A DNA stretch of 64,000 bases from Methylophaga thalassica MP (GTDB lineage Bacteria > Pseudomonadota > Gammaproteobacteria > Nitrosococcales > Methylophagaceae), in the NCBI RefSeq assembly GCF_000214595.1, contig NZ_AFIG01000001.1, forward strand, positions 1,282,382 through 1,346,381, read 5' to 3'. Shown in pieces: positions 1-64,000 of this stretch (positions within the stretch are counted from its first letter, which is position 1; each line of letters opens with the position of its first letter). Below the pieces are notes generated by a model. The model saw nothing but the letters and a program-made list of their open reading frames with translations. It did not search any database and was not told the origin of the DNA. A program made the translations under genes and the position numbers.

Positions 1-172
1 AGCCCATGGTGATTCCCAAACCAAAACAGGCACAGGATTGGGGTTGGCCATATCGAAAGGGATGATTGCCGCACATGGCGGTAATATTACCGTGTTAGAC
101 AATCCGTCAGGTGGCACAATCATGCATATCACCCTGCCCAAACATCCTGTTGTTTATGGCCCTGAAAAATGA
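1..172 (+). CDS. kdpD: KdpD-type sensor histidine kinase, C-terminal fragment
   Basis: The frame open from base 2 to the TGA at 170-172 encodes the last 56 residues of a histidine kinase; the rest lies upstream of the window. The visible part is the end of the HATPase_c domain: a G2-box (TGTGLGLAISKGM), the HGG turn and a GG-x-IMHITLP strand. The stop overlaps the start of the downstream response regulator in an ATGA junction, so the two are translationally coupled. The neighbour is clearly KdpE-like, which makes this KdpD, the membrane sensor that controls the high-affinity potassium transporter KdpFABC. The assignment rests mainly on that neighbour; the fragment alone only shows a histidine kinase. 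Confidence 0.8.
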   Translation, partial: AHGDSQTKTGTGLGLAISKGMIAAHGGNITVLDNPSGGTIMHITLPKHPVVYGPEK

Positions 173-858
173 ATATCACTGCAAAAACCATTCTTATCAT
201 TGAAGATGAAGCACAGATCAGACAGTTCCTCAGAATCAGTCTTGAAGCGCAGTCATATACGGTTATTATTGCAACAAATGCCGCAGAAGGACTTGAGTTA
301 GCAGGCAAGCAGCCTATTGACCTCATCATTCTTGATTTAGGTTTGCCAGACAGAGATGGTCAACAAGTCATCAAAGAACTAAGAAAGCGTTCTCAAATCC
401 CTATCATCGTTTTATCAGTCAGAGCCAGCGAAGATGAAAAAGTCAGGGCACTTGATACGGGCGCCAATGACTACGTTACCAAACCTTTTGGCATCAGTGA
501 ATTAATGGCAAGAGTTCGCGCACTGATTCGGATTAATGACAATCAACCTAGCACTCAAGCCAGAATACAGTTCGATAATTTAACAATTGATACACAAAGC
601 CATGAAGTCTGGTTAGATAATGAAGCTATCCATCTGTCACGTAAGGAGTTTGAACTGTTGTATCAGCTCGCAGTAACGCCGGGACGGATTCTTACGCATC
701 AGCAATTACTTAAAATTATTTGGGGAGAGCATTTTGTCAGTGAAACGCATTATCTACGAATTCTGGTAGGTCATCTTCGCCAAAAACTGAATGATGATCC
801 TATGCAGCCCCGTTTTATTATTACCGTGCAAGGGATTGGTTATCGTTTCAAATACTAA
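169..858 (+). CDS. kdpE: KdpE-like response regulator (OmpR/PhoB family)
   Basis: A 229-residue two-domain regulator. Residues 6-120 form the receiver: acidic pair at E12-D13, phospho-acceptor D56 in ILDLGLPD, conserved S83 and K105 in KPFG. Residues 130-229 form an OmpR-type winged helix ending in GIGYRFKY. The DLGLPD-x-DG and KPFGI-x-EL signatures are those of KdpE, which activates kdpFABC under potassium limitation or turgor stress once phosphorylated by KdpD. It overlaps the kinase gene by 4 nt. No kdpFABC structural genes follow, so any such operon would have to lie upstream or elsewhere. Family and paralogue assignment are both fairly secure. Confidence 0.88.
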   Translation: MNITAKTILIIEDEAQIRQFLRISLEAQSYTVIIATNAAEGLELAGKQPIDLIILDLGLPDRDGQQVIKELRKRSQIPIIVLSVRASEDEKVRALDTGANDYVTKPFGISELMARVRALIRINDNQPSTQARIQFDNLTIDTQSHEVWLDNEAIHLSRKEFELLYQLAVTPGRILTHQQLLKIIWGEHFVSETHYLRILVGHLRQKLNDDPMQPRFIITVQGIGYRFKY

Positions 859-937
859 ACTATTTATTCCCTTCCCCACTTGAATATCTGCACCGACAGC
901 GCTCACAATGCGTCATTCACTCTATCAGGATATCTGC

Positions 938-2344
938 ATGCTCAAACGTCTAGTCACATTACCTGCCTTGCTTGTGTTGTTCAGTAGCTTTAACCTGTCT
1001 GCAGCAACGCTAACGGTTGATGGCTTAGCCAATAAAAACACACCTAAAGCGACCGATGTTGCATTTCAGCTAATTGATATGAAGACAGGGAAAACACTGG
1101 TAGCTCAACGCGCTGATCAATTACAGCCTCCCGCCAGTTTGCAGAAATTAGTGACCGCATTAGCAGCAAAACTGTACCTTAAAGATGACTTTCGTTTTGT
1201 TACACGTCTTGAACGTCATAAGGATGATTTGATTGTTCGGTTTAGTGGCGATCCTGACTTCAGCTCTGATGATTTAGATGCCTTATTTCAGTCACTTCGC
1301 TCCAGCCAATCTGTTATCAAAGGTAATATTTATATTAATGGCTCGACATTTGATGATTATGAGCGTGCTATCGGATTGCCCTGGGACAATCTGGGTGTTT
1401 GTTACAGTGCCCCTTCAAGCAGTATTTCTATGGATAAAAACTGCGCTACTGGCAATTTATATATCAAACCAGGTGCTAGCAAACCCTCCGTTTTATTGCC
1501 AGCAAAAAAACCGATTCATATTGATACCTCCACATTACAAATCATCAAAACCAAACCGACCAACGATGACTATTGTCAGATGAAGTTGTTAGCTGACAAT
1601 ACAAACCACTACCAAATTGGTGGTTGTATTCATGAATCGTCCCTGCCGGTTAAATTAAAATTCGCCCTGCAAAATACCACCGCTTATGCAAAAGCCAATA
1701 TTGAAGATGCATTAAAAAAAGCCGGTATTCAACTTAAGGGGAAGATAGTCAGGGATGACAATAAAACCGGAACCGTGATTACTGAACATCAATCAGCGTC
1801 TTTAGACACTCTGGTCAGGGAGATGCTTAAACACTCAGATAATCTTATTGCTGACAATCTCTTAAAAACCATGGGTCATGTGTTTTATAAACAGGCAGGC
1901 AGCTATGAAAACGGCATCGCAGCGTTACAACATATCCTCAAACAACAAGCGAATATCGATTTAAGTCATGCGATGTTAGTCGATGGTTCAGGTTTATCGA
2001 GAAATAACAGACTGTCCGTAGAACAATTGATACAAGTCGTGTCGTATATTTTCAAACATCCCGAGTTAGGCTTAATAAACGACCTTCCGGTATCGGGTGA
2101 AAGTGGTACGCTAGCATTTCGCAGCAGTGTTAATAAACCACCATTAAAAGGTCAGATACAAGCAAAAACAGGCACACTGTATGGCACGTATAATCTGGCA
2201 GGAAAGATTCGTACAAAAAATAATCATGACTTATTATTTGTACAGATTGTGACCAATTTTCATCCTGCCGATGAAAAACAGTCTCGTTGGCCAGTAATGA
2301 AATTTGAAAAATCGTTATATGAGTCGATTTATCAACGTTTCTAA
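938..2344 (+). CDS. dacB: D-alanyl-D-alanine carboxypeptidase/endopeptidase, PBP4 (DacB) family
   Basis: A periplasmic class C low-molecular-weight penicillin-binding protein that trims or cleaves peptidoglycan peptide cross-links. All three active-site motifs are present: SLQK (SxxK) near residue 67, SDN within a HSDNLIADNLL stretch, and KTG in AKTGTLYG near the C-terminus. I chose ATG 938 because an AGGA lies 7 nt upstream and the product then begins with a clean signal peptide (MLKRLVTLPALLVLF, then SAA). The in-frame ATG at 908 would add ten polar residues in front and has no ribosome site. The length of 468 aa is typical of DacB. It stands alone between kdpE and ettA. Confidence 0.9.
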   Translation: MLKRLVTLPALLVLFSSFNLSAATLTVDGLANKNTPKATDVAFQLIDMKTGKTLVAQRADQLQPPASLQKLVTALAAKLYLKDDFRFVTRLERHKDDLIVRFSGDPDFSSDDLDALFQSLRSSQSVIKGNIYINGSTFDDYERAIGLPWDNLGVCYSAPSSSISMDKNCATGNLYIKPGASKPSVLLPAKKPIHIDTSTLQIIKTKPTNDDYCQMKLLADNTNHYQIGGCIHESSLPVKLKFALQNTTAYAKANIEDALKKAGIQLKGKIVRDDNKTGTVITEHQSASLDTLVREMLKHSDNLIADNLLKTMGHVFYKQAGSYENGIAALQHILKQQANIDLSHAMLVDGSGLSRNNRLSVEQLIQVVSYIFKHPELGLINDLPVSGESGTLAFRSSVNKPPLKGQIQAKTGTLYGTYNLAGKIRTKNNHDLLFVQIVTNFHPADEKQSRWPVMKFEKSLYESIYQRF

Positions 2345-2425
2345 CAGAGTGCCCTCTCGCAATTTAAGGCCGGAATAGGTAGAATTTTCGGCTTCTTATC
2401 ACGTCAAATTCTTGGAAAGTTAACC

Positions 2426-4084
2426 ATGGCTCAGTACGTATATAGTATGAATCGGGTGGGCAAAATTGTTCCGCCAAAACGAGAAATACTGAAAGATATT
2501 TCTTTATCCTTTTTCCCTGGTGCAAAAATTGGGGTACTTGGTCTTAATGGCTCCGGTAAATCAAGTTTACTCCGTATTATGGCCGGCATCGATCAAGACT
2601 ACATTGGTGAAGCACGCCCAATGCCGGATCTAAATATTGGCTACTTACCTCAAGAACCAGAGCTTGATGATAGCAAAACGGTTCGTGAAGTCGTTGAAGA
2701 AGCTGTCTCTGACGTCAAAGGCGCACTGGATGAACTTGATGCTATTTATGCCGCCTATGCGGATCCTGATGCTGATTTTGACGCCTTGGCAAAAAAACAA
2801 GCTGAATTGGAAAATCTCATCCAAGCCAAAGATGGGCATAATCTCGATAATGCCTTAGAACGTGCCGCTGATGCCTTACGTCTTCCAGCATGGGAGACGC
2901 CTGTGTCGGTCTTATCTGGTGGTGAACGTCGCCGAGTGGCATTATGTCGTTTATTGCTCGATCATCCTGATATGCTCCTGCTTGATGAGCCTACCAACCA
3001 TTTAGATGCAGAATCTATTGCCTGGATTGAACGCTTCTTACAAGAATATCCAGGTACTGTTGTTGCTATCACCCATGATCGCTACTTCCTTGATAATGCG
3101 GCTGGCTGGATTCTGGAACTGGATCGCGGTCGTGGCATTCCTTACGAGGGTAACTATTCTTCCTGGCTTGAACAGAAAGATCAGCGTTTGCAGCAAGAAG
3201 CAAAAGAAGAAGCTTCCCATCAAAAAGCGATTAAAGCGGAGCTGGAGTGGGTCAAACAAGGTGCTAAAGGTCGTCAGACTAAATCTAAAGCCCGTTTGAA
3301 ATCATTTGAAGAAATGAATTCGCGTGAATTCCAAAAACGTAATGAAACACAGGAAATCTATATTCCACCTGGTCCACGTCTCGGCGATAAAGTTATCGAA
3401 CTGAAAAATGTCACGAAGTCGTATGGCGAGAAATTGTTATTTGAAGACCTGAGCTTATCCATTCCTGCAGGTGCTATCGTCGGTATTATCGGCCCTAATG
3501 GTGCGGGTAAGTCGACCTTATTCCGTATGATTTCAGGTGAAGAACAGCCTGATTCTGGAGAGATAGAAATCGGCAGCACTGTTGAATTGGCTTATGTGAA
3601 TCAGTCACGTGAGCTGGATGGTAAAAAAACAGTATTTGAAGAAATTTCTGATGGTGCTGACATTATCACTGTCGGCAATTATCAAACTCCATCACGTGCT
3701 TATTGTGGCCGTTTCAACTTTAAAGGCTCGGATCAGCAGAAGTTCGTCAAAGACTTATCGGGCGGTGAACGTAACCGATTGCATATGGCAAAACTGCTCA
3801 AGTCTGGTGGCAATGTGTTATTACTCGACGAACCGACCAACGATCTTGATGTGGAAACCTTACGGGCACTTGAAGAAGCCATTCTGGCCTTTCCAGGCTC
3901 TGCGGTGGTGATATCGCATGATCGCTGGTTCCTGGATCGCATCTGCACACATATCATTGCCTATGAAGGTGATTCATCTGTCGTCTTCTTTGAAGGTAAC
4001 TACAGTGAATACGCGGAAGATTACGCAAAACGTTTTGGTAAAGATCATCAACCAGAGCGTATCAAGTACCGTCGGATAGGTTAA
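2426..4084 (+). CDS. ettA: Energy-dependent translational throttle protein EttA (ABC-F ATPase)
   Basis: A soluble ABC-F protein of 552 aa (E. coli EttA is 555) with two ATP-binding cassettes and no membrane segments. Cassette 1 has Walker A GLNGSGKSS near residue 39, signature LSGGERRR and Walker B LLLLDEPTNHLD. Cassette 2 has GPNGAGKST, LSGGERNR and LLLLDEPTNDLD. A charged, coiled-coil P-site linker lies between them. EttA binds the ribosomal E site and gates the first elongation step according to the ATP/ADP ratio. The N-terminus MAQYVYSMNRVGKIVPPKR is characteristic of this subgroup. A GGAAAG sits just ahead of the start and a hairpin follows the stop. Confidence 0.95.
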   Translation: MAQYVYSMNRVGKIVPPKREILKDISLSFFPGAKIGVLGLNGSGKSSLLRIMAGIDQDYIGEARPMPDLNIGYLPQEPELDDSKTVREVVEEAVSDVKGALDELDAIYAAYADPDADFDALAKKQAELENLIQAKDGHNLDNALERAADALRLPAWETPVSVLSGGERRRVALCRLLLDHPDMLLLDEPTNHLDAESIAWIERFLQEYPGTVVAITHDRYFLDNAAGWILELDRGRGIPYEGNYSSWLEQKDQRLQQEAKEEASHQKAIKAELEWVKQGAKGRQTKSKARLKSFEEMNSREFQKRNETQEIYIPPGPRLGDKVIELKNVTKSYGEKLLFEDLSLSIPAGAIVGIIGPNGAGKSTLFRMISGEEQPDSGEIEIGSTVELAYVNQSRELDGKKTVFEEISDGADIITVGNYQTPSRAYCGRFNFKGSDQQKFVKDLSGGERNRLHMAKLLKSGGNVLLLDEPTNDLDVETLRALEEAILAFPGSAVVISHDRWFLDRICTHIIAYEGDSSVVFFEGNYSEYAEDYAKRFGKDHQPERIKYRRIG

Positions 4085-4092
4085 AAAATAAA

Positions 4093-4121
4093 CTGCCCGT
4101 GTCGGTGTAATACACGGGCAG
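4093..4121 (+). terminator. Hairpin after ettA
   Basis: A perfect 10-bp stem (CTGCCCGTGT / ACACGGGCAG) with a 9-nt loop lies 9 nt after the ettA stop. No strong T-run follows, so termination may be inefficient or Rho-assisted, or the hairpin may protect the mRNA 3' end. Confidence 0.6.
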
Positions 4122-4219
4122 TATTCTGGCTATTGAATTATAAAATGACAGAATCTTTTTTCATGATGCGTATGTCTAAGTGATGAGATGATAAGTAACA
4201 TAACTGTGATACCCACGCT

Positions 4220-4600
4220 ATGAAAAAAGCCCAAATAGCCCGCTTAAAATTGCGGTGTCCAATCACGCTGGGTCGCCAGCATGAAATCAATATACCGTCA
4301 GGCTGGTTTGATCTTGTCTTCACCATGTGTGCAGCTATTGAAGATGAAGCACAAGCTATCAACAAAAAACATCGTCAACGTATGTTCTTACCGAGAATCG
4401 TTTTTATTGAAGAACATCAGGGAAGAATCATTTGTGACGTGATTAATGGCACCAAAGATATTAGTGAGATTATTAAACAGGCACAAATGCGCTCTGCAAA
4501 ATCCTGCATGACCTGTGGTGACGAAGGTAGTCAGTTCCGCTTAGGCAGAAATCTTGTCACCCGCTGCCATAAGCATCGTTCAAGTGAAATGCACTATTAA
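4220..4600 (+). CDS. Conserved-looking hypothetical protein with C-terminal zinc-ribbon-like motif
   Basis: I do not recognise this 126-residue protein. The N-terminal 90 residues are mixed alpha/beta (MKKAQIARLKLRCPITLGRQ at the start, a RIVFIEEHQGRIICDVING strand pair in the middle). The last 30 residues hold C-x2-C-G, then about 15 residues, then C-H-K-H, which could bind one metal ion. There is no signal peptide or membrane segment, so it is probably cytoplasmic. Its stop overlaps tail-to-tail with the stop of the leftward gene next to it. It is a free-standing monocistron. Coding potential is supported by length and regular amino-acid composition only. Confidence 0.6.
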   Translation: MKKAQIARLKLRCPITLGRQHEINIPSGWFDLVFTMCAAIEDEAQAINKKHRQRMFLPRIVFIEEHQGRIICDVINGTKDISEIIKQAQMRSAKSCMTCGDEGSQFRLGRNLVTRCHKHRSSEMHY

Positions 4601-4902
4601 TGATCTTTATGCTGTAAGCAATTATCATAAACCGCTTGTTCTACCTGCTCTTCTGTTTGTGACTCAGGAAACGTAAATGCGAGGTTTATCGCCAAATCAA
4701 TCATTCTGAAAAACTCTGTATGCATAAATTCTGGTGGTGTTGCTTGTTGCATCTCCCCCATAGTTTTGCCCTCTAAACGTTGTGCAAAATAATCCCCCGT
4801 TAGACTCGAAATCTGCAAGCATTGTTTATCAGGCTCGTCTTCAGCTACAACAGCTGCAGAATATAAAACTAGCAATAATAATGTCTTGATATAGTGTTTC
4901 AT
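4597..4902 (-). CDS. Small exported protein of unknown function
   Basis: A 101-residue protein with a typical signal peptide (MKHYIKTLLLLVLYSAAVVA, cleavage after AVVA) and a small acidic mature domain containing two cysteines about 65 residues apart that could form a disulphide in the periplasm. I chose ATG 4902 because a GAGAGG lies about 5 nt upstream; a GTG directly before it is also possible. It faces the CbiX-like gene divergently. I recognise no family. Confidence 0.6.
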   Translation of the reverse strand: MKHYIKTLLLLVLYSAAVVAEDEPDKQCLQISSLTGDYFAQRLEGKTMGEMQQATPPEFMHTEFFRMIDLAINLAFTFPESQTEEQVEQAVYDNCLQHKDH

Positions 4903-5022
4903 CACACCCTCTCTGTACGAACAACATGAGTACTAGGACTTCTAAGTAACGAATTAATTTCTTCACAGAAATTTTTAACCCGCTTATTGATAATATGTTC
5001 GAATTAAATATCAGGAAATAAA

Positions 5023-5397
5023 ATGAAAGCATTACTAATCATTGCTCACGGCAGCCGCAGGCATCAATCAAATGATGAAGTGACAAATATTGCTAAGCAA
5101 ATCAGAACATGTGAAGAGCATGATTTTGATATCGTAGAATCTGCCTTTCTTGAGTTAGCGGAGACCTTAATTCCAACTGGTATAGAGCGCTGTATAAAAT
5201 CCGGTGCAAAAGAAATTATCGTAGTGCCCTATTTTCTGAATTCTGGTACTCATGTGACTAAAGACATTCCTGAAATAATCTCTGCTCAGAAGTCACTTTA
5301 TCCGGACATCAACATTACACTGACTCGGCATCTAGGTGCTTCACCTGTCATGCTCGACTTAATCTTGCAGACAGCATCAGATACCGTGATAAATTAA
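5023..5397 (+). CDS. cbiX: CbiX/SirB-family sirohydrochlorin chelatase-like protein
   Basis: A 124-residue single-domain chelatase of the short CbiX type. It starts LLIIAHGSRR, the histidine of which is the catalytic metal-binding residue in this family, and carries a second conserved segment IIVVPYFLNSGTHVTKDIP with the second active-site histidine. Family members insert Co2+ or Fe2+ into sirohydrochlorin for cobalamin or siroheme; which metal cannot be told from sequence alone. No other tetrapyrrole gene is nearby. An AGGAAA lies about 7 nt before the start. Confidence 0.8.
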   Translation: MKALLIIAHGSRRHQSNDEVTNIAKQIRTCEEHDFDIVESAFLELAETLIPTGIERCIKSGAKEIIVVPYFLNSGTHVTKDIPEIISAQKSLYPDINITLTRHLGASPVMLDLILQTASDTVIN

Positions 5398-5563
5398 GAT
5401 GTCAGCCAAGTTCATCCAATATAGTACACTTGCAGCGCCGTTAATAATGCATCGTAATGCGGGCTACGCTGAATAACCTAAGATGGTATATTAATATCAT
5501 CAAAGGATATCTGTTTTAACCATAATAAATCATCTAAACAAGCTCAAAATAAAAGGGATGACA

Positions 5564-5938
5564 ATGGAGAGAGAGCGGTTTAATACAGTATGGGATCGTG
5601 ATGGAAGTCTGAAACGACTACTAGGGGATGAAGCACTTCTGCAAAAAATGTTAGTCATGTTCCAGCAAAGTAACACGCAAACTCTAAGCGATATTTCGCT
5701 CGCTATAGAAAAAGATGACTATCAAGCTGTTAAAGGCCTTGCTCATAAATTGAAGGGAAGTGCATCCGCTATTGGCGCTCCCAGAGTTGTCGAAGATTGC
5801 GTGATCATTGAAAGTGCAGCTGAGCATGAGAATAACGAGACTATCAGACAGACTTTCACACAGTTGCAGCACGATATAAATGGAATACTGGCGGTTATCG
5901 ACAGTTACCTAAAGACGACTCCATCATCCCCCACCTAA
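5564..5938 (+). CDS. Orphan histidine-phosphotransfer (Hpt) domain protein
   Basis: A single Hpt domain of about 124 residues: a four-helix bundle protein whose phosphorylatable histidine sits in the signature AHKLKGSASAIGA. Such proteins relay phosphate between hybrid kinases and response regulators. No kinase or receiver gene is adjacent, so its partners must be encoded elsewhere. ATG 5564 is preferred over ATG 5558 because the AAAAGGG motif ends 6 nt upstream of it and touches the first one. The stop overlaps the stop of the convergent tatD-like gene by a few bases. Confidence 0.82.
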   Translation: MERERFNTVWDRDGSLKRLLGDEALLQKMLVMFQQSNTQTLSDISLAIEKDDYQAVKGLAHKLKGSASAIGAPRVVEDCVIIESAAEHENNETIRQTFTQLQHDINGILAVIDSYLKTTPSSPT

Positions 5939-6714
5939 ACAGAGGCTATTGCTGAAGGGAAAAGCTGCTTAAAATTACGACTTGTTACTTGCGCAATGTT
6001 CTCAACACTATCACCTCTCAGTTCGGCGAGAAACTCAGCGACATGTTTTACAAAAACAGGTTTATTAGTTTTGCCACGATGAGGAACAGGTGCCAGATAT
6101 GGTGCATCTGTTTCAATTAAAATTCTGTCTAAAGGTAATTTTTTGGCGACTTCTTGCAGGTCCTTTGCACTTTTAAACGTTACAATGCCCGACAAAGAGA
6201 TATAGAAACCAATATCTAAAGCGCGTTGAGCCGTTTCCCAGTTTTCAGTGAAACAATGGATGATGCCACCGGCATCACGGGCATTCTCGTTTTCGAGAAT
6301 CGTCATTGTATCTTCACGCGCTTCACGTGTATGAATGATTAACGGTTTTTGGGTTTGTTTCGCCGCTTCGATATGAACTCTGAATCGATCGCGTTGCCAT
6401 TCCAGATCACCTTCACTTCTGAAGTAATCTAAACCCGTCTCGCCAATGGCAATCACTTTGGGGTGATTCGCTTCAGCAATTAAAGCATCGACGCTATATT
6501 GCTCATCAGCCTCAACATTTGGGTGAATGCCTACACTAGCACTGACATTAGGGAAATTTTCAGCAATATGTTTAACATCAAGGGAGCTTTTTTTGTCTAT
6601 GGCAATGCACAGAATATGATCAATACCTTGACTCTCTGCTTCACTGACTATGGCATCAATGCCACCCTCTTCATCTGCCAATAAGTTAAGGTGACAATGT
6701 GAATCAATATACAT
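5935..6714 (-). CDS. TatD-family metal-dependent deoxyribonuclease/hydrolase (YcfH type)
   Basis: A 259-residue TIM-barrel amidohydrolase-type nuclease. Metal ligands are visible as HCH in DSHCHLNL at the N-terminus, GETGLDYF, IHTREA, HCFTENW and ETDAPYLAP near the C-terminus. YcfH/TatD proteins are cytoplasmic and act on DNA ends or D-aminoacyl groups. This is the last gene of the long leftward fatty-acid/tmk/holB cluster, the same position ycfH occupies next to holB in E. coli. No intrinsic terminator is evident at its end, where it runs into the convergent Hpt gene. Confidence 0.9.
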   Translation of the reverse strand: MYIDSHCHLNLLADEEGGIDAIVSEAESQGIDHILCIAIDKKSSLDVKHIAENFPNVSASVGIHPNVEADEQYSVDALIAEANHPKVIAIGETGLDYFRSEGDLEWQRDRFRVHIEAAKQTQKPLIIHTREAREDTMTILENENARDAGGIIHCFTENWETAQRALDIGFYISLSGIVTFKSAKDLQEVAKKLPLDRILIETDAPYLAPVPHRGKTNKPVFVKHVAEFLAELRGDSVENIAQVTSRNFKQLFPSAIASV

Positions 6715-6760
6715 AAAACAATAACAACTTAAATAAGGAAAGGAATCGGGTAACAGCCAA

Positions 6761-7114
6761 TTACATAGTGTAAGTGGCTTTATCAGACTTAAGTTTATCT
6801 ACTAAATAATTCTCAATTTTGCCTCTGACAACAGAAGCACTTCCATCAATATCACTGAAATGCACACCAATACCTGCAGCCTGGTTTCCTTGGGCTCCTC
6901 GCGGAGTAATCCAGACAATCGTGCCGGCAACAGGTAATTTTTCTCCTTCATCCATCAGTGATAACAGGATAAACACCTCTTCTCCCAACTGATAACTCTT
7001 TGTTGTCGGGATAAATAGCCCACCATTTTTCACATAGGGCATGTAAGAATGGTAAAGCATATTTTGATCGGTAATTTTCAGTGACAAAATGCCTTTTCTT
7101 GGATTAGAAGCCAT
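6761..7114 (-). CDS. pilZ: PilZ-domain protein, type IV pilus assembly PilZ
   Basis: A 117-residue single PilZ domain. The segment running from LGEEVFILLSLMDEGEKLPV to AAGIGVHFSD fits PilZ itself, which lacks the full RxxxR c-di-GMP-binding motif and works through protein contacts in type IV pilus biogenesis and twitching. The context supports this: pilZ lies between holB and tatD in many gammaproteobacteria, such as Pseudomonas. An AGG lies 7 nt ahead of the ATG. No other pilus gene is in the window. Confidence 0.88.
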   Translation of the reverse strand: MASNPRKGILSLKITDQNMLYHSYMPYVKNGGLFIPTTKSYQLGEEVFILLSLMDEGEKLPVAGTIVWITPRGAQGNQAAGIGVHFSDIDGSASVVRGKIENYLVDKLKSDKATYTM

Positions 7115-7126
7115 CGTATTACCTGC

Positions 7127-8095
7127 TTATTGCTGATGTTGTTGAATCTGACTAGCATGCTGCATAATCGACACCATCAAATCTTCCATCAGTAAGGTTT
7201 TATTTAGATTATTCTGTGAAGATAGTAACTTCATTGTATGGATGATGCAATCTGAAATCCCCCAGTAATGCTTGATTAATGCAGGCTCAGGCATTTCTTG
7301 TTTATCCAATAGTGATACTAGCTTGGTTTGTATCATTGCCTGTAGCTGATGTAATACAGACATCAGATCAAAAGACTGCCACTGAGCAGAGAGTTGCACT
7401 GGATTAGCCTTGCATCGCATTAATGCTGCCATGCCACTAAATACACTCTTGCTCTGTTCAATCCCTTCTTCACCAATTGTAAGCGCGGCCAAAGGGGCTC
7501 CATGTGCCAGATTAAGCAATGTAGTTAAATCTTGTTCAGATAAGTCACTGTGTTGTTTGAGCCAGTCTATAGCAATACTACGATCAGGCGTTGACACAGA
7601 AATTGTCTGGCATCGACTTTTAATCGTGATGGGTAACTTTCGCATCGATGCAGCAACCAGAATGAGTGTGGTGTTTTCTTGGGGCTCTTCAAGCAGCTTT
7701 AACAGACTGTTAAAAGCATTTGTATTCATCTGGTCAGCATTTTTGATAATGACAGTTTTCGCCGACGAAATTTTTGGCATCAACGATTGAACATCTTTCA
7801 ACTGACGGATTTGATCTACTTTAATTTGTTTACCTGCTTCTTCAGGTGCAACAACGCTATGATCCGGATGACTTTCTGCTGCATATAGCTGACAGCTATG
7901 ACAGATACCACAGCTATCAAAGTCTTCAGTAACGCTTAAACACAAAAGACTTTTTGTCAGTTCACTAGCAAGTAAATCGTTATCTAGTCCGTGTATGCCA
8001 TGAATAAGAATAGCATGTGGAATACGTTTCGCCTGATAAAGTGAAACAATATGCTGCCAGGGTGTTTGATGCCAGGGATAGAGTGACATGGTCAT
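7127..8095 (-). CDS. holB: DNA polymerase III subunit delta' (HolB)
   Basis: The delta' subunit of the clamp loader, 322 aa. The N-terminal AAA+ domain has a zinc-binding cluster (C-GICHSC), the SRC sensor-1-type motif in ITIKSRCQ, and the LLKLLEEP stretch shared by delta' and gamma/tau. The P-loop is degenerate, as expected for delta'. The start overlaps the tmk stop in an ATGA junction; an ATG two codons later is also possible. It works with HolA and DnaX to load the beta clamp. Confidence 0.93.
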   Translation of the reverse strand: MTMSLYPWHQTPWQHIVSLYQAKRIPHAILIHGIHGLDNDLLASELTKSLLCLSVTEDFDSCGICHSCQLYAAESHPDHSVVAPEEAGKQIKVDQIRQLKDVQSLMPKISSAKTVIIKNADQMNTNAFNSLLKLLEEPQENTTLILVAASMRKLPITIKSRCQTISVSTPDRSIAIDWLKQHSDLSEQDLTTLLNLAHGAPLAALTIGEEGIEQSKSVFSGMAALMRCKANPVQLSAQWQSFDLMSVLHQLQAMIQTKLVSLLDKQEMPEPALIKHYWGISDCIIHTMKLLSSQNNLNKTLLMEDLMVSIMQHASQIQQHQQ

Positions 8096-8721
8096 ACTGA
8101 TTGAAGTAGCTTGTTTAATGATATAGACACTTGCTGCTGAATATTATCAATAGACTGGCTGGCATCAATAATTTGAATTCGCTCTGGTTCATTCACCGCT
8201 CTATCCAAGTAGCATTGACGAATTTTCTCAAAAAAGTCTGTCTTTTCTTGTTCAAAACGGTCTTTTTCTAAAAGACGTTGGTTAACCCGCTGCTGACCAA
8301 TCTGAACAGGTAAATCAAATAATAAGGTTAAATCTGTTTTTAGCCCATCCAAGGTCCAATCAGACAAAGACGATATACGTTGTTCATGAATACCTCGCCC
8401 GCCTCCCTGATAAGCAAAAGTCGCATCAACAAAACGGTCACAAACAACCCACTTTCCAGCCGCCAGAGCAGGTAAAATTACCTGCTTGATATGTTCAGCA
8501 CGTGCAGCAAACATGAGTAATAATTCTGTATTGTCACTCATGCCGTCTTTTCTTGGTCGCAACAATAATTCACGAATTTCTTCGCCTAAGGGTGTCCCAC
8601 CAGGCTCACGTGTAACGATAACTGATTTATTGAAATTCTCAAGGTAGCTTTTGATGAACTGGATTTGTGTAGATTTCCCTGCACCTTCGATACCTTCAAC
8701 GCTAATAAATTTACCTTTCAT
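8092..8721 (-). CDS. tmk: Thymidylate kinase
   Basis: A 209-residue dTMP kinase that makes dTDP for DNA synthesis. It shows the P-loop GIEGAGKSTQ, the DRx-type motif CDRFVDATFAYQGGGRG, and TREPGGTPLGE, which contacts dTMP. It overlaps both neighbours, mltG and holB, by 4 nt in ATGA junctions, so the three are translationally coupled. The order mltG-tmk-holB is the one seen in E. coli. Confidence 0.96.
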   Translation of the reverse strand: MKGKFISVEGIEGAGKSTQIQFIKSYLENFNKSVIVTREPGGTPLGEEIRELLLRPRKDGMSDNTELLLMFAARAEHIKQVILPALAAGKWVVCDRFVDATFAYQGGGRGIHEQRISSLSDWTLDGLKTDLTLLFDLPVQIGQQRVNQRLLEKDRFEQEKTDFFEKIRQCYLDRAVNEPERIQIIDASQSIDNIQQQVSISLNKLLQSV

Positions 8722-9728
8722 TTTTTTAATTGATACTTTCTTACGGCTTTATTGTGATCGGCCAGATTAGATGAAAAAATATGTCTGCCATCTGTCCCTG
8801 TCGCCACGAAATACAAACTATCTCCACTTGCGGGATGGAGGGCGGCATTTATGGATTCCCTACTCGGTAAACAAATAGGCGTGGGCGGTAAACCACTGCG
8901 TGTATATGTGTTATAAGGTGTATCCGTTGTCAGATCTTTTTTACGTAGATTACCGTCGAAATTTTTTCTGATACCGTAAATCACCGTTGGGTCAGTTTGC
9001 AAACGCATCCCTTTTTGTAAACGACGGACAAACACTCCGGCAATTTCAGGTCGCTCATCTGCTACAGCCGTTTCTTTTTCAATAATAGATGCCATGATTA
9101 AGGCTTCGTATGGTGATGTATAGGGTAAGTCTTTTGCACGATATTCCCATGCATTATCCAATACCTCATGCATTTGTTTGTTAGCGCGTGCTAAAAATTC
9201 AATATCTGTTGTATCTGTTGGAAAATGATACGTTTCAGGTAGAAACCAACCTTCACCGTTTTGATCAGCTTGTCCTAATGCTGCCATCACAGCGGCCACA
9301 TCCGGATTTTCTAAGGTATGTTTTATTTTAACGTTAGCTGAGACCATATCCACCAGGGATTGTGCTGTCATACCTTCTACAATGGTCATTGAGTTCATAA
9401 TGACCTTGCCTGACACTAACCTGTTAAGTACATCCGGTAAGGTATCGTCAGGTAAAAGTTGATATTCGCCTGCCTTGATTCTGCTTGCTGACTCGTTAGC
9501 CCGTCCATATAACTGCAGATAGATGGGAGAGATTGAGGTGATATTACGCTCATACAACTCCTCACTGATTCGTTTCAGATTACTGCCTGGTGTAACAATA
9601 AACTGAACGGGTTCCGAGATATTCAACGGTGTCGTCATGAAGCGATTATATTGAATAACAATATAGGTACATATGCCAGCGGCAATCAGAGCTGGAAGTA
9701 GTGTTTTGAGTAACAAATTATTTTTCAT
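8718..9728 (-). CDS. mltG: Endolytic murein transglycosylase MltG (YceG)
   Basis: An inner-membrane lytic transglycosylase of 336 aa that cuts nascent glycan strands and sets their length. There is one N-terminal membrane helix (LLPALIAAGICTYIVIQY), a LysM-like subdomain, then the YceG domain with the catalytic glutamate in MASIIEKETA and the downstream LQTDPTVIYG signature. It lies 1 nt after pabC and overlaps tmk, as in E. coli pabC-mltG-tmk-holB. Confidence 0.94.
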   Translation of the reverse strand: MKNNLLLKTLLPALIAAGICTYIVIQYNRFMTTPLNISEPVQFIVTPGSNLKRISEELYERNITSISPIYLQLYGRANESASRIKAGEYQLLPDDTLPDVLNRLVSGKVIMNSMTIVEGMTAQSLVDMVSANVKIKHTLENPDVAAVMAALGQADQNGEGWFLPETYHFPTDTTDIEFLARANKQMHEVLDNAWEYRAKDLPYTSPYEALIMASIIEKETAVADERPEIAGVFVRRLQKGMRLQTDPTVIYGIRKNFDGNLRKKDLTTDTPYNTYTRSGLPPTPICLPSRESINAALHPASGDSLYFVATGTDGRHIFSSNLADHNKAVRKYQLKK

Positions 9729-9729
9729 G

Positions 9730-10548
9730 TCAGCTTTCAGCAGTATCCAATGCCTTTTGAATTCTTTTTGTTATATCCCCATGGGGCCATTGTTTATTCG
9801 TGCCATGCAGAGCAGTCACTGGCCATACCCTGATAAGACTATTCGTGACAAACACTTCATCTGCTTGATAGAGATCATCCAATGTTAATGTGACTATCTC
9901 ATGAGGTATATCTAAAGTACAGGCTAGTGCCAATATGCGCTCACGCATGACTCCTTCGATACCACAGCTATTCAGATTTGGAGTGAATAAACAGCCATCA
10001 CTGACCAGGAATACATTGCTCATTGTTCCTTCAATAAGTTCATCGTCATAGTTCAGCATTAATCCTTCAGCAATATCTGCTGAATCCCATTCATTTCTAG
10101 CAATCACCTGCTCCAAACGGTTTAAATGTTTGATTCCCGATAATAATGGATTTTTTGCCAAACGCGTCGAACACAATTGGACAGTGATACCTGATTGATG
10201 ATTGAGCGGATAATCTGGCAAAGGGTGAAAAGTGATGATGCGTTGAGGTGTTGAGTCTATAGGTGGTTTATACCCTCGTCCGCCAGAGCCTCGAGTGATG
10301 ATAATTTTAATCACACCATCACCGGATATTTGATTGCAAACAATAAGCAACTCTCGCTCTAATGCTGCTATATCATTAAAGTCTATCTGCAGGCGTTTAC
10401 AACCTCGTAACAAACGCTCTGTATGCTCTTTGAGGTATTCAAGCCTACCATGTCGAAATGGTATCGTTTCGAACAGACCGTCGCCATACTGAAGGCCACG
10501 GTCTGCTACTGATAGCATTGTTTCCGGTTGACCATTTATCAGAATCAC
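9730..10548 (-). CDS. pabC: Aminodeoxychorismate lyase (PabC)
   Basis: A PLP-dependent fold-type IV enzyme of 272 aa that converts aminodeoxychorismate to p-aminobenzoate and pyruvate for folate. The motif SGIKHLNRLEQV with the PLP lysine and the N-terminal RGLQYGDGLFET are typical. D-amino acid and branched-chain transaminases share the fold, but the position between fabF and mltG is specific to pabC. Confidence 0.92.
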   Translation of the reverse strand: MILINGQPETMLSVADRGLQYGDGLFETIPFRHGRLEYLKEHTERLLRGCKRLQIDFNDIAALERELLIVCNQISGDGVIKIIITRGSGGRGYKPPIDSTPQRIITFHPLPDYPLNHQSGITVQLCSTRLAKNPLLSGIKHLNRLEQVIARNEWDSADIAEGLMLNYDDELIEGTMSNVFLVSDGCLFTPNLNSCGIEGVMRERILALACTLDIPHEIVTLTLDDLYQADEVFVTNSLIRVWPVTALHGTNKQWPHGDITKRIQKALDTAES

Positions 10549-10561
10549 CGGCTTACTCAGC

Positions 10562-11803
10562 TTAACTTAACTTTTTAAATATGACAGTACCGTTGGTGCC
10601 GCCAAATCCAAATGAATTTGACATTGCCACGTCAATTTTCATTTCTCTTGCCGTATTGGGTACATAATCAAGATCACATGTTTCATCCTGATTATCGAGA
10701 TTGATGGTGGGCGGTGCAACCTGATCACGGATAGATAAGAGACTGAACACAGCTTCTACACCACCTGCCGCACCCAGCAAATGACCAATCATTGATTTGG
10801 TCGAGCTGATCGCAACATTATTAGCAGCATCACCCATCGCTTTTTTGATGGCTTGGGTTTCAGCAGCATCGCCTGCTGGTGTTGATGTTCCGTGCGCATT
10901 AATATAGTCGACTTCATCCGCATTAATGCCGGCATCTTTCATCGCGTTTACCATACAACGAGCCGCACCTTCACCACCTTCAGAAGGCGATGTCATGTGA
11001 TAAGCATCACTACTCATGCCTGAGCCAACTAACTCTGCATAAATTGTGGCACCACGTTTTACAGCATGTTCATATTCTTCCAGCACAATCACGCCAGCAC
11101 CATCACCAAGAACAAAACCGTCACGGTCTTTATCCCAAGGACGACTAGCAGCAGCAGGGTCATCATTGCGTGTAGATAAAGCGCGTGCAGCAGCAAATCC
11201 ACCTAGCCCTGTTTTAGATGTAGCCATTTCAGCACCACCGGCAATCATGACATCCGCATCACCGTATTGAATCATACGACCAGCCGCTGAAATGCAGTGT
11301 GTTCCTGTTGAACACGCTGTCACGATGGCTGTATTAGGACCTTTCATACCGTACATGATCGATAAATTACCTGAAATCATATTGATAATGTTACTCGGTA
11401 CGAAAAATGGGGAAATCTTGCGAGGTCCACCACTTAAATAACTGTCATAACCAGACTCAATGCCGGGTAAACCGCCGATACCTGAACCAATGGCTACACC
11501 AATTCGTTCAGCATTCTCATCAGTCACCACTAAACCAGAATCTTCAATCGCTTCTTTAGCTGCGGCAATACCATAATGGATAAAGGTATCCATTTTTTTA
11601 GCATCTTTTTTTGGAATTACGGTTGTGACATCAAAGTTTTTGACACTTGCACCGAAGCGAACACTAAATTCTGAGACATCAAACAAGGTCAGCGGTGCAA
11701 CACCACTTTTACCTGCAACAATATTTTCCCAGCTTTCTTTTACCGTTAGTCCAACTGGAGTAACAGCACCAAGGCCAGTAACGACAACGCGTCTTTTAGA
11801 CAT
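10562..11803 (-). CDS. fabF: Beta-ketoacyl-ACP synthase II (FabF)
   Basis: The 413-residue condensing enzyme that elongates acyl-ACP with malonyl-ACP. The active-site cysteine is in [11 protein letters not shown] near residue 164, and the two histidines are in [11 protein letters not shown] and [13 protein letters not shown]. The glycine-rich C-terminus [10 protein letters not shown] is complete. It sits between acpP and pabC. The intergenic space before it carries a hairpin, so its expression may differ from that of acpP. Confidence 0.97.
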
Positions 11804-11838
11804 CAGGTTTTCCCCTCAAACCTACAGGTATACATGAC

Positions 11839-11876
11839 ATAGCCGCCTAGCATGCTTTCACACACTAGACGGCTAT
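11839..11876 (-). terminator. Imperfect hairpin between acpP and fabF
   Basis: A 12-nt arm pair (ATAGCCGCCTAG and CTAGACGGCTAT) with one mismatch and a 14-nt loop lies between acpP and fabF. There is no T-run on the leftward strand. It is more likely a partial terminator or an RNA-stabilising structure that lets acpP mRNA exceed fabF mRNA. Confidence 0.45.
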
Positions 11877-11896
11877 CATAAGCGCTTTTGATTATA

Positions 11897-12133
11897 TTAA
11901 GACTGATGTGCGTTAATATAAGAAACAGCTTCTTTAACTGTAGTGATTTTCTCAGCTTCTTCGTCTGGGATTTCACATTCGAAAGCTTCTTCCAAAGCCA
12001 TAACCAACTCTACTGTATCCAGAGAGTCTGCGCCCAGGTCGTCGATAAATGAAGCATCCGCAGTTACTTCATCAGCGTTGACACCTAATTGTTCAACAAC
12101 AATTTCTTTTACGCGAGCTTCGATATCACTCAT
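11897..12133 (-). CDS. acpP: Acyl carrier protein
   Basis: A 78-residue acidic carrier protein. The serine that takes the 4'-phosphopantetheine arm is in the DSL motif ([16 protein letters not shown]). It carries acyl intermediates for the Fab enzymes encoded around it and for phospholipid and lipid A synthesis. Strong structured intergenic regions flank it on both sides, consistent with its need for far higher expression than its neighbours. A GGAAA lies ahead of the start. Confidence 0.98.
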
Positions 12134-12171
12134 AACTAATATTTCCTTTGGTGGTTAATACATCAAACAAT

Positions 12172-12238
12172 GTGCAGGCATTTTATAGTGCCTGCACCAT
12201 TGAGACAAGCTAAATGGCGATTACCTTGCTTGACTCAA
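12172..12238 (-). promoter_or_regulatory. Two hairpins and a possible promoter between fabG and acpP
   Basis: The 141-nt fabG-acpP gap holds two adjacent inverted repeats: TTGAGACAAGC / GCTTGACTCAA (12200-12210 and 12228-12238, one mismatch) and the perfect GTGCAGGCA / TGCCTGCAC (12172-12180 and 12189-12197). On the leftward strand a TATAAA lies in the second loop and could be the -10 of an acpP promoter, though no good -35 is seen. Attenuation, RNA processing or a separate acpP promoter are all possible. Confidence 0.45.
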
Positions 12239-12274
12239 AAATAAAATTCTTAATTAATAATCACTTAGTGATCA

Positions 12275-13018
12275 TTAACTCATATACATGCCACCGTTGA
12301 CATGTAATGTTTCTCCCGTAACATAACTGGCATTCATACTCGCCAGATAGCTCACTGCAGCAGCAATCTCTTCTGGTGCACCCAAACGTTTTACAGGCAC
12401 TTGTTCAAGCAGTGCCGTTTTATGTGCTTCTGGTAAAGAACTGGTCATATCCGTATCAATAAAGCCTGGTGCGACTGTATTGACAGTGATACCTCGAGCA
12501 CCCACTTCACGAGCCAAAGACTTACTAAAACCAATGACCCCAGCTTTTGCTGCAGCGTAGTTAGTTTGTCCAGCATTACCCATTGCACCAACGACCGAGG
12601 TAATTGTAATGATTCGTCCCCAACGAGCTTTAGTCATCGCTCTAAGGCAACGTTTACTCAGCTTAAATATTGGTGTCAGATTGGTGTTGATAATGTCATC
12701 CCACTCTTCATCTTTCATACGCATTAATAAATTATCACGCGTAATACCCGCATTATTCACCAGAATTTCTGGTGCGCCAAATTCATTTTCTATAGTAGTG
12801 ACCACATTATCAATGGCATCGGCATCAGTAACATTAAGAACGATACCACGCCCATTAATGTTCGCCTCTTTAAGAAAATCAGTGATTGTTGCAGCTCCGC
12901 TTTCAGAGGTTGCTGTACCAATCACTGTAGCGCCTTGCTCACCTAAACTAAGTGCAATAGCTTTACCAATACCACGTGTCGCTCCAGTCACCAGAGCAAT
13001 TTTTCCATCTAAGCTCAT
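12275..13018 (-). CDS. fabG: 3-oxoacyl-ACP reductase (FabG)
   Basis: An NADPH-dependent short-chain dehydrogenase of 247 aa that reduces 3-ketoacyl-ACP. The nucleotide-binding motif is TGATRGIGKAIA at the N-terminus, the NNAG motif is present, and the catalytic Ser-Tyr-Lys are in ITSVVG and NYAAAKAG. The C-terminus ends LHVNGGMYMS as usual for FabG. It starts 1 nt after the fabD stop. Confidence 0.97.
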   Translation of the reverse strand: MSLDGKIALVTGATRGIGKAIALSLGEQGATVIGTATSESGAATITDFLKEANINGRGIVLNVTDADAIDNVVTTIENEFGAPEILVNNAGITRDNLLMRMKDEEWDDIINTNLTPIFKLSKRCLRAMTKARWGRIITITSVVGAMGNAGQTNYAAAKAGVIGFSKSLAREVGARGITVNTVAPGFIDTDMTSSLPEAHKTALLEQVPVKRLGAPEEIAAAVSYLASMNASYVTGETLHVNGGMYMS

Positions 13019-13019
13019 T

Positions 13020-13955
13020 CTATTCTCCTAATGCTTGCTGAGTTTTTTCAAGCGTCGCTATATCAAATAAAGGTAATGCGGTAAGAGACTTATCAATACG
13101 TTTAGTCAAACCAGCTAAAACTTTACCTGGTCCACATTCCACAATGTGATCTACATTTTGCGCGGCAAGCCACTGAATAGTTTCGACCCAGCGAACCGGG
13201 CTATATAATTGTTGCGCCAGCAATGATTTAATAGCATCTACATCGACAGCAGATGTCACACTCGCATTATGAATAACGGGTGTTGTTGGCATCCGGATGT
13301 CTATTTCATTGAGTTTATTAGCTAATTGCTCTGCGGCTGGCTGCATAAGTGCACAATGTGATGGCACGCTTACTGGCAATATCAGAGCACGTTTAGCACC
13401 TTTATCAGATGCTATTTCAGTCGCCTTTTTAACCGCTTCGGCAGAACCTGCGATAACGACCTGTCCAGGCGAATTAAAATTTACTGCCTCTACAACGCCG
13501 GCGGCTGATGCTTCATTACACACCTCGCGTACCACATCATCTTCCAAACCCAGTATAGCGGCCATAGCGCCTTCGCCAGCAGGCACAGCTTGTTGCATAT
13601 ATTGGCCACGTAATTCAACCAGCTTGACTGCATCAGTAAAATCGATTGCATCTGCGGCCACAAGCGCCGTATATTCACCGAGACTATGACCAGCGAAATA
13701 CGCCGGTTTTATATCTGAAACTGATTGCCAGACACGCCACATAGCAATACCAGCAGTCAACATTATTGGCTGAGTACGATCAGTTTGATTTAAGAGTTCT
13801 TCAGGACCATTAGATACCAAGTTCCAGACGTCATAAGCTAAGGCATCTGAAGCTTCTTGGAATGTTTGTTTTACGATGCTGTATTCTGCTGCGATCTCAG
13901 CGAGCATACCTACAGATTGAGATCCCTGACCGGGAAAGACAAAAGCTGATTTCAT
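13020..13955 (-). CDS. fabD: Malonyl-CoA:ACP transacylase (FabD)
   Basis: A 311-residue enzyme that loads malonyl groups onto ACP. The N-terminal PGQGSQ oxyanion-hole motif, the nucleophile in GHSLGEYTAL and the catalytic histidine in PSHCALM are all visible. It lies between fabH and fabG, 18 nt after fabH. Confidence 0.97.
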   Translation of the reverse strand: MKSAFVFPGQGSQSVGMLAEIAAEYSIVKQTFQEASDALAYDVWNLVSNGPEELLNQTDRTQPIMLTAGIAMWRVWQSVSDIKPAYFAGHSLGEYTALVAADAIDFTDAVKLVELRGQYMQQAVPAGEGAMAAILGLEDDVVREVCNEASAAGVVEAVNFNSPGQVVIAGSAEAVKKATEIASDKGAKRALILPVSVPSHCALMQPAAEQLANKLNEIDIRMPTTPVIHNASVTSAVDVDAIKSLLAQQLYSPVRWVETIQWLAAQNVDHIVECGPGKVLAGLTKRIDKSLTALPLFDIATLEKTQQALGE

Positions 13956-13973
13956 TCATTACCCCTGAATATA

Positions 13974-14930
13974 TCAGTACTGAATAAGCGCTGAACCCCA
14001 TGTAAATCCGCCACCAAAGGCTTCAAACAATAAAGTTTCACCACGTTTTATACGACCGTCACGAACAGCAACGTCGAGGGCTAAAGGAATAGATGCCGCT
14101 GAGGTATTGCCATGTTTATCAACAGTGACAACCACTCTATCCATCGACATCTGTAACTTTCTTGCTGTAGCAGCAATAATACGAATGTTAGCCTGATGAG
14201 GAATAAGCCAGTCAATAGCGGTTTTATCCAGCTGATTGGCTTCCAATGTTTCATCAACAATGCTGCTAAGGGTTTTTACTGCAACCTTAAAGACTTCATT
14301 ACCTTGCATATCGATATAAGCAGAATCATCAGTAGCATCCGAACCGGGGCCTGCTGGCACCTGTAATAAACTGCTGAAACTGCCATCGGAGTGAATATGC
14401 GTAGAAATAATGCCAGGTTGTTGTGATGCCTGAAGAACCACTGCTCCGGCACCATCCCCGAATAATACACAGGTATTTCTATCTGACCAGTCAATAATAC
14501 GCGAGATGGTTTCTGCACCGACCACTAGAACATTTTTCACACCGCCTGCTTTAATGAATTTATCAGCAATGGTTAGTGCATATACAAATCCAGTACAAAC
14601 AGCTTGTACATCAAATGCCGGACAACCAGCGATATCAAGTTTCGCTTGTAATAATGAGGCTGTACTTGGAAATATTTGGGTAGGTGTGGTGGTCGCAACG
14701 ATAATGAGATCAATCTCATTATTCGTGATTCCGGCAGCTTCAATGGCTTTAACAGAGGCTTGATATGCAAGATCTGTTGTGGTTTCGTTCTCGGCAGCAA
14801 TATGACGTTCTTTTATTCCCGTCCGATCAGTAATCCATTGGTCACTGGTTTCGACCATAGACTCAAGATCATGATTGCTGAGTACTTTTTCTGGCAAATA
14901 ACTGCCAGTACCCGCGATACGAGAATACAT
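13974..14930 (-). CDS. fabH: Beta-ketoacyl-ACP synthase III (FabH)
   Basis: The initiating condensing enzyme (acetyl-CoA plus malonyl-ACP), 318 aa. The catalytic triad is visible: Cys in AVCTGF near residue 112, His in [10 protein letters not shown], Asn in [12 protein letters not shown] 14930 aligns with the usual FabH N-terminus ([14 protein letters not shown]) and shares its A with the plsX stop (TGATG). The GTG at 14933 has slightly better spacing from AAGGA and cannot be excluded; it would add one residue. Confidence 0.96.
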
Positions 14931-15949
14931 CACAATACTTGTCCTTCCAGCAACACTTCCAGGTGTTTGGTTATATTTTTTGGTACATCCTTAGCGGCTT
15001 CGATAATCGCAATATTGATAGCATTCGCGAAAGCAAACTCATCGGCACCACCGTGACTTTTAATCACGATACCTTGCAAACCAATCAGGTTTGCACCGTT
15101 ATAGGCACGGGGATCTAACTCATTACGGAAATGTTTTAAGACAGGTGAAGCAATTAAACCTGCTAATTTAGTGAGCCAATTACGCGAAAATGATTGCCGT
15201 AAATAATGACGAATCATATGAACGACGCCTTCGCTGGTTTTTAGAGCAACGTTACCGACAAAACCGTCACAAACAAGCACATCGGCTTCACCATGGTATA
15301 AACCATCACCTTCGACATAACCAATGTAATTAAGATCAGTCTGCTCTAACAAGCGTGATGCTTCTTTTACCCGTTCATTACCTTTTATCTCTTCAGAACC
15401 GATATTGAGCAAACCGACTTTAGGTTTGTCTTTACCATCCACAAGTTCAGCGAGAACAGAGCCCATTAAGGCAAACTGGACTAAATGTGCAGCACTCGAA
15501 TCAACATTTGCCCCCAAGTCCAGCACATAGGTATGTCCTTTCATTGTTGGTAAAGCTGAAACGATAGCCGGTCTTTCGATACCTGGTAATGTTTTTAGTA
15601 CAAATCTGGCTGTTGCCATCAATGCACCAGTATTACCTGCACTTACGCAAGCGGCTGCTCGCCCCTCTTTAACTAAGTTAATCGCTACACGCATAGAAGA
15701 ATCTTTCTTCCCGCGTAATGCTTGCGATGGTGACTCATCCATCTCTACTTGCTGTGAAGCATGATGAACAATTAAGCGGGGTTCGTTATCTACATTATTT
15801 TTTTGCAGGTGAGAATGAATTGTTTGTTCATCACCGACAAGAATTAATGTGACATCCGGATGTTTTTTTAATGCTGATATGGCAGCGGGGATCACGACTT
15901 GAGGTCCGTGATCCCCGCCCATTGCATCAATTGATATCGTCAGGCTCAA
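14930..15949 (-). CDS. plsX: Phosphate acyltransferase PlsX
   Basis: A 339-residue peripheral membrane enzyme that makes acyl-phosphate from acyl-ACP for glycerophospholipid synthesis. The N-terminus [12 protein letters not shown] and the motif LDLGANVD are diagnostic. It follows rpmF by 13 nt and abuts fabH, the classic rpmF-plsX-fabH arrangement. Confidence 0.97.
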
Positions 15950-15962
15950 TTGTTTTTATGCC

Positions 15963-16142
15963 TTATTCGCTTTTATCCGCAACAACTTTACGACCACGGT
16001 AATAGCCATCAGCTGACACATGATGACGACGGTGTAATTCACCTGAAGTTGAATCAACAGATAATGTTGTTTCGGTTAAGGCATCATGTGAACGACGCAT
16101 TCCACGACGTGATGCACTTTTTTTGTTTTGTTGAACAGCCAT
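15963..16142 (-). CDS. rpmF: 50S ribosomal protein L32
   Basis: A 59-residue basic ribosomal protein read from ATG at 16142. It begins [20 protein letters not shown], contains [17 protein letters not shown], and ends DKSE, the form without a zinc-binding cysteine set. It lies 35 nt after the DUF177 gene and 13 nt before plsX, as in most proteobacteria. Confidence 0.97.
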
Positions 16143-16177
16143 GACTAAAAACTCCTAAGCCTTTTAAAAATTCAAAA

Positions 16178-16702
16178 TTATTTTTTTGATTTCAATGCAG
16201 ATAATACTGCGAACGGAGATGCCTGTTTTTCAGGTTTCTCCCCTACCTCTTCGTCCCCAGATTGCCATACCTCTTTCGGCAAACAATCAAAATCATGTTT
16301 AGGCACTAGGGGAAGTGCCAAAATTAACTCATCTTCCACAACATCAGCAGGGTTCACAAACTCCGATTCATCAATTATCCAAGGCTCGTATTGCTCAGAT
16401 AATTTACTGACTAAGCGTTCATGTTTTACCAAACCCAACAATGTTTCTATTGTTATTGGGTAAAGCAGCTCTCCCATACAACGCTCACATGTCATCGACA
16501 ACTCGGTGACAAACTGACCCTGCATATAGGGAGTCCCGATTTGATCAATATCAAATCGCATCTTGACCTTAACCGTACCCGCATCATTGAAGAGAGAGGG
16601 TTTCAATCGTGACAAAGATGTCAGTTCAATTTCCCCTTCAAGCTCTCGCCCATTATGAGCAAAACGAAACGGATCTATTTCTTTTGGCAATTGCTGGTGC
16701 AT
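16178..16702 (-). CDS. yceD: YceD/DUF177 family protein, 23S rRNA accumulation factor
   Basis: A DUF177 protein of 174 aa. Its conserved core has CERCMGELLYPI with a C-x2-C pair, VEDELILALPLVP, and the C-terminus SPFAVLSALKSKK. In E. coli YceD is linked to 23S rRNA accumulation and is always next to rpmF. ATG 16702 matches the family N-terminus (MHQQLPKEIDPFRFA). An ATT-to-ATG-rich in-frame extension up to 16741 exists but would lie upstream of the promoter. With this start the transcript has almost no 5' leader and I see no ribosome site. Confidence 0.9.
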   Translation of the reverse strand: MHQQLPKEIDPFRFAHNGRELEGEIELTSLSRLKPSLFNDAGTVKVKMRFDIDQIGTPYMQGQFVTELSMTCERCMGELLYPITIETLLGLVKHERLVSKLSEQYEPWIIDESEFVNPADVVEDELILALPLVPKHDFDCLPKEVWQSGDEEVGEKPEKQASPFAVLSALKSKK

Positions 16703-16712
16703 AATCGACGGG

Positions 16713-16741
16713 ATTATATAAGAAATATCGAAAAACAGCAA
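16713..16741 (-). promoter_or_regulatory. Sigma70-like promoter for the DUF177-rpmF-plsX-fab cluster
   Basis: On the leftward strand, TTGCTG (16741-16736) and a perfect TATAAT (16718-16713) are separated by exactly 17 nt. The predicted transcription start, near 16706, lies only a few nt before ATG 16702. Confidence 0.75.
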
Positions 16742-16768
16742 AGTGGATACGTATATGGCTTCATAATC

Positions 16769-18274
16769 TTAGTTGTTATGTAGCTCAATTACAGCATTAC
16801 TTTTATCAGATGTCTGTTTACTGAGGTCATTTCGCATCGCATCGATGTAATATAGATAATTGGCATCAATATCTCCCGTGATGTACTCCCCATCAAAACA
16901 AGAGGTATCAAAGCGTTCAACATCGCTCTTTTTATTAATAGCTGAGACCAGATCTGGCAGATCCTGATAAACAAGCCAATCTACGCCAAGTTCCTTGGAA
17001 ATTTCTTCGACACTTCTGTCATGTGCCACAAACTCATTTGCAGATGGCATATCGATACCATAGACATTCGGGAAACGAACCGGTGGGGCTGCTGAAGCCA
17101 GATAGACTTTATTAGCGCCCGCATCTCTTGCCATCTGAACAATTTGCTGTGATGTTGTGCCACGAACAATAGAGTCATCGACTAACAGTACATTTTTCCC
17201 TCTAAACTCCAAATCAATCGCATTTAATTTTTGACGGACAGATTTTTTACGCATGGTTTGTCCAGGCATAATAAACGTTCTGCCTATATAGCGATTTTTG
17301 ATAAAACCTTCTCTATACACCACGCCTAGATCGTATGATAACTGCAATGCAGCGCTACGGCTTGTATCTGGAATCGGGATAACCACATCAATATCATGAT
17401 CCGGAAACTCACGTTTAATTTTATGGGCCAGTTTTGTCCCCATACGCATCCGACTTTTGTGAACAGAGATGCCGTCCATCATAGAATCAGGTCTGGCAAA
17501 ATAAACATATTCAAAAATACATGGCGACTTGATGGGATTATCAGCACACTGTTGAGAATAAAAGTTGCCTTTTCTATCAATAAAAACACATTCACCTGGC
17601 TCAATATCACGAACTAATTCATAGTCCAGGATATCAACAGCGACACTCTCAGAAGCCACAACATATTCAGTCCCCTGCGCTGTTTCACGTTTACCAATGA
17701 CAGCTGGGCGAATACCGTATGGATCACGAAATGCCATCACACCAACACCAGAAATCATCGCAACAGCGGCATAAGCGCCTTTACAACGACGATGCACTTG
17801 AGCAACGGCTTTGAAAATGTCTTCAGGCAGTGGTGTCAGCTTAGAACTATTTTGTAATTCATGAGCCAGCACATTGAGTAGCACTTCAGAATCAGAATCA
17901 GTGTTGAGATGACGACGGTCCGTCTGGAACAATTCGTCTTTCAATACTTTTGTATTGGTTAGATTGCCATTATGTGCCAGAGCAATACCAAAGGGTGAGT
18001 TCACATAAAATGGTTGTGACTCAGCTGAGGTTGAACAACCTGCAGTGGGATAGCGAATATGACCAATCCCCATCTTGCCTTTAAGACGAATCATATGACG
18101 GGTGTGGAAAACATCTTTAACGAGTCCATTATCCTTACGTAGGAAAAACTTGCCATCATCGTCGCAAGTCATAATTCCAGCAGCATCCTGTCCTCGATGT
18201 TGCAGTACGGTCAATCCATCATATAAGGCCTGGTTAACCTCAGAATGACCCACAATACCAATAATTCCGCACAT
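16769..18274 (-). CDS. purF: Amidophosphoribosyltransferase (PurF)
   Basis: The first committed enzyme of purine synthesis, 501 aa (E. coli 505). The class II glutaminase domain must begin at Met-Cys because the processed Cys1 is the nucleophile; this places the start at ATG 18274 ([12 protein letters not shown]). An in-frame upstream extension to 18340 is therefore not coding. The phosphoribosyltransferase domain has the PRPP loop [14 protein letters not shown]. It lies 19 nt after cvpA, the enteric dedD-cvpA-purF order. Confidence 0.97.
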
Positions 18275-18293
18275 AGTTTGCCCTGTCAGGAAG

Positions 18294-18785
18294 TTAATTG
18301 TAGTTGATATGTTGAGCGATATCTGCTGGTAACAGATCACGCACCCAAACCGCTAGTTTGATGAAATGCTCTAGCAAGATAGAGTTTTGCCACCAACTGT
18401 CTGCTGGCATTGGTGTCGCACCAGCAGCTAGAACCAAGATAGTGACAATGGCGACACCTCGTATCAAACCAAAGATAATACCCAAAGCACGGTCAGTACC
18501 GGTAAGCCCGGTTTTTTCAACAACTTGAGATATTAGGTGATTGACCATAGCGCCAAGAATCAATGTCACTGCAAATAAGACAAAAAAAGCCAGAAATAAT
18601 CGTATGGATGGTGTCGATATATAGTCAGCTAATAAGGTAGACAGATTCGAGTAAAAAAGTATGGCTACCCAGAAAGCTAAAATCCAACTAGCTAATGAAA
18701 GCACTTCTTTCATAAAGCCCCGGACGATACTGATAGCGGCCGACAAAAAAATCAGACCTATTATCAGATAGTCAACCCAAACCAT
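18294..18785 (-). CDS. cvpA: CvpA family inner-membrane protein
   Basis: A 163-residue membrane protein with about four hydrophobic helices, starting [20 protein letters not shown], followed by the [12 protein letters not shown] signature of CvpA. In E. coli it is needed for colicin V export and for envelope homeostasis. It is directly upstream of purF with a 19-nt gap, so the two are probably co-transcribed. Confidence 0.9.
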
Positions 18786-18893
18786 AGTTACCCCGCAACG
18801 AGCTGCGATCTAAACCGTGAATTTTAACAGATTAACCAACAACAACCCAGTATTTTTACAGTTATATTTCATTGTCTGTTTTAGACACAAAGA

Positions 18894-19583
<690 letters not shown>

Positions 19584-19598
19584 TGCTTGCTCCAGTGA

Positions 19599-22019
19599 TT
19601 AATGATGATTGGGTGAGTTTACCTCATGATACTTATTTTTATCAGAGGCAATAACTCCCGTTTCGTTATTGGCTGAAGGCATATGCTGTAAGGCAACATC
19701 GAGCACTTCATAGATCCATTTAACAGGAATGATGGTTAAACCTTGTTTAACATTTTCAGGAATTTCCTTCAAATCCTTAACGTTATCGTGAGGAATTAAT
19801 ACTGTATCTATTCCACCTCGATGAGCAGCTAACAGTTTTTCTTTTAGTCCACCAATGGCTAATACTTCACCACGCAGCGTAATTTCACCCGTCATAGCTA
19901 CATTCGCTTTGACAGGAATGCCAGTGATAGCCGAGACTAATGCGGTACACATACCAATACCAGCACTTGGACCATCTTTCGGTGTAGCACCTTCAGGTAC
20001 GTGGATATGAAGATCATGTGTTTGAAGAAAATCTTCACTAATGCCCCACTCTGTTGAACGAGACCGAACAACCGTTGTAGCCGCCTGGATAGATTCCTGC
20101 ATAACATCACCTAATTTACCGGTATAAGCAGACTTACCTTTGCCTGGCATAATAGCTGATTCAATCGTTAATAGCTCACCACCGACTTCAGTCCAGGCTA
20201 ATCCGGTTACCTGACCGACACGATCACTTTCTTCAGCCACACCGTACTGATAGTGATATACACCTAAGTATGTTTCGATATTATCGGCCGTCACGATAAC
20301 TTTTTCTTTTGGCTGCTCAGTAATAATTTGTTTCACTAATTTACGGCAGATTTTCGAAATTTCACGTTGTAAATTACGTACGCCAGCCTCCCGGGTATAA
20401 CGTCGAATAATTTCCATGACGGCATCTTCCTGAATATGAATTTCCTCAGCTTTAAGACCATTGTCTTTAATCGCTTTAGGCAAAAGATATTTCATGGCGA
20501 TATTGAGTTTTTCATCTTCTGTGTAGCCCGCAAGACGAATAATCTCCATACGATCACGTAATGCATCGGGGATATTCAATGTATTTGCAGTACAGACAAA
20601 CATAACGTCGGATAAATCATATTCAACTTCTAAATAATGATCGGCGAACGTTGAATTTTGCTCAGGATCAAGCACTTCAAGTAATGCTGATGCAGGGTCA
20701 CCGCGAAAGTCTTGAGCCATTTTGTCTATTTCATCAAGCAGAAATAAAGGATTTTTTACTTCTGTTTTACAAATATTCTGTATGACTTTACCAGGCATAG
20801 AACCTATATATGTACGGCGATGACCACGAATCTCAGCCTCATCTCTTACACCACCTAAGGCCATTCGGGTGAACTTACGATTAGTCGCCCGCGCGATAGA
20901 TTGTGCAATCGATGTTTTACCCACACCAGGAGGACCGACCAAGCAAAGAATGGGACCTTTTGATTTTTTTACACGTTTCTGGACTGCAAGGTATTCAACG
21001 ATACGCTCTTTGACTTTTTCAAGACCGTAATGGTCTTCATCCAAGACCTCTTCAGCCTTGTGCAAATCCAAAGTCACTCTTGAGCGTTTTTTCCAAGGAA
21101 CTTCCAATAACGATTCAATATAGTTTCTAACTACAGTCGCTTCTGCAGACATTGGCGACATCATGCGAAGCTTTTTCAATTCTGATTCCGCTTTTGCACG
21201 TGCTTCGGCCGGCATGCCGGCTTTTTCGATATTCGCAGCAAGCTCATCCGTCTCGTTTGCTGATTCGTCTATTTCGCCTAACTCTTTCTGAACGGCTTTG
21301 AGCTGTTCGTTTAAATAGTATTCGCGCTGGCTTTTTTCCATTTGTTTTTTAACACGGTTGCGAATACGTTTTTCAATCTGCTGAATATCAATCTCGCCTT
21401 CAAGGAAAGCCATTAACTTCTCAACGCGTGCTTTTACATCACTCATCTCAAGTAACATTTGCTTATCTTCAAGCTTCAGTGTCATATGTGCAGCAACGGT
21501 ATCAGACATGCGCGACACGTCTTCGATACTCGAAAGCGATGAAATCACCTCAGGTGGAATCTTTTTATTTAATTTGACGTATTGTTCAAATTGACCCAAT
21601 AACGTTCGCATGAGAACATCGGCTTCACGGTCATCTTCGATATCATCAATAAATGGTGCCACTTCGGCTTCTGTATGCGTGTCGTGATTATGGAAATAAA
21701 CCACATTTGCACGTTGTACACCTTCTACCAGTACTTTAACTGTACCGTCAGGCAGCTTCAGTAATTGTAAGATATTTGCCAGCGTCCCCGTTTCATACAA
21801 ACCATCTGTATCAGGCGTATCTTCGGATGAGTCTTTCTGTGCAACCAACAGGATTTGTTTACTTTCGTCCGTTGCCGACTCAAGGGCTTTGATAGATTTA
21901 TCTCTACCAACAAAAAGTGGTATCACCATATAGGGATACACGACAACGTCACGTAAAGGTAAAACAGGAACAACCTTTATGTTGTTATCGTTTGAAGTGG
22001 TAGTTAGTTCATTTTCCAT
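19599..22019 (-). CDS. lon: ATP-dependent Lon protease
   Basis: The cytosolic AAA+ serine protease of 806 aa. In order: the N-terminal LON substrate domain ([20 protein letters not shown]), AAA+ with Walker [10 protein letters not shown], and the protease domain with the Ser-Lys dyad in [11 protein letters not shown] and the LLAAHRGGI region. ATG 22019 (MENELTTT) has AGAGG upstream; an in-frame extension to 22052 has none. It degrades damaged and regulatory proteins. A sigma32-like promoter precedes it, and dedD follows after 15 nt. Confidence 0.97.
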
Positions 22020-22073
22020 TAAGGCAAACCTCTTACATGTGTCTGTAGACACCCAATTTAGGACATGAATTCA

Positions 22074-22101
22074 ATATGGGGTCAGACAATAAAAAATCAA
22101 G
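22074..22101 (-). promoter_or_regulatory. Sigma32 (heat-shock)-like promoter for lon
   Basis: Leftward strand: CTTGATT (22101-22095), 13-nt spacer, CCCCATAT (22081-22074). This fits the RpoH consensus CTTGAAA-N13/14-CCCCATNT closely. It lies 55 nt before the lon start, and the -35 element is part of the clpX terminator arm and T-run. Confidence 0.7.
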
Positions 22102-22126
22102 CATACAGAAATCGTATGCTTGATTT
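22089..22126 (-). terminator. Rho-independent terminator of the tig-clpP-clpX unit
   Basis: A perfect 13-bp stem (AAATCAAGCATAC / GTATGCTTGATTT) with a 7-nt loop. On the leftward strand it is followed by TTTTTT continuous with the arm. It lies just after the clpX stop. Confidence 0.88.
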
Positions 22127-22157
22127 AATGTGCAGATACAACGGTATAGTTAACTGA

Positions 22158-23429
22158 TTATTTATCGCCAGAGGCCATATCAGTGCTTTGATCTTCGTAA
22201 ATCAAAATAGGTGAGTTCTCACCAGCAATCACACTTTCATCAATCACTACTTTGGAAACGTTATCTGCTGACGGTAACTCAAACATAGTATCAAGCAACA
22301 CATTTTCAATGATAGATCGTAAACCACGAGCGCCTGTTTTTCTCTCCATAGCTTTTCTGGCGATAGCTCTTAATGCATCATCTCTGAACTCAAGTTCAGC
22401 ATTTTCCATATTGAATAATTGTTGATACTGCTTAGTTAGTGCATTTTTAGGTTCAGTTAGAATCTGAACCAATGCTTTTTCGTCTAGCTCATCCAATGTA
22501 GCAACTACCGGTAGGCGACCAACAAACTCTGGAATAAGACCATATTGAATAAGATCTTCAGGCTCGACTGTCCGTAATGACTCACTCAATGGCTTATTGT
22601 CATCCACACTTTTTAGTTCAGCAGAGAAGCCAATACCACCTTTTTGGGTACGATTTCTGATAACTTTATCCAAACCAGCAAAAGCACCACCACAGATAAA
22701 TAAAATTTTACTTGTATCTACCTGTAAGAACTCTTGTTGAGGATGTTTGCGTCCGCCTTGTGGTGGTACAGAGGCAATCGTTCCCTCAATCAATTTCAGC
22801 AATGCCTGTTGAACACCTTCACCACTCACATCGCGAGTAATTGATGGGTTGTCTGATTTGCGAGAAATTTTATCTATCTCATCAATATAGACGATGCCTG
22901 TCTCTGCTTTATCAACGTCATAATCACATTTTTGCAGTAGCTTCTGGATGATATTTTCAACATCTTCCCCTACATAACCGGCCTCTGTAAGCGTGGTAGC
23001 ATCAGCCATAGTAAAAGGCACATTTAACTGTCTGGCTAATGTCTCAGCTAATAACGTTTTACCGCTACCGGTAGGCCCGATTAAAAGAATATTGCTTTTA
23101 GACAGTTCTACGTCGTTATCTTTATTAGCCGTACGAAGACGTTTGTAATGGTTATAAACCGCAACAGAAAGGTAACGCTTAGCGCGTTCTTGTCCGATCA
23201 CGTAATTATCTAGTGCATCATTAATTTCGCGAGGTGTAGGTAATTTACTTTCGGCTTCTTCAGTCGCCATTTCCTGCATTTCTTCACGAATAATGTCGTT
23301 GCATAGATCGACGCATTCGTCACAAACAAATACAGATGGACCAGCGATTAATTTTTTTACTTCATGCTGACTTTTTCCACAAAAAGAGCAATAAAGTAAT
23401 TTATCATCGTTATTTTTGTCGTCGCTCAT
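22158..23429 (-). CDS. clpX: ClpX, ATP-binding unfoldase of the ClpXP protease
   Basis: A 423-residue AAA+ unfoldase. The N-terminal zinc-binding domain has CSFCGKS and CDECVDLC. The AAA+ module has Walker [13 protein letters not shown], Walker [11 protein letters not shown] and the ClpP-docking IGF-type loop in KGGIGFSAE. It feeds tagged substrates into ClpP, encoded directly upstream. Confidence 0.97.
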
Positions 23430-23478
23430 ATTTTTACTACCTTACCCGTCATCTATAAATTTTATCGGCCGAGATTGC

Positions 23479-24111
23479 TTATTCTGTAGGTCGGCTTGTT
23501 AATACTGAGTCGATTAAACCATATTCGACAGCTTGTTCACCGTTCATGAAGTTATCACGGTCAGTATCTTTACGAATTGCTTCTATATCTTGACCAGTAT
23601 GCTTGGCAAGAATTCCGTTTAAACGATCACGAATGCTCAAAATTTCTTTTGCGTGAATATCAAAATCAGAAGCTTGTCCCTGGAAACCACCTAATGGCTG
23701 GTGCACCATGATACGTGAATTAGGCAGACAATAACGCTTTCCTTCTGCACCACCGGCTAAAAGAACCGCGCCCATACTGGCGGCCTGACCAATACACAAT
23801 GTGCTGACATTAGGTTTAATAAACTGCATGGTATCGTAAATAGCTAAACCAGCCGTTACTGCACCACCAGGTGAATTGATATATAGATGGATGTCTTTAT
23901 CAGGATTTTCTGATTCAAGGAATAACAACTGGGCAACTACCAGGTTAGCCATTTGATCTTCAACAGGGCCGACTAAAAATATGACACGTTCTTTTAATAA
24001 ACGAGAAAAAATATCATACGAGCGTTCACCACGAGATGTTTGCTCAACGACGATAGGCACCAGTGCGTTTTGAATCATACTGGTTTCTTCACCAGAAAAT
24101 TTATTTGTCAT
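23479..24111 (-). CDS. clpP: ClpP proteolytic subunit
   Basis: A serine peptidase of 210 aa. The triad residues are in [11 protein letters not shown] (Ser), MVHQPLGG (His) and the downstream Asp region. ATG 24111 (MTNKFSGEE) is preferred because an AGGA lies 5-6 nt upstream; the ATG at 24117 directly abuts that motif. The N-terminal propeptide ends near [13 protein letters not shown]. It forms ClpXP with the next gene. Confidence 0.96.
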
Positions 24112-24137
24112 AACCATCCTAATTTCAAGGTCCCAAT

Positions 24138-24177
24138 AAAAAAACAGCCCATACCCATTTCACATGAGTACGGGCTG
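24138..24177 (-). terminator. Terminator between tig and clpP
   Basis: On the leftward strand a 10-bp stem (CAGCCCGTAC / GTATGGGCTG, one G-U pair) is followed by TTTTTTT. It lies between the tig stop and the clpP start, so tig is at least partly terminated before clpP. Confidence 0.82.
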
Positions 24178-24199
24178 CATTCAATATCAGCGTTGTTAA

Positions 24200-25501
24200 T
24201 TAGTTAGATACTGCATTAACGACGTCTGAGAATGTCGATGTACTCTCTTCTACTTTAACATGGTCATAAATCCATTCAACTACCATGTCCTCTACAACTG
24301 TCATTTGAATTTCTGACAGTCTTTCTTGATTGTTCATGTAGAAGGTAACAACTTCTTCTGGATCTTCGTAGCTAGCCGCAATGGCGTCAATAGCTTCTTT
24401 TACGCGATCTTCCTCAGGACGAATTTCGTTATCAGAAATAATCTTACCAATCAAAAGGCTTAACTTAACGCGCTTTTCTGCATTTTCTTTAAAATTGTCA
24501 GGATTGAAAGGCAAACCTTCAACATTTACGCCCTGATTGCGGAGATTGTTTTTTGCTTGCTCAACAAGATATTGTGCTTCACGTTCAACAGGGGCTGACG
24601 GTAAAGCAATTTCATTGTTTTTGGCCAATGAATCCATAGCTTTACGTTTGTTCAGTGTTTTTAATGCTGATTTCAGTTCACGTTCCATATTGGCACGGAC
24701 TTCTTTTTTCAGTGCAGCGATGCCATCTTCGACACCACACAGTTCAGCAAATTCTTTATCCAGTTTAGGTAATTTTTTCTTAGCAACTTGTTTGACGGTG
24801 ACAGCAAATTTAGCTTCTTTACCTTGTAAGTGCTCTGCACGATAATCTTCAGGGAAAGTTAATGTAACTTCAACTTCCTGATCGGCTTTTTTACCAATTA
24901 ATTGTTCTTCGAACTCAGGCAACATACGTCCTTCGCCTAATTCGAGTAACACATCCTGACCTTTGCCGCCCTGGAATTCTTCACCGTCGATGGTACCAAC
25001 GAAATCAATGGTAATGCCATCGCCTTCTTTCGCACCACGTTTTAGTGGTTCCCACGACATACGTTGTTCACGTAACGTTTCCAACATACGGTCAACATCT
25101 TCATCAGTCACTTCAGCAACTGTTTTTTCCAGTGTAATGTCATCAAGTTTGACACTTTCTACTTCTGGGAAAACTTCGTAGTTAAGGGTATAGATAAAGT
25201 TACTGCCTTTTTCATCCATACTATCGATATGTGGAGGACTAGCTGGATTAACACCTTCTTGGGTGAAGGCTTCACGCATGCTTTCCTGAACAAGAGAGTC
25301 AATAACTTCACGACGTGCAGATGGTCCGTGTGTTTTAGCGACCATGTTCATCGGTACTTTGCCGGGACGGAAACCCGCCATTTTCACATTAGGTCTTATT
25401 GACTTAAGGCGTTCCTGTACTGCTTGCTCGATATTGGCATCTTCGACTGTGACGGTCATACGGCGACCAAGTTCGCTCACGTTTTCTACAGTAACTTGCA
25501 T
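24200..25501 (-). CDS. tig: Trigger factor
   Basis: The ribosome-bound chaperone of 433 aa: an N-terminal ribosome-binding domain with the GFRPGKVP signature near residue 45, a central FKBP-type prolyl isomerase domain (about 150-245, GDGITIDFVGTIDGEEFQGG region), and a helical C-terminal substrate cradle. It binds L23 at the exit tunnel and shields nascent chains. It is the first gene of the tig-clpP-clpX-lon block. Confidence 0.97.
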   Translation of the reverse strand: MQVTVENVSELGRRMTVTVEDANIEQAVQERLKSIRPNVKMAGFRPGKVPMNMVAKTHGPSARREVIDSLVQESMREAFTQEGVNPASPPHIDSMDEKGSNFIYTLNYEVFPEVESVKLDDITLEKTVAEVTDEDVDRMLETLREQRMSWEPLKRGAKEGDGITIDFVGTIDGEEFQGGKGQDVLLELGEGRMLPEFEEQLIGKKADQEVEVTLTFPEDYRAEHLQGKEAKFAVTVKQVAKKKLPKLDKEFAELCGVEDGIAALKKEVRANMERELKSALKTLNKRKAMDSLAKNNEIALPSAPVEREAQYLVEQAKNNLRNQGVNVEGLPFNPDNFKENAEKRVKLSLLIGKIISDNEIRPEEDRVKEAIDAIAASYEDPEEVVTFYMNNQERLSEIQMTVVEDMVVEWIYDHVKVEESTSTFSDVVNAVSN

Positions 25502-25562
25502 TCTCTAACCTCAAACATGGGGATTTAGGCATGGCGGTTTCGCCATCCGCCTATTGTAGTAA

Positions 25563-25647
<85 letters not shown>

Positions 25648-25691
25648 ATAATCATTTATCAGACATGCCTGATGCCTGAAAGAAGTCGGCT

Positions 25692-25697
25692 ATTATA
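25692..25697 (-). promoter_or_regulatory. Likely -10 element for tRNA-Leu
   Basis: A perfect TATAAT on the leftward strand lies 45 nt before the tRNA 5' end and just past the upstream gene. The -35 region is weak, so this rests on the -10 and the position alone. Confidence 0.4.
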
Positions 25698-25717
25698 GCG
25701 ATAACATTTCGATAAAA

Positions 25718-27151
25718 CTAGCCTTGAATCGCTAAAAAACTAATTCCCATGTTCGTTTGCTGGCAAAACTGCTGAAATGCAATGAATTCTTGCTGAGAAA
25801 TATCTCGCTTGCTCGAACTTCGATCGGCCATAAACAAGCCAATAACTTTATTTTTTACCACTACAGGCATGAGCAAATACGATGACCCTTCTAGCATGGC
25901 TCTGATTTGTTTGGAAATATTGTCTTCGTTACTTTTCTCTAGAAATAAAGACTGACGCTGCTCTACTACTCTTTTAAATACCTGATTGGAAGCCAGATCA
26001 ATAATTAACTGCTGTTTAAGCTCATCGACCTGTTTTCCTAGCCCTGTTTTGCAGGTTAACTTTGTTCGTGTTTCATTCAGCAACATGAACACAGCCCGAT
26101 CCATACCCAAACCGCGCGTGAGTCCTTCAAGCGTCATTTCCAGGACAATACTGATTGATGGTAGCGGCAGCTCTTGTAGTACCTGTGTCATCTCTTGTGA
26201 CACTCTCATTAGATAGTCAAAATCGGGAGCAGAAAAATCATTCAGAACATCAGGAATATCAAGCTTTGGTAAGGCTTCAGCTTCATCGATATGGTCGGGT
26301 AACAGAATTGCCCTGCTGATTTGTTCGCTTCCGTATAGCACTGTCAGCTCTTTCGATTTGTTCACATTAGATAGAACTAATTTTTTTGCTTTTTCAACTG
26401 ACACATCACAAATTTGAGCCACACGCTTAGATACTGTTTCTAACTCTACCTGCTTCCATCCCTGCTGTGCTGTTGTTGCAATATCAACAGCCAGAGAAAT
26501 AACCTTGGTATTTTTTGCCGACAAGCGATTATTCAAATAGTCATTAAGTAACTCGCCTAATGACCAATCATGACAGAGGGTTTTTGTTAAGTCAGTCAGT
26601 CTGAAGCCCAACACTTTCAGCTCTGCCTTGGTTGACTCTATTCCTTCATGCATTTCATTCAACAGTGTCAGGCTTTCTTCACCAGCAAATGCCCAAAATG
26701 CCATATAGCCAAGACGTGAAAGTAAGGTCGCAACAAAAATATCTTCGGCGTCGTCTAACTTCAACTGTTTTGCAAACTCTTGTGCTTGAGTAGCTGCATG
26801 AAATGCAAAAGCCATTTCTTGAATCAACTGGGCGCGTTGTTCACCTACTCTCAGATTATCAATGAGCGCCATTGACAGTGTAATGACTTTTATTTGATCA
26901 AACCCCATGACCATTACTGCACGAGAAACAGTGCTGATGCTGTGTCTGGTTGGATTGAAATGAACGGTATTGGCTGCTTTCAAAACTCGACTGGTTAAAG
27001 AGGCATCCTGAAGAATAATATTAGCCACATCTGATGCTGAACTTTTACCACTATGTAAAGCCTTGGTGACATTTGCCACAGTGCCAGCAAAGATTGGCAT
27101 ATCCTCTTCACTGAGTTGTTTTATCCAATCAGATATCGATGCATTGACCAC
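25718..27151 (-). CDS. HDOD-GAF signalling protein
   Basis: A 477-residue cytoplasmic protein that begins at GTG 27151. Residues of about 15-210 form an HDOD domain (MPIFAGTVANVTKAL, LTSRVLKAANTVHFNP, STVSRAVMVMGFDQIK), a degenerate HD-phosphohydrolase fold that usually lacks catalytic metal ligands. Residues 320-470 form a GAF-like sensor domain (MDRAVFMLLNETRTKL, SYLLMPVVVKNKVIGLFMAD). HDOD proteins act in c-di-GMP, chemotaxis or stress signalling. It follows the 5'-nucleotidase gene by 6 nt, so it is the last gene of a three-gene unit. The specific role is unknown. Confidence 0.8.
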   Translation of the reverse strand: MVNASISDWIKQLSEEDMPIFAGTVANVTKALHSGKSSASDVANIILQDASLTSRVLKAANTVHFNPTRHSISTVSRAVMVMGFDQIKVITLSMALIDNLRVGEQRAQLIQEMAFAFHAATQAQEFAKQLKLDDAEDIFVATLLSRLGYMAFWAFAGEESLTLLNEMHEGIESTKAELKVLGFRLTDLTKTLCHDWSLGELLNDYLNNRLSAKNTKVISLAVDIATTAQQGWKQVELETVSKRVAQICDVSVEKAKKLVLSNVNKSKELTVLYGSEQISRAILLPDHIDEAEALPKLDIPDVLNDFSAPDFDYLMRVSQEMTQVLQELPLPSISIVLEMTLEGLTRGLGMDRAVFMLLNETRTKLTCKTGLGKQVDELKQQLIIDLASNQVFKRVVEQRQSLFLEKSNEDNISKQIRAMLEGSSYLLMPVVVKNKVIGLFMADRSSSKRDISQQEFIAFQQFCQQTNMGISFLAIQG

Positions 27152-27157
27152 TAGAGG

Positions 27158-28066
27158 TTAATCCTGCGCTTTTTTTTGATTTGCAACACCATGAGGAACA
27201 TGTCCGGTAGCAACATGTTCCACAGCGGATTGACAATGCTTTTCCTGGTCATCAAAAAAGATATCCGCACCGAATGATTTCAAAAACGGGCCTTTATCCA
27301 TTCCTCCCAGGAATATAGCTTCGTCAATTCGTATATCCCATGCTCTTAGAGTACGAATAACACGTTCATGTGCAGGCGCAGAACGCGCTGTGACTAATGC
27401 TGTTCTGATAGGTGATGCATTCTCACCGTATTCAGTCTGAATCTGATTCAGTGCCATCAAGAAATCTTTAAATGGTCCACCGGGTAAGGGTTCACGCGCG
27501 GTCTGCTGCTCATTTTCAGTGAAAGCTTTCAAGCCTTTTTCTTTGAAAATACGTTCCGAATCATCAGAAAAAAGAACAGCGTCACCATCAAATGCGATTC
27601 TAAGCTGATCACTGTCATTATTACTTCTGATATGTGATGGCAGAATAGTGGCGGCAGCAATACCGGCTTCCAACGCCATACCCACGTCTTCAGGACTGGT
27701 TGATAAAAATAGATGTGCGTTAAAAGGCGCTACATATCTGTACGGACTGCTACCTGATGTAAATACCGCACGAGTAATAGCTAATTTATGATGCTGTATG
27801 GAATTAAAAACGCGTAGTCCAGTATCGGCAGAATTACGTGATAACAGAATAATTTCAACTTTAGGCGTATTGGGATTGTTATCATTCAATGCCAATAATT
27901 TACGCACTAAACTAAAGGCACCGCCAGGTGACAGAGGCACATCTTCATTTTCGATTTGATAGTTACAATAAGCCTCTGTGCCTTGTTCTTCATAGATTCT
28001 ATGACTTTCATCCAAATCGAATAAAGCCCGAGATGAAATAGCAAGAACAAGTGGTTTGGTTTCCAT
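27158..28066 (-). CDS. 5'-nucleotidase, PF06189-type HAD-like family
   Basis: A 302-residue protein matching the stand-alone bacterial 5'-nucleotidase family. The N-terminal LAISSRALFDLDESHRIYEE and the GGAFSLVRKLLALN segments are characteristic, and a HAD-like catalytic loop RIAFDGDAVLFSDDSE lies near residue 150. It probably hydrolyses nucleoside monophosphates in the cytosol. Its ATG shares the A of the upstream NERD-gene stop (TAATG), showing translational coupling, and the HDOD gene follows by 6 nt. Confidence 0.8.
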   Translation of the reverse strand: METKPLVLAISSRALFDLDESHRIYEEQGTEAYCNYQIENEDVPLSPGGAFSLVRKLLALNDNNPNTPKVEIILLSRNSADTGLRVFNSIQHHKLAITRAVFTSGSSPYRYVAPFNAHLFLSTSPEDVGMALEAGIAAATILPSHIRSNNDSDQLRIAFDGDAVLFSDDSERIFKEKGLKAFTENEQQTAREPLPGGPFKDFLMALNQIQTEYGENASPIRTALVTARSAPAHERVIRTLRAWDIRIDEAIFLGGMDKGPFLKSFGADIFFDDQEKHCQSAVEHVATGHVPHGVANQKKAQD

Positions 28067-28617
28067 TATATTTTGACATCCCTCAACAATGATTGGCCGT
28101 CAGTACGAGCAATTCTAATGATACGCTCCCATGCAATCTCTCCAAGTTGATTTACACTTGGTTCCTTAGCAAGCCCCTGCAAATCTTCATCTAAGGTTCT
28201 GATAACAGAGACTTCGCTGGGTTTACCTTTAGGAAAGTTACTATTCTCAGAAAAGACTATACGGCAAAAGATTGGGACTTTCGGTGCTAATAACTGTAAC
28301 GCGTGTTTAGTGTTGTAGATCCGATGTAGTGGATTGGTGAACTTGAAGCTTCTACCGTCGATAATTTGTGTCCATTGATCTATGTGATCGGCACCGAATA
28401 AATGTCCTGACATCGGATATGTTTCAATAATCAATAACCCTTGCTCAATCAGCAGTAAGCGTTCTATTTCTATCGCCCCACCTAAACCATCAGGAATAAT
28501 AATAGATTTTGCTTCTTGCTTTTTTATTGATTGTAATGAACGTTCCAGCTTTCTTGAATAACGTGAACGTTTTCTTTTATGTTTAATCACAAACACTAAA
28601 CATAGTAGAACACACAC
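28066..28617 (-). CDS. NERD-domain membrane-anchored protein
   Basis: At least 183 aa from GTG 28617. The body (about residues 35-165) matches a NERD nuclease-related domain: GLGGAIEIERLLLIEQGLLIIE, WTQIIDGRSFKFTNPLHR, then a conserved FSENSNF region. From GTG the hydrophobic stretch is only 11 residues. The frame stays open upstream, and starting at ATT 28662, with GAGG 8 nt before it, would complete a membrane helix (STQIAIAVAVCVLLCLVFVI). I therefore think the gene is longer and uses a rare start. It is the first gene of a coupled trio with 5'-nucleotidase and HDOD. Confidence 0.75.
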   Translation of the reverse strand: MCVLLCLVFVIKHKRKRSRYSRKLERSLQSIKKQEAKSIIIPDGLGGAIEIERLLLIEQGLLIIETYPMSGHLFGADHIDQWTQIIDGRSFKFTNPLHRIYNTKHALQLLAPKVPIFCRIVFSENSNFPKGKPSEVSVIRTLDEDLQGLAKEPSVNQLGEIAWERIIRIARTDGQSLLRDVKI

Positions 28618-28729
28618 CGCGACAGCGATGGCTATTTGAGTGGATAAATCAAAGGTAATAATTGTACTGGCCTCAATATTGTTGTGTGCTAATTATACGA
28701 AATCGTCACCGTATTGTATTCACTTTATG

Positions 28730-29629
28730 TTATGACTTTAGCGGTAAATGAGTAATCGGATCTTCATGGATAATCACTTCTGCATCATCGAATAAGTCAG
28801 CTATCTGATGCTCAAGTTTATCGGCAATCTCATGTGCTTCTCTTAAGGTCAGTCTTTCATCCAGCTCCAAATGAAGTTGTACAAAGACCGTTGTGCCTGA
28901 ACGCCGGGTCCGTAAATCGTGTAATCCCCTTGCTTGAGGATGATTCAATATCAATGCACTAATTTTTTCCCGCTCTTCATCTGGTAATTCATGATCCATG
29001 AGTAAATCAATCGACTCTTTCACAATGCCCCACGCACTGTGCAAAATAAACAATGCTATTGCGATAGCAATGATAGGGTCAGATAAATACCAGCCATTGA
29101 TGCTAAGCACTAATGCCAGGATGACACCACCATTCACCAACAAATCTGTTTTGTAATGAAGGGCATCCGCTTTAATTGCGGTTGAGTCCGTCTTTCTGAT
29201 GACATAATTCTGGAATGTCATTAATGCTAATGTAGCTACAATAGAAAACAGCATTACAGCTAGGCTCACCGTCATCCCCTGCTCCATTGCCTCGGGTTTG
29301 AACAGACGATTTATAGCCTGGAGTAGCAGGATGCCCGCAGACCCCGCAATAAACATTGATTGACCGAGACCAGCGAGTGATTCTGCCTTGCCGTGACCGA
29401 AACGATGTTCTCTATCTGCTGGTTGTAATGCGTGATGTACAGCAATCATATTTAAAATAGATGCCAAAACATCCAAACTAGAATCGACTAATGTGGCCAA
29501 TACACTGACCGAATCAGTCAGGAACCAGGCAAATAACTTGGCTATTATCAAAGTGATAGCAGTCACTACAGAAGCGTATGTTGCCATCCGCATCAAATGC
29601 GCTTTATCAATGTGTTGAGGCTTATTCAT
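28730..29629 (-). CDS. fieF: Cation diffusion facilitator (FieF/YiiP-like)
   Basis: A 299-residue CDF antiporter that exports Fe2+ or Zn2+ in exchange for protons. The membrane part has about six helices with the metal site in LVDSSLDVLASI (helix II) and the HYKTDLLVNGGV segment of helix V. The C-terminal cytoplasmic domain has DLRTRRSGTTVFVQLHLELD. ATG 29629 (MNKPQHIDKAH) replaces a longer TTG-started frame. It is divergent from pgm. Confidence 0.88.
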   Translation of the reverse strand: MNKPQHIDKAHLMRMATYASVVTAITLIIAKLFAWFLTDSVSVLATLVDSSLDVLASILNMIAVHHALQPADREHRFGHGKAESLAGLGQSMFIAGSAGILLLQAINRLFKPEAMEQGMTVSLAVMLFSIVATLALMTFQNYVIRKTDSTAIKADALHYKTDLLVNGGVILALVLSINGWYLSDPIIAIAIALFILHSAWGIVKESIDLLMDHELPDEEREKISALILNHPQARGLHDLRTRRSGTTVFVQLHLELDERLTLREAHEIADKLEHQIADLFDDAEVIIHEDPITHLPLKS

Positions 29630-29677
29630 GGAGTTAGTATAGTGGATTACATTCAAATAGCGTGAGTCTAGCAATAA

Positions 29678-31345
<1,668 letters not shown>

Positions 31346-31368
31346 ACTTAATAACATTGAAAAATATC

Positions 31369-31959
31369 ATGCAGACATTAATACTGGGCTCCAGCTCACC
31401 GTTCAGAGCTGAAGTTTTAAAAAAGCTGGGGATAGACTTTATACAACACGCACCCGATATAGATGAATCTGTACTTGAAGGGGAAACAGCCCCATCACTG
31501 GTTGAACGCTTAGCAAAGGAAAAAGCCTTAGCCATTGCTAAAGACTACCCTGAAGCACTCATTATTGGTTCTGACCAGGTTGCAGTGATAGATGGCAAAA
31601 TCTTAGGTAAACCCGGCAATCATGAAACGGCTGTAAAACAGCTTTTATCTGCTTCAGGTAAGGCTGTCACCTTCTATACAGGCTTAGCCTTGTATAACGC
31701 TCAAAGCCTAACGATGCATCACTTAGTAGAACCTTTTACTGTTCATTTCAGATCACTGTCTGAAAAGCAGATTCACTTTTATCTGGAACAAGAAAAGCCC
31801 TATCAGTGTGCTGGCAGTTTTAAATCCGAAGGCTTAGGCATTGCTTTATTTACTAAATTAGAGGGTGATGACCCAAATAGTCTGATTGGTTTGCCTCTGA
31901 TAAAACTCATTGAGTTGTTGAACAAGGAAGGCGTTGATGTTCTTCAACTCAATGAGTAA
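31369..31959 (+). CDS. Maf-family nucleotide pyrophosphatase (YceF type)
   Basis: A 196-residue Maf protein. It begins TLILGSSSPFRAEVLKKLG, has the metal-binding GSDQVAVI and the KAVTFYTGLALY segment, which fit the YceF subgroup (7-methyl-GTP pyrophosphatase) that removes modified nucleotides. ATG 31369 is chosen over an in-frame TTG at 31357. Paralogue assignment (YceF versus YhdE) is tentative. It converges with a small exported-protein gene. Confidence 0.88.
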   Translation: MQTLILGSSSPFRAEVLKKLGIDFIQHAPDIDESVLEGETAPSLVERLAKEKALAIAKDYPEALIIGSDQVAVIDGKILGKPGNHETAVKQLLSASGKAVTFYTGLALYNAQSLTMHHLVEPFTVHFRSLSEKQIHFYLEQEKPYQCAGSFKSEGLGIALFTKLEGDDPNSLIGLPLIKLIELLNKEGVDVLQLNE

Positions 31960-31964
31960 AACAT

Positions 31965-32375
31965 TTATTCGTTTGCTGATTGCTCTTTCAGTTTTTCGGC
32001 ATTAGCCATAGCAGCAGCTTGTGCTGCGTAATTGTTCATTGTTTTTGTCATAAGCTGACGAGCGGCTTTTGAACGCATTGACTTAGCCATACCTTCAACT
32101 AAACTGCTTTCAACGCCGTTGGACGTTAAATGCGTTTTCAGTTCATCAAGGTGGTTTTCACAACTTTGCATAACTGCTTCAGCGGCTTTTTGTGGGTTTT
32201 CAGCTGTATGATTCGAATGCAAGTGTCCTTGCATCATGCATTTATTGTAGTCTGTGAGGATAGAGTACATTTTCGTTTGTGCTGCTTCTGGCATATCAGC
32301 AGGTGTGACATACTCTTGAGCGATAACAGCTGAAGATGCACTTAATAAAAGTGCCGATATTAAAAATTTTTTCAT
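31965..32375 (-). CDS. Small exported protein of unknown function
   Basis: A 136-residue protein with a clear signal peptide (MKKFLISALLLSASSAVIAQ) and a helical mature region with two cysteines (near residues 47 and 71) and several Ala/Gln/Met-rich helices. I recognise no family. The overall pattern resembles the small two-cysteine exported protein at 4597-4902, but I see no strong sequence identity between them. It is convergent with maf and divergent from amgK. Confidence 0.65.
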   Translation of the reverse strand: MKKFLISALLLSASSAVIAQEYVTPADMPEAAQTKMYSILTDYNKCMMQGHLHSNHTAENPQKAAEAVMQSCENHLDELKTHLTSNGVESSLVEGMAKSMRSKAARQLMTKTMNNYAAQAAAMANAEKLKEQSANE

Positions 32376-32564
32376 TGCGACTCCATTGTAGCTAAAGCAT
32401 TATTTAACACCCATCAGATTGACTGATGAGTTAGGAAATAATTCCCGATAATACGCCAGATATAAATAATATTCACACCACTCTTTTCATAGAGTCACAA
32501 TGATTTCATCACAAACTAAATTTATAAATAAAGAACAAAGACTTAGATTTTGAGTAAAAATTAC

Positions 32565-33557
32565 ATGAAAAACGCGATCAACGATGCCAGACTCAATCAA
32601 CTGACTACCTGGGTAGAAAAACTATTTCCTGATGATCATTTAAATATCACGGTAGCATCCAGTGATGCTAGTTTCAGAAGATATTTCCGCTTGAAACAAA
32701 ATGAGAGCTCCTACATCGTGATGGATGCACCGCCTGAGCATGAAGATATAAGCAGCTTTATCAAAATTGATGAGTTTCTTGCACAATATGATGTCGCAGT
32801 GCCACATATCTATGCCAAAGATGAAGATAATGGCTATTTACTGCTCAGTGATTTTGGCGATACTTCCTTTTTAAAGTCATTAACATCTGCCAATGCCGAT
32901 AATCTCTATCGGAAAGCCATTGATGAGTTAATTTCTATGCAAAAAACTCATCCGGCAAACACATCATTAGCTGATTATGATGAGACAAAACTACGGGATG
33001 AAATGTCACTATTCCCTGATTGGTTTCTGAGTCGACATTTAGACTTAAAAGTCCCGAAAATACTCACCGCTGTCTATGATTTTCTTATTGATGAAATACA
33101 ACAGCAACCTAGCTGCTTTGTTCATCGTGATTACCACAGCCGAAACCTAATGGTCTGTGCCGACAATACCCTCGGTATTATCGATTTTCAGGATGCGGTG
33201 GTCGGCCCAATTACCTATGATTTGGTGTCATTATTGAAAGATTGTTACATTCAGTGGCCAGCTGAACAGCAGCAGAACTGGCTAAACTACTACAAAGAAC
33301 AAGCAATAAATAACAAACTGATTACACAATCCCAAGGTAAGGATCTACAGCGTTGGTTTGATTTGACCGGATTGCAGAGACACCTTAAAGTGCTTGGCAT
33401 CTTTTGCCGCCTCAACTATCGTGATGGTAAAGCTAATTACCTTAATGACTTACCTCTTACGCTTCACTATGTACTGGAAGTCTGCGAGCGATACAAAGAA
33501 CTTGAGGCTTTATATGAGTTTCTTACCTTTACCCCCGAAATTATGGCAATAAAATGA
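32565..33557 (+). CDS. amgK: N-acetylmuramate/N-acetylglucosamine anomeric kinase AmgK
   Basis: An aminoglycoside-phosphotransferase-fold sugar kinase of 330 aa. The catalytic loop HRDYHSRNLMV and the metal motif IIDFQDAVVGP are intact. It overlaps murU by an ATGA junction. AmgK phosphorylates MurNAc at C1 in the cell-wall recycling pathway known from Pseudomonas, which bypasses de novo UDP-MurNAc synthesis and lowers fosfomycin susceptibility. The pairing with murU, rather than the domain itself, gives the specific call. ATG 32565 is chosen; a TTG at 32550 is an alternative, and neither has a strong ribosome site. Confidence 0.87.
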   Translation: MKNAINDARLNQLTTWVEKLFPDDHLNITVASSDASFRRYFRLKQNESSYIVMDAPPEHEDISSFIKIDEFLAQYDVAVPHIYAKDEDNGYLLLSDFGDTSFLKSLTSANADNLYRKAIDELISMQKTHPANTSLADYDETKLRDEMSLFPDWFLSRHLDLKVPKILTAVYDFLIDEIQQQPSCFVHRDYHSRNLMVCADNTLGIIDFQDAVVGPITYDLVSLLKDCYIQWPAEQQQNWLNYYKEQAINNKLITQSQGKDLQRWFDLTGLQRHLKVLGIFCRLNYRDGKANYLNDLPLTLHYVLEVCERYKELEALYEFLTFTPEIMAIK

Positions 33558-34225
33558 AAGCAATGATTTTAGCTGCAGGCCGAGGTGAACGCTTGCGACC
33601 TTTAACAGATCACACTCCCAAACCGCTTGTATATGCTGGAAATAAGCGTCTGATTGAATACCTCATTGATAATTTAGTATCTGCAGGTATTCAGGAAATC
33701 GTGATTAATTATGCTCACCTGGGTGAACAGTTTCCTGCTGTTCTTGGCAATGGTGAGAATTACGGTTGTCGCATCGTTTATTCACCCGAAACCGCTGGCA
33801 GCTTGGAAACAGCTGGCGGTATAACTCAAGCATTAAGTCTGCTGGGAGACGAACCATTCATTGTGGTCAATGGCGATATCTGGACGGACTTTGACTTTTC
33901 TGCGCTAATAAGACATGCGCTAGCAGCTGATACTGACTGTCATCTAATTATGGTAAACAATCCTGATCATAATGCTGATGGCGACTTTGCAATCCAAGCG
34001 GATAATTTAGTCAGCCTTGATGGCAAGAGTAAATTTACTTTTAGTGGTATTGGCCTCTACCATCCTCGACTTTTCCAACATCTGAAAGTCGAACGCAAAG
34101 CGCTTAGGCCATTGTTTGAAAAAGCGATAAAAAATAAACGGATGACCGCAGAGTTATACGATGGCCGCTGGTCTGATATAGGTACGCTAGAGCGTCTGGA
34201 AGCATTAAAGCAAGAGCTAAATTAA
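33554..34225 (+). CDS. murU: N-acetylmuramate alpha-1-phosphate uridylyltransferase MurU
   Basis: A 223-residue sugar-1-phosphate nucleotidyltransferase. The N-terminal AAGRGERLRPLT binds the nucleotide and the TPKPL lysine follows. ETAGGITQAL and VVNGDIWTD form the sugar and metal sites, and it lacks the C-terminal hexapeptide domain of GlmU. It converts MurNAc-1-P to UDP-MurNAc, the step after AmgK. The first codons overlap the amgK stop. The stop codon falls in the loop of a hairpin shared with the convergent argF. Confidence 0.88.
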   Translation: MKAMILAAGRGERLRPLTDHTPKPLVYAGNKRLIEYLIDNLVSAGIQEIVINYAHLGEQFPAVLGNGENYGCRIVYSPETAGSLETAGGITQALSLLGDEPFIVVNGDIWTDFDFSALIRHALAADTDCHLIMVNNPDHNADGDFAIQADNLVSLDGKSKFTFSGIGLYHPRLFQHLKVERKALRPLFEKAIKNKRMTAELYDGRWSDIGTLERLEALKQELN

Positions 34226-34238
34226 CTAAGCTCTTGCT
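34209..34238. terminator. Hairpin between convergent murU and argF
   Basis: A perfect 10-bp stem (AGCAAGAGCT / AGCTCTTGCT) with a 10-nt loop begins inside the end of murU and ends 9 nt before the argF stop. Neither side has a strong T-run; the leftward side has TTTAAT. Confidence 0.55.
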
Positions 34239-34246
34239 GTAATTGC

Positions 34247-35143
34247 TTATGCACATAAAAATTCTAATAAAGCCTTTTGTGCATGTAATCGATTTTCAGC
34301 TTCATCCCATACAACACTTTGTTCACCATCAATGACATCGGCAGTGACTTCTTCACCACGATGTGCGGGTAAACAGTGCATAAACAAAGCATCTTTTGCT
34401 GCCAGTTTCATGATGTCACTATTGACCTGAAACTCAGCAAAAGCTTCTTCACGTTTACGTTGTTCTTCTTCCTGTCCCATGCTGGCCCAGACATCAGTTA
34501 CAACAAGATCCGCATCTTTTGCCGCCTCTGCTGGATTATTGAATAACGCAATTGTGGCATCTACCGACGACACAATATCCGCTTTCGGTTCATAACCTAC
34601 CGGCGTGGCTATATGCAGCTCAAAGCCAAATTGTTGCGCAGCATTGATATATGAATGGCACATATTATTGCCATCCCCAATCCAGACCACTTTCTTACCT
34701 TTAATTGAACCACGATGCTCTTGATAAGTCTGCATATCGGCTAATAACTGACATGGATGAAAATCGTCGGTCAGAGCATTGATTACCGGGACAGAAGAGT
34801 ATTTTGCAAATGTTTCAATCTTGGCATGTTCAAAGGTACGGATCATTACCGCATCCACCATAGATGAAATTACACGTGCAGAATCCTCTACAGGTTCACC
34901 ACGACCAAGTTGAGTATCATCAGGTGATAAAAATATTGAGCCACCACCAAACTGTATCATGGCTGATTCAAAGGAAACCCGGGTACGTGTAGATGACTTT
35001 TCAAAAATCATCGCCAGGACTTTATTCTTCAAAGGCTGGTAAATTTCACCTTTATGCTGCATTTTTTTGAGCTCAGATGCACGATTAATTAATGCTTCTA
35101 ACTCATTAGCACTCAAGTCTTTTAAAGTTAAAAAATGTCTCAT
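34247..35143 (-). CDS. argF: Ornithine carbamoyltransferase
   Basis: A 298-residue enzyme that makes citrulline from ornithine and carbamoyl phosphate. The carbamoyl-phosphate loop STRTRVSFE, the motif [10 protein letters not shown] and the ornithine-binding [10 protein letters not shown] are all present. It begins 2 nt after argD, so argD-argF form an operon. Confidence 0.96.
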
Positions 35144-35145
35144 GT

Positions 35146-36345
35146 TTAGGCTACACTCTCAACCTGTTGCGAAGACAAAAACTCGAGTACGAGTTTACTC
35201 ACCTTATCTACGATCATTTGGGACTCCTCAACATTGAGGATTAACGGTGGTAATAAGCGAATAACAGATTCTGCTGTGACATTAATCAACAGACCTTCTG
35301 CTAGTGCTTTTTTAACCAACTCAGCACAAGGCATTGATAACTCGATACCAAACATCATCCCATGTGCACGCACATCTTTCACGCCAGCTTTGCCAAGCAG
35401 TCTTTGCTGAAAACCTTCCAGCATTTGTTTTCCAAGCACGTTGACGTGTCCCAATATGCCATCTTCTTCGATCGTGTTTAATACGCTTAATGCTGCACTA
35501 CAGGCTAACGGATTGCCACCAAATGTCGAACCATGATTACCTGCTTGTAAAATACCAACAGCATTACCAGCAACAAGACAAGCGCCAATTGGCATACCAT
35601 TACCCAGCCCTTTCGCCAAGGTCATCACATCAGGTACGAGCTCTGCATTATGTTGATAAGCAAACCATTTACCCGTTCTGGCAATACCTGTCTGCACTTC
35701 ATCCAGCATCATCAGTAATTTGCGTTGTGTACAGATGGCACGAACACCCGCTAAATATTCACTGTCAGGTATTTTAATTCCGCCTTCACCTTGTACAGGT
35801 TCAAGTAACACTGCCACGGCTTCAGGCCAGTGACCAATCGCCATGCGTAAAGCATCAAGATCATTGTATGGAACACGGACAAAGCCAGGCACTAAAGGAT
35901 CAAATCCTACCTGCACCTTAGCATTACCTGTGGCAGTCAACGTCGCCATTGTACGACCATGGAAACTGCCATCCATTACAATCACTACAGGCTTATCTAT
36001 GCCTTTACTGTGGCCATATTTGCGAGCAATCTTAATTGCAGCTTCATTGGCTTCTGCACCTGAATTACAAAAAAACACCTGATCCATTCCAGACAAGGCC
36101 GTTAGCTTATCAGCCAGTTTTTCTTGCAAAGCAATATGGTACATATTGGAAGTATGTACTAATGTTTCCGCCTGGTGCTGAATAGCTCGCGTCACGGCAG
36201 GATGGCAATGCCCCAAATTACATACAGCAATACCGCTTAACGCATCAAGATAGCGTTTTCCATCTGTATCAGTTAACCAAGCGCCTTTACCTTCACTAAA
36301 AGTGACGTCTAGACGTCCGTATGTGGGCATGACCGATTCTGTCAT
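35146..36345 (-). CDS. argD: Acetylornithine aminotransferase (ArgD)
   Basis: A PLP class III aminotransferase of 399 aa. The PLP lysine is in [14 protein letters not shown], the cofactor Asp is in [13 protein letters not shown], and the N-terminus has [18 protein letters not shown] 36345 ([14 protein letters not shown]) has AAGGAG 8 nt upstream; an in-frame extension to 36372 has no such site. It makes N-acetylornithine for the arginine pathway, and possibly succinyl-diaminopimelate for lysine, as ArgD does in E. coli. Confidence 0.95.
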
Positions 36346-36401
36346 GGCTTGTACTCCTTGCCCTGACGGCATTAAAAAAACGGCTTTTTAAAGCCAATAA
36401 A

Positions 36402-36435
36402 CGAAAAATGGCAGTTTCAAATGAAACTGCCATTT
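36402..36435 (-). terminator. Rho-independent terminator after sodB
   Basis: A perfect 13-bp stem (AAATGGCAGTTTC / GAAACTGCCATTT) with a 4-nt loop, followed on the leftward strand by TTTTTCG. It separates sodB from argD. Confidence 0.88.
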
Positions 36436-36500
36436 ATCAAAAATCGTGTATTTTATAATGTTATAAAGTAATAAACAAATTTACTCTACAACACGATTAA

Positions 36501-37082
36501 CTAGCCAGCAAAGTTTGCTGATACGAAGTCCCAGTTAACCAAGCCCCAGAAAGCTTCCAGATATTTAGGGCGTGCATTACGGAAGTCAATGTAATAAGCA
36601 TGTTCCCAAACGTCAACAGTCAATAAAGGTTTTTGACCATCTGTCAGCGGGCAGCCAGCATTACTTGTGTTAACGATAGCAATACTGCCATCAGCATTTT
36701 TGACTAACCAAGTCCAGCCTGAACCAAAGTTTGTCGCCGCTGATTTGCTGAATGCTTCTTTAAATTCATCAAAAGAACCAAATGTGCTGTCGATAGCAGC
36801 AGCTAAATCGCCTTCTGGAGCACCTTTTGCATTTGGTGTCATGCAGTTCCAGTAGAAAGTATGGTTCCAAACTTGCGCGGCATTATTAAAGATACCACCA
36901 GAAGCTTTAGTGATGATTTCTTCTAATGACTTACCTTCAAATTCAGTACCCGGTACCAAGTTATTCAAGTTAGTCACATAAGTTTGGTGATGTTTACCAT
37001 AATGATATTCAAGCGTTTCTGCTGAAATTGTTGGTTCTAATGCATCCTTAGCATAGGGAAGTGGTGGCAATTCATAAGCCAT
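36501..37082 (-). CDS. sodB: Superoxide dismutase [Fe]
   Basis: A 193-residue Fe/Mn-type SOD. The ligands are visible in [13 protein letters not shown] (His), NHTFYW (His) and VDVWEHAYY (Asp and His). The [14 protein letters not shown] segment and short length fit the iron form rather than the manganese form. It has no signal peptide, so it is cytosolic. It is monocistronic, with its own terminator. Confidence 0.94.
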
Positions 37083-37180
37083 GTTTTTATCTCCTAATAT
37101 GTGAAAAATAACCGAGTAATTGAGTCAATTATTCTAAAAGAGCACTCAGATGATATCAAGTGCCGTGGCCTTCAGTTTAC

Positions 37181-37651
37181 TTATATATCACCGAAAATCG
37201 ATAACATAGATAAATCCAAACCCATCAATATTGCATTCTCTCTACCATTTTCTGCCGGGTAATAAGCTCTGCGGACTGACATTTCATTAAAACCTAGCTG
37301 TTCATAGAGATTTTGTGCTTTCTTGTTTGACTCTCTAACTTCTAAAACCACAATCGAAGCCGATCGGGCTTTGGAAAAATCAATGATATGCTCAAGTATA
37401 AATCGACCATATCCTTGTCGTTGCATATCTGGTCTGACACAAAGGTTAAGCAGATGAGCTTCGTCCAGGACTAACTGCACAATGGCATAACCCAAAATCA
37501 CATCATAAGCATCAGAATAGACCCATGCATAATGTCCGGCATCAAGACTATCGGAAAAGTTCTTGAGCGTCCACGGAAACTGATTTGCTGAGCATTCGAT
37601 ATTATGAACAACCTGCAAGTCCTGATCCGTCATAACTCTTGGGGAGACCAT
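37181..37651 (-). CDS. rimI: Ribosomal protein S18-alanine N-acetyltransferase RimI
   Basis: A GNAT acetyltransferase of 156 aa. The acetyl-CoA-binding motif is VRPDMQRQGYGRFILE, followed by VLEVRESNKKAQNLYEQLGF and RRAYYPAENGRENAILM, which are close to the RimI signature. It acetylates the N-terminus of S18. It follows holD by 12 nt, the same holD-rimI pairing as in E. coli. Confidence 0.92.
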   Translation of the reverse strand: MVSPRVMTDQDLQVVHNIECSANQFPWTLKNFSDSLDAGHYAWVYSDAYDVILGYAIVQLVLDEAHLLNLCVRPDMQRQGYGRFILEHIIDFSKARSASIVVLEVRESNKKAQNLYEQLGFNEMSVRRAYYPAENGRENAILMGLDLSMLSIFGDI

Positions 37652-37663
37652 ATTTTTTATCCG

Positions 37664-38125
37664 TTAATTAAAAGCGGTGCGATAATGTTTTAATCGTTGC
37701 CAGGCAACGGCTTTTAAAGAGGGTTGACTTTGCATGGCTGCTAAAGATGGTAACTGAACGCATTCAATATCATCAGGTAAGCTGTGTTCAGTCTGAGTCA
37801 TAGTAATAATTGTTTTACTATGAAAATTATCTTGGTGCATGAGCCCCAAGTCTGACGACTCAATCATTAGTTGTTGCCTAGTATCTAAGCTGACGGCTTT
37901 AAGAATACTGGATAATAATCGACGTTCAACTGTGTCTAATTGTGTAGTTTCAACAACAATAAGCAGTTCGACATCATCAGGAATTTGCAGAGACTGACTC
38001 TGCAAATTATCTGATGATAGTGACTCATTAGCCTTTATTATTTCAGTATTATTGCTCTGACGTAGTGTCCAGACAGGTATGCCCATTTCAGACAATACTG
38101 AGTATTGATATTGCGTTAATGCCAT
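37664..38125 (-). CDS. holD: DNA polymerase III subunit psi (HolD-like)
   Basis: A poorly conserved 153-residue protein. The call rests on two regions and the position. The N-terminal LSEMGIPVWTLRQSN resembles the chi/clamp-loader-binding start of E. coli psi (LGITQWSLRRP). The C-terminal PSLAAMQSQPSLKAVAWQRL resembles psi's final helix. It sits directly before rimI, as in E. coli. Psi links the clamp loader to chi and SSB. The start shares its A with the leuA stop (TAATG). Confidence 0.8.
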   Translation of the reverse strand: MALTQYQYSVLSEMGIPVWTLRQSNNTEIIKANESLSSDNLQSQSLQIPDDVELLIVVETTQLDTVERRLLSSILKAVSLDTRQQLMIESSDLGLMHQDNFHSKTIITMTQTEHSLPDDIECVQLPSLAAMQSQPSLKAVAWQRLKHYRTAFN

Positions 38126-39657
38126 TAGACTTGAGGATGAGCTCGGTCAACAGGGCTTAATATTTTATTCAATGCATTGAGATAAGCTTTTGCTGAAGCA
38201 ATCACAATATCGGTATCTGCACCCTGACCACTTACAATTCGTCCGCCTTTCTCAAGACGAACACTGACCTCACCTTGCGCATCGGTTCCCGTTGTAATGC
38301 TATTAACCGAATACAGTTGAAGCTCTGTTTGACTCTGTACAATAGACTCTATGGCTTTATATGCCGCATCAACAGGTCCCCCGCCACTCATTTGAGTCTG
38401 TACTTCTCTACCATCGACTGACAATGTCACTGTAGCAAAAGGCGTTTCGCCAGTTTCACTACACACCTTCATTGAGATTAAACTCACACGTTCATCCGCA
38501 GTGGCCACTGTGTCACTCACTAAGGCTTGGATATCTTCATCAAAAACTTCATGTTTTTTATCTGCCAACTCTTTAAAGCGTGTAAATGCGGCATTCAAGT
38601 CAGTTTCAGATGATAATTCAATGCCTAACTCCTGAAGGCGACTTCGGAAGGCATTTCGGCCTGAATGTTTACCAAGCACCATTCTGTTAGTATTCCAGCC
38701 AACATCTTCAGCACGCATAATTTCGTAGGTTTCACGGTTTTTCAGTACACCGTCCTGATGTATACCTGACTCATGAGCAAAGGCATTGGCACCCACAATC
38801 GCCTTATTTGGCTGAACAACAAAACCGGTAATACCAGACACTAACCGTGAGGCAGACAAGATATGTTGGGTATCAATATCGGTATCGCACGGGAACATAT
38901 CCTGGCGTGTTCTTACCGCCATCACAATTTCTTCTAAAGCGGCATTACCAGCGCGTTCACCTAAACCATTGATAGTACATTCAACCTGTCTTGCTCCATT
39001 CATGACCGCCGATAGGGAGTTGGCAACAGCCAGACCCAGATCATTATGGCAATGAACAGAAAATATGGCTTTATCCGCGTTGGGAATACGTTCACGTAAG
39101 GTTGAAATTAATGAACCAAACTGGTGGGGCAAGTTATAACCGACCGTGTCAGGAATGTTCAAAGTCGATGCACCCGCATCGATGACTGCCTCAAGAATTC
39201 GACACAGAAAATCAGTTTCACTCCGACCAGCATCTTCTGGAGAAAACTCGACATCGTCTGTATATTGTCTGGCACGTTTAACTGCACGAACTGCGTTTTC
39301 AATTACCTGATCAGGCTCCATCCGCAGTTTCATTTTCATATGGATAGGTGATGTCGCAATAAAGGTATGGATGCGCGACGCATTAGCTAGTTTAAGTGCT
39401 TCACCTGCTCTGTCGATATCGGCATCTAATGCTCTGGATAGTCCACAAATACGACTATCCTTAACGGCCTTGGCAACGGCTTGAACCGCTTCAAAGTCAC
39501 CGGTGCTGGCAATGGGAAATCCAGCCTCGATAACATCAACCCGCATGCGCTCAAGCGCTTTAGCAATACGGACTTTTTCATCCTTTGTCATCGATGCGCC
39601 CGGGCTCTGCTCACCGTCGCGTAAAGTTGTATCAAAAATTATTAGCTTATCAGTCAT
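38125..39657 (-). CDS. leuA: 2-isopropylmalate synthase
   Basis: A 510-residue enzyme of the first committed step to leucine. The N-terminal TIM barrel has [15 protein letters not shown], the HxH metal site in [15 protein letters not shown], and [14 protein letters not shown]. The C-terminal regulatory domain (about 390-500) binds leucine for feedback inhibition. It lies 37 nt after pssA at the end of the ilvBHC-pssA-leuA cluster. Confidence 0.96.
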
Positions 39658-39694
39658 AAATGTGTGAACCAGATTATCAATAGTATTGTTTATT

Positions 39695-40444
39695 TTATTC
39701 TTCTTTTGCTTGAGCGCGTTCTGAACGATGCTGGCGCAGCTTCAACAAAGTAAAAACAGGGCCAGATAAGCCATAAATTAAGAATACGCTAAATAAGATT
39801 GTCGGTGGGTCTATAGCAACCAGTGCAAAAATTAGTACGAGTACCAGCATCACTACAAAAGGTACCCTATTTCTTAAATCAAGCTCTTTGAAGCTATGGT
39901 AACGCATCGAACTGACCATCAGAATAGCTGCACCAAAGGTGATAGGAATGGTGAAAATAGCAATCATATTCTCACTGAAATCATTACTTGTACCGGCCCA
40001 CACCCAACCTGCGATAATTGCCGCAGCAGCGGGGCTTGGCAGGCCCTGAAAATAACGTTTATCTTGCGTTCCTATCTGAGTATTAAATCTAGCCAGTCTT
40101 AATGCACCACAGGCAGCATAGATAAACGCTACCATCCAGCCAAACTTGCCCATCCCATTCAACGACCATTGAAAGATGACTAATGCCGGTGCCATACCGA
40201 ACGACACCATATCCGCTAAACTATCGTACTCCGCGCCAAAAGCACTTTGGGTATTAGTCATACGTGCAATACGGCCATCAAGCCCATCCATGATCATCGC
40301 GATAAAGATAGCGATAGCCGCTGTTTCAAAGTCACCACGAATGCCTGCGACAATGGCGTAAAACCCTGCAAACAGCCCAGCTGTTGTAAATAAATTCGGT
40401 AGTAAATAGATACCGCGATTTTGAGGCTTTTCGCTATTAATCAT
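39695..40444 (-). CDS. pssA: CDP-diacylglycerol--serine O-phosphatidyltransferase
   Basis: A polytopic CDP-alcohol phosphotransferase of 249 aa that makes phosphatidylserine. The signature DG-x2-AR-x8-G-x3-D-x3-D is seen from [15 protein letters not shown] to [13 protein letters not shown]. It is of the integral-membrane (subclass II, Bacillus-like) type, unlike the soluble E. coli PssA. ATG 40444 has AGGAG 9 nt upstream; an in-frame extension to 40522 would cross the upstream terminator. Confidence 0.93.
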
Positions 40445-40501
40445 AAATACAGGCTCCTGTTGATTAGTCGTTACATTATGACAGTTCAGACGCACAAACA
40501 A

Positions 40502-40535
40502 AACGGGGGCGATTGTTTTCACAACCGCCCCCGTT
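40502..40535 (-). terminator. Terminator between ilvC and pssA
   Basis: On the leftward strand, AACGGGGGCGGTTGT pairs with ACAATCGCCCCCGTT (15 bp, one G-U pair) around a GAAA tetraloop, followed by TTGTTTG. The stem is very stable but the T-run is imperfect. It probably makes pssA-leuA expression partly independent of ilvBHC. Confidence 0.8.
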
Positions 40536-40556
40536 GATTTTCAAACTATTAATTGA

Positions 40557-41618
<1,062 letters not shown>

Positions 41619-42113
41619 TTACAGGTGCAAGCTTTTCTCGCCGCGAGCAATACCTGTGACACCTGAACGGACAGTTTCAATAATTTTATGTTCAGCAAGT
41701 GCTTCGATAAATGAATCCAGCTTGCTGACAGCCCCTGTCAATTCAATGGTATACGTTGATGAGGTCACATCAATAATATGTCCCCGAAAAATATCACAAA
41801 GACGTTTAACGTCTTCTCTTTGAGCCATGGTTGCTGCTTTGACTTTAATCAGCATCATTTCACGCTCAATGTGAGGCCCTTCAGTTAAGTCCATTAGTTT
41901 TACAACATCGATCAGTTTGTTTAGTTGTTTCACAATCTGCTCGATGATACGGTCTGTGCCGTTAGTCACAATCGTCATACGTGACAAAGATGGATCTTCT
42001 GTTGGTGCAACAGTGAGTGACTCAATATTGTATGCCCGTGCAGAAAAAAGACCCGCCACACGCGACAAAGCCCCTGCTTCGTTTTCGATCAGGATAGAAA
42101 TAATATGGCGCAT
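41619..42113 (-). CDS. ilvH: Acetolactate synthase small (regulatory) subunit
   Basis: A 164-residue regulatory subunit with an N-terminal ACT domain (ISILIENEAGALSRVAGLFSARAYNIESL) that binds valine, and the C-terminal half seen in IlvH. It activates and confers feedback inhibition on the large subunit encoded 2 nt upstream. Confidence 0.96.
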   Translation of the reverse strand: MRHIISILIENEAGALSRVAGLFSARAYNIESLTVAPTEDPSLSRMTIVTNGTDRIIEQIVKQLNKLIDVVKLMDLTEGPHIEREMMLIKVKAATMAQREDVKRLCDIFRGHIIDVTSSTYTIELTGAVSKLDSFIEALAEHKIIETVRSGVTGIARGEKSLHL

Positions 42114-42115
42114 GG

Positions 42116-43858
42116 TTATGACAGCTCCCTTTCAGACTCTTGAGCAGGCGCACTGTATGGTGACATATGCATGTCATTGTGTGCCTTACCTTGAGCAATC
42201 ATCGGATATACGTTTTCTGTTTGATCGGTAACGATATCAAAGAAAACCAAACGATCTTTCATAGCAAAACCGCGTTCGAGTTCTGCCCTGAGATCTTCGG
42301 GTTTTTCAATGCGAATACCGACATGACCATAACTTTCCGTTAACTTCACAAAGTCTGGTAATGATTCCATATAAGAGTGCGAATAACGATTTTCATAGAA
42401 AAATTCCTGCCACTGACGAACCATACCTAAGTAACGATTATTCAGAGCAACAATTTTGATTGGCAGCCCATACTGCAGACAGGTCGATAATTCCTGAATA
42501 CACATTTGGATACTGCCTTCACCGGTAACACAAACAACCGTGTCATCAGGATAAGCTAACTGAACACCCATGGCAGCAGGTAAACCAAATCCCATGGTTC
42601 CCAGACCACCGGAATTAATCCAGCGATTGGGTTTATCAAAACCATAATATTGCGCTGCCCACATCTGATGCTGACCAACATCTGAAGTCACATAAGCATC
42701 ACCACTGGTAATGTCATGAACCATCTCTATTACCGATTGCGGCTTGATTTTATCGCTATTACGGTCATAGCTCATACATTGTTTAGCACGCCAGCCATTA
42801 ATGATTTTCCACCACTCTTCAATGGCTTTTTTCTGTGGCTTTTTACTGCTATTTGTCAACAAGTGGTTCATTTCCTGAAGCACGTCAGGAACACTACCCA
42901 CAATAGGAATATCTACCGTGATCGTCTTAGAAATGGACGAAGGATCGATATCAATATGCACGATCTGTGCGTGGGGGCAAAACTCTGCAATTTTTCCGGT
43001 TACCCTGTCATCAAAGCGAGCACCAATAGCAATTAGCACATCACAATCATGCATCGCCATATTCGCTTCATAAGTGCCATGCATCCCAAGCATACCAAGG
43101 AACTGTTTATCCGTTGAAGGATAAGCACCTAGCCCCATTAAGGTACTGGTAATTGGGAATCCAAGATGACGAACGAATTTTCGCAACTCCTCTGAGCCGT
43201 TACCTAATACAACACCACCCCCCGTGTAAATCATGGGTTTTTTGGCAGATAACATCAGATCAACAGCGCGTTTGATTTGACCGGTATGGCCTTTCACTGT
43301 TGGCTGATAAGAACGCATCACTACTTTTTCTGGGTAGTGATAAGGCACTTTTATAGACGGATCAGTAATGTCTTTAGGAACATCGACAACAACAGGACCT
43401 GGCCGACCAGTCGAAGCAACATAAAATGCTTTTTTAACTGTCTCAGCGAGATCATTGATATCTTTAACTAAAAAGTTGTGCTTAACGCACGGGCGTGTAA
43501 TCCCAACTGCATCAACTTCCTGAAAAGCATCACTACCAATAACAGCAGTGCTAACTTGACCGGTGATGACCACCATTGGAATGGAATCCATATATGCCGT
43601 TGCAATACCAGTGACAGCATTTGTAGCACCAGGACCAGATGTGACTAAGACCACACCAGGTTTACCTGTAGCCCGAGCGTAGCCATCTGCAGCATGTGTT
43701 GCAGCTTGCTCATGTCGAACCAGAATGTGTTTGACATCTTCCTGATTATATAGCGCGTCATAGATATGCAGCACTGCACCACCAGGATACCCGAAAAGGT
43801 ATTCAACACCTTCGTCTTTGAGACATTGAACTAATATCTCGGCACCACTTAATTCCAC
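42116..43858 (-). CDS. ilvB: Acetolactate synthase large subunit
   Basis: A 580-residue ThDP- and FAD-dependent enzyme that makes acetolactate from pyruvate. The ThDP glutamate is in [14 protein letters not shown], the FAD region lies in the middle, and the ThDP-Mg2+ motif GEGSIQM leads to [16 protein letters not shown]. The start is GTG at 43858, with AAGGGG about 6 nt upstream. No leader peptide of Ile/Val/Leu codons is seen in the 164-nt gap before it. Confidence 0.96.
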
Positions 43859-43916
43859 GTGTTCCCCTTATATGTATGCCGTTCTTTTTAGTGAGCTAAA
43901 AAATTGTAAACGTGTA

Positions 43917-43945
43917 AAGTTACTTGTAATGCTTGATAAGGTCAA
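43917..43945 (-). promoter_or_regulatory. Candidate promoter for ilvB
   Basis: On the leftward strand, TTGACC (43945-43940) and TAACTT (43922-43917) are 17 nt apart. The -35 is good and the -10 weak. It lies about 58 nt before the GTG of ilvB. Confidence 0.45.
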
Positions 43946-44022
43946 GAATAAGGTCTGTCGCCTCTCAGCGAAGAAAAGATCTATTTATCCTTAATGCATT
44001 TGCTGTGGCATAATTCGCCGCT

Positions 44023-45072
44023 ATGACACAATTAAATCAAAACCAAATAACGTTAACCCGACCAGACGACTGGCACTTACACTTGCGCGACGATCTGGCT
44101 CTTCAGCGCACAGTTGTTGATACCGCCAGAATATTCGGACGAGCCATCGTCATGCCAAATCTGCGACCACCAGTCATCAGTACCGCCCTGGCACTCGACT
44201 ATAAAAGCAGGATAGTTAAAAACATACCTGCAGATAGTCAGTTTCAACCGTTAATGACATTGTATCTCACCGATAACACCTCTGCCGATGAAATTTATCG
44301 CGCTAAAGAAAGTGGCGTTGTTCATGCCGTGAAACTCTATCCGGCTGGTGCAACAACCAATTCAGACGCTGGTGTCACCGATCTAAAACATTGTTATAAC
44401 GCCTTAGACGCGATGCAGAAAATAGGCATGCCATTACTTGTTCATGGTGAAGTGACGTCAGCTGATATTGATGTATTTGACCGTGAAAAAGTATTTATCG
44501 ATCAAGTATTAATTCCGCTGATTAATGACTTTCCTGAGTTAAGAATTGTGTTTGAACACATCACAACATCAAATGCTGCGGAATTTGTAGCGACGGCTAG
44601 CGAGAATATAGCTGCCACCATAACGCCACATCATCTTTTGTTAAATAGAAATGACCTTTTAGTCGGCGGCATTCATCCTCATCATTATTGTTTACCGGTA
44701 TTGAAGAGAAATACCCATCAACAGGCTTTGATACAAGCTGCCACCTGTGGCAGTAAAAAATTCTTTTTAGGCACTGATAGTGCACCGCATCCACGGTCAG
44801 GCAAAGAAACGAGCTGTGGCTGCGCAGGTATTTATAGCGCACATGCCGCTATCGAATTGTATGCAGAAGCGTTTGAAGCCGCACAGGCACTGGATAAATT
44901 AGAAGCTTTTGCCAGTTTTAATGGAGCCGATTTTTATCGTCTGCCAAGAAACGAAGATAAGATAAGCTTAGTCAAAGAAAGTTGGGATGTACCAGAAACG
45001 TTAAGTTTTGCTGACAGCTCATTGGTACCAATGCGAGCAGGCAAGCAAATACACTGGAAAGTCGTTAGTTAA
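44023..45072 (+). CDS. pyrC: Dihydroorotase
   Basis: A class II dihydroorotase of 349 aa that closes the pyrimidine ring. The binuclear metal site is given by HLHLRDD at the N-terminus, the carboxylated lysine region [24 protein letters not shown], and [13 protein letters not shown]. It is divergent from ilvB and ends in a hairpin that overlaps its own stop. Confidence 0.96.
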
Positions 45073-45084
45073 ACTAACGACTTT
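45058..45084. terminator. Bidirectional hairpin over both stop codons (pyrC and the GGDEF gene)
   Basis: A perfect 12-bp stem (AAAGTCGTTAGT / ACTAACGACTTT) with a 3-nt loop. The pyrC stop is the loop itself, and the stop of the convergent GGDEF gene lies in the right arm. The T-run on the rightward side is short (TTTTC). Confidence 0.65.
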
Positions 45085-46030
45085 TCTTGCGCTTATACAT
45101 CAGCGCATCGCCTTCAGAAAGTAGATCATTTATTGTCACGTGTTTTGCAGGATCAAAGAGTACAATCCCGTATGAAAAAGTAATGTCATACCCCAACGCT
45201 TGCTGCTCATTACAGCGTTCAATTTGCTGAGAAAATCGTTTCATCACTTGATCGACAGCTTTTTTGTCGGCATCAACTAATAGAATGACAAACTCATCTC
45301 CGCCCATTCTGGCCACTATGTCTGAATCTCTGCCGACGTCATCTAAAACGCTTGCGAACTGCTGAAGCGCTCTATCACCCTCGGCATGACCAAATTTATC
45401 ATTGATGGGTTTAAATTCATTAAGGTCAAGAAAAACTAAAGCTACGGGCAGCGCACCCCGTTTGCAGATATTCAAGGATTTTTCTGCCGACATATTAAAT
45501 CCTCGTCGGTTTAATATGCCTGTAAGTTCATCCATCGTAGCCAATTCAACCGCTTGAATTTCGTGCTCAACAATGGTGGCCAAGTCTCTCAATAACTGTC
45601 GGTCTTCCTCTGTGAAAGCTCTTGGCTTAACATCTTTGATACACAAGGTACCTAACTTACTGCCATCCAAGTAACGAATGGGGTAACCAGCATAAAAACG
45701 TATGTGCTTTTGACCTATCAATAAAGGGTTGTCGACAAAACGTTCATCTTGATGCGTATCCTCAACAACAAAGGCCCCCTCTCCTAAAATGGCATGACCG
45801 CAGAAAGACAGATCTCGGGGAGTTTCGGTGATATCCAAGCCCTGACAGGACTTAAACCATTGACGATTTTTATCAACAATGCTGACAAGTGCGACGGGAA
45901 CATCAAACAATTTAACAGCGATTCTTGTTAGTCGATCAAAACGTTCATCTGGTGCAGAATCAAGAATCGTCAGCGAATTCAGTGTCGCTAATCTTTCCTG
46001 TTCGTTCTCAGGTAAATCTGGTGTTTTCAT
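45074..46030 (-). CDS. GAF-GGDEF diguanylate cyclase
   Basis: A 318-residue soluble protein. Residues of about 20-160 form a GAF domain, with LDSAPDERFDRLTRIA and DLSFCGHAIL as seen in many GAF-GGDEF proteins. Residues of about 165-315 form the cyclase: the active site is GGDEF at 243-247, and an inhibitory I-site RDSD sits exactly 5 residues before it. It should make c-di-GMP from two GTP, with product inhibition, in response to an unknown signal on the GAF domain. Confidence 0.92.
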   Translation of the reverse strand: MKTPDLPENEQERLATLNSLTILDSAPDERFDRLTRIAVKLFDVPVALVSIVDKNRQWFKSCQGLDITETPRDLSFCGHAILGEGAFVVEDTHQDERFVDNPLLIGQKHIRFYAGYPIRYLDGSKLGTLCIKDVKPRAFTEEDRQLLRDLATIVEHEIQAVELATMDELTGILNRRGFNMSAEKSLNICKRGALPVALVFLDLNEFKPINDKFGHAEGDRALQQFASVLDDVGRDSDIVARMGGDEFVILLVDADKKAVDQVMKRFSQQIERCNEQQALGYDITFSYGIVLFDPAKHVTINDLLSEGDALMYKRKKSR

Positions 46031-46132
46031 TTAAAACTCCAGTTTTAGAAATGCAAAAACATCATAAATCACAATACATATTGTGTATATGAGCAATCTT
46101 TTATTCACCCGTTAGAGCAAGGTATGTATGTG

Positions 46133-46170
46133 AAAAAAAGGCTCATTTCGCAATTAACGAAATGAGCCTT
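46133..46170 (-). terminator. Rho-independent terminator of the dapA-bamC-MBL-purC unit
   Basis: A perfect 13-bp stem (AAGGCTCATTTCG / CGAAATGAGCCTT) with a 7-nt loop, followed by seven T on the leftward strand. It lies 13 nt after the purC stop. Confidence 0.92.
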
Positions 46171-46182
46171 AATAACTTGAAC

Positions 46183-46893
46183 CTATAATTTAACGCCTAT
46201 ACGCTGTGCTACTTCTTCATAGGCTTCGATTACACCACCCAAACCTTGTCTGAAACGATCTTTATCCAGTTTTTTACGTGTTTCTGCATCCCACAGACGG
46301 CAACCATCTGGACTAAACTCATCACCTAAATAAATCTCGCCTTTGAACAAACCGAACTCCAGCTTATAGTCGACCAAGATCATCCCAGCATCAGCAAATA
46401 ATTTCTGCAAATGTTCATTAACTTTAAACGTCAACTCTTTCATTTTGCTTATATCTTCAGCTTTTGCCCATCCGAATGTTTCGATGTGATATTCATTAAT
46501 CATCGGATCATGTAATGCATCATTTTTCAGGAAAAATTCAAATACGGGTGGATTGAGTTCAAGTCCATCTTCAACGCCAAGGCGACGAACCAGACTACCT
46601 GAAGCCACATTACGTACGACACATTCCACAGGCACCATTTTCATGTTTTTAACCAATGATTCGGTGTCGTTCAGCAACGCTTCAAAATGCGTCGGAATAC
46701 CTTTATCTGCCAGATATTGCATGATGAAAGCATTGAATTTGTTATTAACCATGCCTTTGCGGTTTAACTGTTCAACTTTTTCACCATCAAATGCCGAGGT
46801 GTCATCACGAAAGCTCAGAACGACATAATCTTCATTATCCGTAGCAAAAACACTTTTGGCTTTACCAGAATACAATTCTTGTTTCTTTTGCAT
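46183..46893 (-). CDS. purC: SAICAR synthase (PurC)
   Basis: A 236-residue phosphoribosylaminoimidazole-succinocarboxamide synthase. The start [14 protein letters not shown], the ATP/substrate segment [14 protein letters not shown], and LVDYKLEFG and [11 protein letters not shown] are diagnostic. It closes the dapA-bamC-MBL-purC unit; E. coli has dapA-bamC-purC. Confidence 0.97.
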
Positions 46894-46903
46894 CAGCTAT
46901 CTC

Positions 46904-47671
46904 TTAGCGGTTAGTTATTTCACGCCAGTCAAAACCGGCCTCTTGGTCTGCAATGCCAATCCAGTCATGTTCACATGCCAGTGCATCAGCGAGCAATGGC
47001 ACAACAAGTGACGGACAATTATTTTTTTCAGAAATATGCATTGCCATAATATGCTGCAAGTTCGTGGTGTCAATTTTCTCAAGTAATGAGGCGGATTGCA
47101 CGTTATTTAAATGACCCAGCCTGCCACCAACTCGACGTTTAAGATGTTCGGGGTATTCCCCCTGCTCGAGCATCATCATATCGTGATTAGCTTCTAACAA
47201 TAATCCATGACAACCCGACAATATTTGCTCAATCAAAGGTGTAATTGAGCCCACATCTGTCAATAATCCTAAACGGTGTTGTCCATCACCAAATACAAAC
47301 TGGCTGGGCTCTCTTGCATCATGCGGAACTGGGAAAGGTTCAACTTCCAAATCCTTGATGCTGAAGGTTTCGTGACAATTAAATGTTTTAATGTGAGGTG
47401 CAACATCTTCAGGTAAACAGCCTGCAGTGCCAGGTGTTGTATAGACTGGTAGGCGATATTTACGTGCCATGACCCGGATGCCTGCCATATGATCCGCATG
47501 TTCATGCGTCACTAATAAAGCTGACAGTTGATGAGGATCGACGCCCAGCATTTGCAAACGTTTTTCAGCCTCACGAGCAGAAAAACCACAGTCAATCATG
47601 ACTGTGGTTTCTCCCGATGTTACCAGCGTAGCGTTTCCTCGACTACCACTTCCAAGGGAAGCAAAACGCAT
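46904..47671 (-). CDS. Metallo-beta-lactamase-fold hydrolase, YycJ/WalJ-like
   Basis: A 255-residue MBL protein. The metal ligands are in VTHEHADHMAGI (HxHxDH) with further ligands at PHDAREP, LLTDVGS and EANHD. The opening MRFASLGSGSRGNATLV fits the YycJ/WalJ subgroup, possible nucleases or phosphodiesterases. Its start shares its A with the bamC stop (TAATG). It is inserted between bamC and purC relative to E. coli. Confidence 0.85.
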   Translation of the reverse strand: MRFASLGSGSRGNATLVTSGETTVMIDCGFSAREAEKRLQMLGVDPHQLSALLVTHEHADHMAGIRVMARKYRLPVYTTPGTAGCLPEDVAPHIKTFNCHETFSIKDLEVEPFPVPHDAREPSQFVFGDGQHRLGLLTDVGSITPLIEQILSGCHGLLLEANHDMMMLEQGEYPEHLKRRVGGRLGHLNNVQSASLLEKIDTTNLQHIMAMHISEKNNCPSLVVPLLADALACEHDWIGIADQEAGFDWREITNR

Positions 47672-48702
47672 TACGGTGCAAGTTGTTCCTGAATCAGATC
47701 TAACAAACGTTTAGCAGATTCATCAGAAGTTCGCACTTCATTTGAATCTAATACCATCACACGTGTTTGATCAGCATCAGACAGCAACTTAATGTAGTAG
47801 TATTCGTTTGGTTTTTTCTCAACATCATCACGCCAGAAAGCCAGCTTACTCAGCATGCCTTCATCATCTTCTTCGGCTTTCTTGAATGGATCAATATAAC
47901 GAACAAAGTATTGTCCTTTAGTACGATCACGATCTTCTACAGAGAAACCTTTGCTATCAAGTACACGTCCGACTCGGCCCCAAACAGTTTGGAAATCCTG
48001 CTCAATCAGTAAGCTTTGCTGACCATTGCTATCATCCATCAGTAAGACACGCGCTGTTTCTTCTGGTGGTGGTGCTGGCGTAGCTAATTTAAACTGTTCC
48101 ATATCCTGTTGATAAAGCGTACCTAAATAATCAGCCAGTTGACGAAGCATGGCTTCATCTTTCTGAGTATTCGCTTGCTCATCATCAGGGTTACCTAAAT
48201 AGACTTTCGCCATCTTAGAGGTATCGCCTCGTTCCACTCGGATTCGATACACATAACCATCTGCATCAGGCGTTGTATCCATCAAACCAATGCGGTCATC
48301 TGCGCGAGCAATGCCCAAGTTTTTGGTAGCCCAGAAATCAATGATGCGCTGCCAAGTCACTTCACGTTCACCTGGCACAACGAGATGTCGGTCTTTACCT
48401 TCACCTGACAGTGCGGGTTTTGTATCCGGTGTAATGTTGTATTTAGCTGCCAGCGGATTTGTCGCTGCTTCTTCAAATTCAGAGTAAGTTGCAGTATTTG
48501 TTTGATTACCGGAAATATCATCTTTAATACGGCTTGTGCTTAAATCCGGCGGCACATCAAGCGGTGGCATGGTTTCAGCTTTACGGTATTTCTGAGTATT
48601 GTCAGGAACCACCTCATCCAATGATGAAAAAGCGCCACAAGCAGTTAGAGCAGTCGTCATCATGACAACCAGCGATGTTTGTTTAAATAATTTTACGTTC
48701 AT
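47671..48702 (-). CDS. bamC: Outer-membrane assembly lipoprotein BamC
   Basis: A 343-residue lipoprotein with lipobox LTAC near residue 22. The mature start GAFSSLDEVVPDNTQKYRKA matches the conserved unstructured N-terminal lasso that binds BamD, and two helix-grip domains follow. It is part of the BAM complex, which inserts beta-barrel proteins. The dapA neighbour supports the call. Confidence 0.93.
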   Translation of the reverse strand: MNVKLFKQTSLVVMMTTALTACGAFSSLDEVVPDNTQKYRKAETMPPLDVPPDLSTSRIKDDISGNQTNTATYSEFEEAATNPLAAKYNITPDTKPALSGEGKDRHLVVPGEREVTWQRIIDFWATKNLGIARADDRIGLMDTTPDADGYVYRIRVERGDTSKMAKVYLGNPDDEQANTQKDEAMLRQLADYLGTLYQQDMEQFKLATPAPPPEETARVLLMDDSNGQQSLLIEQDFQTVWGRVGRVLDSKGFSVEDRDRTKGQYFVRYIDPFKKAEEDDEGMLSKLAFWRDDVEKKPNEYYYIKLLSDADQTRVMVLDSNEVRTSDESAKRLLDLIQEQLAP

Positions 48703-48726
48703 TTAATACAGTTCACTCACTTGAAT

Positions 48727-49605
48727 TTAGTTTAGAACACCGGCAGTGTTCAATGCATCACGCACAGATTGATGATAATTCTCAGACAATACCGTCATTG
48801 GCAGACGAATGCCACTAGAAATAAGTCTCATTTCGTTCAAAGCCCACTTAACAGGTATAGGGTTTGATTCTACAAATAAGAACTGGTGTAGTGCGACTAA
48901 CTTTAAATTGATTTCGCGTGCCAGCGTCTCATCACCAGCAAGAGCAGCCTGACACATTTCATGCATCAGTTTCGGTGCGACATTTGCGGTAACAGAAATG
49001 ACACCCTGACCTCCTGCGAGAATAAAATCGACAGTATTGGCATCTTCACCGGTATAAAGTTCAAATCCTTCTCGTGATAATTGTTTAATTTGTTGAACAC
49101 GAGATACATCACCAGTGGCTTCTTTGATACCGATGATATTGGACAGTTCAGAAAGCCTTCCGACCGTTTCTGGTAACAGATCAGACGCTGTGCGACCTGG
49201 AACGTTATAGAGAATTTGTGGAATGTTGACGGCTTCAGCAATAGCTTTGAAATGGAGATACATCCCCTGCTGAGTCGGTTTATTGTAATAAGGTGCGACC
49301 AGCAATACAGCGTCAACACCCAGATCTTTTGCAGATTGAGTCAGTTCGATAGCTTCTGACGTGGAGTTAGCACCTGTACCCGCAATAACAGGAATACGAC
49401 CATTAACTTGTTCTACCACCAGACGAATCACGTCGCAGTGTTCTTCTACGCTCAAGGTTGCAGATTCACCGGTCGTACCGACAGCGACAATGGCATCTGT
49501 GCCCTGGCTGATATGAAACTCGACCAGCTTTCGCAGGCTGTCAACATCCAAGGCACCATCTGCCTGCATGGGTGTGACAAGAGCTACCATACTGCCGCTA
49601 AACAT
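48727..49605 (-). CDS. dapA: 4-hydroxy-tetrahydrodipicolinate synthase
   Basis: A 292-residue TIM-barrel enzyme of lysine and peptidoglycan precursor synthesis. The Schiff-base lysine is in [10 protein letters not shown], the tyrosine is in LYNVPGRT, and GTTGESATL is the pyruvate loop. It is the first gene of the dapA-bamC-MBL-purC unit. Confidence 0.97.
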
Positions 49606-49724
49606 ATTTAAATGACTCCGAAAAAATAACAGGCATGGTACTTTGCCTGCCTGTTGATGACAAGATCAGACTGAATTGTGTAAGGTACTTTGCTTTCTAA
49701 ATCTTTTCAAACAGGACGACTAAG

Positions 49725-50192
49725 ATGACACAAGTACGATTAGGTGAAGCTGTCCCAGACTTTACGCTGCCAAGCACAGGCGATAAAACATTCCAACTTT
49801 CAGCGCTCAAAGGTAAACGTGTTTTGATCTATTTTTATCCAAAGGATAATACGCCCGGTTGTACACTTGAAGGTCAAAACTTCCGCGATAATATCGACTT
49901 TTTCAATGAGCATAATACCGTCATTTTTGGTATTTCACGTGACAGCCTTCGTATGCATGAAAATTTCAAAACTAAGCAGGCATTTCCTTTTGACTTACTG
50001 TCTGACGCTGATGAAGAAGCCTGCCAGTTATTTGATGTGATCAAACTTAAAAAACTCTACGGGAAAGAACATCTGGGCATTGTCCGCAGTACGTTTTTAA
50101 TCGATGAAAATGGTGTACTTCAACAAGAGTGGCGAAATGTGAAGGTCAAAGATCATTTAGATGAAGTAAAACAAGCAATACTTGACCTATAG
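49725..50192 (+). CDS. bcp: Bcp/PrxQ-type thiol peroxidase
   Basis: A 155-residue peroxiredoxin. The peroxidatic cysteine is in YPKDNTPGCTLEG near residue 46. A second cysteine near residue 103 (EEACQLFD) is far from the usual +5 resolving position, which is not a cysteine here, so it may use external thiols. It has an AGGA 8 nt ahead of the start. Confidence 0.92.
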   Translation: MTQVRLGEAVPDFTLPSTGDKTFQLSALKGKRVLIYFYPKDNTPGCTLEGQNFRDNIDFFNEHNTVIFGISRDSLRMHENFKTKQAFPFDLLSDADEEACQLFDVIKLKKLYGKEHLGIVRSTFLIDENGVLQQEWRNVKVKDHLDEVKQAILDL

Positions 50193-50324
50193 ATACCGGA
50201 TACAGACTTGGCCATGTTACAACCACGACCGTGCCCATAATGGAACATCTATCTTTATCATCCGCACTAAATTTGTGCACTTTTTGTCAATACCACTTTG
50301 TAGGTATACCAAAATAGATAGTCT

Positions 50325-50340
50325 TGGCGATTGGTCTGCT
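50325..50340 (+). promoter_or_regulatory. Candidate sigma54 (RpoN) promoter for the chemoreceptor gene
   Basis: TGGC at 50325-50328 and TGCT at 50337-50340, with the -24 GG and -12 GC exactly 10 nt apart, the RpoN spacing. The start codon is 43 nt downstream. Non-core bases match poorly, so this is a candidate only. Confidence 0.5.
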
Positions 50341-50382
50341 TTTTGCCTCTCGCAGTGTTAAACAACACTGTTAGGGGTAACA

Positions 50383-52530
50383 ATGAGTCAATTACGAAGT
50401 ACTTCCATGAATCTTAGCCACAAAGAAAAAACGTGGCTACCGTGGTTTGGACCAACAGGGAAACTGGCCATGTCCTGGTCGTGTCGCCTTAATCGACACA
50501 ACTATGCCGCTGTCGAAAAAACATTTGAGGGAATCGCCGCTACCCGAGTAAAAATTCTTCAGCAATGGGTAGAAAATCAATGGAATCAAATGTCGTTTTT
50601 AGCTGAACAGCTAGCGGGTTCTTATCCAGAGCTACAAGCATCGCTGTTGGACGATCGGCTCAAGGCTGCGCCAGATTTCTCTGAATTATTTATCATTGAT
50701 ACCTCTGGCAAGGTCACTCACTCAACGTACAGCTCGCACGTCAATAAAGCAGACCTATCGAGTAAAGCGGTGCAGCATGGACTATCCGCACCGTTTCTTC
50801 ACGGCCCTTATGTCGACAAATTAACCCTAGAAATTGGTCCTTCAAGCTCTAAGTTCCATGATGAAGTTACACTGATGTTCTACCAACCATTGATTGTAGA
50901 TGGTGAGAGCGTCGGAGCCATATGTGGTCGTGTACCAAATGATGTGTTAGGTGATCTTATCCAGCGTGAAGCAGGTCATATCTATACCGAATCAGGTGAC
51001 AACTATATTTTTATGGTCGAATCGCGGTTCGATCCTACTTTGCAACAGGGCATAGCCCTCTCCCGCTCACGTTTTGAAGATAATACGTTTTCACATGGCG
51101 AAAACCTGAAAAGCGGTATTCATACAGCTTTTGGTGTCGTAAAAATTCAACACCATACCGAGTTTGAAATACGCTTTACTGATCCGGCAACCAACGAGCT
51201 TCATCCAGGTGTACGTGAGACCATTCGCAACGGCGAAAACCTATTTGTCACCTATCCTGGTTACTCAGATTACCGGCACATCCCTGTTATTGGTAAAGGT
51301 GTCACCTTCCAATTAAAAGGTTCGCCAGATCGTTGGGGCATGATGTGTGAAGGTGATCTTGAGGAAGTTTACCGACGACGTTCAGTCAATGTCAGTTTAA
51401 TGAAAGGCTTTGTCTGGTCAATGTCACTACTGCTGGGTACCAATATGGCATTACATGCTTTCACCCAATTGCCTGTAGTAGCTGTCAATGCTTTATCGAT
51501 TGTCATGATTGCTGTGATAGCCATGATGTATAAGAAATTGACGACCAATCCACTGGCCAACCGCCTTGACCAAATGACCCACGTTATTCAGACGATTGCC
51601 GAGGGTGAAGGTAACCTGGCACAGCGACTTGATAACACGAAATTTGTTAACGACGAAACGGGTGATATGGGACGTTGGATAAATAGCTTTATTGATAATC
51701 TGGATGGCATTGTTGGTCAAGTCATCAAAACCAGTACGAATGTCCGACGCACGAATGAAGCTATGCTCGAAACAAACCGGGAAGCGTTTCATGTTTCTAA
51801 TGAAGTAGCTAGTGCGATAGAAAGAATGTTGCAGCTGCTGGAAGATCAAATCCGTGACATTGGCAATGCATCAAACACAGCAGAAGCAATGAAGCAAGCG
51901 ATGGACGAAGTTGTTCAAGAGGCCAGACTGCAATATGAGTCGGTACGAAGTGGTACACAGGAAATTCGTGATGTGGTGGAAACATCAGCTAAAGCGGTTC
52001 AATCCCTACATAATCGTACCGCAGAAATCGGCAATATTATTGGCGTCATCACTGAAATCACTAATCAAACCAATTTGCTCGCACTAAATGCGGCTATTGA
52101 AGCTGCCAGAGCCGGTGATCATGGTAGAGGTTTCTCAGTGGTGGCAGATGAAGTCCGTAACCTAGCACAAAGAACAGCTACATCGGCTGATGAAATTCAG
52201 AAAATGATTGAAACCATTCAGTCTGAAACGCTGGAAGCGTATAAATTTATGGAGTCAGGTGTGGAAAATGTGGACCGCAGCCTGAAGAAAACGGAAGAAG
52301 CCTCTTCTGAAAATACACAATTACATCAGTTAGTTGAACAAATGTTCTCCACCATTAAACAACTTGATCAGAATAGTCAGTTGCACGGTGCCACTGCACG
52401 GGACGTTGGACACTCGGCAAGCTTGATGACACAAGCCATTGATGCCTTGCAGCATCGCTCTGTTATGGTAAAAAACACTGCCCAAAAGCTCAGCCAACTG
52501 GTTGGCGTTTTCAGTGTCAGTACTCAGTAA
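50383..52530 (+). CDS. Methyl-accepting chemotaxis protein with Cache-like domain and no N-terminal membrane anchor
   Basis: A 715-residue chemoreceptor. Residues 30-330 are a Cache-like sensor ([34 protein letters not shown]). Two hydrophobic helices follow at about 346-365 and 368-386 ([20 protein letters not shown]), then a HAMP-like region and the signalling domain, with its tip at [20 protein letters not shown]. There is no hydrophobic segment before the sensor, so sensor and signalling domain should both be cytoplasmic, unlike standard receptors. No C-terminal CheR-binding pentapeptide is seen. AGGGG lies just ahead of the ATG. Confidence 0.88.
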
Positions 52531-52545
52531 ATTTTCAGAAAATAT

Positions 52546-52567
52546 AAGCAGATAGGGATATCTGCTT
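52546..52567 (+). terminator. Hairpin after the chemoreceptor gene
   Basis: A perfect 9-bp stem (AAGCAGATA / TATCTGCTT) with a GGGA loop, 16 nt after the stop, followed by pyrimidine-rich sequence rather than a clean T-run. Confidence 0.55.
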
Positions 52568-52617
52568 CATTTCTCTTGTCTCCTATTTTGTGTTTAGCCA
52601 GAAAAGGAGATTGCTTT

Positions 52618-53145
52618 ATGGACATGCACATCAACCAAGAAACTAAACCAAGTAAGCTTGCCGCTGTATTTGATGATGAACAGAAAGCCATCGATGCCAA
52701 GCAAACCCTCGTCAATGTCGGTCACTTCAAACAGCAAGATATCGAAGTAATACAACCAAAAGACCGTAACACCAGTAAAAAAATTGAATCCGAACCCAAA
52801 GCTATCGCACGCTTTATTACACGTTCTCATTTTATTTTTGGTGGTGTTGGCTTGCTAGTCGGGCTAGTCATTGCCAGTGCGATGGTAGTATCCGGTCCAA
52901 TGATGACTCAGTCGAGTCCACTCTATACCTATATAGCATTAGCCGTAGTGGGTACATTTGTTGGACTGTTGTTTGCCGGATTACTGTCGCTACGTCCGGA
53001 TCATGATCCGCTAATCAACGATACCGTGACCGCAAGCCGTCATAATTTATGGACACTCATTGTGCAGACCGATGGTCGCAAAAATCTGAAGAAAGCACAT
53101 CAACTCATGAACCCGACGGCCGTCTCTGTCACAGAAACATTCTAG
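52618..53145 (+). CDS. Two-helix membrane protein of unknown function
   Basis: A 175-residue protein with two hydrophobic helices (FIFGGVGLLVGLVIASAMVV, and TYIALAVVGTFVGLLFAGLL) between soluble ends. The N-terminal part (KLAAVFDDEQKAIDAKQTLVN) looks like a small ferredoxin-like domain as seen in some stress-related membrane proteins. ATG 52618 has AAAGGAG 8 nt upstream; the frame is open to 52576 but without a site. I do not assign a family. Confidence 0.75.
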   Translation: MDMHINQETKPSKLAAVFDDEQKAIDAKQTLVNVGHFKQQDIEVIQPKDRNTSKKIESEPKAIARFITRSHFIFGGVGLLVGLVIASAMVVSGPMMTQSSPLYTYIALAVVGTFVGLLFAGLLSLRPDHDPLINDTVTASRHNLWTLIVQTDGRKNLKKAHQLMNPTAVSVTETF

Positions 53146-53171
53146 TTCTTAAGTGCTTAGCGAAAAGTCTT

Positions 53172-53204
53172 CTGGTGCTGGTTGAACAAAACAATCAGCA
53201 CCAG
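53172..53204. terminator. Stem-loop after the two-helix membrane protein gene
   Basis: A 13-bp stem (CTGGTGCTGGTTG / CAATCAGCACCAG, one G-T pair) with the loop AACAAAA, 26 nt after the gene. No T-run follows on either strand, so terminator function is uncertain. Confidence 0.5.
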
Positions 53205-53344
53205 TATGATGCCCGTCCCCCTGGGACCAGACACAACAAAATCTGCCTTTTTTTCAGTAATAAAAAAAGTTTTTTCAGGCACCAAAAAGTTACAAAAGCT
53301 GTGATCCCGCATAGGGGCTGACTTAGCTCTAAGCACACAGTAAG

Positions 53345-53353
53345 TTATCCACA
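53345..53353 (+). promoter_or_regulatory. DnaA box upstream of nrdAB
   Basis: An exact TTATCCACA, the strongest E. coli DnaA-binding 9-mer, about 70 nt upstream of the predicted transcription start. E. coli nrdAB also has DnaA boxes in its promoter region. Confidence 0.7.
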
Positions 53354-53385
53354 AAAAGTGCACAAATTATGTGCAAAATCTCCAC

Positions 53386-53414
53386 TTGCCAAGCCTTCAA
53401 AAACACACTATCTT
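53386..53414 (+). promoter_or_regulatory. nrdAB promoter
   Basis: TTGCCA (53386-53391), a 17-nt spacer and TATCTT (53409-53414). The -10 lies inside the first NrdR-like box. The predicted start is near 53421. Confidence 0.65.
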
Positions 53415-53418
53415 GTGG
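53403..53418 (+). promoter_or_regulatory. NrdR box 1
   Basis: ACACACTATCTTGTGG matches the NrdR consensus ACACWATATATWGTGT at 13 of 16 positions and covers the -10 element. Confidence 0.65.
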
Positions 53419-53434
53419 TTCAATCATTTCGAAA

Positions 53435-53450
53435 CCACAACCTCTAGTGG
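53435..53450 (+). promoter_or_regulatory. NrdR box 2
   Basis: CCACAACCTCTAGTGG matches the NrdR consensus at 11 of 16 positions, with the outer CACWA and TWGTG halves intact. It starts 32 nt after box 1, about three helical turns, the usual NrdR spacing. Confidence 0.6.
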
Positions 53451-53496
53451 TTTTGTGTTTTTTGATTATTTCAACATTATTGCAGGGATTTTCATT

Positions 53497-56400
53497 ATGG
53501 CGAGCGAAACAGCACAACCCATTTATACCTCATCACAATCCGAAAGCGGATACAGCGTTATCCGTCGAAACGGTAAAGTCACCGAATTTGATAGCAGCAA
53601 AATTGCTGTCGCTATCACCAAAGCTTTTTTAGCGGTTGAAGGTGATTCCGCTAAAGATAGTCGTCGTATTCACGACACGGTGGCGAAACTGACCAGACAA
53701 GTCACTGACAATCTTTTACGTCGTATTGATGATGGTGGCACCGTTCACATTGAAGATATTCAAGATCAAGTTGAATTAGCTTTAATGCGTGAAGGTGAAT
53801 ATAAAGTTGCTCGCTCTTACGTTGTTTACCGTGAAAAACAAGCAGAAAAACGTGCTGAAGAAGAAAAGAAACATCCACAGCCTGCCAATGAATCTCCCCT
53901 GCATGTCATAGCAGCTGATGGCAGTCGTCACCCGCTAGACATCGATCGTTTACACAACCTTATTACCGAAGCATGTGAAGGTCTGGCAGAAGTTAACCGT
54001 GATGCCATTTTACGTGACACCCAACGTAACCTGTTTGACGGCGTTAAAGAGGCCGACGTCGAAAAAGCACTGGTGATGTCAGCGCGTACCTTTATCGAAA
54101 AAGATCCTGCCTACAGCACTCTGGCCGCTCGCCTGCTGATGGATGGTATTCGTCGTGAAGCATTAAGTTTTGTCTACAAAACACCTAAACAAGCCTCTCA
54201 GAATGAAATGGGCGATTTGTACGCTGACTACTTCAAAACTTATATCTCAACAGCCATTGAAAAAGAACTGATTGACTCAGAACTGGGCTTATTTGATTTA
54301 GACCGTCTGGGTAATGCATTAAAACCAGAACTGGACTTCGAGTTCACTTATCTGGGTCTGCAAACGCTGTATGACCGTTACTTCATTCACTTTGATGGTA
54401 CACGCTTCGAATTACCACAAGCCTTCTATATGCGCGTGGCAATGGGCTTGGCTATCAACGAATTAAACCGTGAAGAACGTGCTATCGAGTTCTATAACTT
54501 ATTATCAAGCTTCGATTTCATGAGCTCGACGCCTACCCTGTTCAATTCAGGCACACTGCGCCCACAATTATCTTCTTGCTACCTGACAACCGTACCTGAT
54601 GATCTGAGCGGTATTTATAACGCGATGCGTGATAATGCCCTGTTATCAAAATATGCCGGTGGTCTGGGTAATGACTGGACCCGTGTTCGTGGTTTGGGCG
54701 CTCATATCAAAGGCACCAATGGTAAATCACAAGGTGTTGTGCCTTTCCTGAAAGTCGCTAACGATACTGCCGTTGCCGTTAACCAAGGTGGTAAACGTAA
54801 AGGCGCTGTTTGTGCTTACTTAGAAACATGGCACATCGACGTTGAAGAATTCTTAGACTTACGTAAAAACACCGGTGACGACCGTCGTCGTACACACGAC
54901 ATGAATACCGCTAACTGGATTCCAGACTTATTCATGAAACGTGTGGCTGAAGAAGGTCAATGGACCCTGTTCTCACCAGAAGAAGTCGAAGACTTACATG
55001 ACTTAACCGGTCTTGATTTTGAAAGAGCCTATGAAGCCTACGAAGAAAAAGCGGCTCGTGGTGATATTCGTAACTTCAAACAACTGCCTGCCACAGACTT
55101 ATGGCGCAAAATGTTAGGTATGCTGTTCGAAACAGGTCACCCTTGGATTACTTTTAAAGATCCATGTAACCTGCGTAGCCCACAACAGCATGTTGGTGTA
55201 GTTCACAGCTCAAACCTGTGTACAGAAATCACCCTGAACACATCAGATAAAGAAATCGCTGTATGTAACTTAGGTAGTGTCAATATGGTGAAACATATTG
55301 ATGAAAACGGTAAGCTGGACAAAGAAAAACTGCAAAAAACCGTTCGTACCGCGATGCGTATGTTAGATAACGTTATCGAGTACAACTACTACAGCGTGCC
55401 GCAAGCACGTCACTCAAACTTACAACACCGCCCTGTTGGTTTAGGTCTGATGGGCTTCCAGGATGCACTGTACAAACTGCGTATTCCTTATAGCTCTGAT
55501 GAAGCCGTTCAATTTGCTGATGAATCAATGGAAGCGATCAGCTACTACGCGATTGAAGCTTCTTCTGATTTGGCTGCAGAACGTGGTAAGTACCAAACCT
55601 ATGAAGGTAGCTTATGGAGCAAAGGTATTCTGCCCATCGATTCAATCAAATTATTGAAAGAAGCACGTGGCGAATATCTGCAACAAGACGAAAGCAAAAC
55701 CATGGACTGGGACATGCTGCGTGACAAGATCAAACGTCAAGGCATGCGTAACTCAAACACCATGGCGATTGCCCCAACAGCGACGATTTCAAACATCTGT
55801 GGTGTCAGCCAATCGATTGAGCCGACCTATCAGAACCTGTTCGTGAAATCGAACCTGTCAGGTGAGTTCACGGTTATCAACCCATACATGGTTGAAGATC
55901 TGAAAGCACGTAACCTGTGGGATGATGTGATGATTAACGATCTGAAATACTTCGACGGTAGCCTGCAAGGTATCGACCGTATTCCAGCCGAGTTGAAATC
56001 ACTCTACACCACGGCATTTGAAATGGATGCACGCTGGTTAATTGAAGCCGCATCACGCCGCCAAAAATGGCTGGATCAAGCTCAAAGCCTTAACTTATAT
56101 ATGGCTGAACCATCAGGTAAGAAGATGGACAACCTCTATAAACTGGCTTGGGTACGTGGCTTGAAAACTACCTATTACCTCCGCTCTATGGGGGCAACAG
56201 GTGCAGAGAAAACCAGCACAGCACCGACTACAGCAACAGAAGCGCCTGCACCAAGCAAGCCTAAACCTGTTGCTGCCGCGAGCACGCCAGCGCCGGTTGC
56301 CAGCTCGTCATCAAGCATAGACGATTTAGTTCTAGGTGAAGGTATGGAAGCGCCAAAAGCGTGTTCAATTTTAGAACCAGATTGTGAGGCATGTCAGTAA
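53497..56400 (+). CDS. nrdA: Ribonucleoside-diphosphate reductase, alpha subunit (class Ia)
   Basis: A 967-residue large subunit, longer than E. coli NrdA (761) because it carries two N-terminal ATP-cone domains (YSVIRRNGKVTEFDSSKIAV near residue 20, LHVIAADGSRHPLDIDRLHN near 145), as in Pseudomonas NrdA. Active-site residues are seen in LSSCYLTT, NLCTE and VCNLGS, and the C-terminal redox pair in CEAC. ATG 53497 has AGGG upstream. It reduces ribonucleotides aerobically with NrdB, encoded immediately downstream. Confidence 0.97.
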   Translation: MASETAQPIYTSSQSESGYSVIRRNGKVTEFDSSKIAVAITKAFLAVEGDSAKDSRRIHDTVAKLTRQVTDNLLRRIDDGGTVHIEDIQDQVELALMREGEYKVARSYVVYREKQAEKRAEEEKKHPQPANESPLHVIAADGSRHPLDIDRLHNLITEACEGLAEVNRDAILRDTQRNLFDGVKEADVEKALVMSARTFIEKDPAYSTLAARLLMDGIRREALSFVYKTPKQASQNEMGDLYADYFKTYISTAIEKELIDSELGLFDLDRLGNALKPELDFEFTYLGLQTLYDRYFIHFDGTRFELPQAFYMRVAMGLAINELNREERAIEFYNLLSSFDFMSSTPTLFNSGTLRPQLSSCYLTTVPDDLSGIYNAMRDNALLSKYAGGLGNDWTRVRGLGAHIKGTNGKSQGVVPFLKVANDTAVAVNQGGKRKGAVCAYLETWHIDVEEFLDLRKNTGDDRRRTHDMNTANWIPDLFMKRVAEEGQWTLFSPEEVEDLHDLTGLDFERAYEAYEEKAARGDIRNFKQLPATDLWRKMLGMLFETGHPWITFKDPCNLRSPQQHVGVVHSSNLCTEITLNTSDKEIAVCNLGSVNMVKHIDENGKLDKEKLQKTVRTAMRMLDNVIEYNYYSVPQARHSNLQHRPVGLGLMGFQDALYKLRIPYSSDEAVQFADESMEAISYYAIEASSDLAAERGKYQTYEGSLWSKGILPIDSIKLLKEARGEYLQQDESKTMDWDMLRDKIKRQGMRNSNTMAIAPTATISNICGVSQSIEPTYQNLFVKSNLSGEFTVINPYMVEDLKARNLWDDVMINDLKYFDGSLQGIDRIPAELKSLYTTAFEMDARWLIEAASRRQKWLDQAQSLNLYMAEPSGKKMDNLYKLAWVRGLKTTYYLRSMGATGAEKTSTAPTTATEAPAPSKPKPVAAASTPAPVASSSSSIDDLVLGEGMEAPKACSILEPDCEACQ

Positions 56401-57566
56401 TGTTGAATTGGGATGATCCATTCTCAGCACCGATAGCCGGTACTGCGGAAGCAAAAAAACAAAGCGAAGAAAAAGCAGCAGCACAGCCTGCTGCTCCAGC
56501 CGCTAACGATCTCAGCGAAGCCCCGGCTTCTGCTGAGATCAAGAAAATGCCATTAATGAACGCCAAACCCGTCAATGCTGACGACAAACGCGTTATCAAT
56601 GGTGAAGCCGATATTAACCAGTTAGCACCGTTCAAATACCCTTGGGCATGGAACTACTTCCTCAATGCCAACAAGAATCACTGGACACCGCTGGATATCA
56701 ACATGGCGCAAGACGTTCATGACTACCGTCATAAACTGACGCTGGAAGAACGCCATGTCTATGAAAACGTGCTGTCATACCTGACCACATCAGACATCTT
56801 AGCGATGCGTAATATCGGTCTGGCCGTAATGGAAAAAATGACCGCGCCTGAACTGCAAATCTATCAGGCTCGCCAAGTGTATGAAGAAGCATTGCACACA
56901 TGGACATACCAGCACTGTATCGAAACCATTGGTCTAGATCAGTCAGAAATCTACAACCGCTACCGTGTTGTGCCAGAGATTTACCAAAAAATTAAACTGG
57001 CCAATGACCGTTTAAACACCGTCATGCGTAGTGATATTGATCTGCATGACCGTGATGAACTCGAAAACTTTGTCATGTCGTATGCGTTCTTCGCTGGCAT
57101 CTTCGAAGGTTCATGGTTCTACAACGGCTTCAGCCCGATCTTTGCTCTACAACGTCGTGGTCTGATGAAAGGCACCGCCGAACAGCTGCAATACATCATG
57201 CGTGATGAAGTTATGCACGCCTCTTTCGGTATTCGCGTCTGTAAGCAAATCATGAAAGAAGAAAACGTCACGCTGGACCCGAAAAAAGTCCAACAGATGT
57301 TTGAAGAAGCCGATGCTGCAGAAGAAACCTATGCAGGCTACATTCTGCGTGACCCAATTTTAGGTTACTCAAAAGAAGTGCATCACGGCCAGTTCCGTTA
57401 CACAGCCAACCGTCGTGCGAAACAACTAGGCTTTGAAGAACCGTTCCCAGGTGCCGAAGCCACCCTGCCCTGGCTTGATGAACAAGCCAATATGCGGAAG
57501 GAGAAGAACTTCTTCGAAACCAAAGTCACCGAGTATCAAACTGGTGGCGGTTTGAAGTGGGACTGA
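56400..57566 (+). CDS. nrdB: Ribonucleoside-diphosphate reductase, beta subunit
   Basis: A 388-residue small subunit that carries the diiron-tyrosyl radical. Iron ligands and the radical tyrosine are visible in EEALHTWTY (Glu-x2-His-x3-Tyr) and RDEVMHASFG. ATG 56400 shares its A with the nrdA stop (TAATG) and has GAGG 10 nt upstream; the in-frame ATG at 56391 is too close to that site. The first 80 residues are Ala/Glu-rich and variable. Confidence 0.96.
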   Translation: MLNWDDPFSAPIAGTAEAKKQSEEKAAAQPAAPAANDLSEAPASAEIKKMPLMNAKPVNADDKRVINGEADINQLAPFKYPWAWNYFLNANKNHWTPLDINMAQDVHDYRHKLTLEERHVYENVLSYLTTSDILAMRNIGLAVMEKMTAPELQIYQARQVYEEALHTWTYQHCIETIGLDQSEIYNRYRVVPEIYQKIKLANDRLNTVMRSDIDLHDRDELENFVMSYAFFAGIFEGSWFYNGFSPIFALQRRGLMKGTAEQLQYIMRDEVMHASFGIRVCKQIMKEENVTLDPKKVQQMFEEADAAEETYAGYILRDPILGYSKEVHHGQFRYTANRRAKQLGFEEPFPGAEATLPWLDEQANMRKEKNFFETKVTEYQTGGGLKWD

Positions 57567-57577
57567 TGATTTAATGG

Positions 57578-57605
57578 AAAAGCCGACTTTATGTCGGCTT
57601 TTTTA
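57578..57605 (+). terminator. Rho-independent terminator of nrdAB
   Basis: A stem AAGCCGAC / GTCGGCTT with a short loop (TTTAT), followed by TTTTTTATAAT. The accessory region begins directly after it. Confidence 0.92.
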
Positions 57606-57656
57606 TAATCTAAACGGACAAACTACATAATAAAAAGAAATGCAGACGGAGCTAAT

Positions 57657-58037
57657 ATGCAAACGGACCTCTTTTCGATCTCAAAAATTTTCACTGAGCG
57701 ACTTTTACGAATTCCAGATTATCAACGAGGCTATGCTTGGACTGAAAAACAACTAAAGGATTATTGGAATGATCTATGCCAATTAGAAATGGGAAAAAAT
57801 CACTATATTGGAGTATTAACACTAGAGGATGTTCCAGAAAGTGTGATTGAGAGCTGGGCTGAAGATCATTGGATAATTAAAAATAAAAACTTTGCTCCAT
57901 TTTATGTTGTTGACGGCCAGCAAAGATTGACTACTACAATTATTTTTATTCAAGCAATTACGGAGGTTATCGGAAAAGATAAAAAGGCTATTTGCAATCT
58001 GAGGTTGGATCATGAAATTTTTTATAAAATAGCATAA
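57657..58037 (+). pseudogene. Truncated DUF262 (GmrSD-type) protein
   Basis: A 126-residue open frame that matches only the N-terminal part of DUF262 proteins, which are usually several hundred residues long. It has the opening LLRIPDYQRGYAWTEKQL and the conserved DGQQRLTTT near residue 86, then stops after an FYKIA tail. The start looks intact (GGAG 5 nt upstream). The DNA is clearly more AT-rich than nrdB before it or hsdM after it. DUF262 proteins are linked to restriction of modified DNA (GmrS/GmrD) and to abortive-infection systems. This is probably a remnant, but a short functional protein is possible. Confidence 0.7.
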
Positions 58038-58043
58038 CCCTTC

Positions 58044-58109
58044 TTTTGTGCAAAACTTGGTTGACTACACTCTATTGCATAATGTATTGTTTTGTGCAAA
58101 AGATGGTTG
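58044..58109. repeat. Two near-identical palindromic repeats upstream of hsdM
   Basis: TTTTGTGCAAAACTTGGTTG (58044-58063) and TTTTGTGCAAAAGATGGTTG (58090-58109) agree at 18 of 20 bases and begin 46 nt apart. Each holds a near-palindrome TTTTG-TG-CAAAA. The second ends 9 nt before the hsdM ATG. They look like operator sites or a duplication scar. Confidence 0.65.
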
Positions 58110-58118
58110 GAGACCGAA

Positions 58119-60146
58119 ATGACAGAATTCTCAGGTTCAGCTGCCTCGCAGGCAGATTTTATTTGGAAAAACGCAGAAGACCTTTGGGGTGATTTTAAAC
58201 ATACCGATTTCGGTAAGATTATTTTACCCTTTACCTTGTTACGTCGATTGGAGTGCGCTCTTGAATCTACAAGAGAAGCGGTAAGGGAGGCTTACGACAA
58301 TTTCAAGGATGCCGAAGTTGAGCTTGACCCAATTCTACGCCAAACCGCTGGCTATCCCTTCTACAACACCTCTGAGTATTCGCTTTCAACGCTTGGCAGT
58401 ACAAAAACTCGTCGTAATCTCGAAGACTACATTTCTCTTTTTTCTGATAATGCCAGAGCAATATTTGAAGAGTTTGAATTCGGTAACACGATAATCCGGC
58501 TTGAGAAAGCTGGGTTACTTTTCACCATCTGCAAAAACTTTGCTGGTATTGATTTACACCCTGACACCGTGCCAGACAGAGTGATGAGTAATATCTATGA
58601 GCATTTGATCCGCCGTTTTGGTGCTGAAGTCAATGAAGGCGCTGAAGATTTCATGACCCCAAGGGATGTCGTGCATTTAGCCACAGCACTCTTGCTTGAT
58701 CCTGATGATGCACTGTTTGAGGCAAGCCCTGGCCTTATTCGTACCCTGTACGATCCTACTTGCGGGACAGGCGGATTTTTAACTGACGCAATGAACCATG
58801 TTGCCGACTATGGCAACCATTATAAAATTCCACCGGTACTGGTTCCTCACGGCCAAGAACTTGAACCGGAAACTCATGCGGTTTGTGTAGCGGGTATGCT
58901 CATCCGTCGCCTTGAGTCAGATCCAGGTCGAGATCTTTCTAAAAATATCCTTCAGGGAAGCACACTTTCTAATGATCAGTTTGCAGGTGATCGTTTCCAC
59001 TACTGCTTATCTAATCCGCCATTTGGTAAAAAGTGGGAGAAAGATAAAACTGCTGTGGAACGCGAACATAAACAAGGTGAATTAGGTCGCTTTGGCCCTG
59101 GTTTGCCGCGTATCAATGACGGTTCCATGTTGTTTTTGATGCACCTTGCAAGCAAGCTTGAATTGCCAAAAAATGGTGGTGGACGTGCTGCAATCGTCTT
59201 ATCCGGCTCGCCGTTATTCAATGGCGGCGCAGGCTCTGGCGAGTCTGAAATTCGTCGTTGGTTACTCGAAAATGACCTTGTTGAAGCCATTGTTGCTCTG
59301 CCCACAGATATTTTCTTTAGAACCAATATCGCTACCTACCTTTGGATATTATCAAACAAGAAAACCGATAATCGCAAAGGTAAGGTGCAACTTATCAATG
59401 CCACTGACCTTTGGACACCTATCAAGAATGAAGGTAACAAACGCCGCATTGTGGGTGATGATCAGCGCCGTCAGATTTTGGATATTTATGCCGCTGCCGA
59501 AAATGACGCGCTCTCTAAAATGGTAGATTACCAAGTATTTGGCTACCGCCGTATTAAAGTGCTTCGCCCGCTGCGGATGACGCTTAAGCTTGATGAGCAA
59601 GGTTTATCCACGTTAGAAGCAACGGATACCTGGCAGAAACTACCTGTTGAGCATAAAGCATTCTGGCGCGAGGCCATTAAGCCTCAGTTGGGTGAGACAA
59701 AGGAATACATCTGGGCAGAAACCTTTACCAAAGAAACAGCAAAAACACCTGATGCCAAGCTGCTTAAGGTAAAAGGCAACAAGACCTTTATTACTGCCTT
59801 GATTGCTGCGTTTGGTAAAAACGATCCAGATGCAGAACCGGTGATCGATGCACAAGGTAATATCGTTCCTGACACAGATTTAACCGATTACGAAAACGTA
59901 CCTTATCTGGATTCGATCCAGGACTACTTTGCCCGCGAAGTGCTGCCGCATGCGCCAGATGCTTATATCGACGAAAGCTTTATCGACGACAGAGATAAGC
60001 AGCTTGGTCGCGTGGGTTATGAAATCAACTTCAACCGTTTCTTTTATCAATATCAACCACCGCGTAAACTGCATGATATCGATGCCGAATTGAAAGAGGT
60101 TGAAAGCGAGATTGCAGCACTCTTGGCAGAGGTGGCAACAGAATGA
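58119..60146 (+). CDS. hsdM: Type I restriction-modification methyltransferase subunit HsdM
   Basis: A 675-residue N6-adenine methyltransferase. It has the N-terminal HsdM helical domain, the SAM motif DPTCGTGGF near residue 212 and the catalytic NPPFG near 297. ATG 58119 (MTEFSGSAASQADF) has a GGAG close upstream. It belongs to the longer HsdM subgroup with an extra C-terminal section. Its stop overlaps the hsdS start (ATGA). With HsdS it methylates the host's recognition sites. Confidence 0.95.
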   Translation: MTEFSGSAASQADFIWKNAEDLWGDFKHTDFGKIILPFTLLRRLECALESTREAVREAYDNFKDAEVELDPILRQTAGYPFYNTSEYSLSTLGSTKTRRNLEDYISLFSDNARAIFEEFEFGNTIIRLEKAGLLFTICKNFAGIDLHPDTVPDRVMSNIYEHLIRRFGAEVNEGAEDFMTPRDVVHLATALLLDPDDALFEASPGLIRTLYDPTCGTGGFLTDAMNHVADYGNHYKIPPVLVPHGQELEPETHAVCVAGMLIRRLESDPGRDLSKNILQGSTLSNDQFAGDRFHYCLSNPPFGKKWEKDKTAVEREHKQGELGRFGPGLPRINDGSMLFLMHLASKLELPKNGGGRAAIVLSGSPLFNGGAGSGESEIRRWLLENDLVEAIVALPTDIFFRTNIATYLWILSNKKTDNRKGKVQLINATDLWTPIKNEGNKRRIVGDDQRRQILDIYAAAENDALSKMVDYQVFGYRRIKVLRPLRMTLKLDEQGLSTLEATDTWQKLPVEHKAFWREAIKPQLGETKEYIWAETFTKETAKTPDAKLLKVKGNKTFITALIAAFGKNDPDAEPVIDAQGNIVPDTDLTDYENVPYLDSIQDYFAREVLPHAPDAYIDESFIDDRDKQLGRVGYEINFNRFFYQYQPPRKLHDIDAELKEVESEIAALLAEVATE

Positions 60147-61309
60147 GTCACTATAAACCTTATCTAGAGTATAAAGGGACAGACTTAGCATGGCTAAAGT
60201 CAGTACCTAGCCATTGGAAAATCGCACAATTTAAAAGACTTATATCCATCAATAATGGCTCAGATCATAAACAAATTGAGGCCGATGACGGATACCCTGT
60301 TTACGGTTCTGGTGGCGTATTTGCTTATGCAAAAGATTATATCCATGACGGTGAATCTGTTTTATTAGGACGTAAGGGCACGATAGACAAACCGCTATAC
60401 GTTAAAGGGAAGTTTTGGACAGTTGATACAATGTATTGGTCAAAAATATTGCCCACTGCAAATGGAAAATTTTGCTACTACATTGCTACAACAATTCCTT
60501 TTGGCCTCTATTCTACAAATACCGCGCTACCAAGCATGACTCAAACAGACTTAGGTTCGCATGTCGTGGCTTTTCCTGATTACAATGAACAAACGGAAAT
60601 TACTCGCGTCCTCGATTGCGAAACAACCCGCATAGACGCACTAATCAGAAAAAAGTCTAGATTTCTCGAACTTATAAAAGAGAAAATTTTAGCATTGGTA
60701 ATGAACGAACAGATTAATGGTAATGGTAAATTTGATCGTTTAAAACGGATGACAAACGTAGTCTCCAGGCCAGCAACAATTGTTGACAGTGATGAGTATG
60801 TAGCATTGGGGCTTTATAACCGAGGTAGAGGTCTTTTCCATAAGCCAGTAACTCTTGGCAAGGATATGGGAGATTCAAGCTTTTTCTATGTAGAAGAAGG
60901 AGATCTTATTCTTAGTGGGCAATTCGCATGGGAAGGCGCTGTAACAATGGCAACCGAGAAGGAAACGGGGTGCGTAGTCTCTCATAGGTACCCAGTCATC
61001 CGTGGAAAATCGATTGCTACCGAATATTTGTTTGCTTTATTTATGACGAATTTCGGTGATTTTTTATTAAACGAGTCTTCAAGAGGTGCTGCGGGAAGAA
61101 ATAGACCGTTGAACATTAACCTTCTGCTTAACGAAAAAATACGTATTCCATCGCCGGAAGTTCAACGTGAGGTAAAAAGACTGATGTACTTGAAAGCGCA
61201 AGCTGATGTAAAAGTTAAAAAAAGCATTGCCTTGCTCAAAGAGCGTCGTTCAGCATTTATCACTGCGGCGGTAACTGGGAAGATAGATTTACGAGGAGAA
61301 CCCGCATGA
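60143..61309 (+). CDS. hsdS: Type I restriction-modification specificity subunit HsdS
   Basis: A 388-residue subunit with two target-recognition domains (residues of about 15-150 and 205-340), each followed by a conserved helical spacer (ITRVLDCETTRIDALIRKKS and a second ending in AFITAAVTGKIDLRG). The opening AWLKSVPSHWKIAQFKRL is typical. It sets the DNA sequence recognised by the whole complex. It overlaps both hsdM and hsdR by 4 nt. Confidence 0.95.
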   Translation: MSHYKPYLEYKGTDLAWLKSVPSHWKIAQFKRLISINNGSDHKQIEADDGYPVYGSGGVFAYAKDYIHDGESVLLGRKGTIDKPLYVKGKFWTVDTMYWSKILPTANGKFCYYIATTIPFGLYSTNTALPSMTQTDLGSHVVAFPDYNEQTEITRVLDCETTRIDALIRKKSRFLELIKEKILALVMNEQINGNGKFDRLKRMTNVVSRPATIVDSDEYVALGLYNRGRGLFHKPVTLGKDMGDSSFFYVEEGDLILSGQFAWEGAVTMATEKETGCVVSHRYPVIRGKSIATEYLFALFMTNFGDFLLNESSRGAAGRNRPLNINLLLNEKIRIPSPEVQREVKRLMYLKAQADVKVKKSIALLKERRSAFITAAVTGKIDLRGEPA

Positions 61310-64000
61310 ACGCATCAGCGCATCAGGAAAAGCATTTTCAACGTTACATTGTTGAGAGGCTGGTCGAGCAAGGCTGGAAGCTGGGAGATACCAAACACTA
61401 CGATACCGAACGAGCGCTTTACCCGGAAGACCTCGAAGCCTGGATAAAAACTAGCGGCCAAAAGGATAAATGGGAGAAGCTGGAGCGGTTAAATGGTACA
61501 AAAACCCTCGACGTGGTGGTGGAGCGACTGACCAAGGCATTGGAGCAACAGGGTGCAGTTCAGGTGCTACGTCAAGGCTTCTCAATTGCAGGCTGTGGTC
61601 TGATTGAAATGACTGAAACTGCCCCTGAAGATATGCGCAACGAAGCGGTGATAGAGCGCTACAAGGCCAATATTCTGCGTGTTGTACCGGAACTGAAATA
61701 CCATCCTGCGCGTGAGTTTGCGATTGACTTAGTATTCTTCATCAATGGCCTGCCTGTAGCAACTGTTGAGCTAAAAACGGACTTCACCCAGTCAGCGGAA
61801 GCGGCTATGGAGCAATACCAACAAGACCGACTGCCATTTGACCCCAAAACCAAGCGTAAAGAACCTTTATTGACCTTTAAGCGCGGTGCCGTGGTGCATT
61901 TTGCCATGTCGGATTCTGAAATCATGATGGCGACCAAACTGGATGGCGTAAATACCTTCTTCCTGCCCTTCAATAAAGGGCATGAGGGGCGAGCTGGCAA
62001 CCCACCTGGTGAAAAGAAACCGGATGGTAGCATTGAATACCCTGTCGCTTACTTTTGGGAGGATGTGTGCCAACCCGATGCATGGTTACGCATATTCCAT
62101 AGCTTTGTGTATGTAGAGAAAAAAGATGTGGTTGATATTCATGGCAATTGGTCCAAAAAAGAAACGCTCATTTTTCCGCGTTTTCATCAATGGACGGCAG
62201 TGAATAACATGATTGCAGATGCCCGCAAGAACGGTGCAGGCATGACCTATCTGGCTGACCATAGCGCCGGATCAGGCAAGACCAGTACTATTTCATGGAC
62301 GGCTCATGATTTAGTGAAATTACGGGAAGACAATGGCGATGCGGTATTTAACAGTGTCATTATTGTAACCGACCGTAATGTATTAGATGGGCAACTACAA
62401 GATGCTGTAAAGCAAATTGACCATCAGTTTGGTGTGATTGCTGCGATAGATCGACAGAAGTCATCGCAATCAAAAAGCAAGCAACTTTCAGAGGCCTTGA
62501 TCAATGGTACACCTATAGTTGTGGTCACTATTCAGACCTTCCCTTACGCCATGGAAGCAGTTATTACCGACAAGGCACTTAAGGGTAAGCGCTTTGCTGT
62601 GATTATCGATGAAGCCCATAATTCTCAAACAGGTTCTACCGCCGCCAAATTACAGACCGCTCTTGGGATGAGTGGGCACGGAAAAATGTCCAGCATGACT
62701 GTGGATGAACTGTTAGAGCAACTGCAAAAATCACGTGCTCGGCCCGACAACATTAGCTACTTCGCGTTTACAGGTACACCTAAACACGCGACCTTAATGC
62801 TCTTTGGTCGACCTGAAGACACGTCAAATCCGACATCAAAAGAAAATCCACCCAAAGCTTTTCACAAGTACACCATGCGACAAGCAATTGAAGAAGGCTT
62901 TATCCTTGATGTTTTAAAAGGATACGTACCGTATCAAACCGCCTTTAATCTGTCGAAACAGCTTGAAGACAGTAAGCGTGTGAGTGGTAAGGCAGCAAAA
63001 CGTGCATTAGCTCAATGGATGGCACTACATCCGACCAATGTTACTCAGAAAGTCCAATTCATTATTGAGCATTTCTCTAAAAACGTGGCGCACCGTTTAG
63101 ATGGGAAGGCGAAGGCAATGGTTGTAACGAGTTCACGAGCTGCCGCTATTCGCTACAAGAAAGCGTTTGACCGTTATATTGAATTACATAGCGAATACAG
63201 TTTCATCCATTCGTTGGTAGCCTTTTCTGGCAAAATGACTGGAAAACAGGTGATGCACAATGATGATGAGGCTTTTGAAGAGGTATTCGTTATTGACGAA
63301 AACGAGGAATTTACCGAACAAAGCATGAATCCTGATGTACAAGGTCAAGACTTACGCTTTGCGTTTGATCGCCCTGAATATAGAGTGATGCTAGTTGCTG
63401 ACAAATTCCAAACGGGATTTGATCAACCGAAGTTAGTGGCAATGTATGTCGATAAAAAAATTGCTAACCACGTCGAAATTGTGCAGACGTTTTCACGTTT
63501 GAACCGCATGGCTCCAGGAAAAGATGAAGTATTCATAATCGACTTTGTGAATGATCCGGCCAATGTACGGTATGCCTTCTCACTCTATGACGACGGTGCG
63601 CATATCGATGATGTTCAAGAACTGAATGTGGTTTATGAAATAAAAGAGCGGTTGGACGAACATGGCCTTTACAGCGAGAAAGACTTGATCGCTTTCAAAG
63701 AAGCCCGCTTCAAAACCATTCGCGATATTACTCACTCTCAAACTCCGCAACACAAGGCGCTTTATGCGGCAACAGAAGCTGCTACTCGTCTTTATAATGA
63801 AAAAATGAAAATGCTTCGCGATGCGATGGCAACGTGGGAGGGGGCTTTTGAAAAGGCTCGTGCGCAAGGTGATGAAGCAGGGATGAAATCAGCAGATCAT
63901 CATCAAGATGAATATGCAGAGCAGATTAAATCCTTATTGGGTTTTAAGTCGGATCTAGGGCGCTTCTGCCGAACCTATTCTTATGTGGCACAACTTATTG
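61306..64000 (+). CDS. hsdR: Type I restriction endonuclease subunit HsdR, 3'-truncated by the window
   Basis: The frame is open for 898 codons from ATG 61306 to the window end, so the stop lies outside. The nuclease core is seen in FAIDLVFFINGLPVATVELK near residue 140-155 (D and ExK-type ligands). Superfamily 2 motor motifs follow: Walker A HSAGSGKTS near 320, DEAH near 434, and TGTPK. It translocates DNA and cuts unmethylated foreign DNA. It is the last of three genes joined by ATGA overlaps. Confidence 0.95.
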   Translation, partial: MNASAHQEKHFQRYIVERLVEQGWKLGDTKHYDTERALYPEDLEAWIKTSGQKDKWEKLERLNGTKTLDVVVERLTKALEQQGAVQVLRQGFSIAGCGLIEMTETAPEDMRNEAVIERYKANILRVVPELKYHPAREFAIDLVFFINGLPVATVELKTDFTQSAEAAMEQYQQDRLPFDPKTKRKEPLLTFKRGAVVHFAMSDSEIMMATKLDGVNTFFLPFNKGHEGRAGNPPGEKKPDGSIEYPVAYFWEDVCQPDAWLRIFHSFVYVEKKDVVDIHGNWSKKETLIFPRFHQWTAVNNMIADARKNGAGMTYLADHSAGSGKTSTISWTAHDLVKLREDNGDAVFNSVIIVTDRNVLDGQLQDAVKQIDHQFGVIAAIDRQKSSQSKSKQLSEALINGTPIVVVTIQTFPYAMEAVITDKALKGKRFAVIIDEAHNSQTGSTAAKLQTALGMSGHGKMSSMTVDELLEQLQKSRARPDNISYFAFTGTPKHATLMLFGRPEDTSNPTSKENPPKAFHKYTMRQAIEEGFILDVLKGYVPYQTAFNLSKQLEDSKRVSGKAAKRALAQWMALHPTNVTQKVQFIIEHFSKNVAHRLDGKAKAMVVTSSRAAAIRYKKAFDRYIELHSEYSFIHSLVAFSGKMTGKQVMHNDDEAFEEVFVIDENEEFTEQSMNPDVQGQDLRFAFDRPEYRVMLVADKFQTGFDQPKLVAMYVDKKIANHVEIVQTFSRLNRMAPGKDEVFIIDFVNDPANVRYAFSLYDDGAHIDDVQELNVVYEIKERLDEHGLYSEKDLIAFKEARFKTIRDITHSQTPQHKALYAATEAATRLYNEKMKMLRDAMATWEGAFEKARAQGDEAGMKSADHHQDEYAEQIKSLLGFKSDLGRFCRTYSYVAQLI

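Follow-up and report, generated by a model that had tools for sequence, protein, structure and literature searches.

In Escherichia coli, the frd terminator and ampC overlap, with the operon's stop signal shared with the control of the next gene. The clpX-lon region of Methylophaga resembles this case in that sharing. It differs in that the promoter precedes the shared hairpin at frd/ampC, whereas at lon an arm of the hairpin is itself the -35 box. The clpX-lon region of E. coli K-12 MG1655 (NC_000913.3) has the same gene order, with a terminator-like hairpin and then GTTGAA...CCCCATAT before lon, which we take to be the sigma32 promoter of that gene. By eye, however, 21 bases separate the end of the E. 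coli stem from GTTGAA, whereas the Methylophaga -35 lies inside the stem.

Two single-molecule studies describe RNA polymerase that is retained on DNA after termination and restarts (PMC6978322, PMC6978380), and the Discussion of PMC6978322 considers that sense promoters close to terminators might couple genes. The lon locus shares with these cases a promoter-like sequence at an intrinsic terminator. In PMC6978322 restarts were usually antisense, unlike the lon promoter, which is in the sense direction and of RpoH type. Titles and abstracts in the open-access literature, searched mostly by word and phrase matches, contained no description of a terminator/promoter overlap at clpX-lon, which is weak evidence of absence.

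The clpX-lon intergenic region

We analyzed a window of 64,000 nucleotides (the whole stretch of DNA under study) from Methylophaga thalassica MP; the features given below by window coordinates lie on the minus strand. The open reading frame at 22158-23429 was assigned to clpX by the NCBIfam equivalog TIGR00382 (694.8 bits, cut-off 370.75), and that at 19599-22019, with an ATG at 22019, to lon by the equivalogs NF008053 (1263.5 bits) and TIGR00763 (988.9 bits), both above cut-off. The list of frames also gives a longer lon frame with a GTG start at 22052. A probable ribosome-binding site, AAGAGGT (22028-22034), was read from the sequence, and the block was found again upstream of lon in many relatives. 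At its N-terminus, Lon shares 98% identity with the protein of Methylophaga sulfidovorans DSM 11578, and the named records closest to it are Methylophaga.

Between the two genes we found CTTGATT-N13-CCCCATAT (22101-22074), composed of a -35 box CTTGATT (22095-22101), a spacer of 13 (22082-22094) and a -10 box CCCCATAT (22074-22081), the last occurring in this exact form in 35 of 47 family regions. Given the distance that is usual between -10 and +1, heat-shock transcription would be expected to start at 22066-22068. The earlier note had proposed RpoH-like boxes here, and the searches bore this out: CTTGATT-N10-17-CCCCATAT has a single match in the 64-kb window and none in any of 100 shuffles, and by a graded score, our own simple weighting, the site is the best sigma32-like one on both strands (12.25, the next two reaching 11.0). 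Before clpP, the best score was 9.0 with a poor -10, and therefore we do not claim shared control of clpPX.

The RpoH (sigma32) consensus behind these searches is supported by the genes near its matches in this genome, which itself encodes RpoH (410 bits against a cut-off of 323). CTTGAW-N11-17-CCCCATNT has six matches in the 3.26-Mb genome and the backwards pattern has none. The six precede htpG, clpB, a Grx4-type glutaredoxin, lon, a 108-residue protein (no NCBIfam family match at 1e-10) and rpoD, the last from inside dnaG. Across 24 genomes of the genus, a similar pattern gave 145 matches against 6 for its reverse, by our sum. Given this gene set and the excess of forward over reverse matches, the motif can be taken as a reasonable guide to heat-shock promoters in this DNA.

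The site before rpoD (L003:1501-1529) falls within the dnaG frame, 354 bases upstream of where rpoD starts; with this location, its reading as a chance match was dropped. E. coli rpoD has a comparable sigma32 site within dnaG. Strings starting with CTTGAAAC occur in 16 of the 24 genus genomes by our count, their location being checked in the present genome alone.

A hairpin of 33 bases (22126-22094) follows clpX and reads AAATCAAGCATACG / ATTTC / TGTATGCTTGATTT. Its stem has 14 pairs, only 4 of them G-C, and is followed by the T-rich tail TTTATTG (22087-22093), which is also part of the promoter spacer. For the 78 bases from 22157 to 22080, the folding energy is -18.8 kcal/mol, whereas shuffles average -9.0 (z -4.1; 0 of 200 shuffles equally stable). 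With its stable stem and T-rich tail the structure resembles an intrinsic terminator, and its 3' arm contains the entire -35 box. The coordinates (22074-22126) and the description in the earlier note were right. Among the six sites of this genome, only that of lon has a hairpin touching its -35. CTTGATT serves as the -35 at htpG and clpB too, and CTTGATTT is present at both without a touching hairpin; therefore, these T's need not exist for termination.

Two further features were noticed around the locus. The lon 5' leader contains a small hairpin, GTGTC-TACA-GACAC (22039-22052). Relatives also have one, of changing sequence (the best hairpin averages -4.8 kcal/mol and that of shuffles -2.1; -4 kcal/mol or lower in 29 of 47 family regions against 17% of shuffles), and it could affect the stability or translation of lon mRNA. 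A 229-residue protein (18894-19583) carries a long alternating Ala-Pro run, a repeat that also holds frames open on the opposite strand. A search of 21900-22250 against Rfam returned the trpB motif as its sole match, at 22.7 bits and E 0.55; we took this as chance, the score being far under the gathering score of 59.

Promoter and hairpin in relatives

Searches with the Lon N-terminus gave matches in 22 of 24 genus, 51 of 57 family, 57 of 63 order and 136 of 143 class genomes, the sets overlapping. Upstream DNA was taken from these loci, with part of the class matches, from the search that gave the named Methylophaga records, and from some additional stretches. clpX lies upstream of lon on the same strand in 234 of 241 loci, and the other 7 were dropped. 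After removal of identical copies and of any region with a run of N, 194 distinct intergenic regions remained: 49 from the family, 6 from the other family of the order, and 139 others, including beta- and alphaproteobacteria from the named-record search. The arm swap, pair tally, tree and terminator rule described below rest on a hand-typed list of 47 family regions, which includes L157 (site score 10.5) and omits L166 and L167. The counts of best hairpins and site scores use all 49.

A site score of at least 11 was reached in 47 of 49 family regions, 4 of 6 from the other family of the order, and 39 of 139 others, indicating that the motif upstream of lon is conserved among relatives. In 36 of the 49 the score was at least 12, whereas 4900 shuffles reached 11 in 0.14% and 12 in none. 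All our shuffles kept dinucleotides only approximately, and for this test and the touching hairpins below plain shuffling was the fall-back. Of the 22 genus genomes where lon was found, 21 have the strict motif at that gene, the exception (G002, region L156) reading CCCAATAT. These results count against the reading that the sigma32 motif arose by chance and that transcription reaches lon by read-through from clpX. That reading would also have to account for a motif unique in the window and for six genomic sites against none reversed, and we consider it extremely unlikely.

The family sites agree with RpoH promoters in having CTTGA, a spacer of 13 or 14 (38 and 9 of 47 regions) and CCCCATNT, in a genome with an RpoH gene. 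CTTG is present in 47 of 47 and CTTGA in 45 of 47, with 2.0, 2.0, 2.0, 2.0 and 1.7 bits of information at the five positions; the regions were anchored on their best site, which favours the motif and makes conservation at the -35 partly a matter of construction. The two bases preceding CTTGA hold 1.2 and 0.95 bits, and positions higher up the stem 0.53 at most. Unlike the sites outside the family, where AA is the commonest continuation (CTTGAAA in 20 of 43), the family -35 mostly continues with AT or TT (39 of 47).

We then considered the hairpin, calling it touching if its 3' arm ends between 1 base before and 13 bases after the -35 start. A touching hairpin of -8 kcal/mol or lower was predicted in 31 of 47 family regions and in 2.1% of 940 upstream shuffles. 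Its 5' arms differ widely among relatives (for example GCGTCCGG, TCAAGCAT, GCACCCAAC and ACAAGCCCC). In an arm-swap test of the 47 regions, own arms folded at a mean of -12.2 kcal/mol and swapped 5' arms at -7.6, with 0 of 2000 permutations as low; the test leaves kinship uncorrected, relatives not being independent samples. Pairs were tallied in 29 hairpins. Upstream of the -35 they vary, with six pair types at offset -6, and on CTTGA they are G-C, A-T, A-T, C-G or T-G, and T-A, the exceptions being one G-T and one A-T. Because the hairpins were predicted one by one, this tally would be circular by itself, and the arm swap is the independent evidence. Pairing is thus kept despite sequence change, though not in every relative.

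The inverted repeat lies precisely over the -35, as might the site of a repressor, and could instead be a DNA operator whose regulator blocks that box. The stem sequence, however, varies widely among relatives with its pairing kept, favouring an RNA hairpin over a protein-binding palindrome, and 25 of 47 family regions have a T-rich tail after the stem. With a stem that turns over in this way, we judged an operator very unlikely.

To compare the family with other bacteria, we applied a terminator rule (stem of at least 5 pairs, 3 G-C, 5 T in 8). Among the 47 family regions, the predicted terminator overlaps the -35 in 25, lies elsewhere in 2, and is missing in 20. Among 44 others with a strong site, one of them from the family itself (L167) and four from the order's other family, the counts are 1, 12 and 31, and the single overlapping region (L172) belongs to the same order.

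The best hairpin of each region gave a similar picture. It touches the -35 in 28 of the 30 family regions that have both a strong site and a strong hairpin; in the other two, the stem runs past the -35 (L032) or the hairpin lies 39 bases before it (L158). Outside the order, 0 of 31 best strong hairpins touch, 13 lie 1-30 bases before the -35 and 16 further away, and in the other family of the order 0 of 4 regions have a strong hairpin. When any hairpin ending at the -35 was counted, -8 or lower was found in 30 of 47 family regions, 4 of 39 outside the order and 0 of 4 in the order's other family, and -12 or lower in 27 of 47 and 1 of 39 (family and outside the order, respectively). As predicted from these sequences, the overlap is much commoner in the family, and neither universal in it nor exclusive to it. 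The remaining 2 of the 31 outside the order, L185 and L238, have a sigma32-like -35 inside a different hairpin that ends near the -10.

A strong touching best hairpin is missing in 17 of 47 family regions, and on the Lon tree the trait requires at least 10 changes, 7 of them forced by well-supported branches. By our reading, the 17 include eight in which a weaker hairpin (-4.7 to -7.8) ends at the -35 or no more than 5 bases from it, as well as L153 and L154, with other weak hairpins there (-8.1 and -5.5). Hairpins above -8 lie 1-5 bases before the -35 in L029, L034, L148 and L161. No hairpin worth naming is present at the -35 in L014, L017, L023, L158, L159, L162 and L164. In L014, L017 and L023, the promoter is intact and the clpX-lon spacers are 290-342 bases, about double what is usual in the genus. 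L014 and L017, which are sister taxa, have CTTGATA as their -35, which would fit release from a role in the U-tract but represents one event. By eye, these two have long-loop hairpins far from the promoter; the hairpin search, limited to loops of at most 9 bases (8 in the terminator rule), missed them. The overlap therefore appears to be a common arrangement and not a requirement, as the promoter is still present in several relatives whose hairpin has been moved, weakened or lost.

Possible consequences of the overlap

Taken together, in the Methylophaga locus the same bases belong to the -35 box and to the hairpin arm; in the family, the promoter motif is conserved, the pairing is maintained while the stem changes, and the hairpin ends at the -35 in most members with a strong one. 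We think it quite probable that this is a dual-use element, in which clpX RNA folds into an intrinsic terminator and the same DNA acts as the RpoH promoter of lon. The earlier note had assigned both signals to the same bases, and the sharing holds in this sequence and among relatives; that these bases end clpX transcription and start that of lon we infer, along with heat induction of lon and any coupling of the two. The physical linkage named in that note stands for the DNA but not as a requirement, since several relatives kept the promoter with the hairpin displaced, weaker or gone.

On the simplest account of how such an element would work, the T-rich -35 and spacer would double as the U-tract, and a hairpin forming just before them would terminate transcription. 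The arrangement would be easy to keep and to re-form, as new hairpins adjoining the tract would terminate as well. A shared U-tract would therefore explain a hairpin pinned at the -35 without any further function. While paused where the RNA is released, a polymerase would occupy both the -35 and the -10; therefore, termination and initiation should alternate, excluding each other in time.

Two views may be taken of the consequence, neither of which alters the anatomy. In the first, terminator and promoter share letters as plain economy inherited from an ancestor, and neither affects the other. The shared T-run would suffice to hold both together, and several lineages lost, weakened or moved the hairpin while the promoter stayed. 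Strong hairpins of quite different sequence nevertheless still end at the -35, and the best strong hairpin lies 1-30 bases before it in 0 of 30 family regions against the 13 of 31 outside the order. On this evidence, we regard the economy view as evenly balanced between true and false.

In the second, core RNA polymerase would stay on the DNA after terminating, meet RpoH and restart, with clpX transcription feeding lon under heat. PMC6978380 and PMC6978322 do report retention after termination and restart at nearby promoters in vitro. In PMC6978322, however, sense restart occurred in less than 2% of retained polymerases and with sigma70, not RpoH, and the hairpin is dispensable in some relatives of Methylophaga. 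We consider such a restart improbable. That the terminator places core polymerase directly on the lon promoter, where a rise of RpoH under heat would re-arm the enzyme coming from clpX and let it start lon, as sense gene coupling by recycling kept through much of the family, is similarly improbable.

For the dual-use element itself, the parts are ordinary, and their predicted fusion at lon is characteristic of the family. It is a warning that predictions of a terminator and of a promoter are not mutually exclusive, and it may provide a test bed for whether a polymerase leaving a terminator is taken up by an alternative sigma factor at the promoter beneath. For the family, it would be a compact natural case in which one stretch of DNA satisfies an RNA hairpin and a sigma-factor contact together, through much of the family.
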